Source: Bacteroidales bacterium
GTDB taxonomy: Bacteria > Bacteroidota > Bacteroidia > Bacteroidales > UBA932
Reading direction: 5' to 3'
Length of the DNA stretch: 64,000 bases
NCBI GenBank assembly: GCA_016288775.1
Contig: JAEELG010000013.1
Span: 1 to 64,000 of the forward strand
Shown here: positions 1 to 64,000 of the stretch, in pieces
How positions within the stretch are numbered: the first letter of the stretch is position 1
How the letters are laid out: every line of letters starts with the position of its first letter
Position numbers and translations under genes: made by a program
Notes under the pieces: model-generated
What the model was told of the DNA's origin: nothing
Databases searched by the model: none
Seen by the model: only the letters and a program-made list of their open reading frames with translations

Positions 1-113
1 AGATGCTCGGCTTCACCAAGGCCAACGTCACAAAGGCCATCCAGGCCATCCTCAAGGCTAATCCACGAGCCACAGTGGAACAAATTATTAAATCCGCTCT
101 GCAGATGCTGTAG
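1..113 (+). CDS. ruvA: Holliday junction DNA helicase RuvA, C-terminal fragment (5' truncated by window)
   Basis: Frame from base 3: MLGFTKANVTKAIQAILKANPRATVEQIIKSALQML*, typical RuvA domain III. Confidence 0.75.
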   Translation, partial: MLGFTKANVTKAIQAILKANPRATVEQIIKSALQML

Positions 114-144
114 GTGTTACAGCCTTCGCTGAAGAAGGACTAAG

Positions 145-160
145 TGTTCCACGTGGAACG
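145..160. promoter_or_regulatory. parS-like ParB binding site
   Basis: TGTTCCACGTGGAACG; core GTTCCACGTGGAAC (146-159) is a perfect palindrome matching GTTNCACGTGNAAC. Confidence 0.75.
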
Positions 161-165
161 CGATA

Positions 166-2044
<1,879 letters not shown>

Positions 2045-2058
<14 letters not shown>

Positions 2059-2479
2059 CCGACAAAGATTTACGAAGCAGCAGATAGTAATTCTCCTTCG
2101 ACCTCATGGTGGCGGTGTCGCTCTCGGTATGGTCGTCGTAACCGATGAGATGGAGGATGCCGTGAACTATCACCCGGTGCAGCTCTTCCTGGAATTCGGT
2201 TCCATAAAACTCAGCATTCTCGCGCACAGAGTCGACGCTGATAAAGAGATCGCCGGAAATGAGCGGCTTGTCGGAATAGTCGAATGTGATAATATCCGTG
2301 AAATAGTCGTGGCCTAAATATTGCAAGTTTATGCCAAGTATATACGGGTCGGAGCAGAAAATTATGTTTATGTCGCCAAGCCGGCAGATCTCGCTTTCGG
2401 CCACCAGCTTAAGCCAGCGGTTGTTAAACTGCCTGTTCTTGTACTCGAACCTGATATCCTCGCAAAAGTACCTTACCAT
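2045..2479 (-). CDS. ybeY: rRNA maturation endoribonuclease YbeY
   Basis: [12 protein letters not shown] metal-binding motif; overlaps mnmG start (likely operon). Confidence 0.92.
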
Positions 2480-2544
2480 CGGTTTGCCAAATTGAAAAAC
2501 AACGCAAATCTACAACAAAAATTGGAATTGAAATTTATAATTTC

Positions 2545-2552
2545 TATCTTTG
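2545..2552 (+). promoter_or_regulatory. Bacteroidetes -7 box for tonB gene
   Basis: TATCTTTG matches TAnnTTTG; TTG 20 nt upstream; 37 nt before ATG. Confidence 0.5.
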
Positions 2553-2589
2553 AGACTTGAATAGAATAAAATAAACGTAAAACAACAAT

Positions 2590-3279
2590 ATGGAAGTCAA
2601 GAAATCAGAAAAGGCCAGCCTTGAAAACAAGCGGCTTTTATTTGTCGAGATCGGATTCGTTGTAGCCCTTCTCGCCGTCCTCGCAGCTTTCGAATGGAGC
2701 AGCAAGGAAAAGGCTGACAGCGGCCTCCTCGCAGAGAACACGGAGATCATTGAGGAAGAGATGATTCCTATTACCCAGGAGACTCCTCCCCCGCCGCCCG
2801 AAATGGCCAAGATCCCCATCCTGTCCGACCAGATTGACATTATCGACGACGACATCAAGGTTAACGACAACATCATCAACCTCGAAGACGACAGCAACCT
2901 CGGCGTGGAGATTCAGGACTACGTAGAGGAAGTGAAGGAAGAGGTTGTCGAAGAAGAGACCATTCCTTTCCAGCTGGTGGAAGAGAAACCCAAGTTCCAG
3001 GGTGGCGACGCCAATGACTTCACAAAGTGGGTCAACCAGAGGCTCGTTTATCCCGACGTGGCTAAGGAGAACGGCGTTCAGGGCCGTGTCATGCTCCAGT
3101 TCACCGTGGGAACCGACGGTTCAGTATCCGGCGTCAAGGTTCTTCGTGGCGTTGATCCTTCGCTCGACAAAGAGGCTGTCCGCGTTGTATCGATGTCCCC
3201 CAAGTGGACCCCCGGCAAGCAGCGTGACCGCAAGGTTAAGGTTACCTATACCTTCCCTGTAATCTTCCAGCTTCGCTAA
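2590..3279 (+). CDS. energy transducer TonB
   Basis: N-terminal TM, PPPPP region, C-terminal TonB fold (YPDVAKENGVQGRVMLQFTVGTDGSVSGVKVLRG). Confidence 0.9.
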   Translation: MEVKKSEKASLENKRLLFVEIGFVVALLAVLAAFEWSSKEKADSGLLAENTEIIEEEMIPITQETPPPPPEMAKIPILSDQIDIIDDDIKVNDNIINLEDDSNLGVEIQDYVEEVKEEVVEEETIPFQLVEEKPKFQGGDANDFTKWVNQRLVYPDVAKENGVQGRVMLQFTVGTDGSVSGVKVLRGVDPSLDKEAVRVVSMSPKWTPGKQRDRKVKVTYTFPVIFQLR

Positions 3280-3298
3280 TTTTTTGACCTTCAAGATT

Positions 3299-3328
3299 TA
3301 AGGCCGTCCCCCGGATGGCCTTTTTTTG
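3299..3328 (+). terminator. rho-independent terminator after tonB
   Basis: AGGCCGTCCCCCGGATGGCCTTTTTTT stem-loop plus T-run. Confidence 0.75.
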
Positions 3329-3345
3329 GTAGATATTTAAGAAGA

Positions 3346-3449
3346 AGATGCTCTCTCAAAACCGTCTGCGCCCACGCAGCGTGAGTGGGAGGGGCCCATC
3401 GAAGATGGGAGGGATAGGACCGAAGGTCCGTAGTTTTGAGAGAGTATCT
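3346..3449 (+). repeat. multi-hairpin palindromic element / candidate structured leader of hflX
   Basis: 17-nt arms AGATGCTCTCTCAAAAC (3346-3362) and GTTTTGAGAGAGTATCT (3433-3449) pair with one G-U; they enclose CACG-cag-CGTG, CCCATC-gaa-GATGGG and GGACC-gaa-GGTCC hairpins. Confidence 0.75.
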
Positions 3450-3460
3450 TTTCTTTCTTT

Positions 3461-4642
3461 ATGAATATGAGCGAAGAAAGAGCAGTATTCGTAGGAATAA
3501 TCCGACAGGGCGAAGACGAACGCAAGGTCAAGGAATACCTCGACGAATTGGAATTCCTTGCCGATACCGCCGGCGTGCTCGGCGACAAAAAGTTCATCCA
3601 GAAGCTTGACAAGCCGGAGAAGGCTACATACATACGCAGCGGCAAACTCGCCGAAATCGCGGCTTATTGCGAAGATAATGGAATCACTTACGTCATCTTC
3701 GACGACGAACTCACCGCGATGCAGCAGCGCAACGTTGAAAAGGTCATCAAAAGCGCGGCAGTTATCGACCGCACAAGCCTGATCCTCGAAATTTTCTCGC
3801 AGCGCGCAAAAACATCATACGCCAAGATGCAGGTGGAGCTGGCGCGATACAACTACATGCTACCGCGCCTCGCCGGCATGTGGACGCACCTGGAGCGCCA
3901 GAGGGGCGGCATCGGCACCCGAGGCGGCATGGGCGAAAGCCAGATCGAGGTGGACCGCCGTATCGTGAGGGAGCGCATCGCCCGCCTCAAAGAGCAACTG
4001 AAGAAGGTCGATAAGCAGATGGCCACCCAGCGCAGCAACCGTGGCCAGTTGGTGCGCCTGTCGCTGGTAGGATATACCAACGTGGGCAAGAGCACGCTAA
4101 TGAACCTGCTGAGCAAATCCAGCGTGTTCGCGGAGAACAAGCTGTTCGCGACCCTGGACACCACCGTCCGCAAGGTCGTGATCGAGAACTGCCCATTCTT
4201 GCTGAGCGACACGGTGGGCTTCATCAGGAAGCTGCCCACCCAGCTCATCGAGGCCTTCAAGAGTACCCTCGACGAGGTGCGCGAGGCCGACGTGCTGGTG
4301 CACGTTGTGGATGTGTCGGCTCCCGACTTCGAGGAGCAGATGTACGTTGTCCAGAAGACGCTTGACGATATCGGCGCCGGCGACAAGCCGCAATACATAA
4401 TCTTCAACAAGATAGACAATTACGAGTACGAACCCTACGACGAGTTCTCACTCACGCCCAAGGGAAAGGACAACCGCTCCCTCGACGACATAAGGCACGA
4501 ATGGATAGACGAAAAGAAAGTGCCGTGCATTTTCATGTCGGCCCTCAGCAAGGAAGGCCTGCCGAAGCTTCGCTCGGACATTTACAAGATGGTCGCAGAA
4601 ATCCACGCCGGCCGCTGGCCGTTCAACAATTTCCTCTGGTAG
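3461..4642 (+). CDS. hflX: GTPase HflX
   Basis: RGGIGTRGGMGESQIEVDRR, GYTNVGKSTLMN, DTVGFIRKLP motifs. Confidence 0.95.
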   Translation: MNMSEERAVFVGIIRQGEDERKVKEYLDELEFLADTAGVLGDKKFIQKLDKPEKATYIRSGKLAEIAAYCEDNGITYVIFDDELTAMQQRNVEKVIKSAAVIDRTSLILEIFSQRAKTSYAKMQVELARYNYMLPRLAGMWTHLERQRGGIGTRGGMGESQIEVDRRIVRERIARLKEQLKKVDKQMATQRSNRGQLVRLSLVGYTNVGKSTLMNLLSKSSVFAENKLFATLDTTVRKVVIENCPFLLSDTVGFIRKLPTQLIEAFKSTLDEVREADVLVHVVDVSAPDFEEQMYVVQKTLDDIGAGDKPQYIIFNKIDNYEYEPYDEFSLTPKGKDNRSLDDIRHEWIDEKKVPCIFMSALSKEGLPKLRSDIYKMVAEIHAGRWPFNNFLW

Positions 4643-4672
4643 TTTGCGGGGTGGGGAGAACCTCCGCCCCGA

Positions 4673-6309
4673 CTATTTCTTGCCGACGGCGCTACTATCC
4701 TGGAAGAGTTGATTCAGCCAGGTATGCAACTTGAGGCCTTCTACCGGGCTTCCTATTTTCTTGCGTATGTTGCCGTTAATGTGCAGAATGCTGCCCGTAT
4801 GAAGAAAGTCATTCATTTCTTTGCTTGAGTATCCGGCGACATACAATGCGCACAGCCCAACCTCCTCGGCACTTAACCCATAGCCAACAAGCTTCTCTGT
4901 AAACACCGGATAAGATAAAGCATAGATCATTCCTACGGATTTCAACAACTCTTTGCGGGCTTCATTTATATGTTCTATGTCCTTTCTGGGACTAAACAGA
5001 GACGGATAGTACTTATCGTTATACAGATACGGCCTCAACGCATTCATCCGCACACTTAACTTTTCCCGCAGGCTATTGGTTTCTGCTCCGCCGCCTTCAA
5101 CCAGAGTTTTTATGAAACCGTACTCCGCCCGGGCATCGGAAACTGCGGCCTTGTATTTCTGCTCCCGCTTCAGGAACAATACAACAAGAGTAACAAGACC
5201 CAACAGCAAGAGAGCGATTGCTATGGACAACCAGATCCGTTTTCGCAGATTCTTTTCTGCCTGAATAGCATTTTGGTAGCGCTCTTCAAGGAAACGAATG
5301 TCATTGTTGAAAACGGAGAGGTTGATGGTTTCAATAATGTTCTGATATGTTCGTTCTGCCTTCAACGCTTGCTCATAATCTCCTTTTGTCTGCTTTAGAC
5401 ATGAGAGATGAAAATAATAGTCTGCCTTGGCAAAGTCATCATTATCAGCCGGGAGCCCGCACAAAGCGAAAGCCCTTTCTGCCTCTTCTAACAACCCGGC
5501 TCTATATAAAGCCTTGGAAACCAATAAATAATTAATTGGAGTTCTGGTAGAATCGCACTTGCTCTGATACTCTTGACATTTCTTTAATAGCGATTCTTTT
5601 GTTTCCGCAGTATCTGTCAGGGCAGCACGAAAACGTGATTCATAATAATCAAAAGGTAATTGCAAATTTCTTGCAGACAACCATTGTTCTAGCTCTATTA
5701 ACTCTTGGTTGGCCTTTTGTTTTTCTCCTTTTCTTCTATAGAGCGATGCTAAATCTAAGGCGTTTCTTATATAAAAACCAGGATTTGCAAGATATGGCGA
5801 AACTGCTTTTGATTTAATGATTTCGTCCAAGGCTTTATCAAGAGCGAATTGATAGTAGTAAATCCTTGCCTTACTATTATATAATCTTGATTTGTACTCA
5901 TTCGGCACCGTTTTATCCATAAGCTTTTCTGCCTCTAGATACAAATCTATCGCCTCCTTATACTTACTTGCATTCTCAAATACTCGACCTTGATAATACA
6001 ATGTAAGAAAACGATGATAGTTGTCACCGTGAGAAGAATAATAATTAACCGCTGGAGCAATCAAAGAATCTGAAGCGATGTCTATATAATTCTTATCCAG
6101 TGCCATTGAGTATAGCAGTGAAAATACAAGGCCTTGTCCTTGATTCTTCGAAAAGAAGAAATATCAATTTGCTGCAAGCTGACCAATGCGCTATCGGGCC
6201 GCTCCTGAATGAAACCCTCAATATCTATAAGATTACTATTGACGCCAACATTTCTGCAACCAATGATCAGAAATAAAACTATGGCAAGACTACCGCTGTT
6301 TGCTTTCAT
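4673..6309 (-). pseudogene. TPR-TM-HTH (LuxR-like C-terminus) regulator, frameshifted (ORFs 6082-6309 and 4673-6106)
   Basis: Both ORFs align in order with the intact paralog at 27549-29156. One missing T in the TTTT run (plus-strand AAAA 6121-6124) would restore LYFSLLYSMALDKNYID. Confidence 0.75.
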
Positions 6310-6492
6310 AGTTACAAAGGTCGCATTTTTCTATGAAGAAAAGTTGAGAATCATAGTATTTTTTTCCTTTTGTTTGCGGTTTTTCAGGCCAAACAACCGT
6401 CTGTAAGGTTGTTTGTTTATATCCATTTGATTATTAATGTATTACATAATGAAATAAATTTTATTTTTAATTTATATCTGGGTTCTTGTCCC

Positions 6493-6500
6493 TAACTTTG
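6493..6500 (+). promoter_or_regulatory. -7 promoter box
   Basis: TAACTTTG (TAnnTTTG), 28 nt before ATG 6529. Confidence 0.5.
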
Positions 6501-6528
6501 TGAGTGAGATTCATAATTTCAAAAAACA

Positions 6529-6909
6529 ATGAAACCACTTTTCTCTTTCTTAGTGCTCACTCTGCAGATATGCTTTTTGAGCTTTAACAGTTTCGGCCAA
6601 GAAATTGTTGACCCAACCCCTACTATTATTGTTATTTCAGACCCTATCGGTCAAGGCCCCAGAACTCCAAATATAGTTCCAATCTCAGGGTATGTTTATG
6701 AAAACACAATCTATTTATTCTTCAGTAACGATCTCGGTGATGTCAATGTTCGTATAGAAGATTCTTTCGGTTGTACTATTCTTTCGACAACCGTAGATTC
6801 ATCTGACGGCTCAGAGTCAATTCCCTTCAGTGGCGCTCCGGGCATTTATACCATCTATTTTACCCTGGAGGACAACACAAGTTATATTGGTAGATTTGAA
6901 GTACTATAA
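6529..6909 (+). CDS. small secreted DUF3244-like beta-sandwich protein
   Basis: Signal peptide; IYLFFSNDLGDVNVRIEDSFG...GIYTIYFTLEDNTSYIGRFEV pattern. Confidence 0.65.
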   Translation: MKPLFSFLVLTLQICFLSFNSFGQEIVDPTPTIIVISDPIGQGPRTPNIVPISGYVYENTIYLFFSNDLGDVNVRIEDSFGCTILSTTVDSSDGSESIPFSGAPGIYTIYFTLEDNTSYIGRFEVL

Positions 6910-6921
6910 TATGTTTTAGCC

Positions 6922-8793
6922 ATGAAAAAGTATTTTATATTCTTTTGTATTCTGCTCATCACTTGTATTTCTTGCAATAATGAGATAGAACCAACTACAT
7001 TCAATAAAGACGGAGAGCCTATTACCATGGATCAGGCAAAATACCTGATGAAGGATATATTGTCGACTGTTGATTTTGCTTTTATGTACAATTCACCAAT
7101 CCCGGCAAAAACTTCGTTTATTATGTATGATTATAAGGAGAAAACGAACGTGGAAACAACATCCCCGGAATATGACGCCTGGATGTTTATAGAAAACCCG
7201 TTCTACTTTTCCGACATGATTCCCACATATTATAATTGCTATTATGTCAATACCCTTTCCGGTCAAATCGAGTTGGTCAAACTTAAATCTCCTCCTCAAG
7301 AGGGTTCCGGGGAATTGTTTTCTATGACCAATTTTGTTTTATTGGTTGATGCCGGCAGCTCTCCGGACACAAAAACAGGAGAGAGAGAAGAATTATTGAG
7401 AGGTTTCAATCCTACGCCCGTAGTCACCCATAGCGGACATACTTATGCCGTGATTATTGACGGCGGTATTAATCAGAATTATAACCATATGAGATACTGG
7501 AACATGTGCCAGTTTTTGTATAGAACGCTCAAATTAAAGTATGGGCTTGACGATGATGATATCTATACACTTGTTTGTGGCGGACCATCAACTACATGGT
7601 ATTTCAGTAATGGTTTTTCCAGTTCGAGTTACCTTGATTTTGACCTTGATGGTTATGATGACATTGATTATTCGGCAACATCCACAAATATTGATACTGT
7701 TTTTGATGATATTTCAGATATAGCTATGGCGGGAGACAACCTGCTGGTTTTTGTCACGGACCATGGTGGCTTAGATAACAATACAAGCAGCATTTGTCTA
7801 TGGGGTAGTGAAGAATACTATCCAGAAGATTTAAGCGATCAAATACTGAAGATTAATTCCGGGGTAAGAATCCATGTTGTATTAGGTCAGTGCCATAGTG
7901 GAGGTTTCATTCCTGATTTAATGCTTAGCAACGTGTCTGTAACCACCTCTTGCCTTAAGAACGAAGCAGCATACGTTTATTATTACGATTCAGCCTATAG
8001 TGAATTCCTATATCATTGGATTTGTGCAATGGCTCAAATGGAGCCCTCTGGACAAGTTGTTTCCGGCGTTGATATTAACGGGGATGGTTTTATTTCATAT
8101 TATGAAGCTTATCGGTATGCTTATAACAATGATTATTATCGTTTAAACCATCCCGGAGGAAATATTGAAACCCCGCAATACCAGTGCTTAACAACGTATT
8201 TTGGTGCCAATTATGATTTAGTGGGAAATTATTCTTATGTTCCAAGACTTCGGGATGCCGGGTCTCAGGTGGACGTCAGCTATTCACATACAAAAACCTT
8301 ATATGTGGATGATTGTCCTCCTGGAGTGATCGCAGACTTCTATCCATCAGGAAATCTGGAAATAATAGCCGGAGGAAACAATTACGCAACTATCCGTTAT
8401 ACCGGCTCCCAACCTTATGAAAACAGTTCCTCAAATTATGTATATGTATCATTTCGAAATTCTAATACATCTTTACAGCCTTCGAGTGTTGATTGTATCT
8501 GCTGGAAAGGAGGTTATTACAATCAATCGTCGTTGATTTCTTTATCTTTCGGGGGGAATCCCTCTCTGTTTACTCTTCCGCAGTATTATAACAACATTGG
8601 TGTCAACTATGTCTGGAGCAGCAGTGTTTCCTCATGGTTTCCTCTTGTTCAAGATTATTACGCTTATTTCAATACCGATGACATACTGCCCCTTATTGGC
8701 GACACGGTAAGCGTATCGTTTAACAATCCATTGGGAGAATCCACGGTTATATCTCAAACATTGGAAAATATGGGATACGATATCGATTATTAA
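6922..8793 (+). CDS. secreted/lipoprotein caspase-fold (C13/legumain-like, clan CD) cysteine peptidase
   Basis: Lipobox ITCISC; H-G-G (VFVTDHGG) and Q-C-H-S-G (VVLGQCHSGGF) dyad. Confidence 0.75.
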   Translation: MKKYFIFFCILLITCISCNNEIEPTTFNKDGEPITMDQAKYLMKDILSTVDFAFMYNSPIPAKTSFIMYDYKEKTNVETTSPEYDAWMFIENPFYFSDMIPTYYNCYYVNTLSGQIELVKLKSPPQEGSGELFSMTNFVLLVDAGSSPDTKTGEREELLRGFNPTPVVTHSGHTYAVIIDGGINQNYNHMRYWNMCQFLYRTLKLKYGLDDDDIYTLVCGGPSTTWYFSNGFSSSSYLDFDLDGYDDIDYSATSTNIDTVFDDISDIAMAGDNLLVFVTDHGGLDNNTSSICLWGSEEYYPEDLSDQILKINSGVRIHVVLGQCHSGGFIPDLMLSNVSVTTSCLKNEAAYVYYYDSAYSEFLYHWICAMAQMEPSGQVVSGVDINGDGFISYYEAYRYAYNNDYYRLNHPGGNIETPQYQCLTTYFGANYDLVGNYSYVPRLRDAGSQVDVSYSHTKTLYVDDCPPGVIADFYPSGNLEIIAGGNNYATIRYTGSQPYENSSSNYVYVSFRNSNTSLQPSSVDCICWKGGYYNQSSLISLSFGGNPSLFTLPQYYNNIGVNYVWSSSVSSWFPLVQDYYAYFNTDDILPLIGDTVSVSFNNPLGESTVISQTLENMGYDIDY

Positions 8794-8875
8794 TAGCTGC
8801 GGTGCATCGTTTTTTGTGCTTATGCAACTTTTTATGTTTCAAGTGCATCTATTATAAAAAGTGTAGCATTAAAAC

Positions 8876-10033
8876 ATGAGAAAATTAATTTTGTATCTGG
8901 GTATATTGTCTACTTTTCTGGTAACTTCCTGCATCGAAGATTTTTCTGTTATTCCCATTAAGTCCAAAAGGGAAGTTGCCGTCTTTTGTATTCTTAATGA
9001 GAGCCCGATACAGCACATGAAACTGTATTATATCGGAGAGAACGGCCTGCCGGGTAATCTACCGGTAGAAGGTGCCAAAGCCTGGTTATGCAGCCAGGAC
9101 ACCACGATTGCTTTTGATTGGATTGAAGGACTGGAATGGAGCTGTAATTACCAGCCATATTATGGTGAACGGATAGAATTGAAAGTCTTGCCTCCAGGCC
9201 AGGATACTTTACGATCCGTTACCATTTTTCCAAAAGATTTCGAAGTAGTGGGAAGGCATTCCTTTATTCGTATTGAAAACGAAAAGAATCCCGCAGATAC
9301 TATTCGCGGTTTTTATAGCTACGAACTGTATGAATCAAATAAATACAACTGGGATACTTACTATACTGCTCCTATTAGTTGGGATTGTTGTCTTTGGGTT
9401 GTTCCGGGTAAGAACGAAGGATTACCTACTGCGGAATATCTGGCAACCGATCATATTGGCGTTGACGACTTCAACGTATGCCCGGGCAATATAACCGACC
9501 TTCCGTGTTTTAATCCGGATAGTATCAAGAATTCGAGTTTTCCATATGAGCCACATGAATTTCTTTTTGTTCCGGAGTGCCTTTCACACTTGAAACTGCA
9601 TCATAAGGTACTAAGAATTAAGTATTCTGGAAGCTATAATAACCCACCCAAAAAAGAGGAAGAAAACTATTTTGAAGCGTATCGCAGGAATAGTATTATC
9701 CTTCTTTCTGATACATATTATTTATATTATTTATATTATTATTATCATCATATTAATCCTGAATATTATAATCGGTATTTCGATTATATGTATGTATATT
9801 CTGTTTCCGATGAATTGGACGCGTATTTAAAAAAAACATACGAGAAGATTTTGGATTCCGATAATCTGATATCCGATATGTATGAGACCGACACTTCTTA
9901 TTCAAACATTCACGGTGGCAGGGGGGTATTTGGCTCTTGTATAGTACGTATAGCACAAGCAGGGCGTTATCCGGACAATCCGGATCCGTACAACCCTGTA
10001 ATTTATTATCCTTTTCCTATTTTTGATAAGTAG
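8876..10033 (+). CDS. DUF4249-type outer-membrane lipoprotein
   Basis: Lipobox VTSC; EVAVFCILNES start and C-terminal SNIHGGRGVFG signature. Confidence 0.7.
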   Translation: MRKLILYLGILSTFLVTSCIEDFSVIPIKSKREVAVFCILNESPIQHMKLYYIGENGLPGNLPVEGAKAWLCSQDTTIAFDWIEGLEWSCNYQPYYGERIELKVLPPGQDTLRSVTIFPKDFEVVGRHSFIRIENEKNPADTIRGFYSYELYESNKYNWDTYYTAPISWDCCLWVVPGKNEGLPTAEYLATDHIGVDDFNVCPGNITDLPCFNPDSIKNSSFPYEPHEFLFVPECLSHLKLHHKVLRIKYSGSYNNPPKKEEENYFEAYRRNSIILLSDTYYLYYLYYYYHHINPEYYNRYFDYMYVYSVSDELDAYLKKTYEKILDSDNLISDMYETDTSYSNIHGGRGVFGSCIVRIAQAGRYPDNPDPYNPVIYYPFPIFDK

Positions 10034-10040
10034 AGTTCTT

Positions 10041-10628
10041 ATGAAAAGGTTCTTTATATTAATATCTTTTTGTTTCTCTCTTTTTTCCTGTTCCTTGGAG
10101 GAGGATAGCTATAATCTTGTGGTCAATCACTATCATAGTTACATCGGTATTATGGGCGGGTCATTGTTTCTGGATATACAGTCTAATTCCCATTGGAGTG
10201 TCTCTACAACTGCAGATTGGATTAGAGTCATACCTGAATCAGGGGTTGGAGATGGAGAATTGACAGTTCTTGTTTCCGAAGCTGAAGAGCCAAGGGAAGG
10301 AAATATTCAATTCACACTTCCGGACGGAATGGTAAAAAAGGCTTTTATTTCTCAAGGGAATGAAGAAGGTTTTATAAAAATACTTGAATATCCAACTGGA
10401 TATAACGACGGAAAACAATATAAAGGTGGTTTTGTGGTACTTGCAAACAGACCCTGGACTTTGGAATGTGAAGATTGGATAAATATTTATCCAAGACATT
10501 CAAAAAAATATAGAACAGAAGTGCTATATAAGGTTACCGGAAAGTCCGGGCTGGTAAATATGCATTTTACCTTAACATTAAATGATGGAACTTGTCTTTA
10601 CCTTGAAAGTCGCTTTTTCATGTACTGA
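10041..10628 (+). CDS. BACON-domain lipoprotein
   Basis: Start at MKRFFIL (ORF 10023 is a 5' extension); lipobox FSC; SHWSVSTTADWIRVIPESGVGDGELTVLVS. Confidence 0.7.
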   Translation: MKRFFILISFCFSLFSCSLEEDSYNLVVNHYHSYIGIMGGSLFLDIQSNSHWSVSTTADWIRVIPESGVGDGELTVLVSEAEEPREGNIQFTLPDGMVKKAFISQGNEEGFIKILEYPTGYNDGKQYKGGFVVLANRPWTLECEDWINIYPRHSKKYRTEVLYKVTGKSGLVNMHFTLTLNDGTCLYLESRFFMY

Positions 10629-10637
10629 TTATTCCAG

Positions 10638-12803
10638 ATGAAGATATTATATAGTACCATTATTATACTGTTCTGCTTTGTATTTCCATCTTACGCACAG
10701 AGAGACACAACGCAAGTGAGAGATACGTTGCAGGCAGCAGTGAAAACAGATTCCAGGAGTATATTCGTAGCACCGGGAGTCAAGCGGCTCGACCCTATGG
10801 ACTTCAGCAAAATGGTGAGTGCCACAGGAGCCGGAGACGCTATTAAATATATTCAGACACTGCCTGGTGTTTCTACCGGAATCGAAGGCTCATCTGCATA
10901 TTTTGTACGCGGTGGTAATCTGGGTGGCAACCGGGTTTCCATAGACGGTGTACCCGTTTATGGCTGTTCCCATCTGATGGGTTTTACATCGGCATATTCA
11001 CCGGACATGGTGGAACAATTAGACTTTTATGTTGGCGGATTCCCGTCCGAGGACTCAAATTTCACAGATTCACATATTGCAATTAAATCCAAAACAGGCA
11101 GTTTTGAAAAATGGTCTGGAAATGCTTCTATTAGCAACTTTATGGTAGGTGGCTCAGCAGGCGGGCCAATATTCAAAGACCGGCTTTCGCTCTTATTGGC
11201 ATTGCGGGCGTCTCCCATCAATCCGGAATACGAACTGGCCTCGAACTTCTTAAAGAAGTACCTGCCAAAACTGGAGGAATTCAATGCCCTTGTGGGTGAT
11301 GTTTATGCCAAACTTGCATATAGCATAAATGACTCTCATATTATTTCCCTTTCAACATTCCATTCAATAGATAAATACCACATTACTTACGGTAATGACA
11401 ACATGATGAAGTGGCAGAATTCCATTATCAATCTTGAATGGAAGAATCTGCGGCCTTCAGGCTCGTCCACTATATCCATAGCTTATGATTATTTTGCTAA
11501 TTCACAGGGACAGAACATCATGTTTAAAGGAAACATGAATAATCTGTCGGTGAACAGTTCCATTGGTGAAGTTTCTGCCCGCTGGCTGGAAAAGCGGGAT
11601 TTTGGCAAGTATTATCATCTTCAATTCGGTGCCGGAGCCAGAAAGGCATACATGAATCCTTATGCGTCGGCCGAACCTGAATCTGAACAAACTGTATCCA
11701 ATCCTCTGGATATTGCTATCTATAATGCCAATGCCCAATTGGAAATGTCCAAGACAGAACTTTTCAAACTGGTTGGCGCTTTCCGCGGGAATATTTACAC
11801 GTACAAGAATATGAACAAACGCGATCCGGTTAAAGTATATCCCGAATTCAGTTTGTCCGGCAATTATACTCCGCTCGAATGGCTTACCATTGAAGCCACT
11901 GCCGACTGGACTTACATGTTCTATCATCTTCTGGAGGGCATACCTATGGGGTGGTCCGTGGATATGATGATTCCGGCTGATGAAAGACGCGGCCCGGAGT
12001 CTGCCCGGCAATTTTATGCCGGTCTGCTGTTTTCTCTGGGCGGCGGTCACAGCATATCCGTCGGTGGTTATGATAAAAAATCGAAAGGGTTGGTGTACTT
12101 TGAAAAAGCCGTCGAGTTGTTCAGCCCTTCCAGAGCCACATGGGAAAGCAATGTCATCCAGGGAAAAGGTTCTTCAAGAGGACTGGAGTTTTTGTACGAA
12201 AAGGTCGGCAAAGTACTTGATTACAGACTTGCATATACACTTTCAAAAACTGACCGCACCTTCGACGGGCTTAACGGAAACAGGCCATTTCCCGCCAAAT
12301 ACGACCGCACACATATACTCAATTTTACAACGACTGCAACGTTATGCGATAACGACCGTTGTTCAGTTTCTGTGAACTCTCTGTTTACATTTCAGTCAGG
12401 CTATTGGGAAACCGTACCGGACGGGCATTACCATGTTTATCCCTTGTTCGGGATGACGTTCCAAAAATATCCTCATTTTATTGATCCAAAACAGAACATG
12501 TGGTATAACGTTCCGAACGGTGAATGGCTGGGATACCCTGAAGAATATATGGAAGGTATAGAAATTAATTATTATTCCGGTAAAATAAACAATTTCCGGA
12601 TGCCGGACTATATCAGATGGGATATCGGATGTTCCTTCCATTTCAAGTCGTCAAAGTGCCCGTCTACGCTGAATCTGGGAGTCTATAATGTATTGAACAG
12701 ACATAATCCATTCGTCGTCATATACGACGCAGACCAGGGAAAATGGCGGCAGGTTTCACTATTTCCCATTATGCCGAGTATTTCTTATACTATTGAATTC
12801 TAA
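10638..12803 (+). CDS. TonB-dependent receptor (plug plus barrel)
   Basis: TLPGVSTGIEGSSAYFVRGGNLGGNRVSIDGVPVYG plug motif; 721 aa, no N-terminal carboxypeptidase-like domain seen. Confidence 0.85.
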   Translation: MKILYSTIIILFCFVFPSYAQRDTTQVRDTLQAAVKTDSRSIFVAPGVKRLDPMDFSKMVSATGAGDAIKYIQTLPGVSTGIEGSSAYFVRGGNLGGNRVSIDGVPVYGCSHLMGFTSAYSPDMVEQLDFYVGGFPSEDSNFTDSHIAIKSKTGSFEKWSGNASISNFMVGGSAGGPIFKDRLSLLLALRASPINPEYELASNFLKKYLPKLEEFNALVGDVYAKLAYSINDSHIISLSTFHSIDKYHITYGNDNMMKWQNSIINLEWKNLRPSGSSTISIAYDYFANSQGQNIMFKGNMNNLSVNSSIGEVSARWLEKRDFGKYYHLQFGAGARKAYMNPYASAEPESEQTVSNPLDIAIYNANAQLEMSKTELFKLVGAFRGNIYTYKNMNKRDPVKVYPEFSLSGNYTPLEWLTIEATADWTYMFYHLLEGIPMGWSVDMMIPADERRGPESARQFYAGLLFSLGGGHSISVGGYDKKSKGLVYFEKAVELFSPSRATWESNVIQGKGSSRGLEFLYEKVGKVLDYRLAYTLSKTDRTFDGLNGNRPFPAKYDRTHILNFTTTATLCDNDRCSVSVNSLFTFQSGYWETVPDGHYHVYPLFGMTFQKYPHFIDPKQNMWYNVPNGEWLGYPEEYMEGIEINYYSGKINNFRMPDYIRWDIGCSFHFKSSKCPSTLNLGVYNVLNRHNPFVVIYDADQGKWRQVSLFPIMPSISYTIEF

Positions 12804-12805
12804 AA

Positions 12806-12840
12806 AGAGGTGATTACTCATTGATTGAATAATCACCTCT
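12806..12840. terminator. bidirectional terminator between convergent TBDR and frdB genes
   Basis: AGAGGTGATTA / TAATCACCTCT 11-bp inverted repeat. Confidence 0.7.
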
Positions 12841-12860
12841 CCTATTAATAATAACTATTC

Positions 12861-13640
12861 TTAGTCTGAGAACTTTGCTTTCAGGAACTCGCGGTTAAGG
12901 CGGGCTATGTGAGCCACAGTGATGCCCTTGGGACATTCGAGCTCACAGGCGCGGGTGTTGGTGCAGTTGCCGAAGCCCAGTTCGTCCATCTTGGCGACCA
13001 TAGCCTTCGCGCGGCGCTTGGCCTCGGGGCGGCCCTGGGGCAGCAGCGCCAGCGAACTCACGCGGGCGGCGACAAACAGCATTGCAGAGCCGTTCTTGCA
13101 GGTTGCAACGCAGGCGCCGCATCCCACGCACGCCGCAGCGTCCATACTTTCCTCCGCCTTGTCGTGAGGGATGAGGATGTTGTTGGCGTCCTGGGCGGAT
13201 CCGGTGCGCACGGAGATGAATCCTCCGGCCTGCAGAATCTTGTCGAATGCGGAACGATCCACCACAAGGTCCTTGATTACAGGGAAAGCGGCACTCCTCC
13301 AGGGTTCTACGGTAATGGTGGCGCCGTCCTTGAAATGGCGCATGAACAGCTGGCAGGTTGTCACATGGTCGTCGGGGCCGTGTGCGCGGCCGTCGATGTA
13401 CAGCGAGCAGGCGCCGCAGATGCCCTCGCGGCAGTCGTGGTCGAAGGAAACCGGACCACTGCTCTGGCAGCCGCGCTCAACCGCAACGGGGTCGCACCCT
13501 TCACGGATAAGCTGCTCGTTCAGTATATCAAGCATCTCGAGGAAAGAGGCGTCTTCTTCGATACCAGAAATATGATAGGTCTCGAAATGGCCTTTGGCCT
13601 TGGCGTTCTTCTGACGCCATATCTTTAAATTGAATTCCAT
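12861..13640 (-). CDS. frdB: fumarate reductase/succinate dehydrogenase iron-sulfur subunit
   Basis: [10 protein letters not shown] and [11 protein letters not shown] / [15 protein letters not shown] Fe-S motifs; start taken at [10 protein letters not shown] just after frdA stop. Confidence 0.92.
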
Positions 13641-13641
13641 A

Positions 13642-15588
13642 TTAGTCTTTGTAATTTCTGGTAATAACCTTGATATTCTCGTACACAAGAGGCTCCTTGT
13701 GGAGTTCGGGATCAACTCCTTCACCCTTGTACTCCCATGCCGCCACGTACATGTAGTTGGCGTCGTCGCGCTTGGCCTCGCCCTCCTCGGTCTGGCTCTC
13801 CACGCGGAAGTGGCCGCCGCAGGACTCGTTGCGGTTGAGTGCGTCGCGTGCCATCAGCTCGCCGATTTCGAAGAAATCCTCGAGGCGCAGGGCCTTCTCC
13901 AGTTCCTGGTTGAATTCGTACTGGATGCCAGGAACCTTGACGTTCTCGTAGAACTCCTTGCGGAGTTCGCGGATAAATCCGATGGCCTTCTCGAGGCCCT
14001 CCTTGTCGCGAGCCATACCCACGTAATTCCACATAATGAGGCCGAGCCTCTTGTGGATGGAATCCACCGTCTCTTTACCGTTGATGGCGAAAAGCCTGTC
14101 AATACGGGCCTGAACGGCCTTTTCCGCCTCTATGAATTCGGGACGGTTGATGTCGGTCTTGGGCTCAGCGAACTTCTTGGAGAGGTAGTCGCCGATAGTC
14201 ACCGGAACAATGAAATAACCGTCGGCCAGGCCCTGCATGAGGGCGGACGCGCCGAGGCGGTTTCCGCCGTGGTCGGAGAAGTTGGCTTCGCCGATGGCAT
14301 ACAGGCCGGGGATGGTGGTCTGGAGATCGTAGTCAACCCAGATACCTCCCATGGTATAGTGGATGGCGGGATAAATCATCATAGGCTCCTCCCAAGGGGA
14401 CGAAGCGGTGATCTTTTCGTACATCTCGAAGAGGTTTCCGTAACGCTCGGCAACCTTCTGGTGGCCCAGGCGGTTGATGGCGTCGGCAAAATCGAGGAAC
14501 ACGGCAAGGCCGGTCTCGTTCACGCCGAAGCCGGCGTCGCAACGTTCCTTGGCGGCACGGGACGCAACGTCGCGGGGAACCAGGTTACCGAAGGCCGGAT
14601 AGCGGCGCTCGAGGTAGTAATCGCGGTCTTCCTCGGGGATCTGGGAAGGCTTGATCTGATGCTTGCGGAGTTTTTCCACATCCTCAAGTTTCTTGGGAAC
14701 CCAGATGCGGCCGTCGTTGCGGAGCGACTCGCTCATGAGCGTGAGCTTGCACTGCTGGTCGCCGTGTACGGGGATGCAGGTGGGGTGGATCTGCGCGAAG
14801 CAGGGGTTTGCGAAGTAGGCGCCCTTCTTGTAGCATTGCAGCGCCGCGGAGCCGTTGGAATTCATGGCGTTGGTGGACAGGAAGTAGGTGTTTCCGTATC
14901 CGCCTGTAGCGATGATGACGGCGTGCGCGCCGAAGCGCTCAAGTTGTCCGGTGACGAGGTTGCGGGTAATGATACCCTTCGCCTCGCCGTTGATGACCAC
15001 CAGGTCGAGCATCTCGTGGCGGGGGTATGCCTTCACGGTGCCGGCGGCAATTTCCTTATTGAGCGATGCATACGCTCCCAGAAGCAGCTGCTGGCCGGTT
15101 TGGCCGCGGGCGTAGAAGGTACGGCTAACCTGAACGCCGCCGAAGGAACGGTTGGCAAGGTAGCCGCCATACTCGCGGGCGAAGGGGATGCCCTGGGCAA
15201 CACACTGGTCGATAATTGCGGCACTCACTTCGGCCAGACGGTATACGTTGGCCTCGCGGGCGCGGTAGTCGCCTCCCTTGATTGTGTCGTAGAACAGACG
15301 GTAAACGGAGTCCTTGTCGTTCTGGTAGTTCTTGGCTGCGTTGATACCGCCCTGCGCGGCGATGGAGTGGGCGCGGCGGGGAGAGTCGCTGATGCAGAAA
15401 ATCTTCACATTGTAGCCGAGTTCGCCGAGCGAAGCGGCTGCAGATGCACCGCCCAGGCCCGTTCCGACCACGATGATTTCGAGTTTACGCTTGTTGTTGG
15501 GACTCACAAGATGAATTTCTGACTTACGCTTAGTCCATTTCTGGGCTAAAGGTCCTTCAGGAATCTTTGAAGTAAATTTATCGGCCAT
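13642..15588 (-). CDS. frdA: fumarate reductase/succinate dehydrogenase flavoprotein subunit
   Basis: [35 protein letters not shown]. Confidence 0.95.
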
Positions 15589-15696
15589 TTGTATTATGAA
15601 TTAATTTGGTTTTCTATAATAAGGCGAAGATACAACTAAAAACTGACAACGGCAAATAAAGAACGTTAACGCTGTTCTGCCTGCATAGGTGTTCAG

Positions 15697-15727
15697 TTTG
15701 ATATTCTTTAAATTATTAGTAATTTTG
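15697..15727 (+). promoter_or_regulatory. Bacteroidetes-type promoter
   Basis: TTTG (15697-15700) - 19 nt - TAATTTTG (15720-15727). Confidence 0.6.
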
Positions 15728-15753
15728 CCAGTAATCTAAGCTATTTGAATAGT

Positions 15754-16821
15754 ATGAGAACTGTTTTAAGGTTAATAGTATCTTTACTTTTAATTATAAT
15801 AGCCTCGTTCGGGATATATGCCCAGGACAGTATTTACACAGTAAACGGTGAATGCTTCAAATCAAAAGTCCAGTCAATTGATAAGAATCTGATTCATATA
15901 AACCCTATTGAGAGGGATTCCAGTACCATAAAGAGTTTTCCGAGAAACTATGTTACCAAGATAGTTTTCTCGGATGATTATATTGTAGAGTTTACAAAAG
16001 ACGGTGAAATAGTGCGCGACAAGTTGCTTGAAGCGCCGGTATTTAAAGCTAAGGGTTCACGCATCTATGCCGAAGGGGTAGTGCCTCTGAATGAAGAAGA
16101 AACCAGTCAGTATTTCGGCGTTGACAGGTATTACCTTTCTTTTAAACCGGAAAGGGCAAGATACATGACTGGAATGATGCAGTTGTTTACAGGTGGTGCC
16201 GGAATAGGATTATGCGCTTTTCTGGAAACTCCCATATCTTTTGAATTAAATAAGGATATATGGTATCGTACCTATGAAAAATCAATTGTATTTCATGGTC
16301 TTTCAATACAGCGCACCACGCCTCTTAATGTAAAGGACAGGGTTATTTTCTCCGGACATCTGGTTCCTTATATGGTGACAGCGGAGTTTTTTACCACTAC
16401 TACGCTTATTTCCGGAATAACCAATATTATAACCTCAAGTTCTGCATTAAAGAAAATCAATACCCGTAACAATAAGCCGGCACCTACGCTCACCAGTACA
16501 AAAGTCCAGTATTGGACAAGCATTGGACTAACAGCTGTAGGCGCCGGAGCATTGATCGGCGGTTACCTTGACTTGAATACTCATAAAGACTGGTATATCG
16601 AGCATAATCCCGATCCCAGATATGAACGCCATACCGGCGACGCGCCAATCGCTGGCCCTATACTTGCAATTGCAGGTTCGGTTCTTATGAATATTGGGGT
16701 GACCGAATTCACGGTTGCCAGCACCCGCCTTAAGGGTTACTCTAAAATAGGAAACAACACTCCTCTTGCCCTGGCCTGCGGTCCAACCACCTCAGGTTAC
16801 GGCATGACGCTGACTTTCTGA
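15754..16821 (+). CDS. secreted/membrane protein of unknown function
   Basis: Signal peptide; ORF 15745-16821; no recognised domain. Confidence 0.6.
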   Translation: MRTVLRLIVSLLLIIIASFGIYAQDSIYTVNGECFKSKVQSIDKNLIHINPIERDSSTIKSFPRNYVTKIVFSDDYIVEFTKDGEIVRDKLLEAPVFKAKGSRIYAEGVVPLNEEETSQYFGVDRYYLSFKPERARYMTGMMQLFTGGAGIGLCAFLETPISFELNKDIWYRTYEKSIVFHGLSIQRTTPLNVKDRVIFSGHLVPYMVTAEFFTTTTLISGITNIITSSSALKKINTRNNKPAPTLTSTKVQYWTSIGLTAVGAGALIGGYLDLNTHKDWYIEHNPDPRYERHTGDAPIAGPILAIAGSVLMNIGVTEFTVASTRLKGYSKIGNNTPLALACGPTTSGYGMTLTF

Positions 16822-16827
16822 TATAGT

Positions 16828-17847
16828 TTATTTAAATAGAGTATCCTCCTCGGGTTCCTTCTGGAGGCCGAGGTGCTTGTAGGACTTTTCAGTGGCTATG
16901 CGGCCGCGTTGGGTGCGGACTATGAAGCCTTCCTTGATCAGGAACGGCTCGTAAACTTCCTCGAAAGTGCCCTGATCTTCACCTATCGCCGTAGCAATTG
17001 TATTGGCTCCGACAGGTCCGCCCTTGAAGGTACTTATAATGGTTCGCAGGATCTTGTTGTCGATGGCGTCGAGGCCGCGGGTGTCGATATTCAGTTTATC
17101 CAGCGCATAACGCGCAATTTTCAGGTCTATATGGCCGTCGCCAACTACCTGCGAAAAGTCGCGGACACGGCGCAGCAGGCCGTTGGCGATACGTGGCGTG
17201 CCGCGGCTGCGGAGGGCAATCTCGCGCGCAGCATCGTCGTCTATTCCGATCTTGAGTATGCCGGCGCTGCGCTTCACTATCTTTATTAACTGATCAGTGT
17301 CGTAGTAGTCGAGACCGCTGGTGATTCCGAAGCGGGCGCGGAGTGGAGCGGTAAGTAATCCGGAGCGGGTGGTGGCGCCTACTAAAGTAAAGGGATTCAG
17401 GGAGATACGTACCGAACGGGCGCCGGGCCCCTTGTCGATCATTATATCTATAACGAAGTCTTCCATAGCGGAATACAGGTACTCCTCCACTTCCGGGGAC
17501 AGACGGTGGATCTCGTCTATGAACAGCACGTCGCCGGTCTCAAGGGAGGTGAGAAGGCCCGCCAGGTCACCCGGCCTGTCGAGCACCGGACCTGAGGTAA
17601 TCTTCATGTTTACCCCCATCTCGTTGGCTATGATATGCGCCAGGGTGGTCTTTCCCAGACCGGGAGGGCCGTGGAAAAGGGTGTGGTCGAGAGGCTCGCC
17701 CCTCAGCTTCGCAGCCTGGATGAAAATTCGCAGATTGGATACGATTTCTGCCTGTCCGGTGAAATCTTCCAGTTCGCGGGGCCGGATTATTCCGTCTAAA
17801 TCCTTATCTTTGCCCTCGTTTGTATTGTGGGGGTTAAAATCGGACAT
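16828..17847 (-). CDS. ruvB: Holliday junction branch migration helicase RuvB
   Basis: [46 protein letters not shown]. Confidence 0.97.
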
Positions 17848-17904
17848 TTCTCTGATTCCTTATTACAATTACAAATATAGTTCTTTTAATTTATAATTTG
17901 ATGA

Positions 17905-18070
17905 TGCTCTTATAGCTGTGGATATGTTGATTATTCATTCAATACTATGAGTATCAAATTTTTATAAAATAAAAGAGTGTTGATAACTTTGTAACAGGCT
18001 TGTTATGGTTTTGTGTAAAACCAGGCTAAGTTTTTTATAAACAGCGTTATCAACACGGTTATAAACATAA
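17905..18070. promoter_or_regulatory. AT-rich intergenic DnaA-box-like cluster (candidate oriC or regulatory region)
   Basis: TGTGGATAT 17917, TGTTGATTA 17925, TGTTGATAA 17978, TTATAAACA 18035, TTATCAACA 18047, TTATAAACA 18059; perfect 11-bp inverted repeat GTGTTGATAAC/GTTATCAACAC. Confidence 0.4.
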
Positions 18071-18073
18071 AAA

Positions 18074-21000
18074 ATGAGTTTGATGTTAATAAGTAAGAAA
18101 TCAACATCGTTACTCAAAGACAGATTATCTTCTCAAAAGGAGGTTTTCTGTCGTTCGCTGTTTCTGTCCGCCCGCTGGTTCGTGCTTTCCCAGGTGGCGG
18201 ACGGGGGCCTGCATTTTATTATCCTTCCCGGCAGGGAAGCCGCCGAATACTGTTCTTCCGACCTGTATAGCCTGACTGAAGGAGACAAGGTGTTTTTCCT
18301 CCCTTCTTCCGGTAAAAACATCGAAAGGAGCAACTACAAATCGTCCCTGGGGGTGCAGCGCACCGCCGCAGTGGAAAAGATACTCAACTACGACGGCACC
18401 AACCTCTTTATTGTCACTTACCCCGAAGCTCTTGAAGAGGCTCTCCCGAACACGGAAAACATAAAGGAGTCGCTGTTCAGTATAAAGACAGGCGACGAGA
18501 TATCCCACGAAAGCATAATCGAAAAACTCGCTGTCCTCGGCTTCGAAAAAGTGGAATTCGTGTCAGCCCCCGGCCAGTATGCGATCAGGGGTTCCATAGT
18601 GGATATTTTCTCCTACTCCCGCAACCATCCCTACCGCATCTCCTTCTGGGGCGACGAAATAGAGAAGATCCACCTTTTCGACTGCAATACCCAACTCTCG
18701 GTTTCCGAAACTTCCCAGGCGGATATAATATCGGATATCATCTCAGAGGGTACCCCGGAAGGGCGCAACATCCTCGAACTGCTGCCGGAGGGCTCCACAG
18801 TGTGGCTCGACTCGTCCGACATGTACAAGGACAAGCCCTTCTTCCAGCTTATTGAAAAATATCGAAGGGTATTAATCGACACCCCCCTGGCACGCCAGGA
18901 CGCCGATCCTGTAACCTTCAACATAGCTCCGCAGCCTGTATTCAACAAGAACTTCGAACTGCTCACTGAAGACATACGCGAAAAGATAGAAAGCGGCTAC
19001 GAAGTGTACATCTACGGCGAGAAGGAGAACCAGCTGAACCGCATTTCCTCCATCCTTTTCCAGAACGGCGGCGTAATACCCAAGTTCGTCAAAGGCAAGA
19101 ACATACACAACGGATTCATCGACCGCGACGACCGCATCTGCTGCTACACCGACCACGAAATCTTCGACCGCTTCCACCGCGTTAGCATACGCCGCAGCGT
19201 CGACAAGACCGAACAACTCACCATCAACGACCTGAACTCCTTCAATATAGGCGACTACGTGGTGCATATCGACCACGGCGTGGGAGTGTTCGGCGGCCTG
19301 GTGCGCATGCGCGACGACTTCGGACGCATGAAGGAGGTGGTAAAAATCACCTACCGCGACGGCGACGTGGTTTTCGTATCCGTGCACGCGCTGCATAAGA
19401 TATCCCGCTTCCGTTCCCGCGACGGCGAGGCGCCGAAAATCAACAAACTCGGGTCCAAGACCTGGATAACCCTGAAGAACAGCGCCAAGTCGCGCGTCAA
19501 GGATATAGCCAAGGACCTCATACAGCTATACGCAAAGCGCAAGGCGTCCAAGGCTTATGCCTTCTCGCCCGACACCTACCTGCAGGAGGAACTCGAATCT
19601 TCGTTCATGTACGAGGACACCCCCGACCAGGAACTGGCATCCAAGGCCGTCAAGCGCGACATGGAGGGCACCTGCCCCATGGACAGGCTGATATGCGGCG
19701 ACGTGGGTTTCGGCAAGACGGAGATAGCCATCCGCGCCGCATTCAAGGCGGCAGTGGACGGCAAGCAGACGGCGGTGCTCGTGCCCACCACCATCCTCGC
19801 CCTGCAGCACTTCACCACCTTCACCGAGCGCCTCAAGAACCTCCCCTGCACGGTGGATTACGTCAGCCGCCTGCGCACCGCCAAGGAAATCACCGACATT
19901 CGCAAACGTCTGGAAACAGGAAAGATAGATATCCTCATAGGAACCCATAAGATACTCTCCGACTCCTTCGTATTCAAGGACCTGGGGCTGCTGGTAATCG
20001 ACGAGGAACAGAAATTCGGCGTAGCCGCGAAAGAGAAACTCCGCAAGCTGCGCACATCCGTCGACACCCTCACCCTTACCGCCACCCCCATCCCGCGCAC
20101 CCTCCAGTTCTCGCTGCTGGGCGCCCGCGACCTGAGCATCATCAACACTCCTCCGCCCAACCGCATCCCCATCCAGACGGAGATAATACTGTTCGACAAG
20201 GACGAAATCAAGAGCATCGTCGAATACGAACTCAACCGCGGCGGGCAGGTGTTTTTCCTGCACAACAAGGTGGAGGAACTGCCTGCGATCTATGAGATCC
20301 TTCACCGTCTCATTCCGGACATGAAGATATGCGTGGCGCACGGCCAGATGGAGTCAAAGGCGCTGGAAAACCGCATGCTGGAGTTCATCCGCGGCGACTA
20401 CGACATGCTGCTCTGCACCACCATCATCGAGAACGGACTCGACATCCCGAACGCCAACACCATCATCATCAACCAGGCGCAGAACATAGGACTGAGCGAC
20501 CTGCACCAGCTGCGCGGCCGGGTGGGACGCTCCAACCGCAAGGCCTTCTGCTACCTGATAGTGCCGCCGCTCACCACCCTCACCGACGACGCCCGCAGGC
20601 GCCTGAAGGCGATAGAGGAATTCAGCGACCTCGGGAGCGGATTCAACATCGCCATGCAGGACCTCGACATCCGCGGAGCCGGCAACCTCCTGGGCGCGGA
20701 GCAGAGCGGATTCATCATGGACATGGGATTCGAGACGTATCAGAAGATACTCGCGGAAGCCATGGAGGAACTCGGCGTGGAAACGGGTATCGTGCGCCAG
20801 AGCGGAAGGGGAAACTTCTCCACCGACTGCACCGTGGAAACCGACCAGCCGGCCATGATTCCCGATGGCTACATCGATATAACAGCCGAAAAGATACGCA
20901 TTTACAAACAGCTTGACTCCCTGCTCTCCGACAAGGAGATAGACCTGCTCAAAACGCAGCTGCAGGACCGTTTCGGCGCCATGACGCCGGAGGTGGAGAA

Positions 21001-21277
21001 CCTCTTCGAAGTGGTGAAGATACGCAACGCCGGCGCGGCGCTCGGATTCGAGAAGGTGATAATCAAGAACGGTATGTTCATAGCCTTCTTCATCTCCAAC
21101 CAGATGTCGCCTTATTTCCGCTCCGACACCTTCGCCAGCATCATCGACAAAGTCAATTCCGGAGTGAGCAACCTGGAGCTGAAACAGAGCGAGGGCAAGC
21201 TCAAACTGATTACCAGAAAAGTGGACAGTTTGGAAAAAGCCCGCTCAATCCTTAGTAAGTTGGAAGAAAATTCGTAA
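18074..21277 (+). CDS. mfd: transcription-repair coupling factor Mfd
   Basis: DYVVHIDHGVGVF, CGDVGFGKTEIAIRAAFKA, GRVGRS. Confidence 0.97.
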   Translation: MSLMLISKKSTSLLKDRLSSQKEVFCRSLFLSARWFVLSQVADGGLHFIILPGREAAEYCSSDLYSLTEGDKVFFLPSSGKNIERSNYKSSLGVQRTAAVEKILNYDGTNLFIVTYPEALEEALPNTENIKESLFSIKTGDEISHESIIEKLAVLGFEKVEFVSAPGQYAIRGSIVDIFSYSRNHPYRISFWGDEIEKIHLFDCNTQLSVSETSQADIISDIISEGTPEGRNILELLPEGSTVWLDSSDMYKDKPFFQLIEKYRRVLIDTPLARQDADPVTFNIAPQPVFNKNFELLTEDIREKIESGYEVYIYGEKENQLNRISSILFQNGGVIPKFVKGKNIHNGFIDRDDRICCYTDHEIFDRFHRVSIRRSVDKTEQLTINDLNSFNIGDYVVHIDHGVGVFGGLVRMRDDFGRMKEVVKITYRDGDVVFVSVHALHKISRFRSRDGEAPKINKLGSKTWITLKNSAKSRVKDIAKDLIQLYAKRKASKAYAFSPDTYLQEELESSFMYEDTPDQELASKAVKRDMEGTCPMDRLICGDVGFGKTEIAIRAAFKAAVDGKQTAVLVPTTILALQHFTTFTERLKNLPCTVDYVSRLRTAKEITDIRKRLETGKIDILIGTHKILSDSFVFKDLGLLVIDEEQKFGVAAKEKLRKLRTSVDTLTLTATPIPRTLQFSLLGARDLSIINTPPPNRIPIQTEIILFDKDEIKSIVEYELNRGGQVFFLHNKVEELPAIYEILHRLIPDMKICVAHGQMESKALENRMLEFIRGDYDMLLCTTIIENGLDIPNANTIIINQAQNIGLSDLHQLRGRVGRSNRKAFCYLIVPPLTTLTDDARRRLKAIEEFSDLGSGFNIAMQDLDIRGAGNLLGAEQSGFIMDMGFETYQKILAEAMEELGVETGIVRQSGRGNFSTDCTVETDQPAMIPDGYIDITAEKIRIYKQLDSLLSDKEIDLLKTQLQDRFGAMTPEVENLFEVVKIRNAGAALGFEKVIIKNGMFIAFFISNQMSPYFRSDTFASIIDKVNSGVSNLELKQSEGKLKLITRKVDSLEKARSILSKLEENS

Positions 21278-21307
21278 ATTTGCATTTTGTCAATTAATAA
21301 AGAAGAA

Positions 21308-22036
21308 GTGGCAAACCTGTTGGTGGAAATAGGCAACACGGCCGTCAAGGCAGCCTGGTCGGAGGGGTCCGTACTGGGCAAGACGGTGCGTTACCAGGGC
21401 GAGGGGGTGATGAATTTCATCTCCTCCCTCATCGACAGGCAGACCCCGCTGGTGCTTACGGTGGCCTCCGTGCGCAACGTCACTCCCGAGGAGCGCGAAA
21501 CGCTCGAGGACCTGTGCCAGTATCTGCTGCTTCTTGACCCGTCGCATCCCGATCTGCTGTCTCCCTACGGCGTGCCGGAGTACCTGAGCTACGACCGCGC
21601 GGCGTCGCTGGTGGCGGCAACCCACCTGTTCAAGGGCAAGGCGTGCACCGTCTTCGACCTCGGCACCACGCTCACCGTCGACCGTATCGACGCGCAGGGA
21701 CGTTACGAGGGTGGGGATATATCCCTCGGATGCCGTACGAGGTTCAAGGCCCTCAACCGTTATTCAAAGGCCCTGCCGCTGGTGAACATGCCGGCCGCAG
21801 GCAGGCCTTCTGGCGATCCGCTGACGTCTTCGATCGAGACCGGAGTTATTTCAGGTATAATGTTTGAAATAGAAGGGTACATCCGGTCAAATCCCGAAAA
21901 TATCGTGATTTTTACAGGCGGAGACGCAATTTATTTTGCCAAGCGGATGAAAAACTCCATATTTGTCGTTTGTAATCTCGGATTGATGGGTTTGGCTATC
22001 ATTACTGATGAGTATGTCAAGAAAAACATTCAGTAG
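21308..22036 (+). CDS. coaX: type III pantothenate kinase
   Basis: LLVEIGNTAVKAAW, FDLGTTLTVDRID; GTG start at 21308 preferred over TTG 21287 because TAAATTTG (21275-21282) is a plausible -7 box. Confidence 0.85.
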   Translation: MANLLVEIGNTAVKAAWSEGSVLGKTVRYQGEGVMNFISSLIDRQTPLVLTVASVRNVTPEERETLEDLCQYLLLLDPSHPDLLSPYGVPEYLSYDRAASLVAATHLFKGKACTVFDLGTTLTVDRIDAQGRYEGGDISLGCRTRFKALNRYSKALPLVNMPAAGRPSGDPLTSSIETGVISGIMFEIEGYIRSNPENIVIFTGGDAIYFAKRMKNSIFVVCNLGLMGLAIITDEYVKKNIQ

Positions 22037-23336
22037 CCTGCTGCTGTCGCTCGTTATGCTGACGGCTCTCGGCCTGGGCGCGCAAGCCCAGACCTATGGC
22101 AGCTATACCCCCTATTCGATCTTCGGCGTGGGCGACCTCGCCCCGGGTGGAACCGCATACAACAAGAGCATGGGCGGAGTGGGCATAGCGGCCCGTAACA
22201 ACCGCTTCCTCAACCCGATGAACCCTGCGGCCGTCACGGCGCGCGACTCCCTGGCTTTCATGGCCGACTATTCCCTGCTGCAGGACAACAAGATTTTCCG
22301 CCAGGGCGACATGATTTCCGCCTCCAACACTATGAACGTGGCCGACTTCGTGATTTCCTTCCCCATCTGGCGCTCGTCCGCGATGATGGTGGGAATCATG
22401 CCATACAGCGACACCGGATACGGTTACGGCTACCTGGTCACTGACCCCAACGTCATCGGCCGCACCGGTAACGTGAGCTATACCGCTTCCGGCAGCGGCA
22501 GCCTCTACCAGGCCTTCGTGGGCGCCGGCGCCACCTTCTGGAAGCGCCTCTCCATCGGCGCCGAGTTCATCTATCACTTCGGAATGATCGAGAAGACCTT
22601 CACCGAATCCTTCTCGGAGGCCTCCTACAACGGCGCGTCCAACGGTCACAAACTTCAGCTGAACGCTCCCGCCGGCAAGTTCGGACTGCAGTACGAGCAG
22701 CCCCTCGGAGCCAAGAGTTCCCTCACCCTGGGCGCCACCTACAAGACGGCGGCCCGGCTCGGAGGCACCATCGACAGCTACCGCTATTCCACCGGCACCG
22801 CCGCATCCGATACGCTGTACCACAAGAACGGCGCCCCCGGGAACGTGCGCCTCGCCTCCGAAAAGGGCATAGGCCTATCGTTCCGCTACGCCGACAAGTT
22901 CATGGCCGAGGCCGACTACACCCGCTCCGACTGGAGCACCACGGGCATCGACCTGCGCGAGGGAATGACGGGCAACCTTACCACCGGCGCCGGCCGCTCC
23001 GCCTTCAAGGCGGCGATGACCGAAAGCTGGCGCGTGGGCTTCGAATATGTCCCCAACAGGAACGATATCCGCTACTATTACAACAAGATAGCATACCGCG
23101 CCGGGGCCTACTTCAAGAAGGAGTATTTCACCCTCGACGGGAACCCCGTAAATGCTTATGGCATAACTCTTGGCGCCACCCTTCCGGTGTTCCGCTGGTA
23201 CAACGGAATCACTGTTGGTATGGAATTTGGACAGAGGGGTTCGATAAAGAACAACATGATCCGCGAGACCTATGCCAATTTCTCCATCGGATTCAATTTG
23301 TTCGACATATGGTTTGTTAAAAACAGGTACGAATAA
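22008..23336 (+). CDS. outer-membrane beta-barrel protein
   Basis: Signal peptide, YTPYSIFGVGDLAPGGTAYNKSMGGVGIA, barrel-like repeats. Confidence 0.7.
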   Translation: MSMSRKTFSSLLLSLVMLTALGLGAQAQTYGSYTPYSIFGVGDLAPGGTAYNKSMGGVGIAARNNRFLNPMNPAAVTARDSLAFMADYSLLQDNKIFRQGDMISASNTMNVADFVISFPIWRSSAMMVGIMPYSDTGYGYGYLVTDPNVIGRTGNVSYTASGSGSLYQAFVGAGATFWKRLSIGAEFIYHFGMIEKTFTESFSEASYNGASNGHKLQLNAPAGKFGLQYEQPLGAKSSLTLGATYKTAARLGGTIDSYRYSTGTAASDTLYHKNGAPGNVRLASEKGIGLSFRYADKFMAEADYTRSDWSTTGIDLREGMTGNLTTGAGRSAFKAAMTESWRVGFEYVPNRNDIRYYYNKIAYRAGAYFKKEYFTLDGNPVNAYGITLGATLPVFRWYNGITVGMEFGQRGSIKNNMIRETYANFSIGFNLFDIWFVKNRYE

Positions 23337-23355
23337 CAATTAACCAAAGAAAGAT

Positions 23356-24687
23356 ATGAAAAAAGTATTTTTAGCAGTGATCAGCCTTACGATGCTGTTC
23401 TCCGGCGCAAGCCTCTTTGCACAGGATATGAGCAAGTATGGCGAGAATGCGTCTGAATGCGTCAAGTACCTTTCCTACTACACGGAGTACTACAAACAGA
23501 AGAATTATGACGACGCCACCCCCAACTGGCGTACGGCATACAAGCTCTGCCCGCCCAGCTGCAGCCAGAACCTGCTTATCCAGGGTTCGGAGCTCGTGTC
23601 CAGGCTCATTGCCAAGAACGCGAAGAACACCGTCATGGTGGAGGGTCTGGTAGACACCCTGCTCACCCTGCAGGACCAGAGGGCCCAGTACTTCCCCAAG
23701 TATGCAGCCACCGCCATGAACAACAAGGCGAGCTATGCGGCAAAATATATCAAGAACGATCCCAAGAGGGTTTACGACATCTATGAGAGTGTGATTGCAG
23801 CCAACGGCGCCGAGACCAAGGCTTCCGTGCTGTTCAACGACTTCAAGGTGGCCGTCGACCTCTACGGCGACGGTGTCGTGGGTACCGAGGAGGTTCTCAA
23901 CCTCTATCAGAGGAACCTCGACATGCTGAACAACATCCAGCCCGCCTCCGAGATCGAGAAGGAGCAGATAGCCAAGTTCCGCACCGACATCGAGACCATG
24001 TTCGGCACCAGCAAGGTGGCCAGCTGCGACGACCTCCTGAAGATCTTCGGTCCCCGCTACGAGGCCAATCCCAACGACCTCCAGCTTGCGACCAACATCG
24101 TCAAGATGCTCAGCCTGGCTGACGACTGCAACAGCAACGACCTGTTCCTGAACGCCGTCACCACCATGTACTCGCTCGAGCCGTCCGCCGATGCAGCGTA
24201 CTACCTGTACAAGCTGCACTCCGCAAGGGGCAACGTGAACGACGCCATCAAGTACATGAACGAGGCAATCGACCGCGACGATTCCGATGTGAAGGACGAC
24301 GCCGGCTATCTCTACGAGCTCGCTGTCTACTGCGTCAAGAACGGCCGCAACGCTACCGCCTACGATGCCGCCACCAAGGTTCCTTCCATGGACGAGACCC
24401 TCGCCGGCAAGGCATACCTGCTCATCGGCACCATCTGGGGTTCCGCATCCTGCGGCGGCGACGAAATCGCCCGCAGGGCTCCCTACTGGGTGGCTTGCGA
24501 CTACATGAACAAGGCCAAGGCCGCCGATCCTTCACTCACCGACGACGCCAACCGTTACATCGGCCAGTACAGCAAGTACTTCCCTCCGGCAGCGGATGCG
24601 TTCATGTACGACGTGACCAACGGTCAGTCCTACACCGTGGTTTGCGGTGGCATGAGGGCGACGACCACCGTCAGGACCGTCAAATAG
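23356..24687 (+). CDS. TPR-type secreted protein
   Basis: Signal peptide, helical repeat sequence. Confidence 0.65.
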   Translation: MKKVFLAVISLTMLFSGASLFAQDMSKYGENASECVKYLSYYTEYYKQKNYDDATPNWRTAYKLCPPSCSQNLLIQGSELVSRLIAKNAKNTVMVEGLVDTLLTLQDQRAQYFPKYAATAMNNKASYAAKYIKNDPKRVYDIYESVIAANGAETKASVLFNDFKVAVDLYGDGVVGTEEVLNLYQRNLDMLNNIQPASEIEKEQIAKFRTDIETMFGTSKVASCDDLLKIFGPRYEANPNDLQLATNIVKMLSLADDCNSNDLFLNAVTTMYSLEPSADAAYYLYKLHSARGNVNDAIKYMNEAIDRDDSDVKDDAGYLYELAVYCVKNGRNATAYDAATKVPSMDETLAGKAYLLIGTIWGSASCGGDEIARRAPYWVACDYMNKAKAADPSLTDDANRYIGQYSKYFPPAADAFMYDVTNGQSYTVVCGGMRATTTVRTVK

Positions 24688-24713
24688 TCTTGAGGCGAAA
24701 ATCCGATATTACA

Positions 24714-25325
24714 ATGATGCTGGCAAGCGTTTTCGCGCTTGCCAGTATCGTCGTTTCGTGCGGTGACCATCTGGGCGAAGCCGACATGCTCGACCTGTCC
24801 TCCACCCCCGTGCAGTCCATCGAGAACATGTTCACGGTGCAGACCAAGAACGGCAAGGTGGAAATGCGCATCGAGGCGCCCCTGATGCAGACATACGACA
24901 GCGACACCCTAAAGATCGACCGTTTCCCGAAGGGCCTTTCCGTTTACACCTACAACGACGCCGGCGAGCTGGAGAGCATAGTGTTCTCCGACGACGCTAC
25001 GCACAAGGTGGACAAGAGGCGCCACAAGGACGACACCTGGTCGGCGTTCGGGAACGTGATGATCCACAACGTGATCAAGCGCGAGAGCATGGAGACCGAC
25101 ACGATTTACTGGGACGAGAGCAAGAATGAGATCTACACCGACTGTTACGTCAAAATGTACTCTCCGGACGGTTTCATGCAGGGTTACGGCATGCGCGCCG
25201 ACGACCACGCGCGCAACTCCATCCTGCGCAAACCGTTCAACAGTTACGGCGTTACGGAGAAGGATTCAACCATTGTTGTGATTGATTCTGTGAATTTTAT
25301 TGGTGCTTTCCCAAAAAATTTGTAA
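24714..25325 (+). CDS. lptC: LPS export ABC transporter periplasmic protein LptC
   Basis: SIVVSCGD lipobox, GKVEMRIEAPLMQTYDSD..FPKGLSVYTYNDAGELESI; start shortened from ORF 24495. Confidence 0.8.
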   Translation: MMLASVFALASIVVSCGDHLGEADMLDLSSTPVQSIENMFTVQTKNGKVEMRIEAPLMQTYDSDTLKIDRFPKGLSVYTYNDAGELESIVFSDDATHKVDKRRHKDDTWSAFGNVMIHNVIKRESMETDTIYWDESKNEIYTDCYVKMYSPDGFMQGYGMRADDHARNSILRKPFNSYGVTEKDSTIVVIDSVNFIGAFPKNL

Positions 25326-25373
25326 TTTCGCGGCCCATTACTTTTGATTGAATAATAAAAAATAAATAACACA

Positions 25374-27470
25374 ATGGCGGTTCTTCAAAACATTCGCGTA
25401 AAATTCGGCCTGGCGATATCCATTATCATCGCCCTCGCCCTCTTGTCGTTTATCATCGATCCGAACACCCTGGAGTCGGCTCTGAACTCCATGTCGTCCA
25501 AGTACGACGTGGGCCAGATCGCCGGCAAGCGCGTGTCCTACACCGATTTCCAGGAGAATGTCGACAAATTCACCACCATCCATCAGATAGCCACCGGTTC
25601 TTCCGTCCAGAACGAGCAGAACCAGCTGCAGATCCGCAACGCCGCATGGCAGGACTTCCTTGACAGGTACATGTTCACCAAGAACTGCAAGGAAGCGGGT
25701 CTCCGCGTTGGCGCCGACGAGGTCGTCGACCTTACCACCGGCAACAACATCTCTCCCGTGCTGGCTCAGAATCCGGCTTTCGCCGACGAGACCGGGGCCT
25801 ATTCCCCCGATCTTCTCCGCGACTTCGTTCAGAACGACGTCGCATCCGACGAGTCCGGCCGTCTGAAGCTGTTCTGGAATTATCTCCAGAACTCCGTGAT
25901 GGTGCAGAAGTTTTACGACAAGTACGGCGCCCTTTTCACCAATTCCGCATATCTTCCCCAGGTGTTCTCCGACCGTCTGGTCGCCGAGACCAACACCACC
26001 GCAAAGGTTGATTACGTGATGGTGCCGTTCAACTACAACGACAGCACCGTAAAGGTGACCAATGCCGAGATCAAGGCGTATTACAAGGCCCACAAGAAGG
26101 ATTACAAGCAGGCCGCAGGCCGCGACATCGAGTACGTGGTCTATGAGGTCGTTCCTTCCGAGGCCGATATCCAGAAGACCAGCGACGACATGGAGGCAGC
26201 GGCGGCAGAGTTCGCTACCACCACCAACATGAAGGCGTTCCTTCTCAGGAATTCGGAGCGTTCCTACAGCGAGTATTGGTATACCAAGAACGAGCTGGCG
26301 AGCAATCTGTCTTCCGACATCGCAGAGTTCGTTTTCAGCGGCGCAAAGGGAGTGTCTCCCGTTTACAAGAACGGCGACATGTTCCGTTGCGTGCGCACCA
26401 TGGACAGCGCCATGGTTTCCGACTCCGTGTATGTGAAGCATATCCTTCTCCAGGGTATGGACGCCAAGGCCAAGGCCGACAGCCTCTGCGCTGTCGCAGC
26501 CAAGGGAGGCAGCTTCTCCAACCTTGTCGCCATGTATTCCGCCGACCAGAATTCAGCAGCTGACGGAGAGCTCGGCAACCTCGGATGGTTCACCCAGAAC
26601 TATCTCATCCCCGGTTTCGAGCCCGCCATCACCGCCGAGGTCGGCAAGCCGTTCGTGCTCAACACCCAGTATGGCAGCCATGTGGTCCTGGTGTCCAAGC
26701 GCACCAAGCCCGTTGCCAAGAAGCAGGTGGCCATTCTCGAGAAGACCGCCCTTGCAAGCAAGAAAACCTTCAACGAGTTCTATTCCCAGGCCAACCGTTT
26801 CGCCACCCTGGCAGGCGGTACCTATGAGGGATATAAGAAGGCCATCGACTCCACCGGCGTGTATTCGCACCCGATGAACAACGTCACCGAGGCCACTGCG
26901 AACTACGGTTCCGTCAGCCAGGCCAAGGAGATCACCCGCTGGGTCTATGACAACAAGCCCGGAAAGGCTTCCAACATCATTACGGTCAACAACAATTTCT
27001 TCTTCGTGGTGGCCCTGAAGGCCGTTCGCGAGGAGGGATACCAGCCCGTTAACGAGGTGGCCCCCATGATCGACGACATTCTCCGTACCCGGAAGCTGCA
27101 GGAAGTTACCTGCAAGGATGTCGCAGCAAAGATCGAGGGCATGACCGACCTCGAGGAGATTGCTACCGCCCTCAAGGCCGGAAGCAACAGCCGCGAGGAC
27201 GTGTCGTTCAACACCAGTGGCGCCTCCATGCTTGAGCCCGCACTTGTCGGCGCAGCGGCAGCCGCCCCCGAGGGGCAGGTTTGCGGCCCCGTCGCCGGTC
27301 AGGCTTGCGTGTATGTCTTCAAGGTCAGCGACCGCGCCTCCGGCTCGTTCTATACCGCCGAGGATGCAGCCACCACCGAGAAGCAGAAGGCTCAGTACAG
27401 CGCCCAGATGATTGTCCCTACCATGATGGAGTACGACAACGTGAAGGACAATCGCGCCCGCTTCTTCTAG
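25374..27470 (+). CDS. SurA/PpiD-type peptidylprolyl isomerase
   Basis: N-terminal TM, SurA_N-like domain, parvulin LGWFTQNYLIPGFEPAI. Confidence 0.88.
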   Translation: MAVLQNIRVKFGLAISIIIALALLSFIIDPNTLESALNSMSSKYDVGQIAGKRVSYTDFQENVDKFTTIHQIATGSSVQNEQNQLQIRNAAWQDFLDRYMFTKNCKEAGLRVGADEVVDLTTGNNISPVLAQNPAFADETGAYSPDLLRDFVQNDVASDESGRLKLFWNYLQNSVMVQKFYDKYGALFTNSAYLPQVFSDRLVAETNTTAKVDYVMVPFNYNDSTVKVTNAEIKAYYKAHKKDYKQAAGRDIEYVVYEVVPSEADIQKTSDDMEAAAAEFATTTNMKAFLLRNSERSYSEYWYTKNELASNLSSDIAEFVFSGAKGVSPVYKNGDMFRCVRTMDSAMVSDSVYVKHILLQGMDAKAKADSLCAVAAKGGSFSNLVAMYSADQNSAADGELGNLGWFTQNYLIPGFEPAITAEVGKPFVLNTQYGSHVVLVSKRTKPVAKKQVAILEKTALASKKTFNEFYSQANRFATLAGGTYEGYKKAIDSTGVYSHPMNNVTEATANYGSVSQAKEITRWVYDNKPGKASNIITVNNNFFFVVALKAVREEGYQPVNEVAPMIDDILRTRKLQEVTCKDVAAKIEGMTDLEEIATALKAGSNSREDVSFNTSGASMLEPALVGAAAAAPEGQVCGPVAGQACVYVFKVSDRASGSFYTAEDAATTEKQKAQYSAQMIVPTMMEYDNVKDNRARFF

Positions 27471-27492
27471 GATAACCCGATTGTGTTTTTAT

Positions 27493-27525
27493 GGCGCCGG
27501 AGGACTTGTCCCCCGGCGCTTTTTG
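27493..27525 (+). terminator. rho-independent terminator
   Basis: GCGCCGGAGGACTTGTCCCCCGGCGC-TTTTT. Confidence 0.8.
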
Positions 27526-27548
27526 TTTGCCGTGGTGAAGTGTGCGTA

Positions 27549-29156
27549 TCAGGATTCGCAGGCCTTGAACAAATCGCGTAGCCAGGCGGGGAGGGTCCGG
27601 CCGTCGAGGGCGTTGCCGAGCTTTTCGCGGATGCTGCAGTTAATCTGGTAAATGCTTCCGCTGTCGATCATGTCGGTGAGTTCTTTTGTAACAAATCCCG
27701 AGGCAAAGAGAGAGCACAGGCCGATTTCTTCGGCCGTGAGTCCGCTTTCCACCAGCCGGGCAATGAACTTCGGGAAAGAGAGCGAGTACAAGAGGCCGAC
27801 GTTTCTCAGCATTTCTTGGTTGTCCCGAGTCAGATTATGAAGAACCCTTCGGTTGACTTGCCTGGTGGGCACTTTCTGAAAATAAGGAGCAAGAGCTTGC
27901 AACCGCATGTTCAGCTGACTCTTGATGTCGCCGGATTCGTCCCCGCAATTCTTGACCGCCTCTTGAATAACGGCGTATTCTCCCCGTATTTCATCATAAG
28001 ACCGCTTCAGTTCTTGTTGTTTTTTATGATTGTGTATGAGAATGACTATAAAGGCAGCCATCATAATGCCAATCAAAATGGACAAAAGGAAAATCTTGTT
28101 CTTTTTGCGCTCTTGCTCCATGTTGTTATTGTAACGCTCTTCTAAAAAACGCACGTCATTCCTGAAGATATTCAGGTTCTTTGTTTCTATCAGCCTTCGG
28201 CTTTCCTCCACAGACGCAACATAATTATCGAAATCGCGCAAGCCTTTGTACAACCTTGTGGAAACAGAGTAATAATTGATAGAGTCGTTAATACTCGAAG
28301 AAGCAGAAAGACGCAAGTCATCCAACGCCGACGTTGTTTTATCATAATCATTCAACTTAAGCATAACGTTTGCGATAAGCAAAGCATCTGGTTTACGATG
28401 CTCGGCCGTGCAAGTGTTTTCATACAAAGAGTAATAATAGCGAATGGAGTCCGCATCATCGTTTGAATGAAATAATTTATTGAACAATACTTGCATGTAG
28501 AATTCTGACGGGAAAGGTTCTCCGCGTTCTTTTATCCATAGCGACAAAGAATCAAGTTCCTTTGAAGAATCTTCTATTCTATCAAGGTTATTCAATAAAA
28601 CAATGACATCCAGACAACTTCTAATATAAAAGAACGCATTCTCAAGGTTTGGAGACACCTCTTTTGCCTTATAAGCTTCGACTAACGCTTTGTCCACGGC
28701 CAGTTGCTTGCAAAAGACTCGCTCTTTTGCAAAATAAAGCCGGGTAATATACTCTCTTGAAATACAAGCATTAATTATGGCTTCCGCGTTTAAGTATGAG
28801 AGCAAGGCGTGATCATAGTTTTCAGCATTTTCATAAACTCTTCCAAGGTAATAATATGAAAGAAACGTGCGAGTGTTATCCTTATGCCTTGAGAAATATG
28901 AAACAGCGGGACGAATAATGGAGTCGTTCTTAAGATCAATATAGTTCTTGTCAAGCGCCATGGAATACAAGAGCGAATACAACCCCCTGTCCGCGCTTGA
29001 TGAAAGGCTGTCAGAATAACACGGCAACTCTTTCAGGGCCATCGCCGGATCGAATTGTATATAGCGCTCTATGCGCAATAGGCCATTATTGTATTTTGGT
29101 GACGAACAAGAGGCTGCAGACAAAAGAGACAACAATACTATGCAAACACGGCGCAT
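27549..29156 (-). CDS. TPR sensor - TM - C-terminal LuxR-like HTH regulator
   Basis: Lipobox-like SAASC, TPR-like repeats, TM IFLLSILIGIMMAAFIVILI, C-term GLTAEEIGLCSLFASGFVTKELTDMI. Confidence 0.7.
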   Translation of the reverse strand: MRRVCIVLLSLLSAASCSSPKYNNGLLRIERYIQFDPAMALKELPCYSDSLSSSADRGLYSLLYSMALDKNYIDLKNDSIIRPAVSYFSRHKDNTRTFLSYYYLGRVYENAENYDHALLSYLNAEAIINACISREYITRLYFAKERVFCKQLAVDKALVEAYKAKEVSPNLENAFFYIRSCLDVIVLLNNLDRIEDSSKELDSLSLWIKERGEPFPSEFYMQVLFNKLFHSNDDADSIRYYYSLYENTCTAEHRKPDALLIANVMLKLNDYDKTTSALDDLRLSASSSINDSINYYSVSTRLYKGLRDFDNYVASVEESRRLIETKNLNIFRNDVRFLEERYNNNMEQERKKNKIFLLSILIGIMMAAFIVILIHNHKKQQELKRSYDEIRGEYAVIQEAVKNCGDESGDIKSQLNMRLQALAPYFQKVPTRQVNRRVLHNLTRDNQEMLRNVGLLYSLSFPKFIARLVESGLTAEEIGLCSLFASGFVTKELTDMIDSGSIYQINCSIREKLGNALDGRTLPAWLRDLFKACES

Positions 29157-29300
29157 GATTCTTTTTTTTTGTTACAAAGTTAACCCATATTTCGGCCTAA
29201 TTGTTCACCACAAAACTATTGTTTTACAAGTGCTTAATAATTAACATATTATAAACAGTTCCGACAAACTATATTTTGTGTTATATATAGAGAGACAAAC

Positions 29301-29308
29301 TAACTTTG
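29301..29308 (+). promoter_or_regulatory. -7 promoter box
   Basis: TAACTTTG with TTTG at 29275 (22-nt spacer). Confidence 0.5.
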
Positions 29309-29330
29309 CAAAAACTAAATAATATTTACC

Positions 29331-29729
29331 ATGCTTTCAACTCTATTATCACTTGTATTACTATTATCTGCCGCGCCTGCTCCGTACGGCCCTGAAACAA
29401 CCAGATTAGAAACAGTGTCCCGACAGTCTCCAACCGAGATTCCAATAACCGAAGTCGGGCAAAATGGCAATGGCCCTCGTCAGCAAACGACAATTCCCAT
29501 TCGGGCTTCCTATTTTGGCGGAACGGTATTCGTATCGTTCCTTCAGAATCTTGGAGATGTTGAAATTACTATTGAAGAGCAAACATGCGGAGTGATCATT
29601 CAAACTGTCATCGATAGTTCAACATTATCCGCGGCCATTCCTTTATGCCTTTCAACCGGTAATTTCTGCATTATATTATCGCTCGCATCCGGCGCAGAAT
29701 AGTATGGGCACTTTTCAATAGATGAATAA
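29331..29729 (+). pseudogene. small secreted DUF3244-like protein with in-frame amber near C-terminus
   Basis: ORF ends SGAE-TAG (29700-29702) then in frame YGHFSIDE-TAA; matches NTSYIGRFEVL of the 6529 paralog. Confidence 0.55.
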
Positions 29730-29798
29730 GGAGAGCAACTGTTGGAGAAGAAATAGAACCACTCAGCATAAATCAACCTTAACGCAGAGCATATTATA

Positions 29799-32700
29799 AT
29801 GAAAAGAATAGCGCTCCCATTCATTCTATTATCCTTCTTGTGTTTTAGCGAAGTCCGGGCACAAGATATAACCCAAAACCAAACCATTGACAACGCCCTT
29901 GCGTCAATGTTTCAGCCCCTGGACCTAGACAGTGTGAAAACGGGGTTTTTATTGGACAGGGCGGTTGAGGCTGTTGATATCCGCAAATACAACGGAACTT
30001 TGACCAGCGACAACTATGTGGACTTGATGTCGTTCAGGAACACTCTTATTACTCTTAATTCAGCAATTGTCAACTCAGCGGCAACAAGTTTTGACGGCAA
30101 CGCTATTACAAACTCACTGCATGAGCAAGGTGTGGTGAACCTTGGAGTCGCTGCTTTCAAATATAACCACATTGCCAGCAATGCCTTAACCAATAACTTG
30201 ATTAGTTATCAAAATGGCGTTGTCGATGACGTATTTGTAAATGGAATCTGGCAAGACCCATACTCTGATGATTATATGTTTGTTTTCACCCCTAGCGTTC
30301 CTGTCGTGCAAGGGCCGAGTGTGACATATAAACTGACAATTGATAAATTGTTAACTAATTTGGATGTTGATCTAGTTAATCATCCCCTCGAGTTTGATAA
30401 CGGTAACGGTGTGTATGTGCCGATAGATCTTCCATACGAAGCAACGTATAGTTATTCCGCAGGAGACAAGCATTTGCGGTTGCGGTTGACACTTGCTAAC
30501 AATACCGTCCTGGAGAGCCATGCGCGGATTAAAGTGTTAGGCGGTGTGTCAGGGCCAATGAATTCTCCCTCGCCTAATTTCACAAATACTGTTTATGCAA
30601 CAAGCGGTGGCAAACAAATATCGGCATTTGTCTCCGGACGGTCTTGTCACAATGAAAACGCTGTTATTAAGCCCTTTATTTTTGTTGAAGGGTTTGACGA
30701 TAGGGTTTTGGGCTTTGTCGAGGATTTCTCTCCCTTGTTAGATTCAACCATGTTTAATCATACAATAGCAGAATTGTATCATAACGGCTATTTTGATAGT
30801 ATGATAAATAAAATAGTGGGGCTAAGCTATGGAGAGATGGATTTCTTCTGGTTTTATAATCATATATCAGCATCCATTAAGAATAATTACGACATCTTTT
30901 ATGTAGATTTAAAAAATCCAGAGGCGGATATCAGAGAAAATGCAATACTACTAGAAGAGGCATTGTCGTGGATAAACGAGCTCAAGGAGGTTAGGGCGGA
31001 ACGTAATATTGTAATTGGTCATAGTATGGGCGGTCTTATTGCAAGATATGCATTATGTGAAATGGAGACACAAGAAGTACCGCACGAGACCGGTTATTTC
31101 GTTTCGTTCGATTCTCCGCATATGGGAGTTAACGTGCCGCTGGGCCTTCAATATGCATTTAGAGACGTATATTCCGCCCTTTACGGTGATTCTTCTAATT
31201 CCGGATTATTATCATTTGATAGTTATGACCCGGTCTCCTCATATTTAATGAGCGTGTATAGTTGCCCCTCCGCAAAACAGATGATGTATTATTATGTCGA
31301 ACCCGACGGAAGCCTTAGTACTGACTATCACAACGATTGGCAGGAAGCGCTTGATGATATTTTGTTCCCCCGGGGAGACGCGGGGCACCCCATAGAAAAC
31401 TATTCACTTGTGAATGGGGGAAATTTAGGCACGACAAATTCTGGGTTATTTAGTTTGAGCATTTCAATTGGTAATAACTCAATTCTTCCAAATAGTTGGC
31501 TTCAATGGCTATTGCTCATTTTTTCGCGGGCGTCTAATCTTAATATGACTGTGCAGGCTTATCGGAATAATGGTAATGGCGGAATCGTTGAATCGGCAAC
31601 AGGAGTTTATAAAAAGAAATTTGGATGGCTACCCGGCTTTCAACAATTCAGTATATATAACACCAACCATCAACCGAACTCCGCGCCAAACTCATCAATT
31701 CCTTTTGATTATGTGAAAAGCTCCACATTATCAGTAGAGGACATATCAATCTCTCCGGGGGATGATTATATTAATGCCTCATTTTTTGCTCCGCTCCCGT
31801 TTGTTCCGGCAGCAAGTGCTTTGGCAACCACCAATTATTATTATACCAACCCTCCGGCCCCTCATGACGAAACACCATTTGATGCCTACTATATTAATAG
31901 CCAAGCGAAAGGCCACACTTATACAAACTCAGGATTATACTTTGACTGGGTTGATAATCAGGCCAATTGCACGCTGACCGGCCCTCGGGGCATAGTTGAA
32001 TCTGGAGACGATTTCTCCGTCAATGCTCCTGCCGACTATAATAATCCAACCTGGACAAGTTCCGAGCCGTCTTCTTTCAGCCTCAGTAACAATATCCTGA
32101 CGTTTACCGGAAATAGCAGTCCAACAAGGGCAATAAGAATTAGGTATAATAATTCGGGGAATGGCTCCTATATGTCCAAACGCAGAACACTTTTAACCGG
32201 GTTCCCGGAAATAATTGCAAATGTACAACATGTAAGTGGTAATTCGTATGAGGTTACGGCATCCTGCACGTATGCTCACTCCCACCTGCAGCCAGTCGTT
32301 GATTCTCTTGCCGCTGACGGGTCTATTAAGTATGTTTGGGGGATAAAAACCAATGGGGGTAATATTGATTGGGCTGATACTACTAACACCAGCTCGCATA
32401 TTTGTACTGCACTACAGGGCGACTTGACGCATATCTATGTAAAAATGTATTGCGGGCCAGGATGTGTAAGCGATTTGCCGGCAATGGTGGAGATTGACCG
32501 CAGGACGAACATTCCGTTCTTCTACGATCCGAAGGAAACAATCGTCGGCCAGTATTTCGGCATCCCGAATTACACTCAAATACAACCCTTCCCCATGAAT
32601 GGCCATCTTGTTCTTTGGCACAACAGCGATTACAACGGAACACCTGTGGCTCCGGACAACATCAAAATAGGAAATACAGTAATACCATTGGCGTCCTCTT

Positions 32701-32903
32701 ATTCTGCGAGCATAGATGGAGAAACCAAGACGGTTTATTGTTTTGATTTCATGGAATGCTCTGGCGCTCAGGCCGCGGAAGCATGGGCAAGGGATGCTTA
32801 TTTGGCAGGTGATCCAATTGTGTCTCTCTTGAGAATATACATTAGGAATGGGACGACTGATCTTTATTATATTGACTATCCTTTTATTCCGGCTGAAAAC
32901 TGA
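29799..32903 (+). CDS. large secreted PGAP1-like alpha/beta hydrolase (esterase/lipase)
   Basis: Signal peptide; nucleophile elbow NIVIGHSMGGLIARYAL; FIFVEGFDD. Confidence 0.75.
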   Translation: MKRIALPFILLSFLCFSEVRAQDITQNQTIDNALASMFQPLDLDSVKTGFLLDRAVEAVDIRKYNGTLTSDNYVDLMSFRNTLITLNSAIVNSAATSFDGNAITNSLHEQGVVNLGVAAFKYNHIASNALTNNLISYQNGVVDDVFVNGIWQDPYSDDYMFVFTPSVPVVQGPSVTYKLTIDKLLTNLDVDLVNHPLEFDNGNGVYVPIDLPYEATYSYSAGDKHLRLRLTLANNTVLESHARIKVLGGVSGPMNSPSPNFTNTVYATSGGKQISAFVSGRSCHNENAVIKPFIFVEGFDDRVLGFVEDFSPLLDSTMFNHTIAELYHNGYFDSMINKIVGLSYGEMDFFWFYNHISASIKNNYDIFYVDLKNPEADIRENAILLEEALSWINELKEVRAERNIVIGHSMGGLIARYALCEMETQEVPHETGYFVSFDSPHMGVNVPLGLQYAFRDVYSALYGDSSNSGLLSFDSYDPVSSYLMSVYSCPSAKQMMYYYVEPDGSLSTDYHNDWQEALDDILFPRGDAGHPIENYSLVNGGNLGTTNSGLFSLSISIGNNSILPNSWLQWLLLIFSRASNLNMTVQAYRNNGNGGIVESATGVYKKKFGWLPGFQQFSIYNTNHQPNSAPNSSIPFDYVKSSTLSVEDISISPGDDYINASFFAPLPFVPAASALATTNYYYTNPPAPHDETPFDAYYINSQAKGHTYTNSGLYFDWVDNQANCTLTGPRGIVESGDDFSVNAPADYNNPTWTSSEPSSFSLSNNILTFTGNSSPTRAIRIRYNNSGNGSYMSKRRTLLTGFPEIIANVQHVSGNSYEVTASCTYAHSHLQPVVDSLAADGSIKYVWGIKTNGGNIDWADTTNTSSHICTALQGDLTHIYVKMYCGPGCVSDLPAMVEIDRRTNIPFFYDPKETIVGQYFGIPNYTQIQPFPMNGHLVLWHNSDYNGTPVAPDNIKIGNTVIPLASSYSASIDGETKTVYCFDFMECSGAQAAEAWARDAYLAGDPIVSLLRIYIRNGTTDLYYIDYPFIPAEN

Positions 32904-32916
32904 AAACCATAGATGT

Positions 32917-33258
32917 ATGAACAAAATAATTATATTTGCAGTAGCGATGCTGATGTTTTCTTCGTGTTCTCAACTGTTGCTTGAGCCCGCCGCGCCGGAA
33001 AGCAATCTTGTAGAGGAGGGTGCGCCGGCGACAAAGGCAAACGGAGGTAAAGAAGCAAATTTTGATTGGTCTGCCGCGAGAGATCATTTCCAGACAAACC
33101 GTCGGGTTATACTGATGCACCATGTGGTTTATAAGGACAGTGCATATGTGCAGACCTTAAGCGAAGATGAGATGGCCGCATTCGGAATTACTGATGAACA
33201 AAAAGAGTTTAATCGCCAGTATGTAGTTCAGTTAAACGAATTTAAGAAACAGCAATAA
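32917..33258 (+). CDS. small lipoprotein of unknown function
   Basis: MNKIIIFAVAMLMFSSCSQ lipobox; ORF trimmed from 32848. Confidence 0.6.
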   Translation: MNKIIIFAVAMLMFSSCSQLLLEPAAPESNLVEEGAPATKANGGKEANFDWSAARDHFQTNRRVILMHHVVYKDSAYVQTLSEDEMAAFGITDEQKEFNRQYVVQLNEFKKQQ

Positions 33259-33923
33259 TGATAAAGAGAAAGAATAAAAAACTCGTTTCGCTGGCTATCT
33301 GTTTGGTCGTTTTTGCTTTATCCGTTAGTTCTTGCTTAACGCGCCACTTTTATAAACAAGATAGCCTACCGTATCTTCTACACCTCGATCTTTTAGTAAA
33401 TGGAGAGGAGCGATCCTATGAATTAATACATCTTCTTAATGGGAACGAAAAATATTACGATTCAGAAGTAAAGCTTGACACGTTTAATTCCAGGGCAAGA
33501 ATAGAGTTTCGTTTTACCGGCTCTGACTTGAATTATAATTCGCAAGCTAATGGTAATCCTCAGAAAGATTTTAATTTTGGTTTTACTTTTACTGGTGAGA
33601 ACAATTGTTTTATTGAAGGGGAAAAATATTATTTATCCAAAGAGAACGATGTTCTTATGTACCCACGATTAGAGGCGGGGTGGCTTTCGTTGTATTTTTC
33701 AGATGAGCCCGGAATCGCCTTCTTGATTGTTTTTGATTGTTCTTATTCTCCTGAAGAGCGGCCAGATTATTATGAGGATTTCCGTCATCTTTCTGGCACA
33801 ATCAAGATAACAAAAGATTTTATTGGCTATGATGGCGTAAACTATGTCTATGACAAGAGGGGAAAACTCTTGGAGGTACGAACATCCAATTACAAGGGAG
33901 AGGGCTTGATACGGAAAGAATAA
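33258..33923 (+). CDS. lipoprotein of unknown function
   Basis: Lipobox VSSC; overlaps preceding stop. Confidence 0.6.
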   Translation: MIKRKNKKLVSLAICLVVFALSVSSCLTRHFYKQDSLPYLLHLDLLVNGEERSYELIHLLNGNEKYYDSEVKLDTFNSRARIEFRFTGSDLNYNSQANGNPQKDFNFGFTFTGENNCFIEGEKYYLSKENDVLMYPRLEAGWLSLYFSDEPGIAFLIVFDCSYSPEERPDYYEDFRHLSGTIKITKDFIGYDGVNYVYDKRGKLLEVRTSNYKGEGLIRKE

Positions 33924-33984
33924 TACGAAAAAGCTATGCAGTGTAACAAGCCAGGAATGCATCTATAAATAAAACAGAACTGAT

Positions 33985-34509
33985 ATGAAAAAAGCAAGCA
34001 TTGTTTTGACTTTGGGCTTATTGATATTTGCAGCCTGCAACAAAATGCCACAAGAGACGATTCCTCTTCCAGAGGGCGAAGTATTGAAAATGGAACCCGT
34101 GTCCGCCGCTCAATGGGAGGCGCTCCGTATTGAAGACACCAACTGGATGTCGGTGTTCTGCCTCCGCAAGAAGAGTGGAGTTTGGGAGGAGTATCCGGAA
34201 AGCGTGGCATACCGTTTTTCCGTGCCGGACGAGGTGGAGTACTATAGCAGAATTCATAGTGGCGAGCACGGAGTGGACGGCGGCACGTTGACGCACGGCG
34301 TTTATAAATGGAGTTTTGACGCAGCGTCTTCCTCGCTTGTCATCAATACGGAGCCCCTTTCGGAGAACGGTTGGGAAGAATCATATACCATTCTTGATGC
34401 CGGGTCGGATTCTTTCTTCCTGATGAGGAATGTTAAGAAAGGCGATTTGTTGTCCTCAGTTTCGTGGATTTTATATAAATTTGTCCGCGTAGAAAACGTT
34501 GAAATTTAA
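33985..34509 (+). CDS. lipoprotein of unknown function
   Basis: MKKASIVLTLGLLIFAACNK lipobox. Confidence 0.65.
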   Translation: MKKASIVLTLGLLIFAACNKMPQETIPLPEGEVLKMEPVSAAQWEALRIEDTNWMSVFCLRKKSGVWEEYPESVAYRFSVPDEVEYYSRIHSGEHGVDGGTLTHGVYKWSFDAASSSLVINTEPLSENGWEESYTILDAGSDSFFLMRNVKKGDLLSSVSWILYKFVRVENVEI

Positions 34510-34516
34510 CATCTTG

Positions 34517-35098
34517 ATGAAAAAGGGATTCTTTGTCTTGCTTATGCTGAGCCTGGCTTGTGTCGTGTGGGCTCAGGCCCCGCACAAATATGGCATCAAG
34601 TGCGGAATCGTGAAGACCGTGACCGACAATGGCGGCCGGAAGTCTTACAACACGCTGTGGTTCGACAATTACGGCGCAAAGGAAAAATCGGTCACGACCA
34701 TGGATATGGGCGGCGGCATGGGCGAGGCAGAGTGGATTACGATCTCACTTGAAGACGGGAATTCTTATATGATTGACAACACCCGCCAGGCTGTGACCGT
34801 GATGAAGCGCCAGGACGTCAATTATCTTGACATGCCGGAGCAGCAGGCTAAGGCCCGCAAGGCGAAGGTTCTCGGCGAGGAGACGATAGGCGGCCGCAAG
34901 TGCGTCAAATGGGAGGAGCACGTGAAGCAGGTGCTGCACACCGCAACAATGATCTCCTGGGTCTGGAAGGGAATCCCCATTCAGTACAACATCGACAGGC
35001 CCAAGTCCGAAACGACCCTTATCGAGCTGAAACAGCCCAAGTCCATCGACGCCTCGGTATTCGAAATCCCCAAAGGCTACAAGCAAAAGAACCTGTAG
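34517..35098 (+). CDS. secreted DUF4412-like protein
   Basis: Signal peptide; GEETIGGRKCVKWEE...WVWKGIPI. Confidence 0.55.
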   Translation: MKKGFFVLLMLSLACVVWAQAPHKYGIKCGIVKTVTDNGGRKSYNTLWFDNYGAKEKSVTTMDMGGGMGEAEWITISLEDGNSYMIDNTRQAVTVMKRQDVNYLDMPEQQAKARKAKVLGEETIGGRKCVKWEEHVKQVLHTATMISWVWKGIPIQYNIDRPKSETTLIELKQPKSIDASVFEIPKGYKQKNL

Positions 35099-35203
35099 CC
35101 GAAAGAATCCGCAATTTCTATAATAATCAGCAAAATCTGCATCTGGCCCTTGCCCGGTGCGGATTTTCTGTTTAGTTTTGTGGAAACCAAATGACCGTAA
35201 ACT

Positions 35204-35950
35204 ATGAATTCAAAACTTACTTCCGAGCAATTCGCTCAGTACGAAGCCATCGTCAACGAATACGACCGCTATCGCAAGCTTTCACCAGAGGAGAAAGAAG
35301 ACCTCATCATCAGGATCGCTACCAGCACATACCTTGACCTGTTGAGCGACTGGGCCTTCAAGCACGTATTCGGGCACAACGAGCAGAACCTCATGCTGCT
35401 CCTAAACGACATCCTGCCGGAGAAGATTGTCCATATCGACTACGACCCCAACGAAATCGACCTGTGGAAGGGCGACGACAAGAAGGTCATCATGGATGTC
35501 CTGTGCCACACCGAAGACGGCAGGAAGATTATCGTGGAAATGCAGCGGCCGGGCAAATCGTTGACGCCGGTTGAGGTTTGGTTTGATATTCTGCAAAATA
35601 TGCGTAATTTTGCCAGTAAGCCGGAGTTGTATGGCCAGAAGTACGACCCGATATTCGAGTCGAGCCTGCAGTCTCCGATGCCGGATAAAGACAGACTTCA
35701 ATACTTTCGCTCTATGTTCGACAACGAATTGCGTTCATATCTTACCGACGAGGACCGCCAGGAAATCTTTGCGGAAGGCCTTGAGAAAGGTCTTGCCAAG
35801 GGAATCGAGCAGGGCTTGACAAAAGGCAGAGAGGAAGGCAGAGAGGAGGAGAAGATAAAGACGGCCGGAGAGCTTAAGAATCTAGGTGTTCCTGTTGAGA
35901 CTATCAGCCGGGCGACAGGCCTGTCCGCAGACGCAATCGCCGCGCTCTGA
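35204..35950 (+). CDS. Rpn/PD-(D/E)XK nuclease family transposase-like protein, apparently internally deleted
   Basis: LLSDWAFKHVFGHNE, IIVEMQR, C-terminal EKGLAKGIEQGLTKGREEG. Confidence 0.8.
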   Translation: MNSKLTSEQFAQYEAIVNEYDRYRKLSPEEKEDLIIRIATSTYLDLLSDWAFKHVFGHNEQNLMLLLNDILPEKIVHIDYDPNEIDLWKGDDKKVIMDVLCHTEDGRKIIVEMQRPGKSLTPVEVWFDILQNMRNFASKPELYGQKYDPIFESSLQSPMPDKDRLQYFRSMFDNELRSYLTDEDRQEIFAEGLEKGLAKGIEQGLTKGREEGREEEKIKTAGELKNLGVPVETISRATGLSADAIAAL

Positions 35951-35966
35951 TTTCCGTCATTACACA

Positions 35967-36866
35967 GTGAGAATTATCCTTTTGCTGCTGATGTTGCAGC
36001 GGGCGGCGCCGTGGGTGTTGGCCGAAGCGGCGCAGTCAAAATCTGACAGCCTGCTGGTGGTGAGCTGGAACGTGGAGAACTTTCTGGATTACCGTACGGA
36101 CACTACCGGGAGATACACCCGTAAGCGCTTTTATACCAAGTGCAATGCCATTGCGAAGACCCTGCTGCTCATAGCGGAGCGGGAGGGGCGGTTGCCCGAC
36201 GCGGTGGCGCTGATGGAGGTCGGCGACCGCTTCGTGCTGGAGCGGCTGATACGCGACACGCCGCTCCGCAAGCTAGATTACGGCATCGTTCACTACGAGT
36301 CGCCGGACCGCCGCGGGATCGACTGCGCGCTGCTGTACCGGTGCGGCACCATGCGCCTACTGGGAGCCGCCCGGAAACCGCTGCTCGACAGCGCGGGGGC
36401 CGTGATGCCCACCCGCGACATACTGCTGGCGGAGTTCGACTCGCTCGCAATCCTGGTAAACCACCACCCGTCGAAGGTCGGGGCGGATTCTGAACTCCGG
36501 CGCGCCATCGCGATGCGGCGGATGACGGAGGTCATGGATTCTTTGGGCTCGCGCCGGATCCTGGCGGTGGGGGATTTCAACGACGACGTATGGCATGACG
36601 GCAGCCCCGGAACCATCAAGTACAACGGCGCGTGGGAGAAGATCGACGGCCACTTTGCCCGCGGTGCGATCGAGGTGCGGGAGACCGTCTTCGCCGACCC
36701 GTGCCTGACCGAGCGGGACCGGAGTTTCGGCGGCCTCAAGCCGCGCCGCGCCTTCGTCGGCCCCCGCTGGAACGGCGGCGTCAGCGACCACTATCCGATA
36801 GTCCTGAAAATTTATTATATTTGTAAGAATAAACCAACGCCAACATGTCTCTTAAATGCGGAATAG
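35967..36866 (+). CDS. endonuclease/exonuclease/phosphatase family protein
   Basis: [34 protein letters not shown] start with signal peptide. Confidence 0.85.
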
Positions 36867-37945
36867 TGGGTCTGCCGAACGTGGGAAAGTCCACGTTGTT
36901 CAACTGCGTGAGCAGCGGCAAGGCCCAGAGCGCCAACTTCCCCTTCTGTACCATCGAACCCAACCTCGGCTCCACCAACGTGCCCGACAGGCGCCTTGAG
37001 GTTCTCACCGATATCTGCCACCCCCAGCGTACCATCCCCGCCACCGTCGACATAGTCGACATCGCAGGCCTTGTGAAGGGCGCCAGCCGCGGCGAAGGCC
37101 TGGGCAACCAGTTCCTCGCCAACATACGCGAGTGCGACGCCATCCTTCACGTGCTCCGCTGCTTCGACGACGGCAACGTGGTGCACGTGGACGGCTCCGT
37201 CGACCCCGTGCGCGACAAGGAGGTGGTGGACACGGAACTCCAGATAAAGGACCTCGAGACCGTTGAGGCGCGCCTGTCCAAGTGCATCAAGGCGGCGCAG
37301 GCCGGCGACAAGGACTCCAGGAAGCTCGCCGCCCTCCTCACCCGCTACAAGGAGGCGCTCCAGCAGGGCCTCTCGTGCCGCACCGTGGCGCTCGTGAACG
37401 AAGAGGAGGAACGCCTCGCGCACGACCTCTTCCTTCTCACCAATAAGCCCGTGCTTTACGTGTGCAACGTCGACGACGCCTCCGCAGCGACCGGCAACGC
37501 TTACGTCGAGGCTGTCAAGGCTGCGGTCAAGGACGAGAACGCCGGCATTCTCATCATCTCCGCCCGCACCGAGTCCGAGATCGCCGAGATGGAGGACTAC
37601 GACGACAGGCAGATGTTCCTGGAGGAGATGGGCCTGGAGGAGTCGGGCGTGGTGCGCCTCATCCAGGAGGCCTACAAACTCCTTGGCCTGCGCACCTTCT
37701 TCACCGCCGGCGCCGACGAGTGCCGCGCGTGGACCATCCACGCGGGCGACAAGGCACCAAAGGCCGCGGGCGTCATCCACACCGACTTCGAGAAGGGATT
37801 CATCCGCGCCGAGGTGATCAAGTACGAGGACTTCGTACAGTACAAGAGCGAGTCCGCCGTCCGAGCCGCCGGCAAGATGGGCGTGGAAGGCAAGGACTAC
37901 GTGGTCCAGGACGGCGACATCATGCATTTTCTATTTAACGTATAA
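36845..37945 (+). CDS. ychF: redox-regulated ATPase YchF
   Basis: [16 protein letters not shown]-terminal TGS domain. Confidence 0.97.
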
Positions 37946-37958
37946 TAACCACAACCAC

Positions 37959-39101
<1,143 letters not shown>

Positions 39102-39107
39102 CCGGTC

Positions 39108-42047
39108 ATGCTCCGACGCCTGCTCCCGCTTGTGCTGGCAGCCCTGCTGCCGGCAATTCCGGCCGCCGCCCAGTTCTATCTGTCGGGCAACGAGCCGGCG
39201 TCGGTGCGCTGGTATAAGATCGACACCCGCGACTACCGGGTAATCTATCCTGTCGGCCTGGACTCCCTGGCAAAAGAGTACGCCGCCGCCCTCGAACGGG
39301 TGAAAATCCCCGTGGGCGCCACTGCAGGCTATTATCCCAACCAGAGCTACCGCAAGCGGCTCCCCGTGGTCCTGCACCCATGGACGGCGCAGGCCAACGG
39401 CATGGTCACCTGGACCCCCAGCCGAATGGAGCTGTTCACCACGCCCGATTTCTCCGCCCCGCTCCCGAGTCCGTGGATACAGCATCTCGTAACCCACGAG
39501 TCGCGCCACGTGGCCCAGATGCAGTACGGCAACGACGGCAAATACCGCATCGGCGGATACGTGGCGGGCCAGCTTTTCGCCGGGGCCATGGACGTGCTGT
39601 ATGGCGGACCCTCCTTCTTCGAGGGCGACGCCGTGGCCGCGGAAACCGAGCTCACGCCTTCCGGGCGCGGGCGCAATTCCGCATTCCTGGAGTACTACCG
39701 CGCCGCGTTCCGGGAGGGCGATTTCCGCGACTGGTGGCGCTGGCGCTACGGTTCCCTCAAGTACTACACCCCCGATTACTACACCATCGGATACATCACC
39801 GCGGCGGGCATACGCAGCGTGTACGACGTGCCGGATTTCACCGGATTCTACTACGGCCGTCTCTTCCGCCGCCGCTGGCCCTTCCCGCTCTTCAATCATC
39901 ACAAGGCGGTGAAGGAAGTGTCGGGAAAGAACTTCCGCGACGCCTTCTCCGAGATCTGCGACACCCTGCAGACCCGCTGGAGCCGCGACGAGGCCGCACG
40001 CGGGCCGTTCATGCCCTCGCACCGCATCACGCCGGCGGAGCGGCGCTACGTGGAATTCTTCGGCGGCTGCTTCCTGGGCGGCGAACTGTACAGCGTGAGC
40101 GAAGGGCTCACCCGCACGCCGCACATAGTGCGCATCGACTCCACCGGCAGGGCGAAGTCGATACGGACGTTCTCCTACAGCACCTCCCGCCTCAAGGCGT
40201 CGGAGGCCCTCGAACGCCTCTACTGGAGCGAAATCGTGCGCGACCCCCGCTGGGAGATGAAGTCTTATTCGGAGGTCTGGTGGACGAACGCCGACGGCGT
40301 CGCAAACCGCATCCGGAAAGGCACCCGCTGGTACAATCCGTCGCCGTCGCCCGACGGCCTGCGGCTTTCGGTGACCGAATATCCCGCCATGGGCGGCTCC
40401 GCGCTGCTTGTGGTGGACGCCGTCAACGGCGAGGAACTGGCCCGCTACGACGCCCCCGCCGGCATGCAGCTGGTTGAGTCTGAATGGATAGGCGACAACC
40501 TGTATGCCTGCGCCATCACCGACGAAGGGCAGGGCGTCTACGACGTGAGCGGCGGCTTCCGCCGGGTGCTGGAGTGCGGCTACAACGTGGTCAAGGGCCT
40601 CTTCGTGCGCGACGGGCTCCTGTATTTCAACTCCGACCTTACCGGTGTCGACGAGCTTTATGCGCTTGATCCGGCATCAGGGGTGTCCTGGCAGGTGAGC
40701 AACTGCGAGCAGGGGGCGTCGTCGTTCATCTTCAGGCCCGACGGCAGCGAGCTGCTGTATTCGGCGCTGACGGCCGGCGGGCGCTTTGTATGCGCCACGC
40801 CGGTGGATTCACTGCCCGCTCCAGCGCCGGCCCGCTTCGACGTGGCGCACCGTTACGAATTCGACCGCGAGCTTGCGGAGGGAGGGCCCGGCATCCCCGG
40901 ACGCACGCCGGTGACGTTCTCGGAGCCCAAGCGATACAGCAGGCTGGCGAACGCCTTCCGCCTGCATTCGTGGGCTCCCATCTACCTCGATTACGACGCC
41001 GTCGCGGACGCCAGCTTCGAGTCGGTGACGAGTTCCGCCGGACTTGGCGCCACCGCTTTCTTCCAGAACGACCTCGGCACTCTCGACGGCACCGCCGGCT
41101 ACTGCCTTGGTTTCGCCGACAAGCGCCTGACGCATACCTTCGCCACCAAATTCACCTACCGCGGGCTCATGCCGGTGATCGAAGCCGGGGTGACGGTGAA
41201 CAGCGAGCCGCCTTCCCTGTACTACATCGAGCATCGTTTTTCCGACTTCGATTCCAAGATCTCACTCGGGCGCGACAAGCTCGAAGGCGTGCCCTCGGTG
41301 AACACTTCGCTGCTGGTGTACATGCCGCTCAGCTTCTCCTCCGGAGGCTGGTATCGCGGCGTGGTGCCGCAGCTGCGCTGGAATGCCTCCAACAGCATGG
41401 TCACCCGTGGCTCGTCGGCGATTATGAACAGGATGTCGGCGTCGCTGCGCGGGTACGTGATGCAGGCCACGCCCGCCTCGTGCCTCTATCCCAAGCTGGG
41501 AATAGGCCTTGAAACGGGTTGGAGCGGGCGCCCCGGCGGAACCAGCATATTCTCCCCGAACGCCTACCTGTATTCCTACGGCTATCTGCCGGGCCTCGCC
41601 GAAACCCAGGGCCTTCGCCTGTCGGCCATGCTGCAGATGCCCGTGGGGCGCGGCGTATTCGGCGAGCGATACGCCTCCGTGATGCCGCGCGGTATGGCGG
41701 AATACACGACCCTGGCCTCCCAGGTGGCGGCGTATCCGGTCCAGACGCATTTTACCGCCGACTATGCCATTCCATTCGCCCCGCTGGACTGGTCCGGACT
41801 CGGGCCTGTCGCCTACGTCAAGAACCTGGAATGCATACTTCACGGCGATTACTCCTTCATGGGCGGCGCCCCGGAGGCCGACAGCAAGCACCTCGGATGC
41901 ACGGGTTTCGACCTCAGCGTGGTGCTGGGCAACTTCCTGTGGATTCCTTACGAGACACGCGTCGGCGTGAGATATTACTACAATTTCGGAGCGCCCGACG
42001 GCCTCAGCCCGCATTTTGTGGATGCGGTTTTCAGCGTTGATTTATAA
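39108..42047 (+). CDS. secreted protein with HExxH motif, propeller-like middle and barrel-like C-terminus
   Basis: Signal peptide; HLVTHESRHVAQM; C-terminal amphipathic strands ending VDAVFSVDL. Confidence 0.6.
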   Translation: MLRRLLPLVLAALLPAIPAAAQFYLSGNEPASVRWYKIDTRDYRVIYPVGLDSLAKEYAAALERVKIPVGATAGYYPNQSYRKRLPVVLHPWTAQANGMVTWTPSRMELFTTPDFSAPLPSPWIQHLVTHESRHVAQMQYGNDGKYRIGGYVAGQLFAGAMDVLYGGPSFFEGDAVAAETELTPSGRGRNSAFLEYYRAAFREGDFRDWWRWRYGSLKYYTPDYYTIGYITAAGIRSVYDVPDFTGFYYGRLFRRRWPFPLFNHHKAVKEVSGKNFRDAFSEICDTLQTRWSRDEAARGPFMPSHRITPAERRYVEFFGGCFLGGELYSVSEGLTRTPHIVRIDSTGRAKSIRTFSYSTSRLKASEALERLYWSEIVRDPRWEMKSYSEVWWTNADGVANRIRKGTRWYNPSPSPDGLRLSVTEYPAMGGSALLVVDAVNGEELARYDAPAGMQLVESEWIGDNLYACAITDEGQGVYDVSGGFRRVLECGYNVVKGLFVRDGLLYFNSDLTGVDELYALDPASGVSWQVSNCEQGASSFIFRPDGSELLYSALTAGGRFVCATPVDSLPAPAPARFDVAHRYEFDRELAEGGPGIPGRTPVTFSEPKRYSRLANAFRLHSWAPIYLDYDAVADASFESVTSSAGLGATAFFQNDLGTLDGTAGYCLGFADKRLTHTFATKFTYRGLMPVIEAGVTVNSEPPSLYYIEHRFSDFDSKISLGRDKLEGVPSVNTSLLVYMPLSFSSGGWYRGVVPQLRWNASNSMVTRGSSAIMNRMSASLRGYVMQATPASCLYPKLGIGLETGWSGRPGGTSIFSPNAYLYSYGYLPGLAETQGLRLSAMLQMPVGRGVFGERYASVMPRGMAEYTTLASQVAAYPVQTHFTADYAIPFAPLDWSGLGPVAYVKNLECILHGDYSFMGGAPEADSKHLGCTGFDLSVVLGNFLWIPYETRVGVRYYYNFGAPDGLSPHFVDAVFSVDL

Positions 42048-42056
42048 ACATTTACC

Positions 42057-44276
42057 ATGAAACGAAGCCTTTTTCTGTTAGTCGTTACAGCCGTTGTTTT
42101 TGCCGCGTGCGCGCGCACGCAGGAGGCCGGCAGCCTGAACGATCCCCGCGTGGACAAGCTCATGAAGCGCATGACCCTCGACGAGAAAGTCGGCCAGCTG
42201 GTCCTGTTCACGAGCGACTGGACCGTCACCGGCCCCTCGATGCGCCAGGGCTACATCGACGACATCCGCGCCGGCCGCTGCGGCAACATCTTCAATGCCT
42301 ACACTGCGGATTACACCCGCAAGATGCAGGAAATTGCCGTCAACGAAACCAGGCTGGGTATCCCCCTGCTCTTCGGCTACGACGTAATCCACGGCTTCCG
42401 GACCATATTCCCCATCAACCTCGGCCTTTCGTCGTCCTGGGACCCTCAGGCCATCGAGGAGGCGTCCCGCATAGCCGCGCGCGAAGCTACGGCCGCCGGC
42501 CTCCACTGGACCTTCTCGCCCATGTGCGACATCTCCGTGGAACCCCGCTGGGGCCGCATTTCCGAGGGCGCAGGGGAGGATCCCTTCCTTGGCAGCGCAA
42601 TCTCCGCGGCCATGACCCGCGGCTATCAGGGCGAAGACCTTTCCGACCCCGCCACGCTGCTGGCCTGCGTCAAGCATTACGCCGCCTACGGCGCTCCGCA
42701 GGCGGGCCGCGACTACAACACCGTTGACATGTCCGAGCGCTGGCTGCGTGAGTTTTACCTGCCGCCGTACAAGGCCGCGGTCGAAGCCGGCGCGCTCAGC
42801 GTGATGGCGTCTTTCAACGAGCTCGACGGCGTGCCGGCAACGGCCAACTCCTTCCTGCTCAAGGACGTGCTGCGCGACGAGTGGGGATTCAAGGGCTTCG
42901 TGGTTTCCGACTACACCGGCATCAACGAGATGGTCTGCCACGGATATGCAGCCGACGAGGCCGACGCAGGCCGCCTGGCCATCAACGCCGGCATGGACAT
43001 GGACATGCAGAGCGCATCGTATTTCAATTATCTCAAGGACCTTGTGCAGAGCGGAAAGGTGAGCAGGCACACGCTGGACGAGTCGGTGCGCCGCGTCCTC
43101 AACGTCAAGGCCGCCCTGGGCCTCTTCGACGATCCGTACAAGTACTGCAGTCCCGAGCGCGAGGCCACCGAGACGCTGACGGAGGAGAACAAGGCCTTCG
43201 CCCGCAGCCTTGCGGCGGAGAGCATGGTCCTGCTCAGCAACGACGGCACCCTGCCGCTGCGCAAGGGCGAGAAAATCGCTGTCATCGGCGCCCTGGCTGA
43301 TTCGAAGGACGACCTGCTCGGCTCCTGGAGGGGCGCGGGCGAGGTTCAGAGCGTGCCGGCCAGCATCCTGGACGCCATACGTGAGGCCGCCGGCCCCGGC
43401 AATGTCGTCTATGCCGAGGGCTGCAAGGAAATGGGCGAAGACCGCAGCGGCTTCAGCAGGGCCCTCACCGCCGCATACGGCGCATCCAAGGTGGTGCTCG
43501 TGATAGGCGAGGACTGCCAGTGGAGCGGGGAGGCCGCAAGCCGCTCCGACATCCGCATCCCTGGGGTGCAGAGCGAGCTTCTGCAGAAACTTGCCGCCAC
43601 CGGCAAGCCCGTGGCCGTGGTTCTGCTGAACGGACGCCCGCTTGACCTGTCGGAAGACCTGCCTTACGCCGGCGCGATGCTGGAGGCCTGGTTCCCCGGA
43701 ACCATGGGCGGATATGCCGTGGCCGACGTGCTCTTCGGCGACGTGAACCCCAGCGGCAAGCTCTCAGTCACCTTCCCCCGCAACCTGGGTCAGGTGCCCA
43801 TCTACCATTACGCCAAGAACACCGGACGCCCCTACGTGCACCCGGAGGCCAAATACGAATCCCGTTACCTGGACGTGCCCAACGAACCGCTGTTCGCATT
43901 CGGGCACGGCTTGAGCTACACCAGCTTCGAGTATTCGCCGGTGGAGCTCTCGGCGGCGTCGTTCAGCGGCGAAGGCGGCATCACCGCCAGCGTGACGGTC
44001 ACCAACACCGGTGAGGTTGAGGGAACCGAGACGGTGCAGATGTACATCCGCGATCTCGTGGGCAGCGTAACGCGCCCCGTCAAGCAACTCAAGGGCTTCG
44101 AGCGCGTCCGCCTCGCTCCCGGCGAGTCCCGGGAGGTGGTCTTCGACATCGACGCCGCTACGCTCTCGTTCTACCGCGCCGACATGACCTGGGGCCCCGA
44201 GAGCGGCGAGTTCAAGGTCTTCATCGGCGGCGCCTCCGATAAAGTTAACGAAGCCTCCTTCAGCTACTTAGACTAG
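42057..44276 (+). CDS. bglX: glycoside hydrolase family 3 beta-glucosidase (BglX-like)
   Basis: MTLDEKVGQLVLF, KGFVVSDYTGI, FnIII C-terminal domain. Confidence 0.93.
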   Translation: MKRSLFLLVVTAVVFAACARTQEAGSLNDPRVDKLMKRMTLDEKVGQLVLFTSDWTVTGPSMRQGYIDDIRAGRCGNIFNAYTADYTRKMQEIAVNETRLGIPLLFGYDVIHGFRTIFPINLGLSSSWDPQAIEEASRIAAREATAAGLHWTFSPMCDISVEPRWGRISEGAGEDPFLGSAISAAMTRGYQGEDLSDPATLLACVKHYAAYGAPQAGRDYNTVDMSERWLREFYLPPYKAAVEAGALSVMASFNELDGVPATANSFLLKDVLRDEWGFKGFVVSDYTGINEMVCHGYAADEADAGRLAINAGMDMDMQSASYFNYLKDLVQSGKVSRHTLDESVRRVLNVKAALGLFDDPYKYCSPEREATETLTEENKAFARSLAAESMVLLSNDGTLPLRKGEKIAVIGALADSKDDLLGSWRGAGEVQSVPASILDAIREAAGPGNVVYAEGCKEMGEDRSGFSRALTAAYGASKVVLVIGEDCQWSGEAASRSDIRIPGVQSELLQKLAATGKPVAVVLLNGRPLDLSEDLPYAGAMLEAWFPGTMGGYAVADVLFGDVNPSGKLSVTFPRNLGQVPIYHYAKNTGRPYVHPEAKYESRYLDVPNEPLFAFGHGLSYTSFEYSPVELSAASFSGEGGITASVTVTNTGEVEGTETVQMYIRDLVGSVTRPVKQLKGFERVRLAPGESREVVFDIDAATLSFYRADMTWGPESGEFKVFIGGASDKVNEASFSYLD

Positions 44277-44316
44277 CACGTCCGGGAGATTTTCCCAGAG
44301 GTCGAAAAGTAAGACA

Positions 44317-45618
44317 TTGAGAATCAGGATGAAGAGAAAAACGTATGCTGTAATGCTGCTGGCGGTGCTGGTGTCCTGCGGGCCCCGGCCGGCAAGGCAT
44401 ATGTCCGACGAGGCGCTGCTGGACACTGTGGAGCGGTACACGGTCAAGTATTTCACCGACTTTGCCGACCCGGCCACCGGCCTCGCGCGAGAGCGGAACA
44501 ACGACCGGAACGGCAACATCGTCACCATTGGCGGCTCCGGATTCGGCATGATGGCCGTGATAGCCGGCGCCGAGCGGGACTACTTCCCGATGGCGGAGGG
44601 TGTGGAGCGCGTGGGGCGCATGGTCGCCACCCTCGAGCGGCTCGAGCGCTTCCACGGCGCTTGGGCGCACTGGTACGACGCCGATTCGGGGCAGACCTTC
44701 AGCTTCAGCAAGTATGACGACGGCGGCGACCTGGTGGAGACGGCGTTCATGGTGCAGGGCCTGCTTGCCGCCCGCCAGTGGCTGCAGGGCAAGGACGAAG
44801 CCCTCGCCGCCCGCTGCGACAAACTCTGGCGCGACGTGGAGTGGTCGTGGTACACGCGCGGTACCGACTCCCTGTACTGGCACTGGTCAAAGAATTACGG
44901 GTGGAAGATGAACCACCGCATCAGCGGCTTCGACGAAACGCTGATAACTTACGTGCTGGCGGCGTCCTCGCCCACTTATCCCATATCCCGCGAATGCTAC
45001 GAGGCCTCCTACAAGACCTCGACCTATTACTACAACGGCAAGGAGTACTACGGCATCAAGCTCCCCCTTGGCATGGAGTACGGCGGCCCTCTGTTCTTCT
45101 GCCACTATTCGTGGCTGGGGCTCGACCCGCGCGGCCTGAACGACGGTTTTACCGATTATTTCGAACGTAACAAGGCGCACACGCTCATCCATCGCGCCTA
45201 CGCCATCGACAATCCACGGGGGCACAAGGGCTACGGCGCCGACCTGTGGGGATTCACCTCTTCCGACGACCCGGACGTGGGCTACAGTTCGCACCATCCC
45301 GGAACCGCCGACGAGAACGGCACCGTGTCACCGACGGCGGCCGTGAGTTCCATAGTCTATACGCCGGAGGAATCGATGGAGGTCATCCGCCATCTCTATT
45401 ACGATACGGAGATGTTCGGCCCCTACGGCTTCTACGACGCTTACAATCCTTCCCGCGAGCCGGCCGTGGTTGACCATTACCTGGCGATAGACCAGGGCCC
45501 GGAAGCCGTGATGATAGAGAATTACCGCAGCGGCCTGCTCTGGCGGCTGTTCATGTCGGCCCCGGAGATAAGCCAGGGTCTGGAGAAACTTGGATTTTAC
45601 TATCAAACAACACCATAA
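44317..45618 (+). CDS. glucoamylase-family (COG5368 / GH144-like) lipoprotein
   Basis: YFTDFADPATGLARERN, GSGFGMMAVIAGAERDYF, AIDQGPEAVMIENYRSGLLW. Confidence 0.85.
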   Translation: MRIRMKRKTYAVMLLAVLVSCGPRPARHMSDEALLDTVERYTVKYFTDFADPATGLARERNNDRNGNIVTIGGSGFGMMAVIAGAERDYFPMAEGVERVGRMVATLERLERFHGAWAHWYDADSGQTFSFSKYDDGGDLVETAFMVQGLLAARQWLQGKDEALAARCDKLWRDVEWSWYTRGTDSLYWHWSKNYGWKMNHRISGFDETLITYVLAASSPTYPISRECYEASYKTSTYYYNGKEYYGIKLPLGMEYGGPLFFCHYSWLGLDPRGLNDGFTDYFERNKAHTLIHRAYAIDNPRGHKGYGADLWGFTSSDDPDVGYSSHHPGTADENGTVSPTAAVSSIVYTPEESMEVIRHLYYDTEMFGPYGFYDAYNPSREPAVVDHYLAIDQGPEAVMIENYRSGLLWRLFMSAPEISQGLEKLGFYYQTTP

Positions 45619-48600
45619 TGAAAAAGATTCTGACACTAATCCTATTGCTTGTGGCGACCTTCGCCGCCCACGGTCAGGCCTATCAGATAAAGGGCGTGGT
45701 CGTGGACGAGCTGGGGCCGGTAATCGGAGCCACGGTGATGGAGACCGGCACGTCCAACGGCACGACCACGGGACTCGACGGAGACTATCTCCTGACGGTT
45801 TCCGGGCCGGATGCGCAGGTGGAGATCAGCTGCATGGGCTATGCCGTCCAGAGCTTCGCCGCTTCGGCGGTGCCTTCCGTCATCACCCTTAAGGAAGACG
45901 CCAACTTCCTGGAGGAAGTGGTGGTCGTGGGCTACGGCACCCAGAAGGCCAAGGACCTCACCGCCCCTATCGTTAACGTAAAGGGCGACGAGCTGGCCAA
46001 GCAGACAGCCGCCAACCCCATGTCGGCCCTTCAGGGCATGGTCAGCGGCGTGCAGATCACCCAGAGCGGCGCCCCGGGCGCAGGCCCTTCGGTGAAGGTC
46101 CGCGGCGTGGGCTCCATCGGCGATTACGCCAACCCGCTTTATGTGGTTGACGGCGCCTTCATGGACAACATCGACTTCCTGTCGTCCAACGACATCGAGT
46201 CCCTGACGGTGCTCAAGGATGCATCGGCGGCTGCCATCTACGGCGTTCGCGCCGCCAACGGCGTCATCATCGTCACCACCCGCAAGGGCGAAACGGGCCG
46301 CGTGCGCGTTGCCTACGAGGGCTACGCCGGCCTGCAGGTGCCCACCAACATCATGAAGATGGCTAATACGCAGCAGTACGTCGAGCTCTACAACCTGGCT
46401 AACCCCGAGTCCCCCAGGAACGCCGCCGACTACAAGGCCAGCACCGACTGGTACAAAGAGCTGGTACACAACGCCATGACCCATTCGCATTCGGTGGATC
46501 TCTCCGGCGGTACGGACAAGACCAACTACTCCGTGGGTCTGAGCTACTTCTACCAGGACGGCATCATGAACTACTGCAAGAACGACTACAACCGTCTGAA
46601 CTTCCGCGCCCGGCTCGACCAGACCATGGCCTCATGGCTCAAGATGGGATTCAACACGGTGGTGTCGAGCAACGACAAGCGCAACGCCAACTCCGGCGTG
46701 TTCTACCAGGCCTTCGTGAATCCTCCCGTTTACGGGGTGTACAACGACGCCAACACGGACGCCTACCCGCAGAAGTTCGATTCCCCCCAGCTTTACGGTT
46801 ACGGCAACGCCTACGGCAATCCCGCCGCCGCGGCCTATTATACCAACAGCTGGGAAACCGGATACAAGACCGTGTTCTCCGCATACGCCGAGGCAACAAT
46901 CATCCCGGAGAAGCTGAAGTTCAAGACCTCCTACAACCTTGACCTCTACTTCTACGACGCCGAGTCCTATACTCCCGAGCATTTCGTGGGAGGCTCCCAG
47001 GGAACGTCGGTGTCCAGTCTGTCCAAGACGTACGGATACGGCACCTACCAGATCCTGGACAACACGCTCACCTACAACGACCGCGTCGGGGCGCACGCCT
47101 TCTCCGCCATGCTGGGACAGTCCACCAGGATGCAGTACGCCGGATCCATGACCGGCGTGGTGCGCAACGTGCCCGACTATGACGCCCAGGCCCGCTATCT
47201 GCGCAACGGCTCCTACAAGAACCAGACGGTGAGCGACGGCGCAGTCCGCTACAACGGCCTTTCCTTCTTCGCCAGGGGCACGTACAACTACAACGAAAAG
47301 TATCTTGCGACCCTGACCTTCCGCGCCGACGGCAGCTCCAAATATCAGCAGAAATGGGGCTTCTTCCCTTCGGTGGGCCTTGGATGGAACATCTCCGACG
47401 AGGACTTCATGAAGGGCATCCCCAACCTGGATTTCCTCAAGCTGCGCGCCAGCTGGGGCATGCTTGGTAACGACAACGTGCCCGCCAACGACATGAGTAT
47501 CTCCGCCACGCCGGGCGTCGGCACGTCAGCGGTCTTCGGCGACACACTCTACGACGGCGTGGGGGCCCAGACGGTGTACCAGAACTACCTGAGCTGGGAG
47601 GTGGTGACCGAGTGGAACGTCGGCGCCGACTTCTCCATGTTCGAGAACCGCCTGTCCGGCGAACTCGACCTCTACCGCAGGGTGACCGACAACGTGGTGT
47701 TCTACGCCCCCATCGCCACCGGCGGCGGCGTTGCCACGCTGCTGGCCAACAACGGCAAGGTACTCAACCAGGGAGTCGAGCTGTCGCTCAAGTGGGCCGA
47801 CAAGCTAGCCTCCGGACTCTCCTACAACGTGGGCATGAACGCCACCGTGAACCAGAACAAGGTGCTGGAGCTCAAGGACCGCGACAACATCCCCGGAGGC
47901 CTCTACAACGGCGCCTACGCCACCATGACGCAGGTCGGATATCCTATCGGCGCCTTCTGGGGCTATCAGGTCGAGGGCGTCTTCGCGAACGACATCGCCG
48001 CGATGGCCCGCGAAATCGACCCGTCGAATCCCGTATATCAGGCCGCTGCCGCAGGCGGATACTTCATGTACAAGGATATCGCCGGCAACGAAGACGGCTC
48101 GCCCGACGGCAAGATTACCGAGGCCGACCGCACCTACCTGGGCTCGCCGCTGCCCTGGCTCATGCTGGGCTTCAACATAGGGGCCGAGTGGAAGGGCTGG
48201 GACTTCTCCATGGTGCTGAACGCCAACATCGGCAACAAGATATTCAACGCCAAGAGGCTCAACAAGCAGGTCTTCGCCGACGGCAACTACGACCTCGACT
48301 TCTACCAGAACTGCTGGCGCCCCGACAGGCCTTCCGATACCTATCCCGGCCCGTCGGCCCTCAGGGAGTCCCTGATGGCGCAGAGCAACAGCTTCTTCGT
48401 TGAGGACGGCTCCATGTTCCGCATCCAGAACGTGCAGCTCGGATACACCTTCCGCAACGTGATAAAGGACGGAAGGATAAGGGCTTACATTTCCGCCCAG
48501 AGGCCGCTCAGCCTCTTCGGCTACAACGGTTTCACCACCGAAATCGGCGGATCCCCCATCACTACCGGAATAGACGGCTCGTCGGTTTATCCCATGCAGG

Positions 48601-48635
48601 CCATCTACTCCATAGGCGCCAACATCAATTTCTAA
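45618..48635 (+). CDS. SusC/RagA family TonB-linked outer membrane protein
   Basis: CarboxypepD_reg domain, VVVVGYGTQKAKDL, plug and barrel. Confidence 0.96.
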   Translation: MKKILTLILLLVATFAAHGQAYQIKGVVVDELGPVIGATVMETGTSNGTTTGLDGDYLLTVSGPDAQVEISCMGYAVQSFAASAVPSVITLKEDANFLEEVVVVGYGTQKAKDLTAPIVNVKGDELAKQTAANPMSALQGMVSGVQITQSGAPGAGPSVKVRGVGSIGDYANPLYVVDGAFMDNIDFLSSNDIESLTVLKDASAAAIYGVRAANGVIIVTTRKGETGRVRVAYEGYAGLQVPTNIMKMANTQQYVELYNLANPESPRNAADYKASTDWYKELVHNAMTHSHSVDLSGGTDKTNYSVGLSYFYQDGIMNYCKNDYNRLNFRARLDQTMASWLKMGFNTVVSSNDKRNANSGVFYQAFVNPPVYGVYNDANTDAYPQKFDSPQLYGYGNAYGNPAAAAYYTNSWETGYKTVFSAYAEATIIPEKLKFKTSYNLDLYFYDAESYTPEHFVGGSQGTSVSSLSKTYGYGTYQILDNTLTYNDRVGAHAFSAMLGQSTRMQYAGSMTGVVRNVPDYDAQARYLRNGSYKNQTVSDGAVRYNGLSFFARGTYNYNEKYLATLTFRADGSSKYQQKWGFFPSVGLGWNISDEDFMKGIPNLDFLKLRASWGMLGNDNVPANDMSISATPGVGTSAVFGDTLYDGVGAQTVYQNYLSWEVVTEWNVGADFSMFENRLSGELDLYRRVTDNVVFYAPIATGGGVATLLANNGKVLNQGVELSLKWADKLASGLSYNVGMNATVNQNKVLELKDRDNIPGGLYNGAYATMTQVGYPIGAFWGYQVEGVFANDIAAMAREIDPSNPVYQAAAAGGYFMYKDIAGNEDGSPDGKITEADRTYLGSPLPWLMLGFNIGAEWKGWDFSMVLNANIGNKIFNAKRLNKQVFADGNYDLDFYQNCWRPDRPSDTYPGPSALRESLMAQSNSFFVEDGSMFRIQNVQLGYTFRNVIKDGRIRAYISAQRPLSLFGYNGFTTEIGGSPITTGIDGSSVYPMQAIYSIGANINF

Positions 48636-48648
48636 GGAGGACCGGATC

Positions 48649-50145
48649 ATGAAAGCAAAATACATCTTCTTAATTCTGACAGCCGCCGTCTGCGCCTCCT
48701 GCTCCGACTTCCTGAACATCAGGAGCGAGGGTTCCATGCCCTCCAGCGGTACGGACTATTCCAAGCCCGAGAACATCTTCCTGCCGGTCAGCGCCGCGTA
48801 TGCCTCCATGCGCCTCAACGAAGGCCAGGCACAGAGCTACGTGAGCGTGATGGAGATAGTCTCCGACGACGCCGACAAGGGCTCCGACGCCACCGACGGA
48901 CCGACCGTGGCAGAGCTAGACAAGTTCACCTACGGCCCCGACAACAACAACGTGGACGCCATGTGGAACTATTTCTACGACATCGTGTCCGCCGCCAATT
49001 ATGCGGTCGAGTCCATGGACAAGTTCAAGGCCGCCATCACGTCCGAAGACGGCCTGCTGCAGGTGGAGCAGTGCCGCGGCGAGGCCAAGATCATCCGCGC
49101 CTACGCCTACTTCAACCTGGTGCGCCTCTTCGGCACCGTGCCCAAGATCGACAAGACCATGACGGCAAACGAGCTGGCGTCCCTGCCGGTCTCCACGGCC
49201 GAACAGCTGTACAGCTTCATCTACGAAGACCTTGACGCCGCAATCGGCATCGTTCCCGGATCCTATTCCGCCGGCTATCCCGGCAGATACACCAAGTACA
49301 CGGCCATGGCTCTCAAGGCCAAGGTCGCCATGTACAGGAAAGACTGGAACGAGGCCGCAAAGCAGGCCGACGCCATCATCGCGAGCGGCAAATTCGCCCT
49401 CCTGTCCCGTTTTCGCGACGCTTTCTCCGTGGAATACGAGAACGGCAGCGAATCCCTCATGGAGGTGCAGAGCTCCGACATGGACCAGACTTCGGACCCT
49501 CTGCCCGTGAACTATTATGCCTTCATCCAGGGGCCGCGCGGCGGAAAGGAACCGCTTCAGGGCTGGGGTTACAACGTGCCCAGCCAGAAGCTGATCGACT
49601 TCCTGGATTCCAGGGGCGACGCGATCCGCAAGCAGGCCACCCTGCTGGAGGTGGGCAAAACCACGCCCGAGGGCGATCTGATCACGACATCCGTAATCAA
49701 CGGCGCGCCCATCAACCTTTACTACAACGGCAAGGTTTACACCCCGTCTTCCCTCAGCAAGCGTTCCTACAACGGCTACGGCCTGGACCACAACATGCGT
49801 CTCATCCGCTATGCCGAGATCCTGCTCATATACGCCGAGGCCATGGCCAACGGCGCAGCCATTACGTCCGAGTCGGGATACACCGCGGAGACGGCACTGA
49901 ACGAGGTCCGCAACCGCGCCGGACTTGCCGCAACCACCGCGACGCTCGACAATATCTACGACGAGCGCCGCGCTGAGCTGGCCATGGAGGAGAACCGTTT
50001 CTTCGACCTGGTGCGCACCGGCAAGGCCGCCCAGGTCCTCGGTCCAAAGGGCTTCAAAGCCGGGAAGAACGAACTTTTCCCCATCCCTTCGGCCGAAAGG
50101 CAGCTGAATCCCAACCTGCCGCAGACGCCAGGGTACACATATTGA
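48649..50145 (+). CDS. SusD/RagB family nutrient-binding lipoprotein
   Basis: Lipobox CASCSDFL, EAKIIRAYAYFNLVRLFGTVP, EERRAEL-type C-terminus. Confidence 0.96.
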   Translation: MKAKYIFLILTAAVCASCSDFLNIRSEGSMPSSGTDYSKPENIFLPVSAAYASMRLNEGQAQSYVSVMEIVSDDADKGSDATDGPTVAELDKFTYGPDNNNVDAMWNYFYDIVSAANYAVESMDKFKAAITSEDGLLQVEQCRGEAKIIRAYAYFNLVRLFGTVPKIDKTMTANELASLPVSTAEQLYSFIYEDLDAAIGIVPGSYSAGYPGRYTKYTAMALKAKVAMYRKDWNEAAKQADAIIASGKFALLSRFRDAFSVEYENGSESLMEVQSSDMDQTSDPLPVNYYAFIQGPRGGKEPLQGWGYNVPSQKLIDFLDSRGDAIRKQATLLEVGKTTPEGDLITTSVINGAPINLYYNGKVYTPSSLSKRSYNGYGLDHNMRLIRYAEILLIYAEAMANGAAITSESGYTAETALNEVRNRAGLAATTATLDNIYDERRAELAMEENRFFDLVRTGKAAQVLGPKGFKAGKNELFPIPSAERQLNPNLPQTPGYTY

Positions 50146-50184
50146 TAGCAAGTATCATTCATATTTTTCTAAATCATCAACAAC

Positions 50185-51060
50185 ATGAAAAAGACTTTTG
50201 TACTTTTCGCATTCATTGCAGCAGCATGCTGCGTAGCCTGTGACCCGCAGGACAAACCCGAAGAAGATCCCGGTAAAACCCTGGTGACCGTAGCCGCCGA
50301 GAACCTGGTGGTATACATGCCTCTGGAGTCTACTGAGAAGGCTGTTTCCGTCGGCGAGGGCATCTCTTTCGCCGAGAGCAAGGGTAGCGCCTCCTTTGGC
50401 GAGGGCATTCTCGGACAGGGCTTCGTCAACACCACCGGAGATAATATGAAGCAGGCTTACCTGAAGTTCAACATGGCCTCAGCCAATGCATTCAAGAACC
50501 TCCAGAGCATGACTTTCAGCTGCTGGGTAAAGCTTAACGAGGCTTGCTCCAAGGGCGCCATCATGTCCATCAACGGTTCCGGAATCGACTGGCCTGCATT
50601 CATCGCCTATTTCGACAACAGCGGCACCAACGACGAGGGCGTGAAGACCCAGCAGGTCAACGGCCGCATGGTCTTCCACGACGCCGAGGGCGTTGAGCAG
50701 AACCTCTGGCTCGACACCTGGGATCCCGCATTCGCAAAGTATGGCAAGTGGTTCCAGTTCGCATTCACCTATGATTCCGCTTCCGGAACATGGGGCCTGT
50801 ACGTTGACGGCATCCAGGTCAAAGAGGCTTCCTTCGATCCCAAGATCGTCGTCAGCAACCTCGTGACCGCCAGCTGCAACGCCATGTATGTCGGTGGCTG
50901 GTCCACCTTCATCGAGGGTCAGTCCACCCAGGATTGGCAGTCCTACTTCGCCGGCTCCATCGACGAGATCCGTATCTACAACAGGGTTCTTTCCGCAACC
51001 GAACTCTCCACCCTGCGCGCCCAGGAGCTCGCCGCCGCGGTCGCAGCAGCTGCAAAGTAG
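50185..51060 (+). CDS. LamG/concanavalin-like lipoprotein (candidate surface glycan-binding protein)
   Basis: Lipobox CCVAC; SMTFSCWVKLNE...FTYDSASGTWGLYVDG...IDEIRIYNRVLSATEL. Confidence 0.85.
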   Translation: MKKTFVLFAFIAAACCVACDPQDKPEEDPGKTLVTVAAENLVVYMPLESTEKAVSVGEGISFAESKGSASFGEGILGQGFVNTTGDNMKQAYLKFNMASANAFKNLQSMTFSCWVKLNEACSKGAIMSINGSGIDWPAFIAYFDNSGTNDEGVKTQQVNGRMVFHDAEGVEQNLWLDTWDPAFAKYGKWFQFAFTYDSASGTWGLYVDGIQVKEASFDPKIVVSNLVTASCNAMYVGGWSTFIEGQSTQDWQSYFAGSIDEIRIYNRVLSATELSTLRAQELAAAVAAAAK

Positions 51061-51066
51061 TTTTTT

Positions 51067-52665
51067 ATGGCACGGTTCCTTCTTGCCGCGGCGCTCTGCG
51101 CAGCCGCTTCGCTGGCCCTTGCCTGCAACCCCGCCGACAAGCCGGAGGAGTTGCAGAAGGGCTTCATCGTTACTGTCGATGTGTCCGGCAAGAAGGTAAT
51201 CGACGCCGGTACGGTGCTGGACGTTCCGGCGGATAAGGTAGAAATCAGTATCGAGTTCACTGGCGCGGTGTCTCCTGAAAAGGAGGGCGCCGCGTCGTGT
51301 GTCTCTTTTACCGGAGGAAACCTGCTCCAGCGGCAGGGAAGCTCCGGAAACGTGGTGTTGCTGACGCCCGAGGGCACGCTCTCCGCAGGCACCAAATATC
51401 AGGTCCGGATCAATGCCGGCCCCGCTTTCGGCATCGAACTCCTGAACGACTTTTCCTTCTCGTTCACAACCGCTTACGACCAGTCCGACAAGTTCCCCCG
51501 CATCGCGGACGAAGAGCTGCTGACGCTCATCCAGCGGCAGACCTTCAAGTATTTCTGGGACTATGCGCACCCCGACTGCGGGCTGGCGCGCGAGCGGCTG
51601 GGCTCCGGCAACACCGTGGCCTGCGGTGGCAGCGGATTCGGCATCATGACGCTCCCGGTTGCCGTGGAGCGCGGATTCGTGACCCGCGACGAGGCGGCGG
51701 CGCGCATGCGCACCATACTCTCGTTCCTGCTGGACAAGGCAGAGCGCTTCCACGGGGCTTACTCTCACTGGATCGACGGAAGCACCGGAAAGGCCTTCCC
51801 CTTCAGCGCCAACGACGACGGGGGCGACCTTGTGGAAACGGCCTTCCTGGTCCAGGGCCTGCTGACAGCCGCGCAGTATTTCGACGCCCCGGCCGAAGCG
51901 GACATCCGCGAGGGCGTCGAGACGGTCTGGCGCGGCGTGGAGTGGGACTGGTATACCCAGGGCCGGAACGTGCTCTACTGGCACTGGTCTCCGAACAAGG
52001 GCTGGGCCATGAACATGCAGATCACGGGCTGGAACGAAGGCCTGATGGTGTATGTGCTCGCCGCGTCCTCACCCACCCATCCCGTCAAGCCGGAGGTATA
52101 TCACCAGGGCTGGGCGAGCGGCGGCAAGATGCGCCCGGGCACGGACGGACCGCTCTTCTTCACCCATTATTCGTTCATGGGCCTCGATCCGCGCGGGCTG
52201 AAGGACAAGTATGCCGACTACTGGGCGCAGAACGTGGCGCACGCCCGCCGCAACTATGAGTACTGCGTCTCGAACCCCAAGGGCCACGCCGGTTATTCCT
52301 CGGACAGCTGGGGGCTCACGGCCTGCGATATCCCCGGTGGGTATTCGGCCTGTGCGCCATCCAACGACCGGGGCACCATAGCGCCTACGGCGGCGGTATC
52401 GTCCTATCCCTATCTGCCAGAAGAGAGCCTGAAGGCCATGCGGCATTTCTATTATGTCCTTGGCGACAGGCTGTGGGGAGAATACGGTTTCCACGACGCC
52501 TTCTGCCTGGACAAGCCATGGTTCGCTGACTCTTATATCGCAATCGACCAGGGGCCGATCGTGGTAATGATTGAAAATGCACGCAGCGGGCTCCTGTGGC
52601 GTCTGTTCATGAGCCGTGAGGATATCCTTAATGGCCTGGCGACCCTGGGCTTCACCCGTTCGTAG
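51067..52665 (+). CDS. glucoamylase-family (COG5368 / GH144-like) lipoprotein with N-terminal Ig-like domain
   Basis: Paralogous to 44317-45618: FWDYAHPDCGLARERLG, GSGFGIMTLPVAVERGF, AIDQGPIVVMIENARSGLLW. Confidence 0.87.
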   Translation: MARFLLAAALCAAASLALACNPADKPEELQKGFIVTVDVSGKKVIDAGTVLDVPADKVEISIEFTGAVSPEKEGAASCVSFTGGNLLQRQGSSGNVVLLTPEGTLSAGTKYQVRINAGPAFGIELLNDFSFSFTTAYDQSDKFPRIADEELLTLIQRQTFKYFWDYAHPDCGLARERLGSGNTVACGGSGFGIMTLPVAVERGFVTRDEAAARMRTILSFLLDKAERFHGAYSHWIDGSTGKAFPFSANDDGGDLVETAFLVQGLLTAAQYFDAPAEADIREGVETVWRGVEWDWYTQGRNVLYWHWSPNKGWAMNMQITGWNEGLMVYVLAASSPTHPVKPEVYHQGWASGGKMRPGTDGPLFFTHYSFMGLDPRGLKDKYADYWAQNVAHARRNYEYCVSNPKGHAGYSSDSWGLTACDIPGGYSACAPSNDRGTIAPTAAVSSYPYLPEESLKAMRHFYYVLGDRLWGEYGFHDAFCLDKPWFADSYIAIDQGPIVVMIENARSGLLWRLFMSREDILNGLATLGFTRS

Positions 52666-52697
52666 CAATTGTTCCAAAGTTTGAGTATATTTGTCGT

Positions 52698-53755
52698 ATG
52701 AAGGTTAATGTATCGCTCCTGACTGCTGCGGCCCTGATGCTCGCGTGCGCCTGCTGGGGTCCGCGCAACACCGGCCGGAGTTCCGGTTCCGCCACGGACG
52801 CCGGGGCCGGTGACGACTCCGTCTCTTCGCTGATGGGATCGGCTCCCGCCATCCCCGCCGCCACCCGTCATTTCCCGTCCGTGCAGATGCCGCGCGTCTA
52901 TGGCGACGATCCTGCCGCTGCGGCGGAATATGCCGTAGAGCACTATTGGGACGGGTTCCTGAACGGAGAGGGCCCTACCACGCCAAAGTCTGTGCTAGGC
53001 GTGCTCGACGAGGAGGTCGAGCAGGCGCTTGCCAACTACATCGCGCTGCTCGGCGAGGTGAAGGAGGATGCAACCCCCGACAATCTCGCCCCTCTCAAGA
53101 TGGCCCAGAAAGGGGTGAAGAAGTTCTTCTCCAAGATAGAGGAGCGGCAGCTCGCCGACACCTCGGCAAAGACATACCTGCGCCTCACGGAGATGGTGTC
53201 GCATTACCTCTACGACCCCAATTCCCCGCTGCGCGACGAAGACCTGTACCTGCCTTTCGTCGAGGCGGCGGCGGAGAGCGCCTGCACCTCCGACGACATG
53301 CGCAACGCGTACCGCTATGAGGCGCGCCAGTGCCGCACCAATCCCTTCGGCAGCAAGGTCCCCGACTTCAGCTACAGCGACATCAACGGCCACAAGGGCT
53401 CGCTCTACGGCGTAAAGGCCGATTACACCATGCTGTTCTTCAGCAATCCCGGCTGCGAATCCTGCAAGGAGATAATCAAGGATGTGATGGGCAGGGGCTA
53501 CATCGAGTCGATGATAGCCAACCGCAAGCTGGCGGTGGTGAACATCTACATCGACGAGGAGGTGTCAAAGTGGCGCGATTACTCGCACAACTATCCCTCC
53601 TGCTGGATCAACGGATACGACTACACCTTCAGCCTGCGCGACAGCGGCAAGTACGACATCCGGGCCATCCCTTCGCTCTACCTTCTCGATTCCCAGAAGC
53701 GGGTGCTGATGAAGGACGCCATTACCGAAAACGTTCTGAAATTCCTCGACAAGAT

Positions 53756-53759
<4 letters not shown>
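52698..53759 (+). CDS. DUF5106/thioredoxin-like lipoprotein
   Basis: Lipobox [23 protein letters not shown] thioredoxin-like CxxC. Confidence 0.7.
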
Positions 53760-54550
<791 letters not shown>

Positions 54551-54554
54551 AATT

Positions 54555-55055
54555 ATGCTTAAGTGTTTGATAGTGGCAATAGCCGACAACAACGGAATAG
54601 GCGTCAAGGGCGACCTTCCCTGGCACATCTCCGAAGACCTCCGTTATTTCAAGTCCGTCACTGCCGGATATCCGGTGATAATGGGCCGTACGACCTATTT
54701 CTCCCTGCCTTTCCATCCGCTCAAGGGACGCAAGAACATTGTGCTTAACCTGGGCGGCGACCCCATTCCCGAGGCAACTTGCGTGTATTCCTTCGACGAG
54801 GCCTTCAGCGAGGCCGAGGCGGAAGGCAAGGACAAGTGCTTCGTGATGGGCGGCGCCTCCGTGTACAGGGCGGCCCTTCCGATGATGGACCGTCTTTACA
54901 TCACCCACGTGCATACCGTGGTCGCCGAGGCGGATGTCTTCTTCCCCGAGATAGACCCGGAGGTCTGGGAGCGCGTCAGCACGTCCGAGACCCATACGGA
55001 CCCGGAAACCGGCTACACCTTCGAATTCGTGGTGTACGAAAGAGTGAAACGTTAG
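54555..55055 (+). CDS. folA: dihydrofolate reductase
   Basis: VAIADNNGIGVKGDLPWHISEDLRYFK, VIMGRTTY. Confidence 0.95.
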   Translation: MLKCLIVAIADNNGIGVKGDLPWHISEDLRYFKSVTAGYPVIMGRTTYFSLPFHPLKGRKNIVLNLGGDPIPEATCVYSFDEAFSEAEAEGKDKCFVMGGASVYRAALPMMDRLYITHVHTVVAEADVFFPEIDPEVWERVSTSETHTDPETGYTFEFVVYERVKR

Positions 55056-55068
55056 GTTCTCGGGCAGT

Positions 55069-56439
55069 ATGTCTTCTTCCGGCAGGGAAAATTTCGGCAG
55101 CGCCTTTACGTTCATCATGGCCATGGCCGGGTCCGCCATCGGGCTCGGAAATATCTGGCGTTTCCCCTACATGGTGGGCGAAAACGGCGGGGCCGCGTTC
55201 ATCGTGGCTTATCTGCTGTGCAGCATGCTGATAGCCCTGCCGTGCTTCGTGTGCGAGGCGCTCATCGGCCGCAGGGCCGGCAGCGGCGCCTACGAAGCGT
55301 TCAAGAAACTCGCTCCCGGCAGCGGGTGGAAGGTGATGGGCGTCGTCGCCGTGATAGCGGCGTTCATCGTCGTTTCGTTCTACTGCGTGGTGGGAGGCTG
55401 GTCGCTGAACTTCCTGTTGAGGTCGTTGTCCGGGCGCCTGGCCGCCGGTGATCCAGAGGCCGCTACCGGCGTTTTCTCGGCAATGGCTTCCGGGACGGCG
55501 GAGCCCATCGTCATGTATCTTCTGTTCTTCGGCGCCACGTCGCTGGTGGTGATGGGGGGAGTGAAAAAGGGTATCGAGCGCTTCACCAAGATTACCACGC
55601 CGCTGCTTTTCGTGCTGATGCTTGTGATGCTGGTGTATTCGGTGTCGCTGCCGGGCGCAGGCGAGGGCGTGAAGTACCTGGTTCGCCCCGATTTCTCCAA
55701 GCTGGACGCCCACGGCTGGGCCAGCGCGCTGGGGCAGGCGTTCTTCTCCATGTCGCTGGGAATCGGCACGGTGCTGATTTATTCGTCATTCATGCGCAAG
55801 AGCGACCGCCTGCTGCGCGGCGGCTTCTGGACGGCGGTGTCGGATTCCGCCTTTGCGCTGATTGCCGCCTTCGCCATCATGCCGGCGGTGTTCGCCGCCG
55901 GACTCGAGCCGTCCGCCGGTCCTGCGCTGGTGTACGAAACCCTGCCGTATATCTTCGCCAAGATGGGTGTGGAGGCGCCAATCCTCAGTGGAATCGTTAC
56001 GGTAGTGTTTTTCCTGGCCATCCTGATGGCGGCGCTGACGTCTTCGATTTCGCTGCTGGAAGTTTGCGTGGAGCATCTGGTCGAGCAGTTCGGATGGAAC
56101 CGCAAGGTTTCGACGGCGGCGTTTGCCGTTCCGGTGCTCCTTCTGGGCATTCCGTGCGTGCTGTCATTCGGGCCCATGTCCGGCGTGAAGCTGTTTGGGA
56201 TGACGGTGTTCGACATGTGCGACTACCTGAGCTCCAACGTGTTGATGACTCTTGGCTCCCTGGCCTTCACGATTTTCGTGGGCTGGCGGATGTCCAAGGT
56301 CGATGTGCGTGACGAGTTCACCAACGGCGGCACGCTCAGCTTCAGCGGCAGGGTTTTCGGCGTCTTCCGTTTCGTCGTCCGCTGGATCATCCCTCCTGCA
56401 ATACTCGTTATTTTCATCGCCAACCTGATTGGCGCGTAA
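55069..56439 (+). CDS. sodium-dependent transporter (NSS/SNF family)
   Basis: AGSAIGLGNIWRFPYMVGENGGAAF. Confidence 0.93.
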   Translation: MSSSGRENFGSAFTFIMAMAGSAIGLGNIWRFPYMVGENGGAAFIVAYLLCSMLIALPCFVCEALIGRRAGSGAYEAFKKLAPGSGWKVMGVVAVIAAFIVVSFYCVVGGWSLNFLLRSLSGRLAAGDPEAATGVFSAMASGTAEPIVMYLLFFGATSLVVMGGVKKGIERFTKITTPLLFVLMLVMLVYSVSLPGAGEGVKYLVRPDFSKLDAHGWASALGQAFFSMSLGIGTVLIYSSFMRKSDRLLRGGFWTAVSDSAFALIAAFAIMPAVFAAGLEPSAGPALVYETLPYIFAKMGVEAPILSGIVTVVFFLAILMAALTSSISLLEVCVEHLVEQFGWNRKVSTAAFAVPVLLLGIPCVLSFGPMSGVKLFGMTVFDMCDYLSSNVLMTLGSLAFTIFVGWRMSKVDVRDEFTNGGTLSFSGRVFGVFRFVVRWIIPPAILVIFIANLIGA

Positions 56440-56452
56440 AACCTTAACTGAT

Positions 56453-57802
56453 ATGTCGAAAAGCAATTCCAAACTGCTTCATACCGAAGACTGGCTTGCG
56501 GTATGGATCGGGTTTATCATCATTGCCGTCGGCCTCGTGGCTGTCCTTACAGGTGCATTTGATTTCTCAGCGCTCAAGTTCAAGACCTGGACCTGGGGAG
56601 AGACCGTGACGGGCGCTGCGGCGGCCAAGGTAGTTCCGCTCGGCCAGCAGCTGGCAACCGGGGCCTTCTGGCTCAAGATGCTTCTTACCGTGGGTGTGCT
56701 GGGGCTGTTGTTCACCGTGGGCGCGAAGCTCACCGGCGGCAAGGTCAAGCAGTTCATTCCGGCGTTCATCGCAGTGTTCGTGCTGTCCGTGGTTGTGCGC
56801 CTGATCAGCGCCGAATTCACGCTCAACCGCTATCTGGAGTGGGCTTTCTGGGCGCTTATCGTGGGCATGCTGATTTCGAATACCGTGGGCACGCCGGCAT
56901 GGATGCGCCCCGCAGTGCGCACGGAGTTCTATATCAAGACGGGACTCGTGATCATGGGTTTCTCGGTGCTGTTCTCAAATATCGCCAAGTTCGGCCTGTA
57001 CGGCCTTGGGATCGCGTGGGTGGTGACGCCTGTCGTGATCCTGTTCATGTGGTGGTTCGGCACGCGCGTGCTCAAGATGGACAACAAGCCGCTCGTGATA
57101 ACGATGGCGTCCGCCACCAGCGTGTGCGGTACGTCGGCGGCAATCGCTTCCGGCGCGGCTTCAGGCTGCAAGAAGGATGACCTCACGATGACCATCTCCA
57201 TCTCCATCATCTTCACCGTGCTGATGATGGTGCTAGAGCCGGTGATTATCAAGGCCTGCGCCATGTCGCCGATAATGGGCGGCGCGCTTATCGGCGGAAC
57301 GGTGGACAGCACCGGCGCCGTTGCCGTAGCGGGTTCCGTTCTGGGCGGCGAGGCGGAGAAGGCCGCCGTGCTCGTGAAGATGATCCAGAATATCCTCATC
57401 GGCTTCGTGGCGTTCTTCGTAGCTTTGTTCTTCGCCACACGCGTTGACCGCAAGAACGGGCAGAAAGTGGGCGCCGGCGAGATCTGGACCCGTTTCCCCA
57501 AATTCATCATCGGTTTCTTCGTGGCTTCGCTGATAGCTTCGTTCGTGATTCTGCCGATCGCCGGCGCCGACCAGGTCAAGGCCGTGAACGGCGTCCTGGA
57601 CCAGTACAAAAACTGGTGCTTCGTGCTGGCGTTCGTGAGCATCGGTCTCGACACCAATTTCCGCGATATCGCTCGCCAGATGAAGGGCGGCAAGCCCCTC
57701 TGGCTTTACATCGTCGGCCAGACTTTCAACATCGTGCTCACCTTCGCGATGGTCTGGTTCCTCCTCTCCGGCGCCGTCTTCCCCGTGCCGGTGCTTGATT
57801 AA
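56453..57802 (+). CDS. YeiH-family putative sulfate exporter
   Basis: SVCGTSAAIASGAA, GGTVDSTGAVAVAGSVLG; start at MSKSNSK. Confidence 0.85.
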   Translation: MSKSNSKLLHTEDWLAVWIGFIIIAVGLVAVLTGAFDFSALKFKTWTWGETVTGAAAAKVVPLGQQLATGAFWLKMLLTVGVLGLLFTVGAKLTGGKVKQFIPAFIAVFVLSVVVRLISAEFTLNRYLEWAFWALIVGMLISNTVGTPAWMRPAVRTEFYIKTGLVIMGFSVLFSNIAKFGLYGLGIAWVVTPVVILFMWWFGTRVLKMDNKPLVITMASATSVCGTSAAIASGAASGCKKDDLTMTISISIIFTVLMMVLEPVIIKACAMSPIMGGALIGGTVDSTGAVAVAGSVLGGEAEKAAVLVKMIQNILIGFVAFFVALFFATRVDRKNGQKVGAGEIWTRFPKFIIGFFVASLIASFVILPIAGADQVKAVNGVLDQYKNWCFVLAFVSIGLDTNFRDIARQMKGGKPLWLYIVGQTFNIVLTFAMVWFLLSGAVFPVPVLD

Positions 57803-57813
57803 GGACGTTCGCG

Positions 57814-58113
57814 ATGCGTATTCTGTCTGCAGACTACGGCCGCAAGCGGCCTGTCCATCCCGCATCAATAGCGGCCATTGTCGTTGGCGTTCTGGCGGTT
57901 GCCGGGGCGGTATACATCATGGTGCGGGGCCTGGGGCTGAATCCTGACCTGGATTTCGGGGCTGGGGCGTACTATTATGCGGATATTCCTGATTACCAGA
58001 AGGTTCTGAACTGGGACGTTTATTCCGCACAGTTGCCGTTCTGTGTTTATCTGCTGCTGTTTCTAGGCTGGGGCGCGGTGGTCTGGTGGCTCTGGAAGCG
58101 GATGGAAAAATAA
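57814..58113 (+). CDS. small membrane protein of unknown function
   Basis: Two TM-like segments in 99 aa. Confidence 0.45.
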   Translation: MRILSADYGRKRPVHPASIAAIVVGVLAVAGAVYIMVRGLGLNPDLDFGAGAYYYADIPDYQKVLNWDVYSAQLPFCVYLLLFLGWGAVVWWLWKRMEK

Positions 58114-58122
58114 TTCTTTCAT

Positions 58123-58156
58123 AAAAAATCAGCAATATCTCGTTGCTGATTTTTTT
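58123..58156 (+). terminator. rho-independent terminator
   Basis: AAAAAATCAGCAA-tatctcg-TTGCTGATTTTTTT. Confidence 0.8.
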
Positions 58157-58197
58157 GATTCCTTGGCCGGCTGACGGACCTTTTGCACATTTGCGAA

Positions 58198-58581
58198 ATG
58201 AATACGGACAAGCAGCGGGTAGGCCGGCGGGGAGAGGACGAGGCCTGCAATTATCTTCTCGGGCTGGGCCATACGATTCTCAGCAGAAACTGGAGGGCCT
58301 CTCACCTCGAGTTAGACATCATTACCCTTCAGGGGCGCGTGCTGCACGTGGTTGAGGTGAAAACCCGCAGCGGAGGCGCCCCGGTGGCCCCGGAATCCAA
58401 AATCGACCACGCCAAGCGCCGGCGCATGGTGCTCGCGGCCGGGGCGTTCATGAACAATCCCAGCCGTGTTTTCCTCCCCTCCGACCTGGAAGTCCAGTTC
58501 GACGTCCTCACCGTCGTCTTCGACGAACCGGCCCCTGTTATCGAATACTATCCCCAGGCCTTTATCCCCATGTATTACTGA
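58198..58581 (+). CDS. yraN: YraN family (UPF0102) endonuclease-like protein
   Basis: GRRGEDEACNYLLGLGHTILSRNWR...ELDIITLQGRVLHVVEVKTRS. Confidence 0.92.
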   Translation: MNTDKQRVGRRGEDEACNYLLGLGHTILSRNWRASHLELDIITLQGRVLHVVEVKTRSGGAPVAPESKIDHAKRRRMVLAAGAFMNNPSRVFLPSDLEVQFDVLTVVFDEPAPVIEYYPQAFIPMYY

Positions 58582-58640
58582 TCCCCACTTCCCTATGGCG
58601 CCTATCTTATCCCCCTGACTCCCAACCCTTTTCATTCTTC

Positions 58641-59686
58641 ATCTGTGGGAAAAACACCCACAGATAAACATGGTTATATATTAGTAATTAACAACTTAAA
58701 CAAAGCTATGAGACACAATAGAGTTTCCTATCGAGGCATTCTGAACCACTGTTACCAAAACACAATCGACGGCAAGCTGATTTTCTACACCGAGAGCGAT
58801 TTCCTGGTATATTTCACGGTATTTTGTACCATCGTTCCAAAGTATAGAGTCAAGATTCTTGGTCTATGCTTGATGTACGACCATGTGCACAAATCTATGA
58901 TTGCGGAATCGACGAAAGATTTGTATGCATGCTCGCAGAACGTGACGTCTGTATTCGTGAAAGAACACAACATTACACTTGGGCGCAAAGGCTCACTGTT
59001 CAGAAAACCATTTGGCAGCGTTCCGAAATACGGCGACAAAAAAGCACGCTCCAACCTGATTTACGTGGCCAATAATCCCGTTGAACGAAAAATGGTTGAA
59101 CGGGCCGAGCAATACAGATGGAATTTTCTTGCATATGCTGTTAGCGATCATCCTTTTTCTGAACCGGTTTCAACGCATACGGCCTCAAAATACTTGCTCT
59201 GGGCAATCAAAACAGCAGATAAAAAACACGAGAATGGAGAATACTTGACAAACCCATTGTTGCAGACTATGTTCAAGCATCTCAAACCCAAAGAGAAGGA
59301 ACAGTTGATAGACCATATAATAAACCGCTACAACATCATAGACTATTCTGCTGCCATACGCTTTTGGGGTAGTTATGAAAAAATGCTCGCCGCAATACAT
59401 GCTACGACAGGGGACGAGCATGATTTGAATGAAATATTCGTGGGTAAAAACGATAATGTTTATCCCCAGATGACATCAATTCTTTTGTTAACCAACCGAG
59501 CAAAAGACATCCATCGGATAATCGGCTTAACGGCAGACGAAAAAATATCCCTTTTCAACTATTTGCAAGGAAAAACATCGGCCCAACCCAAGCAAATTGC
59601 CAAATACCTGCATTTTTCTAGCGGAATATAACATTCGCAAGACCAATAACTTAACCATAAAATCTGTGGGAAATAATCCCACAGAT
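58641..59686 (+). mobile_element. RAYT/IS200-like element bounded by two copies of a palindrome
   Basis: ATCTGTGGG-7nt-CCCACAGAT at 58641-58665 and 59662-59686 flanking a Y1-type transposase ORF. Confidence 0.7.
58708..59631 (+). CDS. REP-associated tyrosine transposase-like (HUH, Y1) protein
   Basis: LMYDHVHKSM HUH motif, SLFRKPFGSVPK, IYVANNPVERKMV; ORF 58645 is a 5' extension into the hairpin. Confidence 0.8.
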   Translation: MRHNRVSYRGILNHCYQNTIDGKLIFYTESDFLVYFTVFCTIVPKYRVKILGLCLMYDHVHKSMIAESTKDLYACSQNVTSVFVKEHNITLGRKGSLFRKPFGSVPKYGDKKARSNLIYVANNPVERKMVERAEQYRWNFLAYAVSDHPFSEPVSTHTASKYLLWAIKTADKKHENGEYLTNPLLQTMFKHLKPKEKEQLIDHIINRYNIIDYSAAIRFWGSYEKMLAAIHATTGDEHDLNEIFVGKNDNVYPQMTSILLLTNRAKDIHRIIGLTADEKISLFNYLQGKTSAQPKQIAKYLHFSSGI

Positions 59687-59800
59687 GCGAGAGGGAAGAA
59701 AATGAAAATCAGAAGGTTGAGAGAAGCAGGGTGGGCACGGAGCATTGCCAGTTTCGCCAAAAAACGCTATATTTGAAATCCTATAGCAACGAACACGAAA

Positions 59801-62410
59801 ATGGCGAAGACATCGGAAGATACACCGCTCCTGAAGCAATACTTTTCCATCAAGGCGCAGCACCCTGAGGCACTCCTGCTCTACCGGGTGGGCGACTTCT
59901 ACGAGTGCTACTCCGACGACGCCGTCACCCTCAGCAAGACCCTCGGAATCGTCCTCACCCGCCGCAACAACGGCGAAAAGGGCGACACCCCCATGGCCGG
60001 CTTTCCGCACCACGCCATCGACTCCTACCTGCCCAAGCTCATACGCGCCGGATTCAAAGTGGCCATATGCGACCAGCTCGAAGATCCCAAGCTCGCCCAG
60101 AACAAACTCGTCAAGCGCGGCGTAACCGAGATCCTCACCCCCGGCGTGGCCTTCGGCGAGACCATGCTCGACGGCAAGGAGCACAACTGGCTCGCCGGCC
60201 TCACCTACGACGGCCCCGAATGCGGCGCCGCCTTCCTCGACGCCTCCACCGGCACGTTCAAGGTGGCCCAGGGCAGCCCGGAATACATCAGCACCCTCCT
60301 TTACAGCTTCCGCCCCAAGGAGCTCGTGGTCCAGCGCGACATCTACCGCCGCGTCACCGAAAAATACCCCGACTTCTACGTCACCGGCCTCGACGAGTGG
60401 GCCTTCGTGTCCGATGCGGCCACCGAAAAGCTCTGCCGCCAGCTTGGCGTCCAGAGCCTCAAGGGCTTCGCCGTCGACCGCTACCCGCTCGCCGTCTGCA
60501 GCGCCGGCGCCCTCGTGTTCTACCTCGAGCAGACGCATCACGAAGGCCTCCGCAACATCTGCAGCATCAGCCGCATCGACGAAGGCAGCTTCGTGTGGAT
60601 GGACCGCTTCACCTTCCGCAACCTCGAGATCTTCCAGAGCAACGCCGGGCGCGAAGGCGTCAGCCTCGTGGACGTGCTCGACCGCTGCTCCTCGCCGATG
60701 GGCTCCCGCCTGCTGCGCGAGTGGCTGTCGCTCCCGATAATGGACATCTCCGCGCTCAACGGCCGCTACGACGTGGTCCAGTTCTTCGCCGACAACGAAG
60801 AGGCGCTGGAGGAAATCCGCAACCTTATCTCCGACATCGGCGACCTCGACCGCATCACCGCACGCGCCGCCACCGGCAAGATCAACCCCCGCGAAATGAT
60901 GCAGCTGGCGCGCTCCCTGAGCCGGATGACCCCCGTCCGCAACATGTGCTCCGACACCGGCATCGCAGCCCTCGACAAGCTGGTCAAGGGACTGAAGGAC
61001 ACCGACCCCATCCTCCACCGCATCCAGGAGACAATGGCGGAAAACCCCGCCGCCCAGCTCGGAAAGGGCGACGTCATCGCCACCGGCGTGTCGAAGGAAC
61101 TCGACGAGCTCCGCCGCATCTCCCGCGGAGGCAAGGACTACCTCCAGGAAATCCAGCGCCGCGAGGCTGAACTCACCGGCATAAACTCCCTCCGGATAGG
61201 CTACAACAACGTTTTCGGCTACTACATCGAGGTGCGCAACACCTACCGCGACCAGGTGCCGCCGGAGTGGATACGCAAGCAGACACTCGTGAGCTCGGAG
61301 CGCTACGTCACCGAGGAACTCAAGGAATACGAACGCAAGATCCTCGACGCCGAAGGCTCCATCTATGAACTCGAATCCGGCCTTTACGCCAAGCTGGTAG
61401 CCGACATCCAGAAGCGCATCAAGGACATCCAGGCCAACTGCCGCGTGATAGCGCAGATCGACGTCCTGCAAGGCTTTGCGCTACAGGCGAATGAGCGCAG
61501 CTACTCCCGTCCGGAGATGGACAAGTCGCTGTCGTTCGACATCAAAGCCGGCAGGCACCCCGTCATCGAGACCATGATGCGCCCCGGCGAGGAATACGTC
61601 CCCAACGACATCTCGATGGACAGCCGCAAGGAGCAGATCATGGTGCTCACCGGCCCCAACATGGCCGGCAAGTCCGCCCTTCTGCGCCAGACCGCCCTGA
61701 TCGTGCTCATGGCCCAGGCCGGCTCCTTCGTGCCCGCAGCGAAGGCCCGCATCGGCGTGTTCGACAAGATCTTCACCCGCGTCGGCGCCACCGACAACAT
61801 CTCCCGCGGCGAATCCACCTTCATGGTGGAGATGCTCGAGACCGCGATGATCATGCACAACCTCTCCGAGCGCTCGCTGGTGCTTATGGACGAGATAGGC
61901 CGCGGCACCTCGACCTACGACGGCATGTCCATAGCGCGCGCCCTCATCGAGTACGTGCACGAGCGAGGACACGGCGCCAAGACGCTCTTCGCCACCCACT
62001 ACCACGAGCTCAACGACCTCGAAAACCGCTTCCCGCGCGTTCATAACTGGCACATCTCCGTTAAGGAGGAGGGGCACGACGTCATCTTCCTCCGTAAGCT
62101 CGAGCGCGGCGGCGTGGCACACAGCTTCGGTATCCATGTGGCCCGCATGGCCGGCATGCCGCAGGAGGTGATAGCCTCCGCCGAACGCACCCTGCGGGAA
62201 CTGGAGCGCCGCGAGCGCAACGCCGACGCCCTCTCCAAAGACACCTCCGAAGACGGCAGCGTGCAGCTTTCGTTCTTCCAGCTCGACGACCCCGTGCTCA
62301 GCTCCCTCCGCGAGCAGCTGATGTCCGCCGACCTCGACAACATGACACCCCTCAAGGCCTTTGACCTCCTCCGCAAGCTGAAGGAGGAAGTGGGGGCCGA
62401 CAAAAACTGA
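59801..62410 (+). CDS. mutS: DNA mismatch repair protein MutS
   Basis: TPLLKQYFSIKAQHPEALLLYRVGDFYECY, TGPNMAGKSALLRQTALI. Confidence 0.98.
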   Translation: MAKTSEDTPLLKQYFSIKAQHPEALLLYRVGDFYECYSDDAVTLSKTLGIVLTRRNNGEKGDTPMAGFPHHAIDSYLPKLIRAGFKVAICDQLEDPKLAQNKLVKRGVTEILTPGVAFGETMLDGKEHNWLAGLTYDGPECGAAFLDASTGTFKVAQGSPEYISTLLYSFRPKELVVQRDIYRRVTEKYPDFYVTGLDEWAFVSDAATEKLCRQLGVQSLKGFAVDRYPLAVCSAGALVFYLEQTHHEGLRNICSISRIDEGSFVWMDRFTFRNLEIFQSNAGREGVSLVDVLDRCSSPMGSRLLREWLSLPIMDISALNGRYDVVQFFADNEEALEEIRNLISDIGDLDRITARAATGKINPREMMQLARSLSRMTPVRNMCSDTGIAALDKLVKGLKDTDPILHRIQETMAENPAAQLGKGDVIATGVSKELDELRRISRGGKDYLQEIQRREAELTGINSLRIGYNNVFGYYIEVRNTYRDQVPPEWIRKQTLVSSERYVTEELKEYERKILDAEGSIYELESGLYAKLVADIQKRIKDIQANCRVIAQIDVLQGFALQANERSYSRPEMDKSLSFDIKAGRHPVIETMMRPGEEYVPNDISMDSRKEQIMVLTGPNMAGKSALLRQTALIVLMAQAGSFVPAAKARIGVFDKIFTRVGATDNISRGESTFMVEMLETAMIMHNLSERSLVLMDEIGRGTSTYDGMSIARALIEYVHERGHGAKTLFATHYHELNDLENRFPRVHNWHISVKEEGHDVIFLRKLERGGVAHSFGIHVARMAGMPQEVIASAERTLRELERRERNADALSKDTSEDGSVQLSFFQLDDPVLSSLREQLMSADLDNMTPLKAFDLLRKLKEEVGADKN

Positions 62411-62416
62411 TACCCC

Positions 62417-63688
62417 ATGAAGCATGTACTCATCCTTTTAGCGGCCCTTACGCTCGGAGGCGCAACCCTGACGGCACAGGATTACATGGTGCCTGAACTT
62501 GCGGACGCCCTGCGCGAAGACCGCATGCGCTGCGGCGGCAACCTTATCCCATACAGCCACGGCGACCTCACCGAGACGCCCGCCCCCAGGGGCTACAAGC
62601 CGTTCTATATCAGCCACTATGCGAGGCACGGCAGCCGTCACACCTGGGGCGACAAAGGTTACCTGTACGTCCTCGACATACTCGGCAAGGCCGACAGTCT
62701 CGGCATACTCTCTCCCGCCGGACGCAAGGTAATGGACGAGACGCTGATGGTGATGGAGGCATGGGACGGAATGGACGGACGCCTGTCGCAGAGGGGCGTC
62801 CGTGAGCATCAGGAGATGGCGCACCGCATGGTGAAACGCTTCCCTGAGGTGTTCAGGGGGAGCCCCCGCATCCGCGCCATCGGCAGCACCGTGCAGCGCA
62901 GCCTCATAAGCATGAACGCGTTCACCACGGCAATCGCTGCCGACCGCCCCAGGACCCGCTGGACCATGGATACGGGCGAAAAATTCATGAACTATATAGG
63001 CGACACCGGCCACGCTACTCCCGACGTTAAGGAGCTTCGCGCCACGATCAAGGACCGCAAATGGGATTTCCAAGCCGACACCAGCTACGTGCTTGGGCGC
63101 CTCTTCACGGATTCCCTTGCAGCCGCCAGGCTTGTTCCTGAAGTGAACAAGTTCAACGACGCCCTCTTCAACGTTGCCACCATAACGCGCTGCTGGGATA
63201 TAGAGGACTATATCCTGGACGAGCTGTCCTTCGAATGGCTGTATCAGACTACATCCAACGAATCCCACTATGTGTTTGCCAAATACGGCAACGCCGCGGA
63301 GATCACCCGCGAGCGCCTCGCATCCGCCCATGAGCTGGCCGACGACATACTTGCCAAGGCCGACGAGGTCATCTCCAGCGGGGAATATGCCGTCGACCTG
63401 CGCTTCGGACACGATTACCCGCTTCATACGCTGGTGGCATACATAGGCATAGAAGGCCCCGGCTCCAAGCTGGCGTTCGACGAGATCGACAAGTACTGGT
63501 GGCAATGGAGGGAGCTCTGCATGGGTTCCAACCTGCAGATGATATTCTACCGCAACAAGGCCGGGCGCGTGCTGGTGAAGTTCCTTTATCAGGAACAGGA
63601 GCGTATGCTGCGCGGCCTGGAGAGCGTGAGCGGACCCTACTACGACTGGGAGACCGTCCGCGCCAATTTTGATGGATTCAGACGATGA
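62417..63688 (+). CDS. histidine acid phosphatase family protein (MINPP/phytase-like)
   Basis: ISHYARHGSRHTW catalytic motif, LRFGHDYPLHTLVAYIGI. Confidence 0.82.
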   Translation: MKHVLILLAALTLGGATLTAQDYMVPELADALREDRMRCGGNLIPYSHGDLTETPAPRGYKPFYISHYARHGSRHTWGDKGYLYVLDILGKADSLGILSPAGRKVMDETLMVMEAWDGMDGRLSQRGVREHQEMAHRMVKRFPEVFRGSPRIRAIGSTVQRSLISMNAFTTAIAADRPRTRWTMDTGEKFMNYIGDTGHATPDVKELRATIKDRKWDFQADTSYVLGRLFTDSLAAARLVPEVNKFNDALFNVATITRCWDIEDYILDELSFEWLYQTTSNESHYVFAKYGNAAEITRERLASAHELADDILAKADEVISSGEYAVDLRFGHDYPLHTLVAYIGIEGPGSKLAFDEIDKYWWQWRELCMGSNLQMIFYRNKAGRVLVKFLYQEQERMLRGLESVSGPYYDWETVRANFDGFRR

Positions 63689-64000
63689 AGAAAGTACTGA
63701 TTATCAGTTACTACTGGCCTCCGACAGGGGGCAGCGGGGTGCAGAGGTGGGTCAAGTTCGCCAAGTATCTCGACCGCTTCGGCTGGGAGCCCGTGGTATA
63801 TACTCCCGAGAACCCGGAGCAGCTGGCGGTTGACGAGAGCCTTGGCACCGAGCTCCCGGCGGGCCTGACGGTGCTCAGGCGCCATATCAGCGAGCCGTAC
63901 GCTCTGTACCACAAGTTCTTCGGAGCCTCCGACAAGGGCGCCGGCGTGAATCCGCTGAACCAGCAGAAAAAGACCTTCAAGCAGCGCCTGGTGGTGGGCC
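63685..64000 (+). CDS. glycosyltransferase (GT4-like), 3' truncated by window
   Basis: MKKVLIISYYWPPTGGSGVQRWVKFAKYLDRFGWEPVVYTPE. Confidence 0.8.
   Translation, partial: MKKVLIISYYWPPTGGSGVQRWVKFAKYLDRFGWEPVVYTPENPEQLAVDESLGTELPAGLTVLRRHISEPYALYHKFFGASDKGAGVNPLNQQKKTFKQRLVVG

Follow-up and report, generated by a model that had tools for sequence, protein, structure and literature searches.

A dispersed palindromic repeat with a covarying pseudoknotted core and copy-specific stems upstream of hflX in a Bacteroidales bacterium

The palindrome at positions 3346 to 3449, upstream of hflX in the window (the whole stretch of DNA that was analysed, 64 kb in length), is one copy of a repeat dispersed through the genomes of its genus. 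The element is of a familiar broad kind, the short interspersed palindromic mobile repeat, and has two unusual traits: its conserved part is a covarying pseudoknot, and the self-complementary stem that encloses this core differs in sequence from copy to copy. The reading that we consider probable is that of a mobile structured repeat, RNA or single-stranded DNA, that is specific to the genus as far as tested and has a stem that template switching rewrites.

The original prediction described a 17-bp stem, AGATGCTCTCTCAAAAC (3346 to 3362) paired with GTTTTGAGAGAGTATCT (3433 to 3449), closing a 70-nt interior; both were found as claimed, the stem comprising 16 Watson-Crick pairs and one G.T pair, and the imperfect palindrome continues outward to about 24 bp. 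In agreement with the same description, the element starts directly after the tonB terminator and its 3' end lies 11 nt upstream of the hflX ATG (3461). The RNA fold of 3339 to 3456 had an energy of -55.5 kcal/mol (z = -5.1), which was matched by no shuffle. The arms had been called single copy in the window, and the 64 kb indeed contain no second core, nor any further inverted repeat with 15 or more near-exact base pairs. Elsewhere in the window, a caspase/legumain-like motif (VLGQCHSGGF) occurs in the predicted lipoprotein encoded at 6922 to 8793. The features of the element and its neighbors are as follows.

3303 to 3328, forward strand: tonB terminator, AAGGCCGTCC ccc GGATGGCC and a T-run, kept in relatives and outside the element
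3339 to 3362, forward strand: 5' arm of P1, the copy-specific outer stem, about 24 nt with mismatches, within which 3346 to 3362 are the 17 nt first described
3363 to 3381, forward strand: P2 hairpin of the pseudoknot, CG.CTGC / GCAG.CG with loop GCCCAC (covariation, 96 distinct halves)
3370, forward strand: G, proposed tertiary contact with G3383 (G/G or A/A covariation)
3371 to 3375, forward strand: CCCAC, 5' side of the pseudoknot helix (covariation)
3383, forward strand: G of GTGA, covariation partner of 3370 (G/G or A/A)
3385 to 3389, forward strand: GTGGG, 3' side of the pseudoknot helix and partner of 3371 to 3375 (covariation)
3387 to 3397, forward strand: near-invariant GGGAGGGGCCC (invariant or nearly so among 53 aligned cores)
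3395 to 3409, forward strand: P3 hairpin CCCATC gaa GATGGG, tip variable (core alignment)
3407 to 3413, forward strand: conserved GGGAGGG (almost invariant in 53 aligned cores)
3417 to 3429, forward strand: P4 hairpin GGACC gaa GGTCC, of variable length and missing from some copies
3433 to 3456, forward strand: 3' arm of P1 (palindrome and RNA fold)
3461 to 4642, forward strand: hflX, the adjoining gene

A blastn search of the element against its own genome returned at least six further copies. With a covariance model built from 53 cores and strict filters, so that counts are lower bounds, we detected at least 11 core copies in the same genome, up to at least 48 per genome in the genus (G027), and the core in 33 of 37 genomes of the genus, the other 4 being without a detected copy. 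Under the same model and filters the core was absent from all 24 genomes searched from other families of the order. In a pattern scan that covered 84,980 species, the matches listed came almost exclusively from metagenome-assembled genomes of gut and rumen Bacteroidales. No Rfam family matched the element, even at E <= 1. A phage or plasmid origin was rejected after collections of both yielded no match; pattern matches in IMG/VR were without arms and seem to be coincidental. The family belongs with the short interspersed palindromic mobile repeats on two counts: its many copies are scattered over unrelated contexts, and orthologous sites may have or lack one (some absences may be deletions). 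The suggestion of a dispersed palindromic or MITE-like repeat was therefore right in kind, with many copies per genome across the genus, and incomplete in the term "MITE-like," as the arms differ between copies. Two loci, L109 (3370 to 3450) and L154 (5733), carry other palindromic repeats, with GGGACGGTTC / GAACCGTCCC, that are unrelated to this family.

Of the three hairpins originally drawn in the interior, CCCATCgaaGATGGG and GGACCgaaGGTCC were borne out, whereas CACGcagCGTG is not the evolutionarily conserved pairing; in its place the covarying structure is CTGC/GCAG crossed by the pseudoknot CCCAC x GTGGG. The inner pairs of P2 are Watson-Crick in approximately 91 to 93% of 96 distinct copies, with up to four to five pair types and sets that include GGCC/GGCC, AGCC/GGCT, TGCC/GGCA, CTGC/GCAG, AGAC/GTCT, and GTCC/GGAC. 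For the crossing helix, CCCNY x RNGGG, 92.7% of the 96 copies form both variable pairs, compared with a mean of 29% and a maximum of 43% after shuffling. Both crossing helices thus covary strongly. The base preceding CCC and the third base of GTRA are G/G or A/A in 53 of 53 aligned cores, and in a wider set that includes a few chance matches the same covariation held in 92.7%, versus 54.6% when shuffled; all of these shuffles ignore the relatedness of copies. These alignments show that the core of about 70 nt folds as a single strand, with an H-type pseudoknot at its 5' side and one or two hairpins after it. Crossing covariation of this type is not expected of double-stranded DNA, so a folded single strand must matter.

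Variants of the core occur at several loci. In L020, L025, L043, L070, L072, and L193, P4 is a long, near-perfect, copy-specific stem with the constant apex GTCC[AG]GTGGAC, a second variable palindrome within the element. A structured insert of about 57 nt (GCCCCCTTTGGGCAAATGTCCCTTGGGGGAC..AGGGGGA) lies 3' of P2 in L037, L075, L269, and L281, and L065 has a G-rich motif related to it. In L109, L129, L132, L167, and L192, P3 is longer by about 60 nt of conserved sequence, and the arms are more conserved (GGGGTATnGGTATC).

The arms average 24 bp and are perfect in 50 of 157 copies, with P1 stems mostly 14 to 31 bp long and 45 bp at most. Among pairs of copies with core identities of at least 97%, the identity between arms falls from about 0.9 beside the core to near background past about 10 bp, and complementarity within each copy stays at about 0.9 to 0.95 along most of the arm. 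Loci L050, L051, and L052 have cores that are 100% identical and arms that are unrelated. These comparisons show an inner portion of about 10 bp that travels with the core and an outer part particular to each copy. A self-pairing stem with a different sequence in each copy is unusual among bacterial mobile repeats.

Several sources for such arms were considered and rejected. Spacer-like copying from other genomic DNA is contradicted by the 11 copies of genome G023 (97% complete), the arms of which match only themselves. The arms are also not copied flanking target sequence: element-free counterparts of three sites hold neither arm (L054 versus L249, L052 versus L245, and L048 versus L246), and the long P4 stems inside the element are likewise copy specific (L043, L072, and L193), which means that flanking DNA alone does not account for the variability. 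Insertion into ordinary, preexisting long hairpins was rejected because core-free long palindromes are rare: of 116 long palindromes in 1.2 Mb, 100 include the core motif, and several of the other 16 are other families or P4 stems.

Orthologous sites reveal how individual copies have changed. Among the nearest 30 hflX loci, the tonB-hflX spacer contains anything at all only in the five closest genomes, more distant relatives having a short spacer only. A long palindrome is present in all five, and its core is forward in G000 and G071, inverted in G023, and missing in G072 and G129; with coreless palindromes at this site in the last two, replacement within resident palindromes is possible. On the 3' side of hflX, the element is forward in G071 and G129 and inverted in G072, and G023 has a short spacer. 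In the window itself, GCCGACGGCGCTACTATCCTGG at 4673 to 4710, just 3' of hflX, resembles one arm of the G071 and G072 element there, without core or second arm. The gene whose 3' end it occupies is on the reverse strand and differs from the usual neighbor; a copy may have mediated a rearrangement here.

Between G023 and G071, orthologous copies ranged from fully conserved arms (L051/L275) through arms partly rewritten yet still paired (L048/L279 and L019/L277) to flipped cores (L047/L278 and L050/L280). Many of the paired arm changes at orthologous sites are of the transversion type, which is not expected under slow compensation via G.U pairs. Joint arm changes and inverted cores are what template switching between inverted repeats predicts. 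Some of the "empty" sites may be deletion products and not virgin sites; at the L054 site, where a target site duplication amounts at most to a diverged GATT repeat and the arm ends are fuzzy, the G071 sequence could have arisen by deletion between GATT repeats.

Mismatches in the stems are polar with respect to strand. Read on the core strand, the arms of 157 copies contain 88 G.T/T.G mismatches and 36 A.C/C.A mismatches (p = 3e-6, somewhat optimistic since orthologous copies are not fully independent), a departure from the equal numbers predicted by neutral, strand-symmetric mutation. The ratio of G.T to A.C is alike for flanking genes in sense (25:12) and antisense (28:11) orientation, and this independence of gene direction points to core-strand folding in the element's own life cycle, not in host transcripts. 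Any preference for a replication strand was limited to a slight GC-skew bias that was not significant in longer loci.

The polarity bears directly on the strongest rival, an amplified RNA element serving the host, for example a 3'-end stabilizer or terminator kept folded in transcripts by selection. In favor of such a role, 86 copies face the 3' end of a gene and 40 the 5' end, about a twofold difference, at a median distance of 11 nt from the stop codon; the fold is under covariation; and several species have the same spacers occupied. We nevertheless regard it as unlikely, given that both orientations are common, that the core-strand mismatch bias ignores gene direction, that four genomes of the genus are without a copy and element-free orthologous spacers exist, and that some copies are in frame within ygiQ, as seen in three species. 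By an ORF-length gene call alone, 52 of 120 copies would lie inside ORFs, which is probably an overestimate. At L125 and L169 a copy stands beside an apparent IS1182-type transposase gene, which may be chance.

An ordinary MITE, derived by deletion from a DDE transposon and with the arms serving as terminal inverted repeats, would account for a length of about 100 to 130 nt, inverted ends, high copy number, and insertion of the entire unit where the sites of relatives are empty. The terminal inverted repeats of a MITE are common to its copies, whereas here arm identity between copies is near background past the innermost 10 bp or so, the conserved part is the center, covarying as a single-strand pseudoknot, and no autonomous, ORF-bearing long form was present among the collected loci; we think this reading improbable. 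Less probable again is mobilization as a REP/REPIN-like palindrome by a RAYT (Y1 transposase) or as a retroelement by reverse transcriptase, even though single-strand structure with strand polarity and many, frequently intergenic copies would suit either. Neither PF01797 (RAYT-type Y1 transposase) nor PF00078 (reverse transcriptase) had a match in G016 (98% complete, 37 copies), G004 (36 copies), or the element's own genome (11 copies), and association with either enzyme was rejected on their absence from high-copy genomes; moreover, stem sequence, which REP elements have in common, is not shared among the copies here. A structured leader RNA or riboswitch controlling hflX, which the original prediction had offered on the strength of a stable fold 11 nt from the ATG, is very improbable, as conservation in a fixed orientation upstream of hflX was not found (the core being inverted or missing there in three of the five closest genomes and the place empty in more distant relatives) and the remaining copies of the same core adjoin many unrelated genes in both orientations.

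We return, then, to a mobile structured repeat with a stem rewritten by template switching. The folded core strand, as RNA or single-stranded DNA, would be the form recognized and moved by a putative factor acting in trans. Replicative template switching between the two arms would keep the long stem perfect and occasionally flip the core, and mismatches that break core-strand pairing would be selected against. The copy in the tonB-hflX spacer would have entered in the ancestor of the five-genome clade, probably with no specific role for hflX. Counting against this reading are the absence of a moving protein from our searches, the lack of an autonomous long form among the collected loci, and the fully conserved arms of the orthologous pair L051/L275; template switching alone explains neither the unrelated outer arms on the identical cores of L050, L051, and L052 nor the excess of G.T among stem mismatches.

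Recognition of bacterial palindromic repeats usually rests on shared ends, and the Correia/NEMIS, RUP, ERIC/IRU, YPAL, and Rickettsia families are, as far as is known, recognized via conserved repeat ends or a whole conserved sequence. By comparison with these families, the present element has ends unique to each copy and a covarying pseudoknot as its conserved center. It is otherwise like these small mobile palindromes, which are reviewed in PMC2229807, in being about 100 to 150 nt long, dispersed, palindromic, intergenic with some coding copies, and without a protein of its own. The in-frame copies in ygiQ resemble the Rickettsia palindromic elements. The bcr1-type repeats of the Bacillus cereus group, which belongs to a different phylum, are likewise dispersed and are said to have a conserved RNA-like fold; they are not known to have copy-specific stems.

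REP/REPIN elements with their RAYT (PMC3116915) have hairpin repeats, strand polarity, and lineage-specific expansion in common with the element, but here high-copy genomes have no Y1 transposase, the 70-nt core is pseudoknotted and not a simple hairpin, and the stem is unconserved. Template switching between inverted repeats homogenizes arms and inverts the spacer (PMC8604942), and it can create and maintain hairpins (PMC8794818). The element resembles those hairpins in that both arms change together at several bases and the spacer is inverted at orthologous sites. The published cases (PMC8794818, PMC8604942) concern mutation within hairpins already in place and do not involve a mobile family, whereas switching here would operate at dozens of copies in each genome and across spacers of about 70 nt.

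We suggest tentatively that the family may represent a new class of mobile structured nucleic acid, in which an RNA-like pseudoknotted core spreads without RAYT or reverse transcriptase and each copy acquires, in the course of its insertion or afterward, a new and perfectly complementary stem instead of inheriting one. The absence of these two enzymes points to a mover of another kind, and the core-strand mismatch bias points to a step in the life cycle that uses the folded single strand. If template switching makes or keeps the stems perfect, the family would offer hundreds of naturally replicated cases in which to measure the origin and evolution of long perfect stems, a question that matters for structured RNA.
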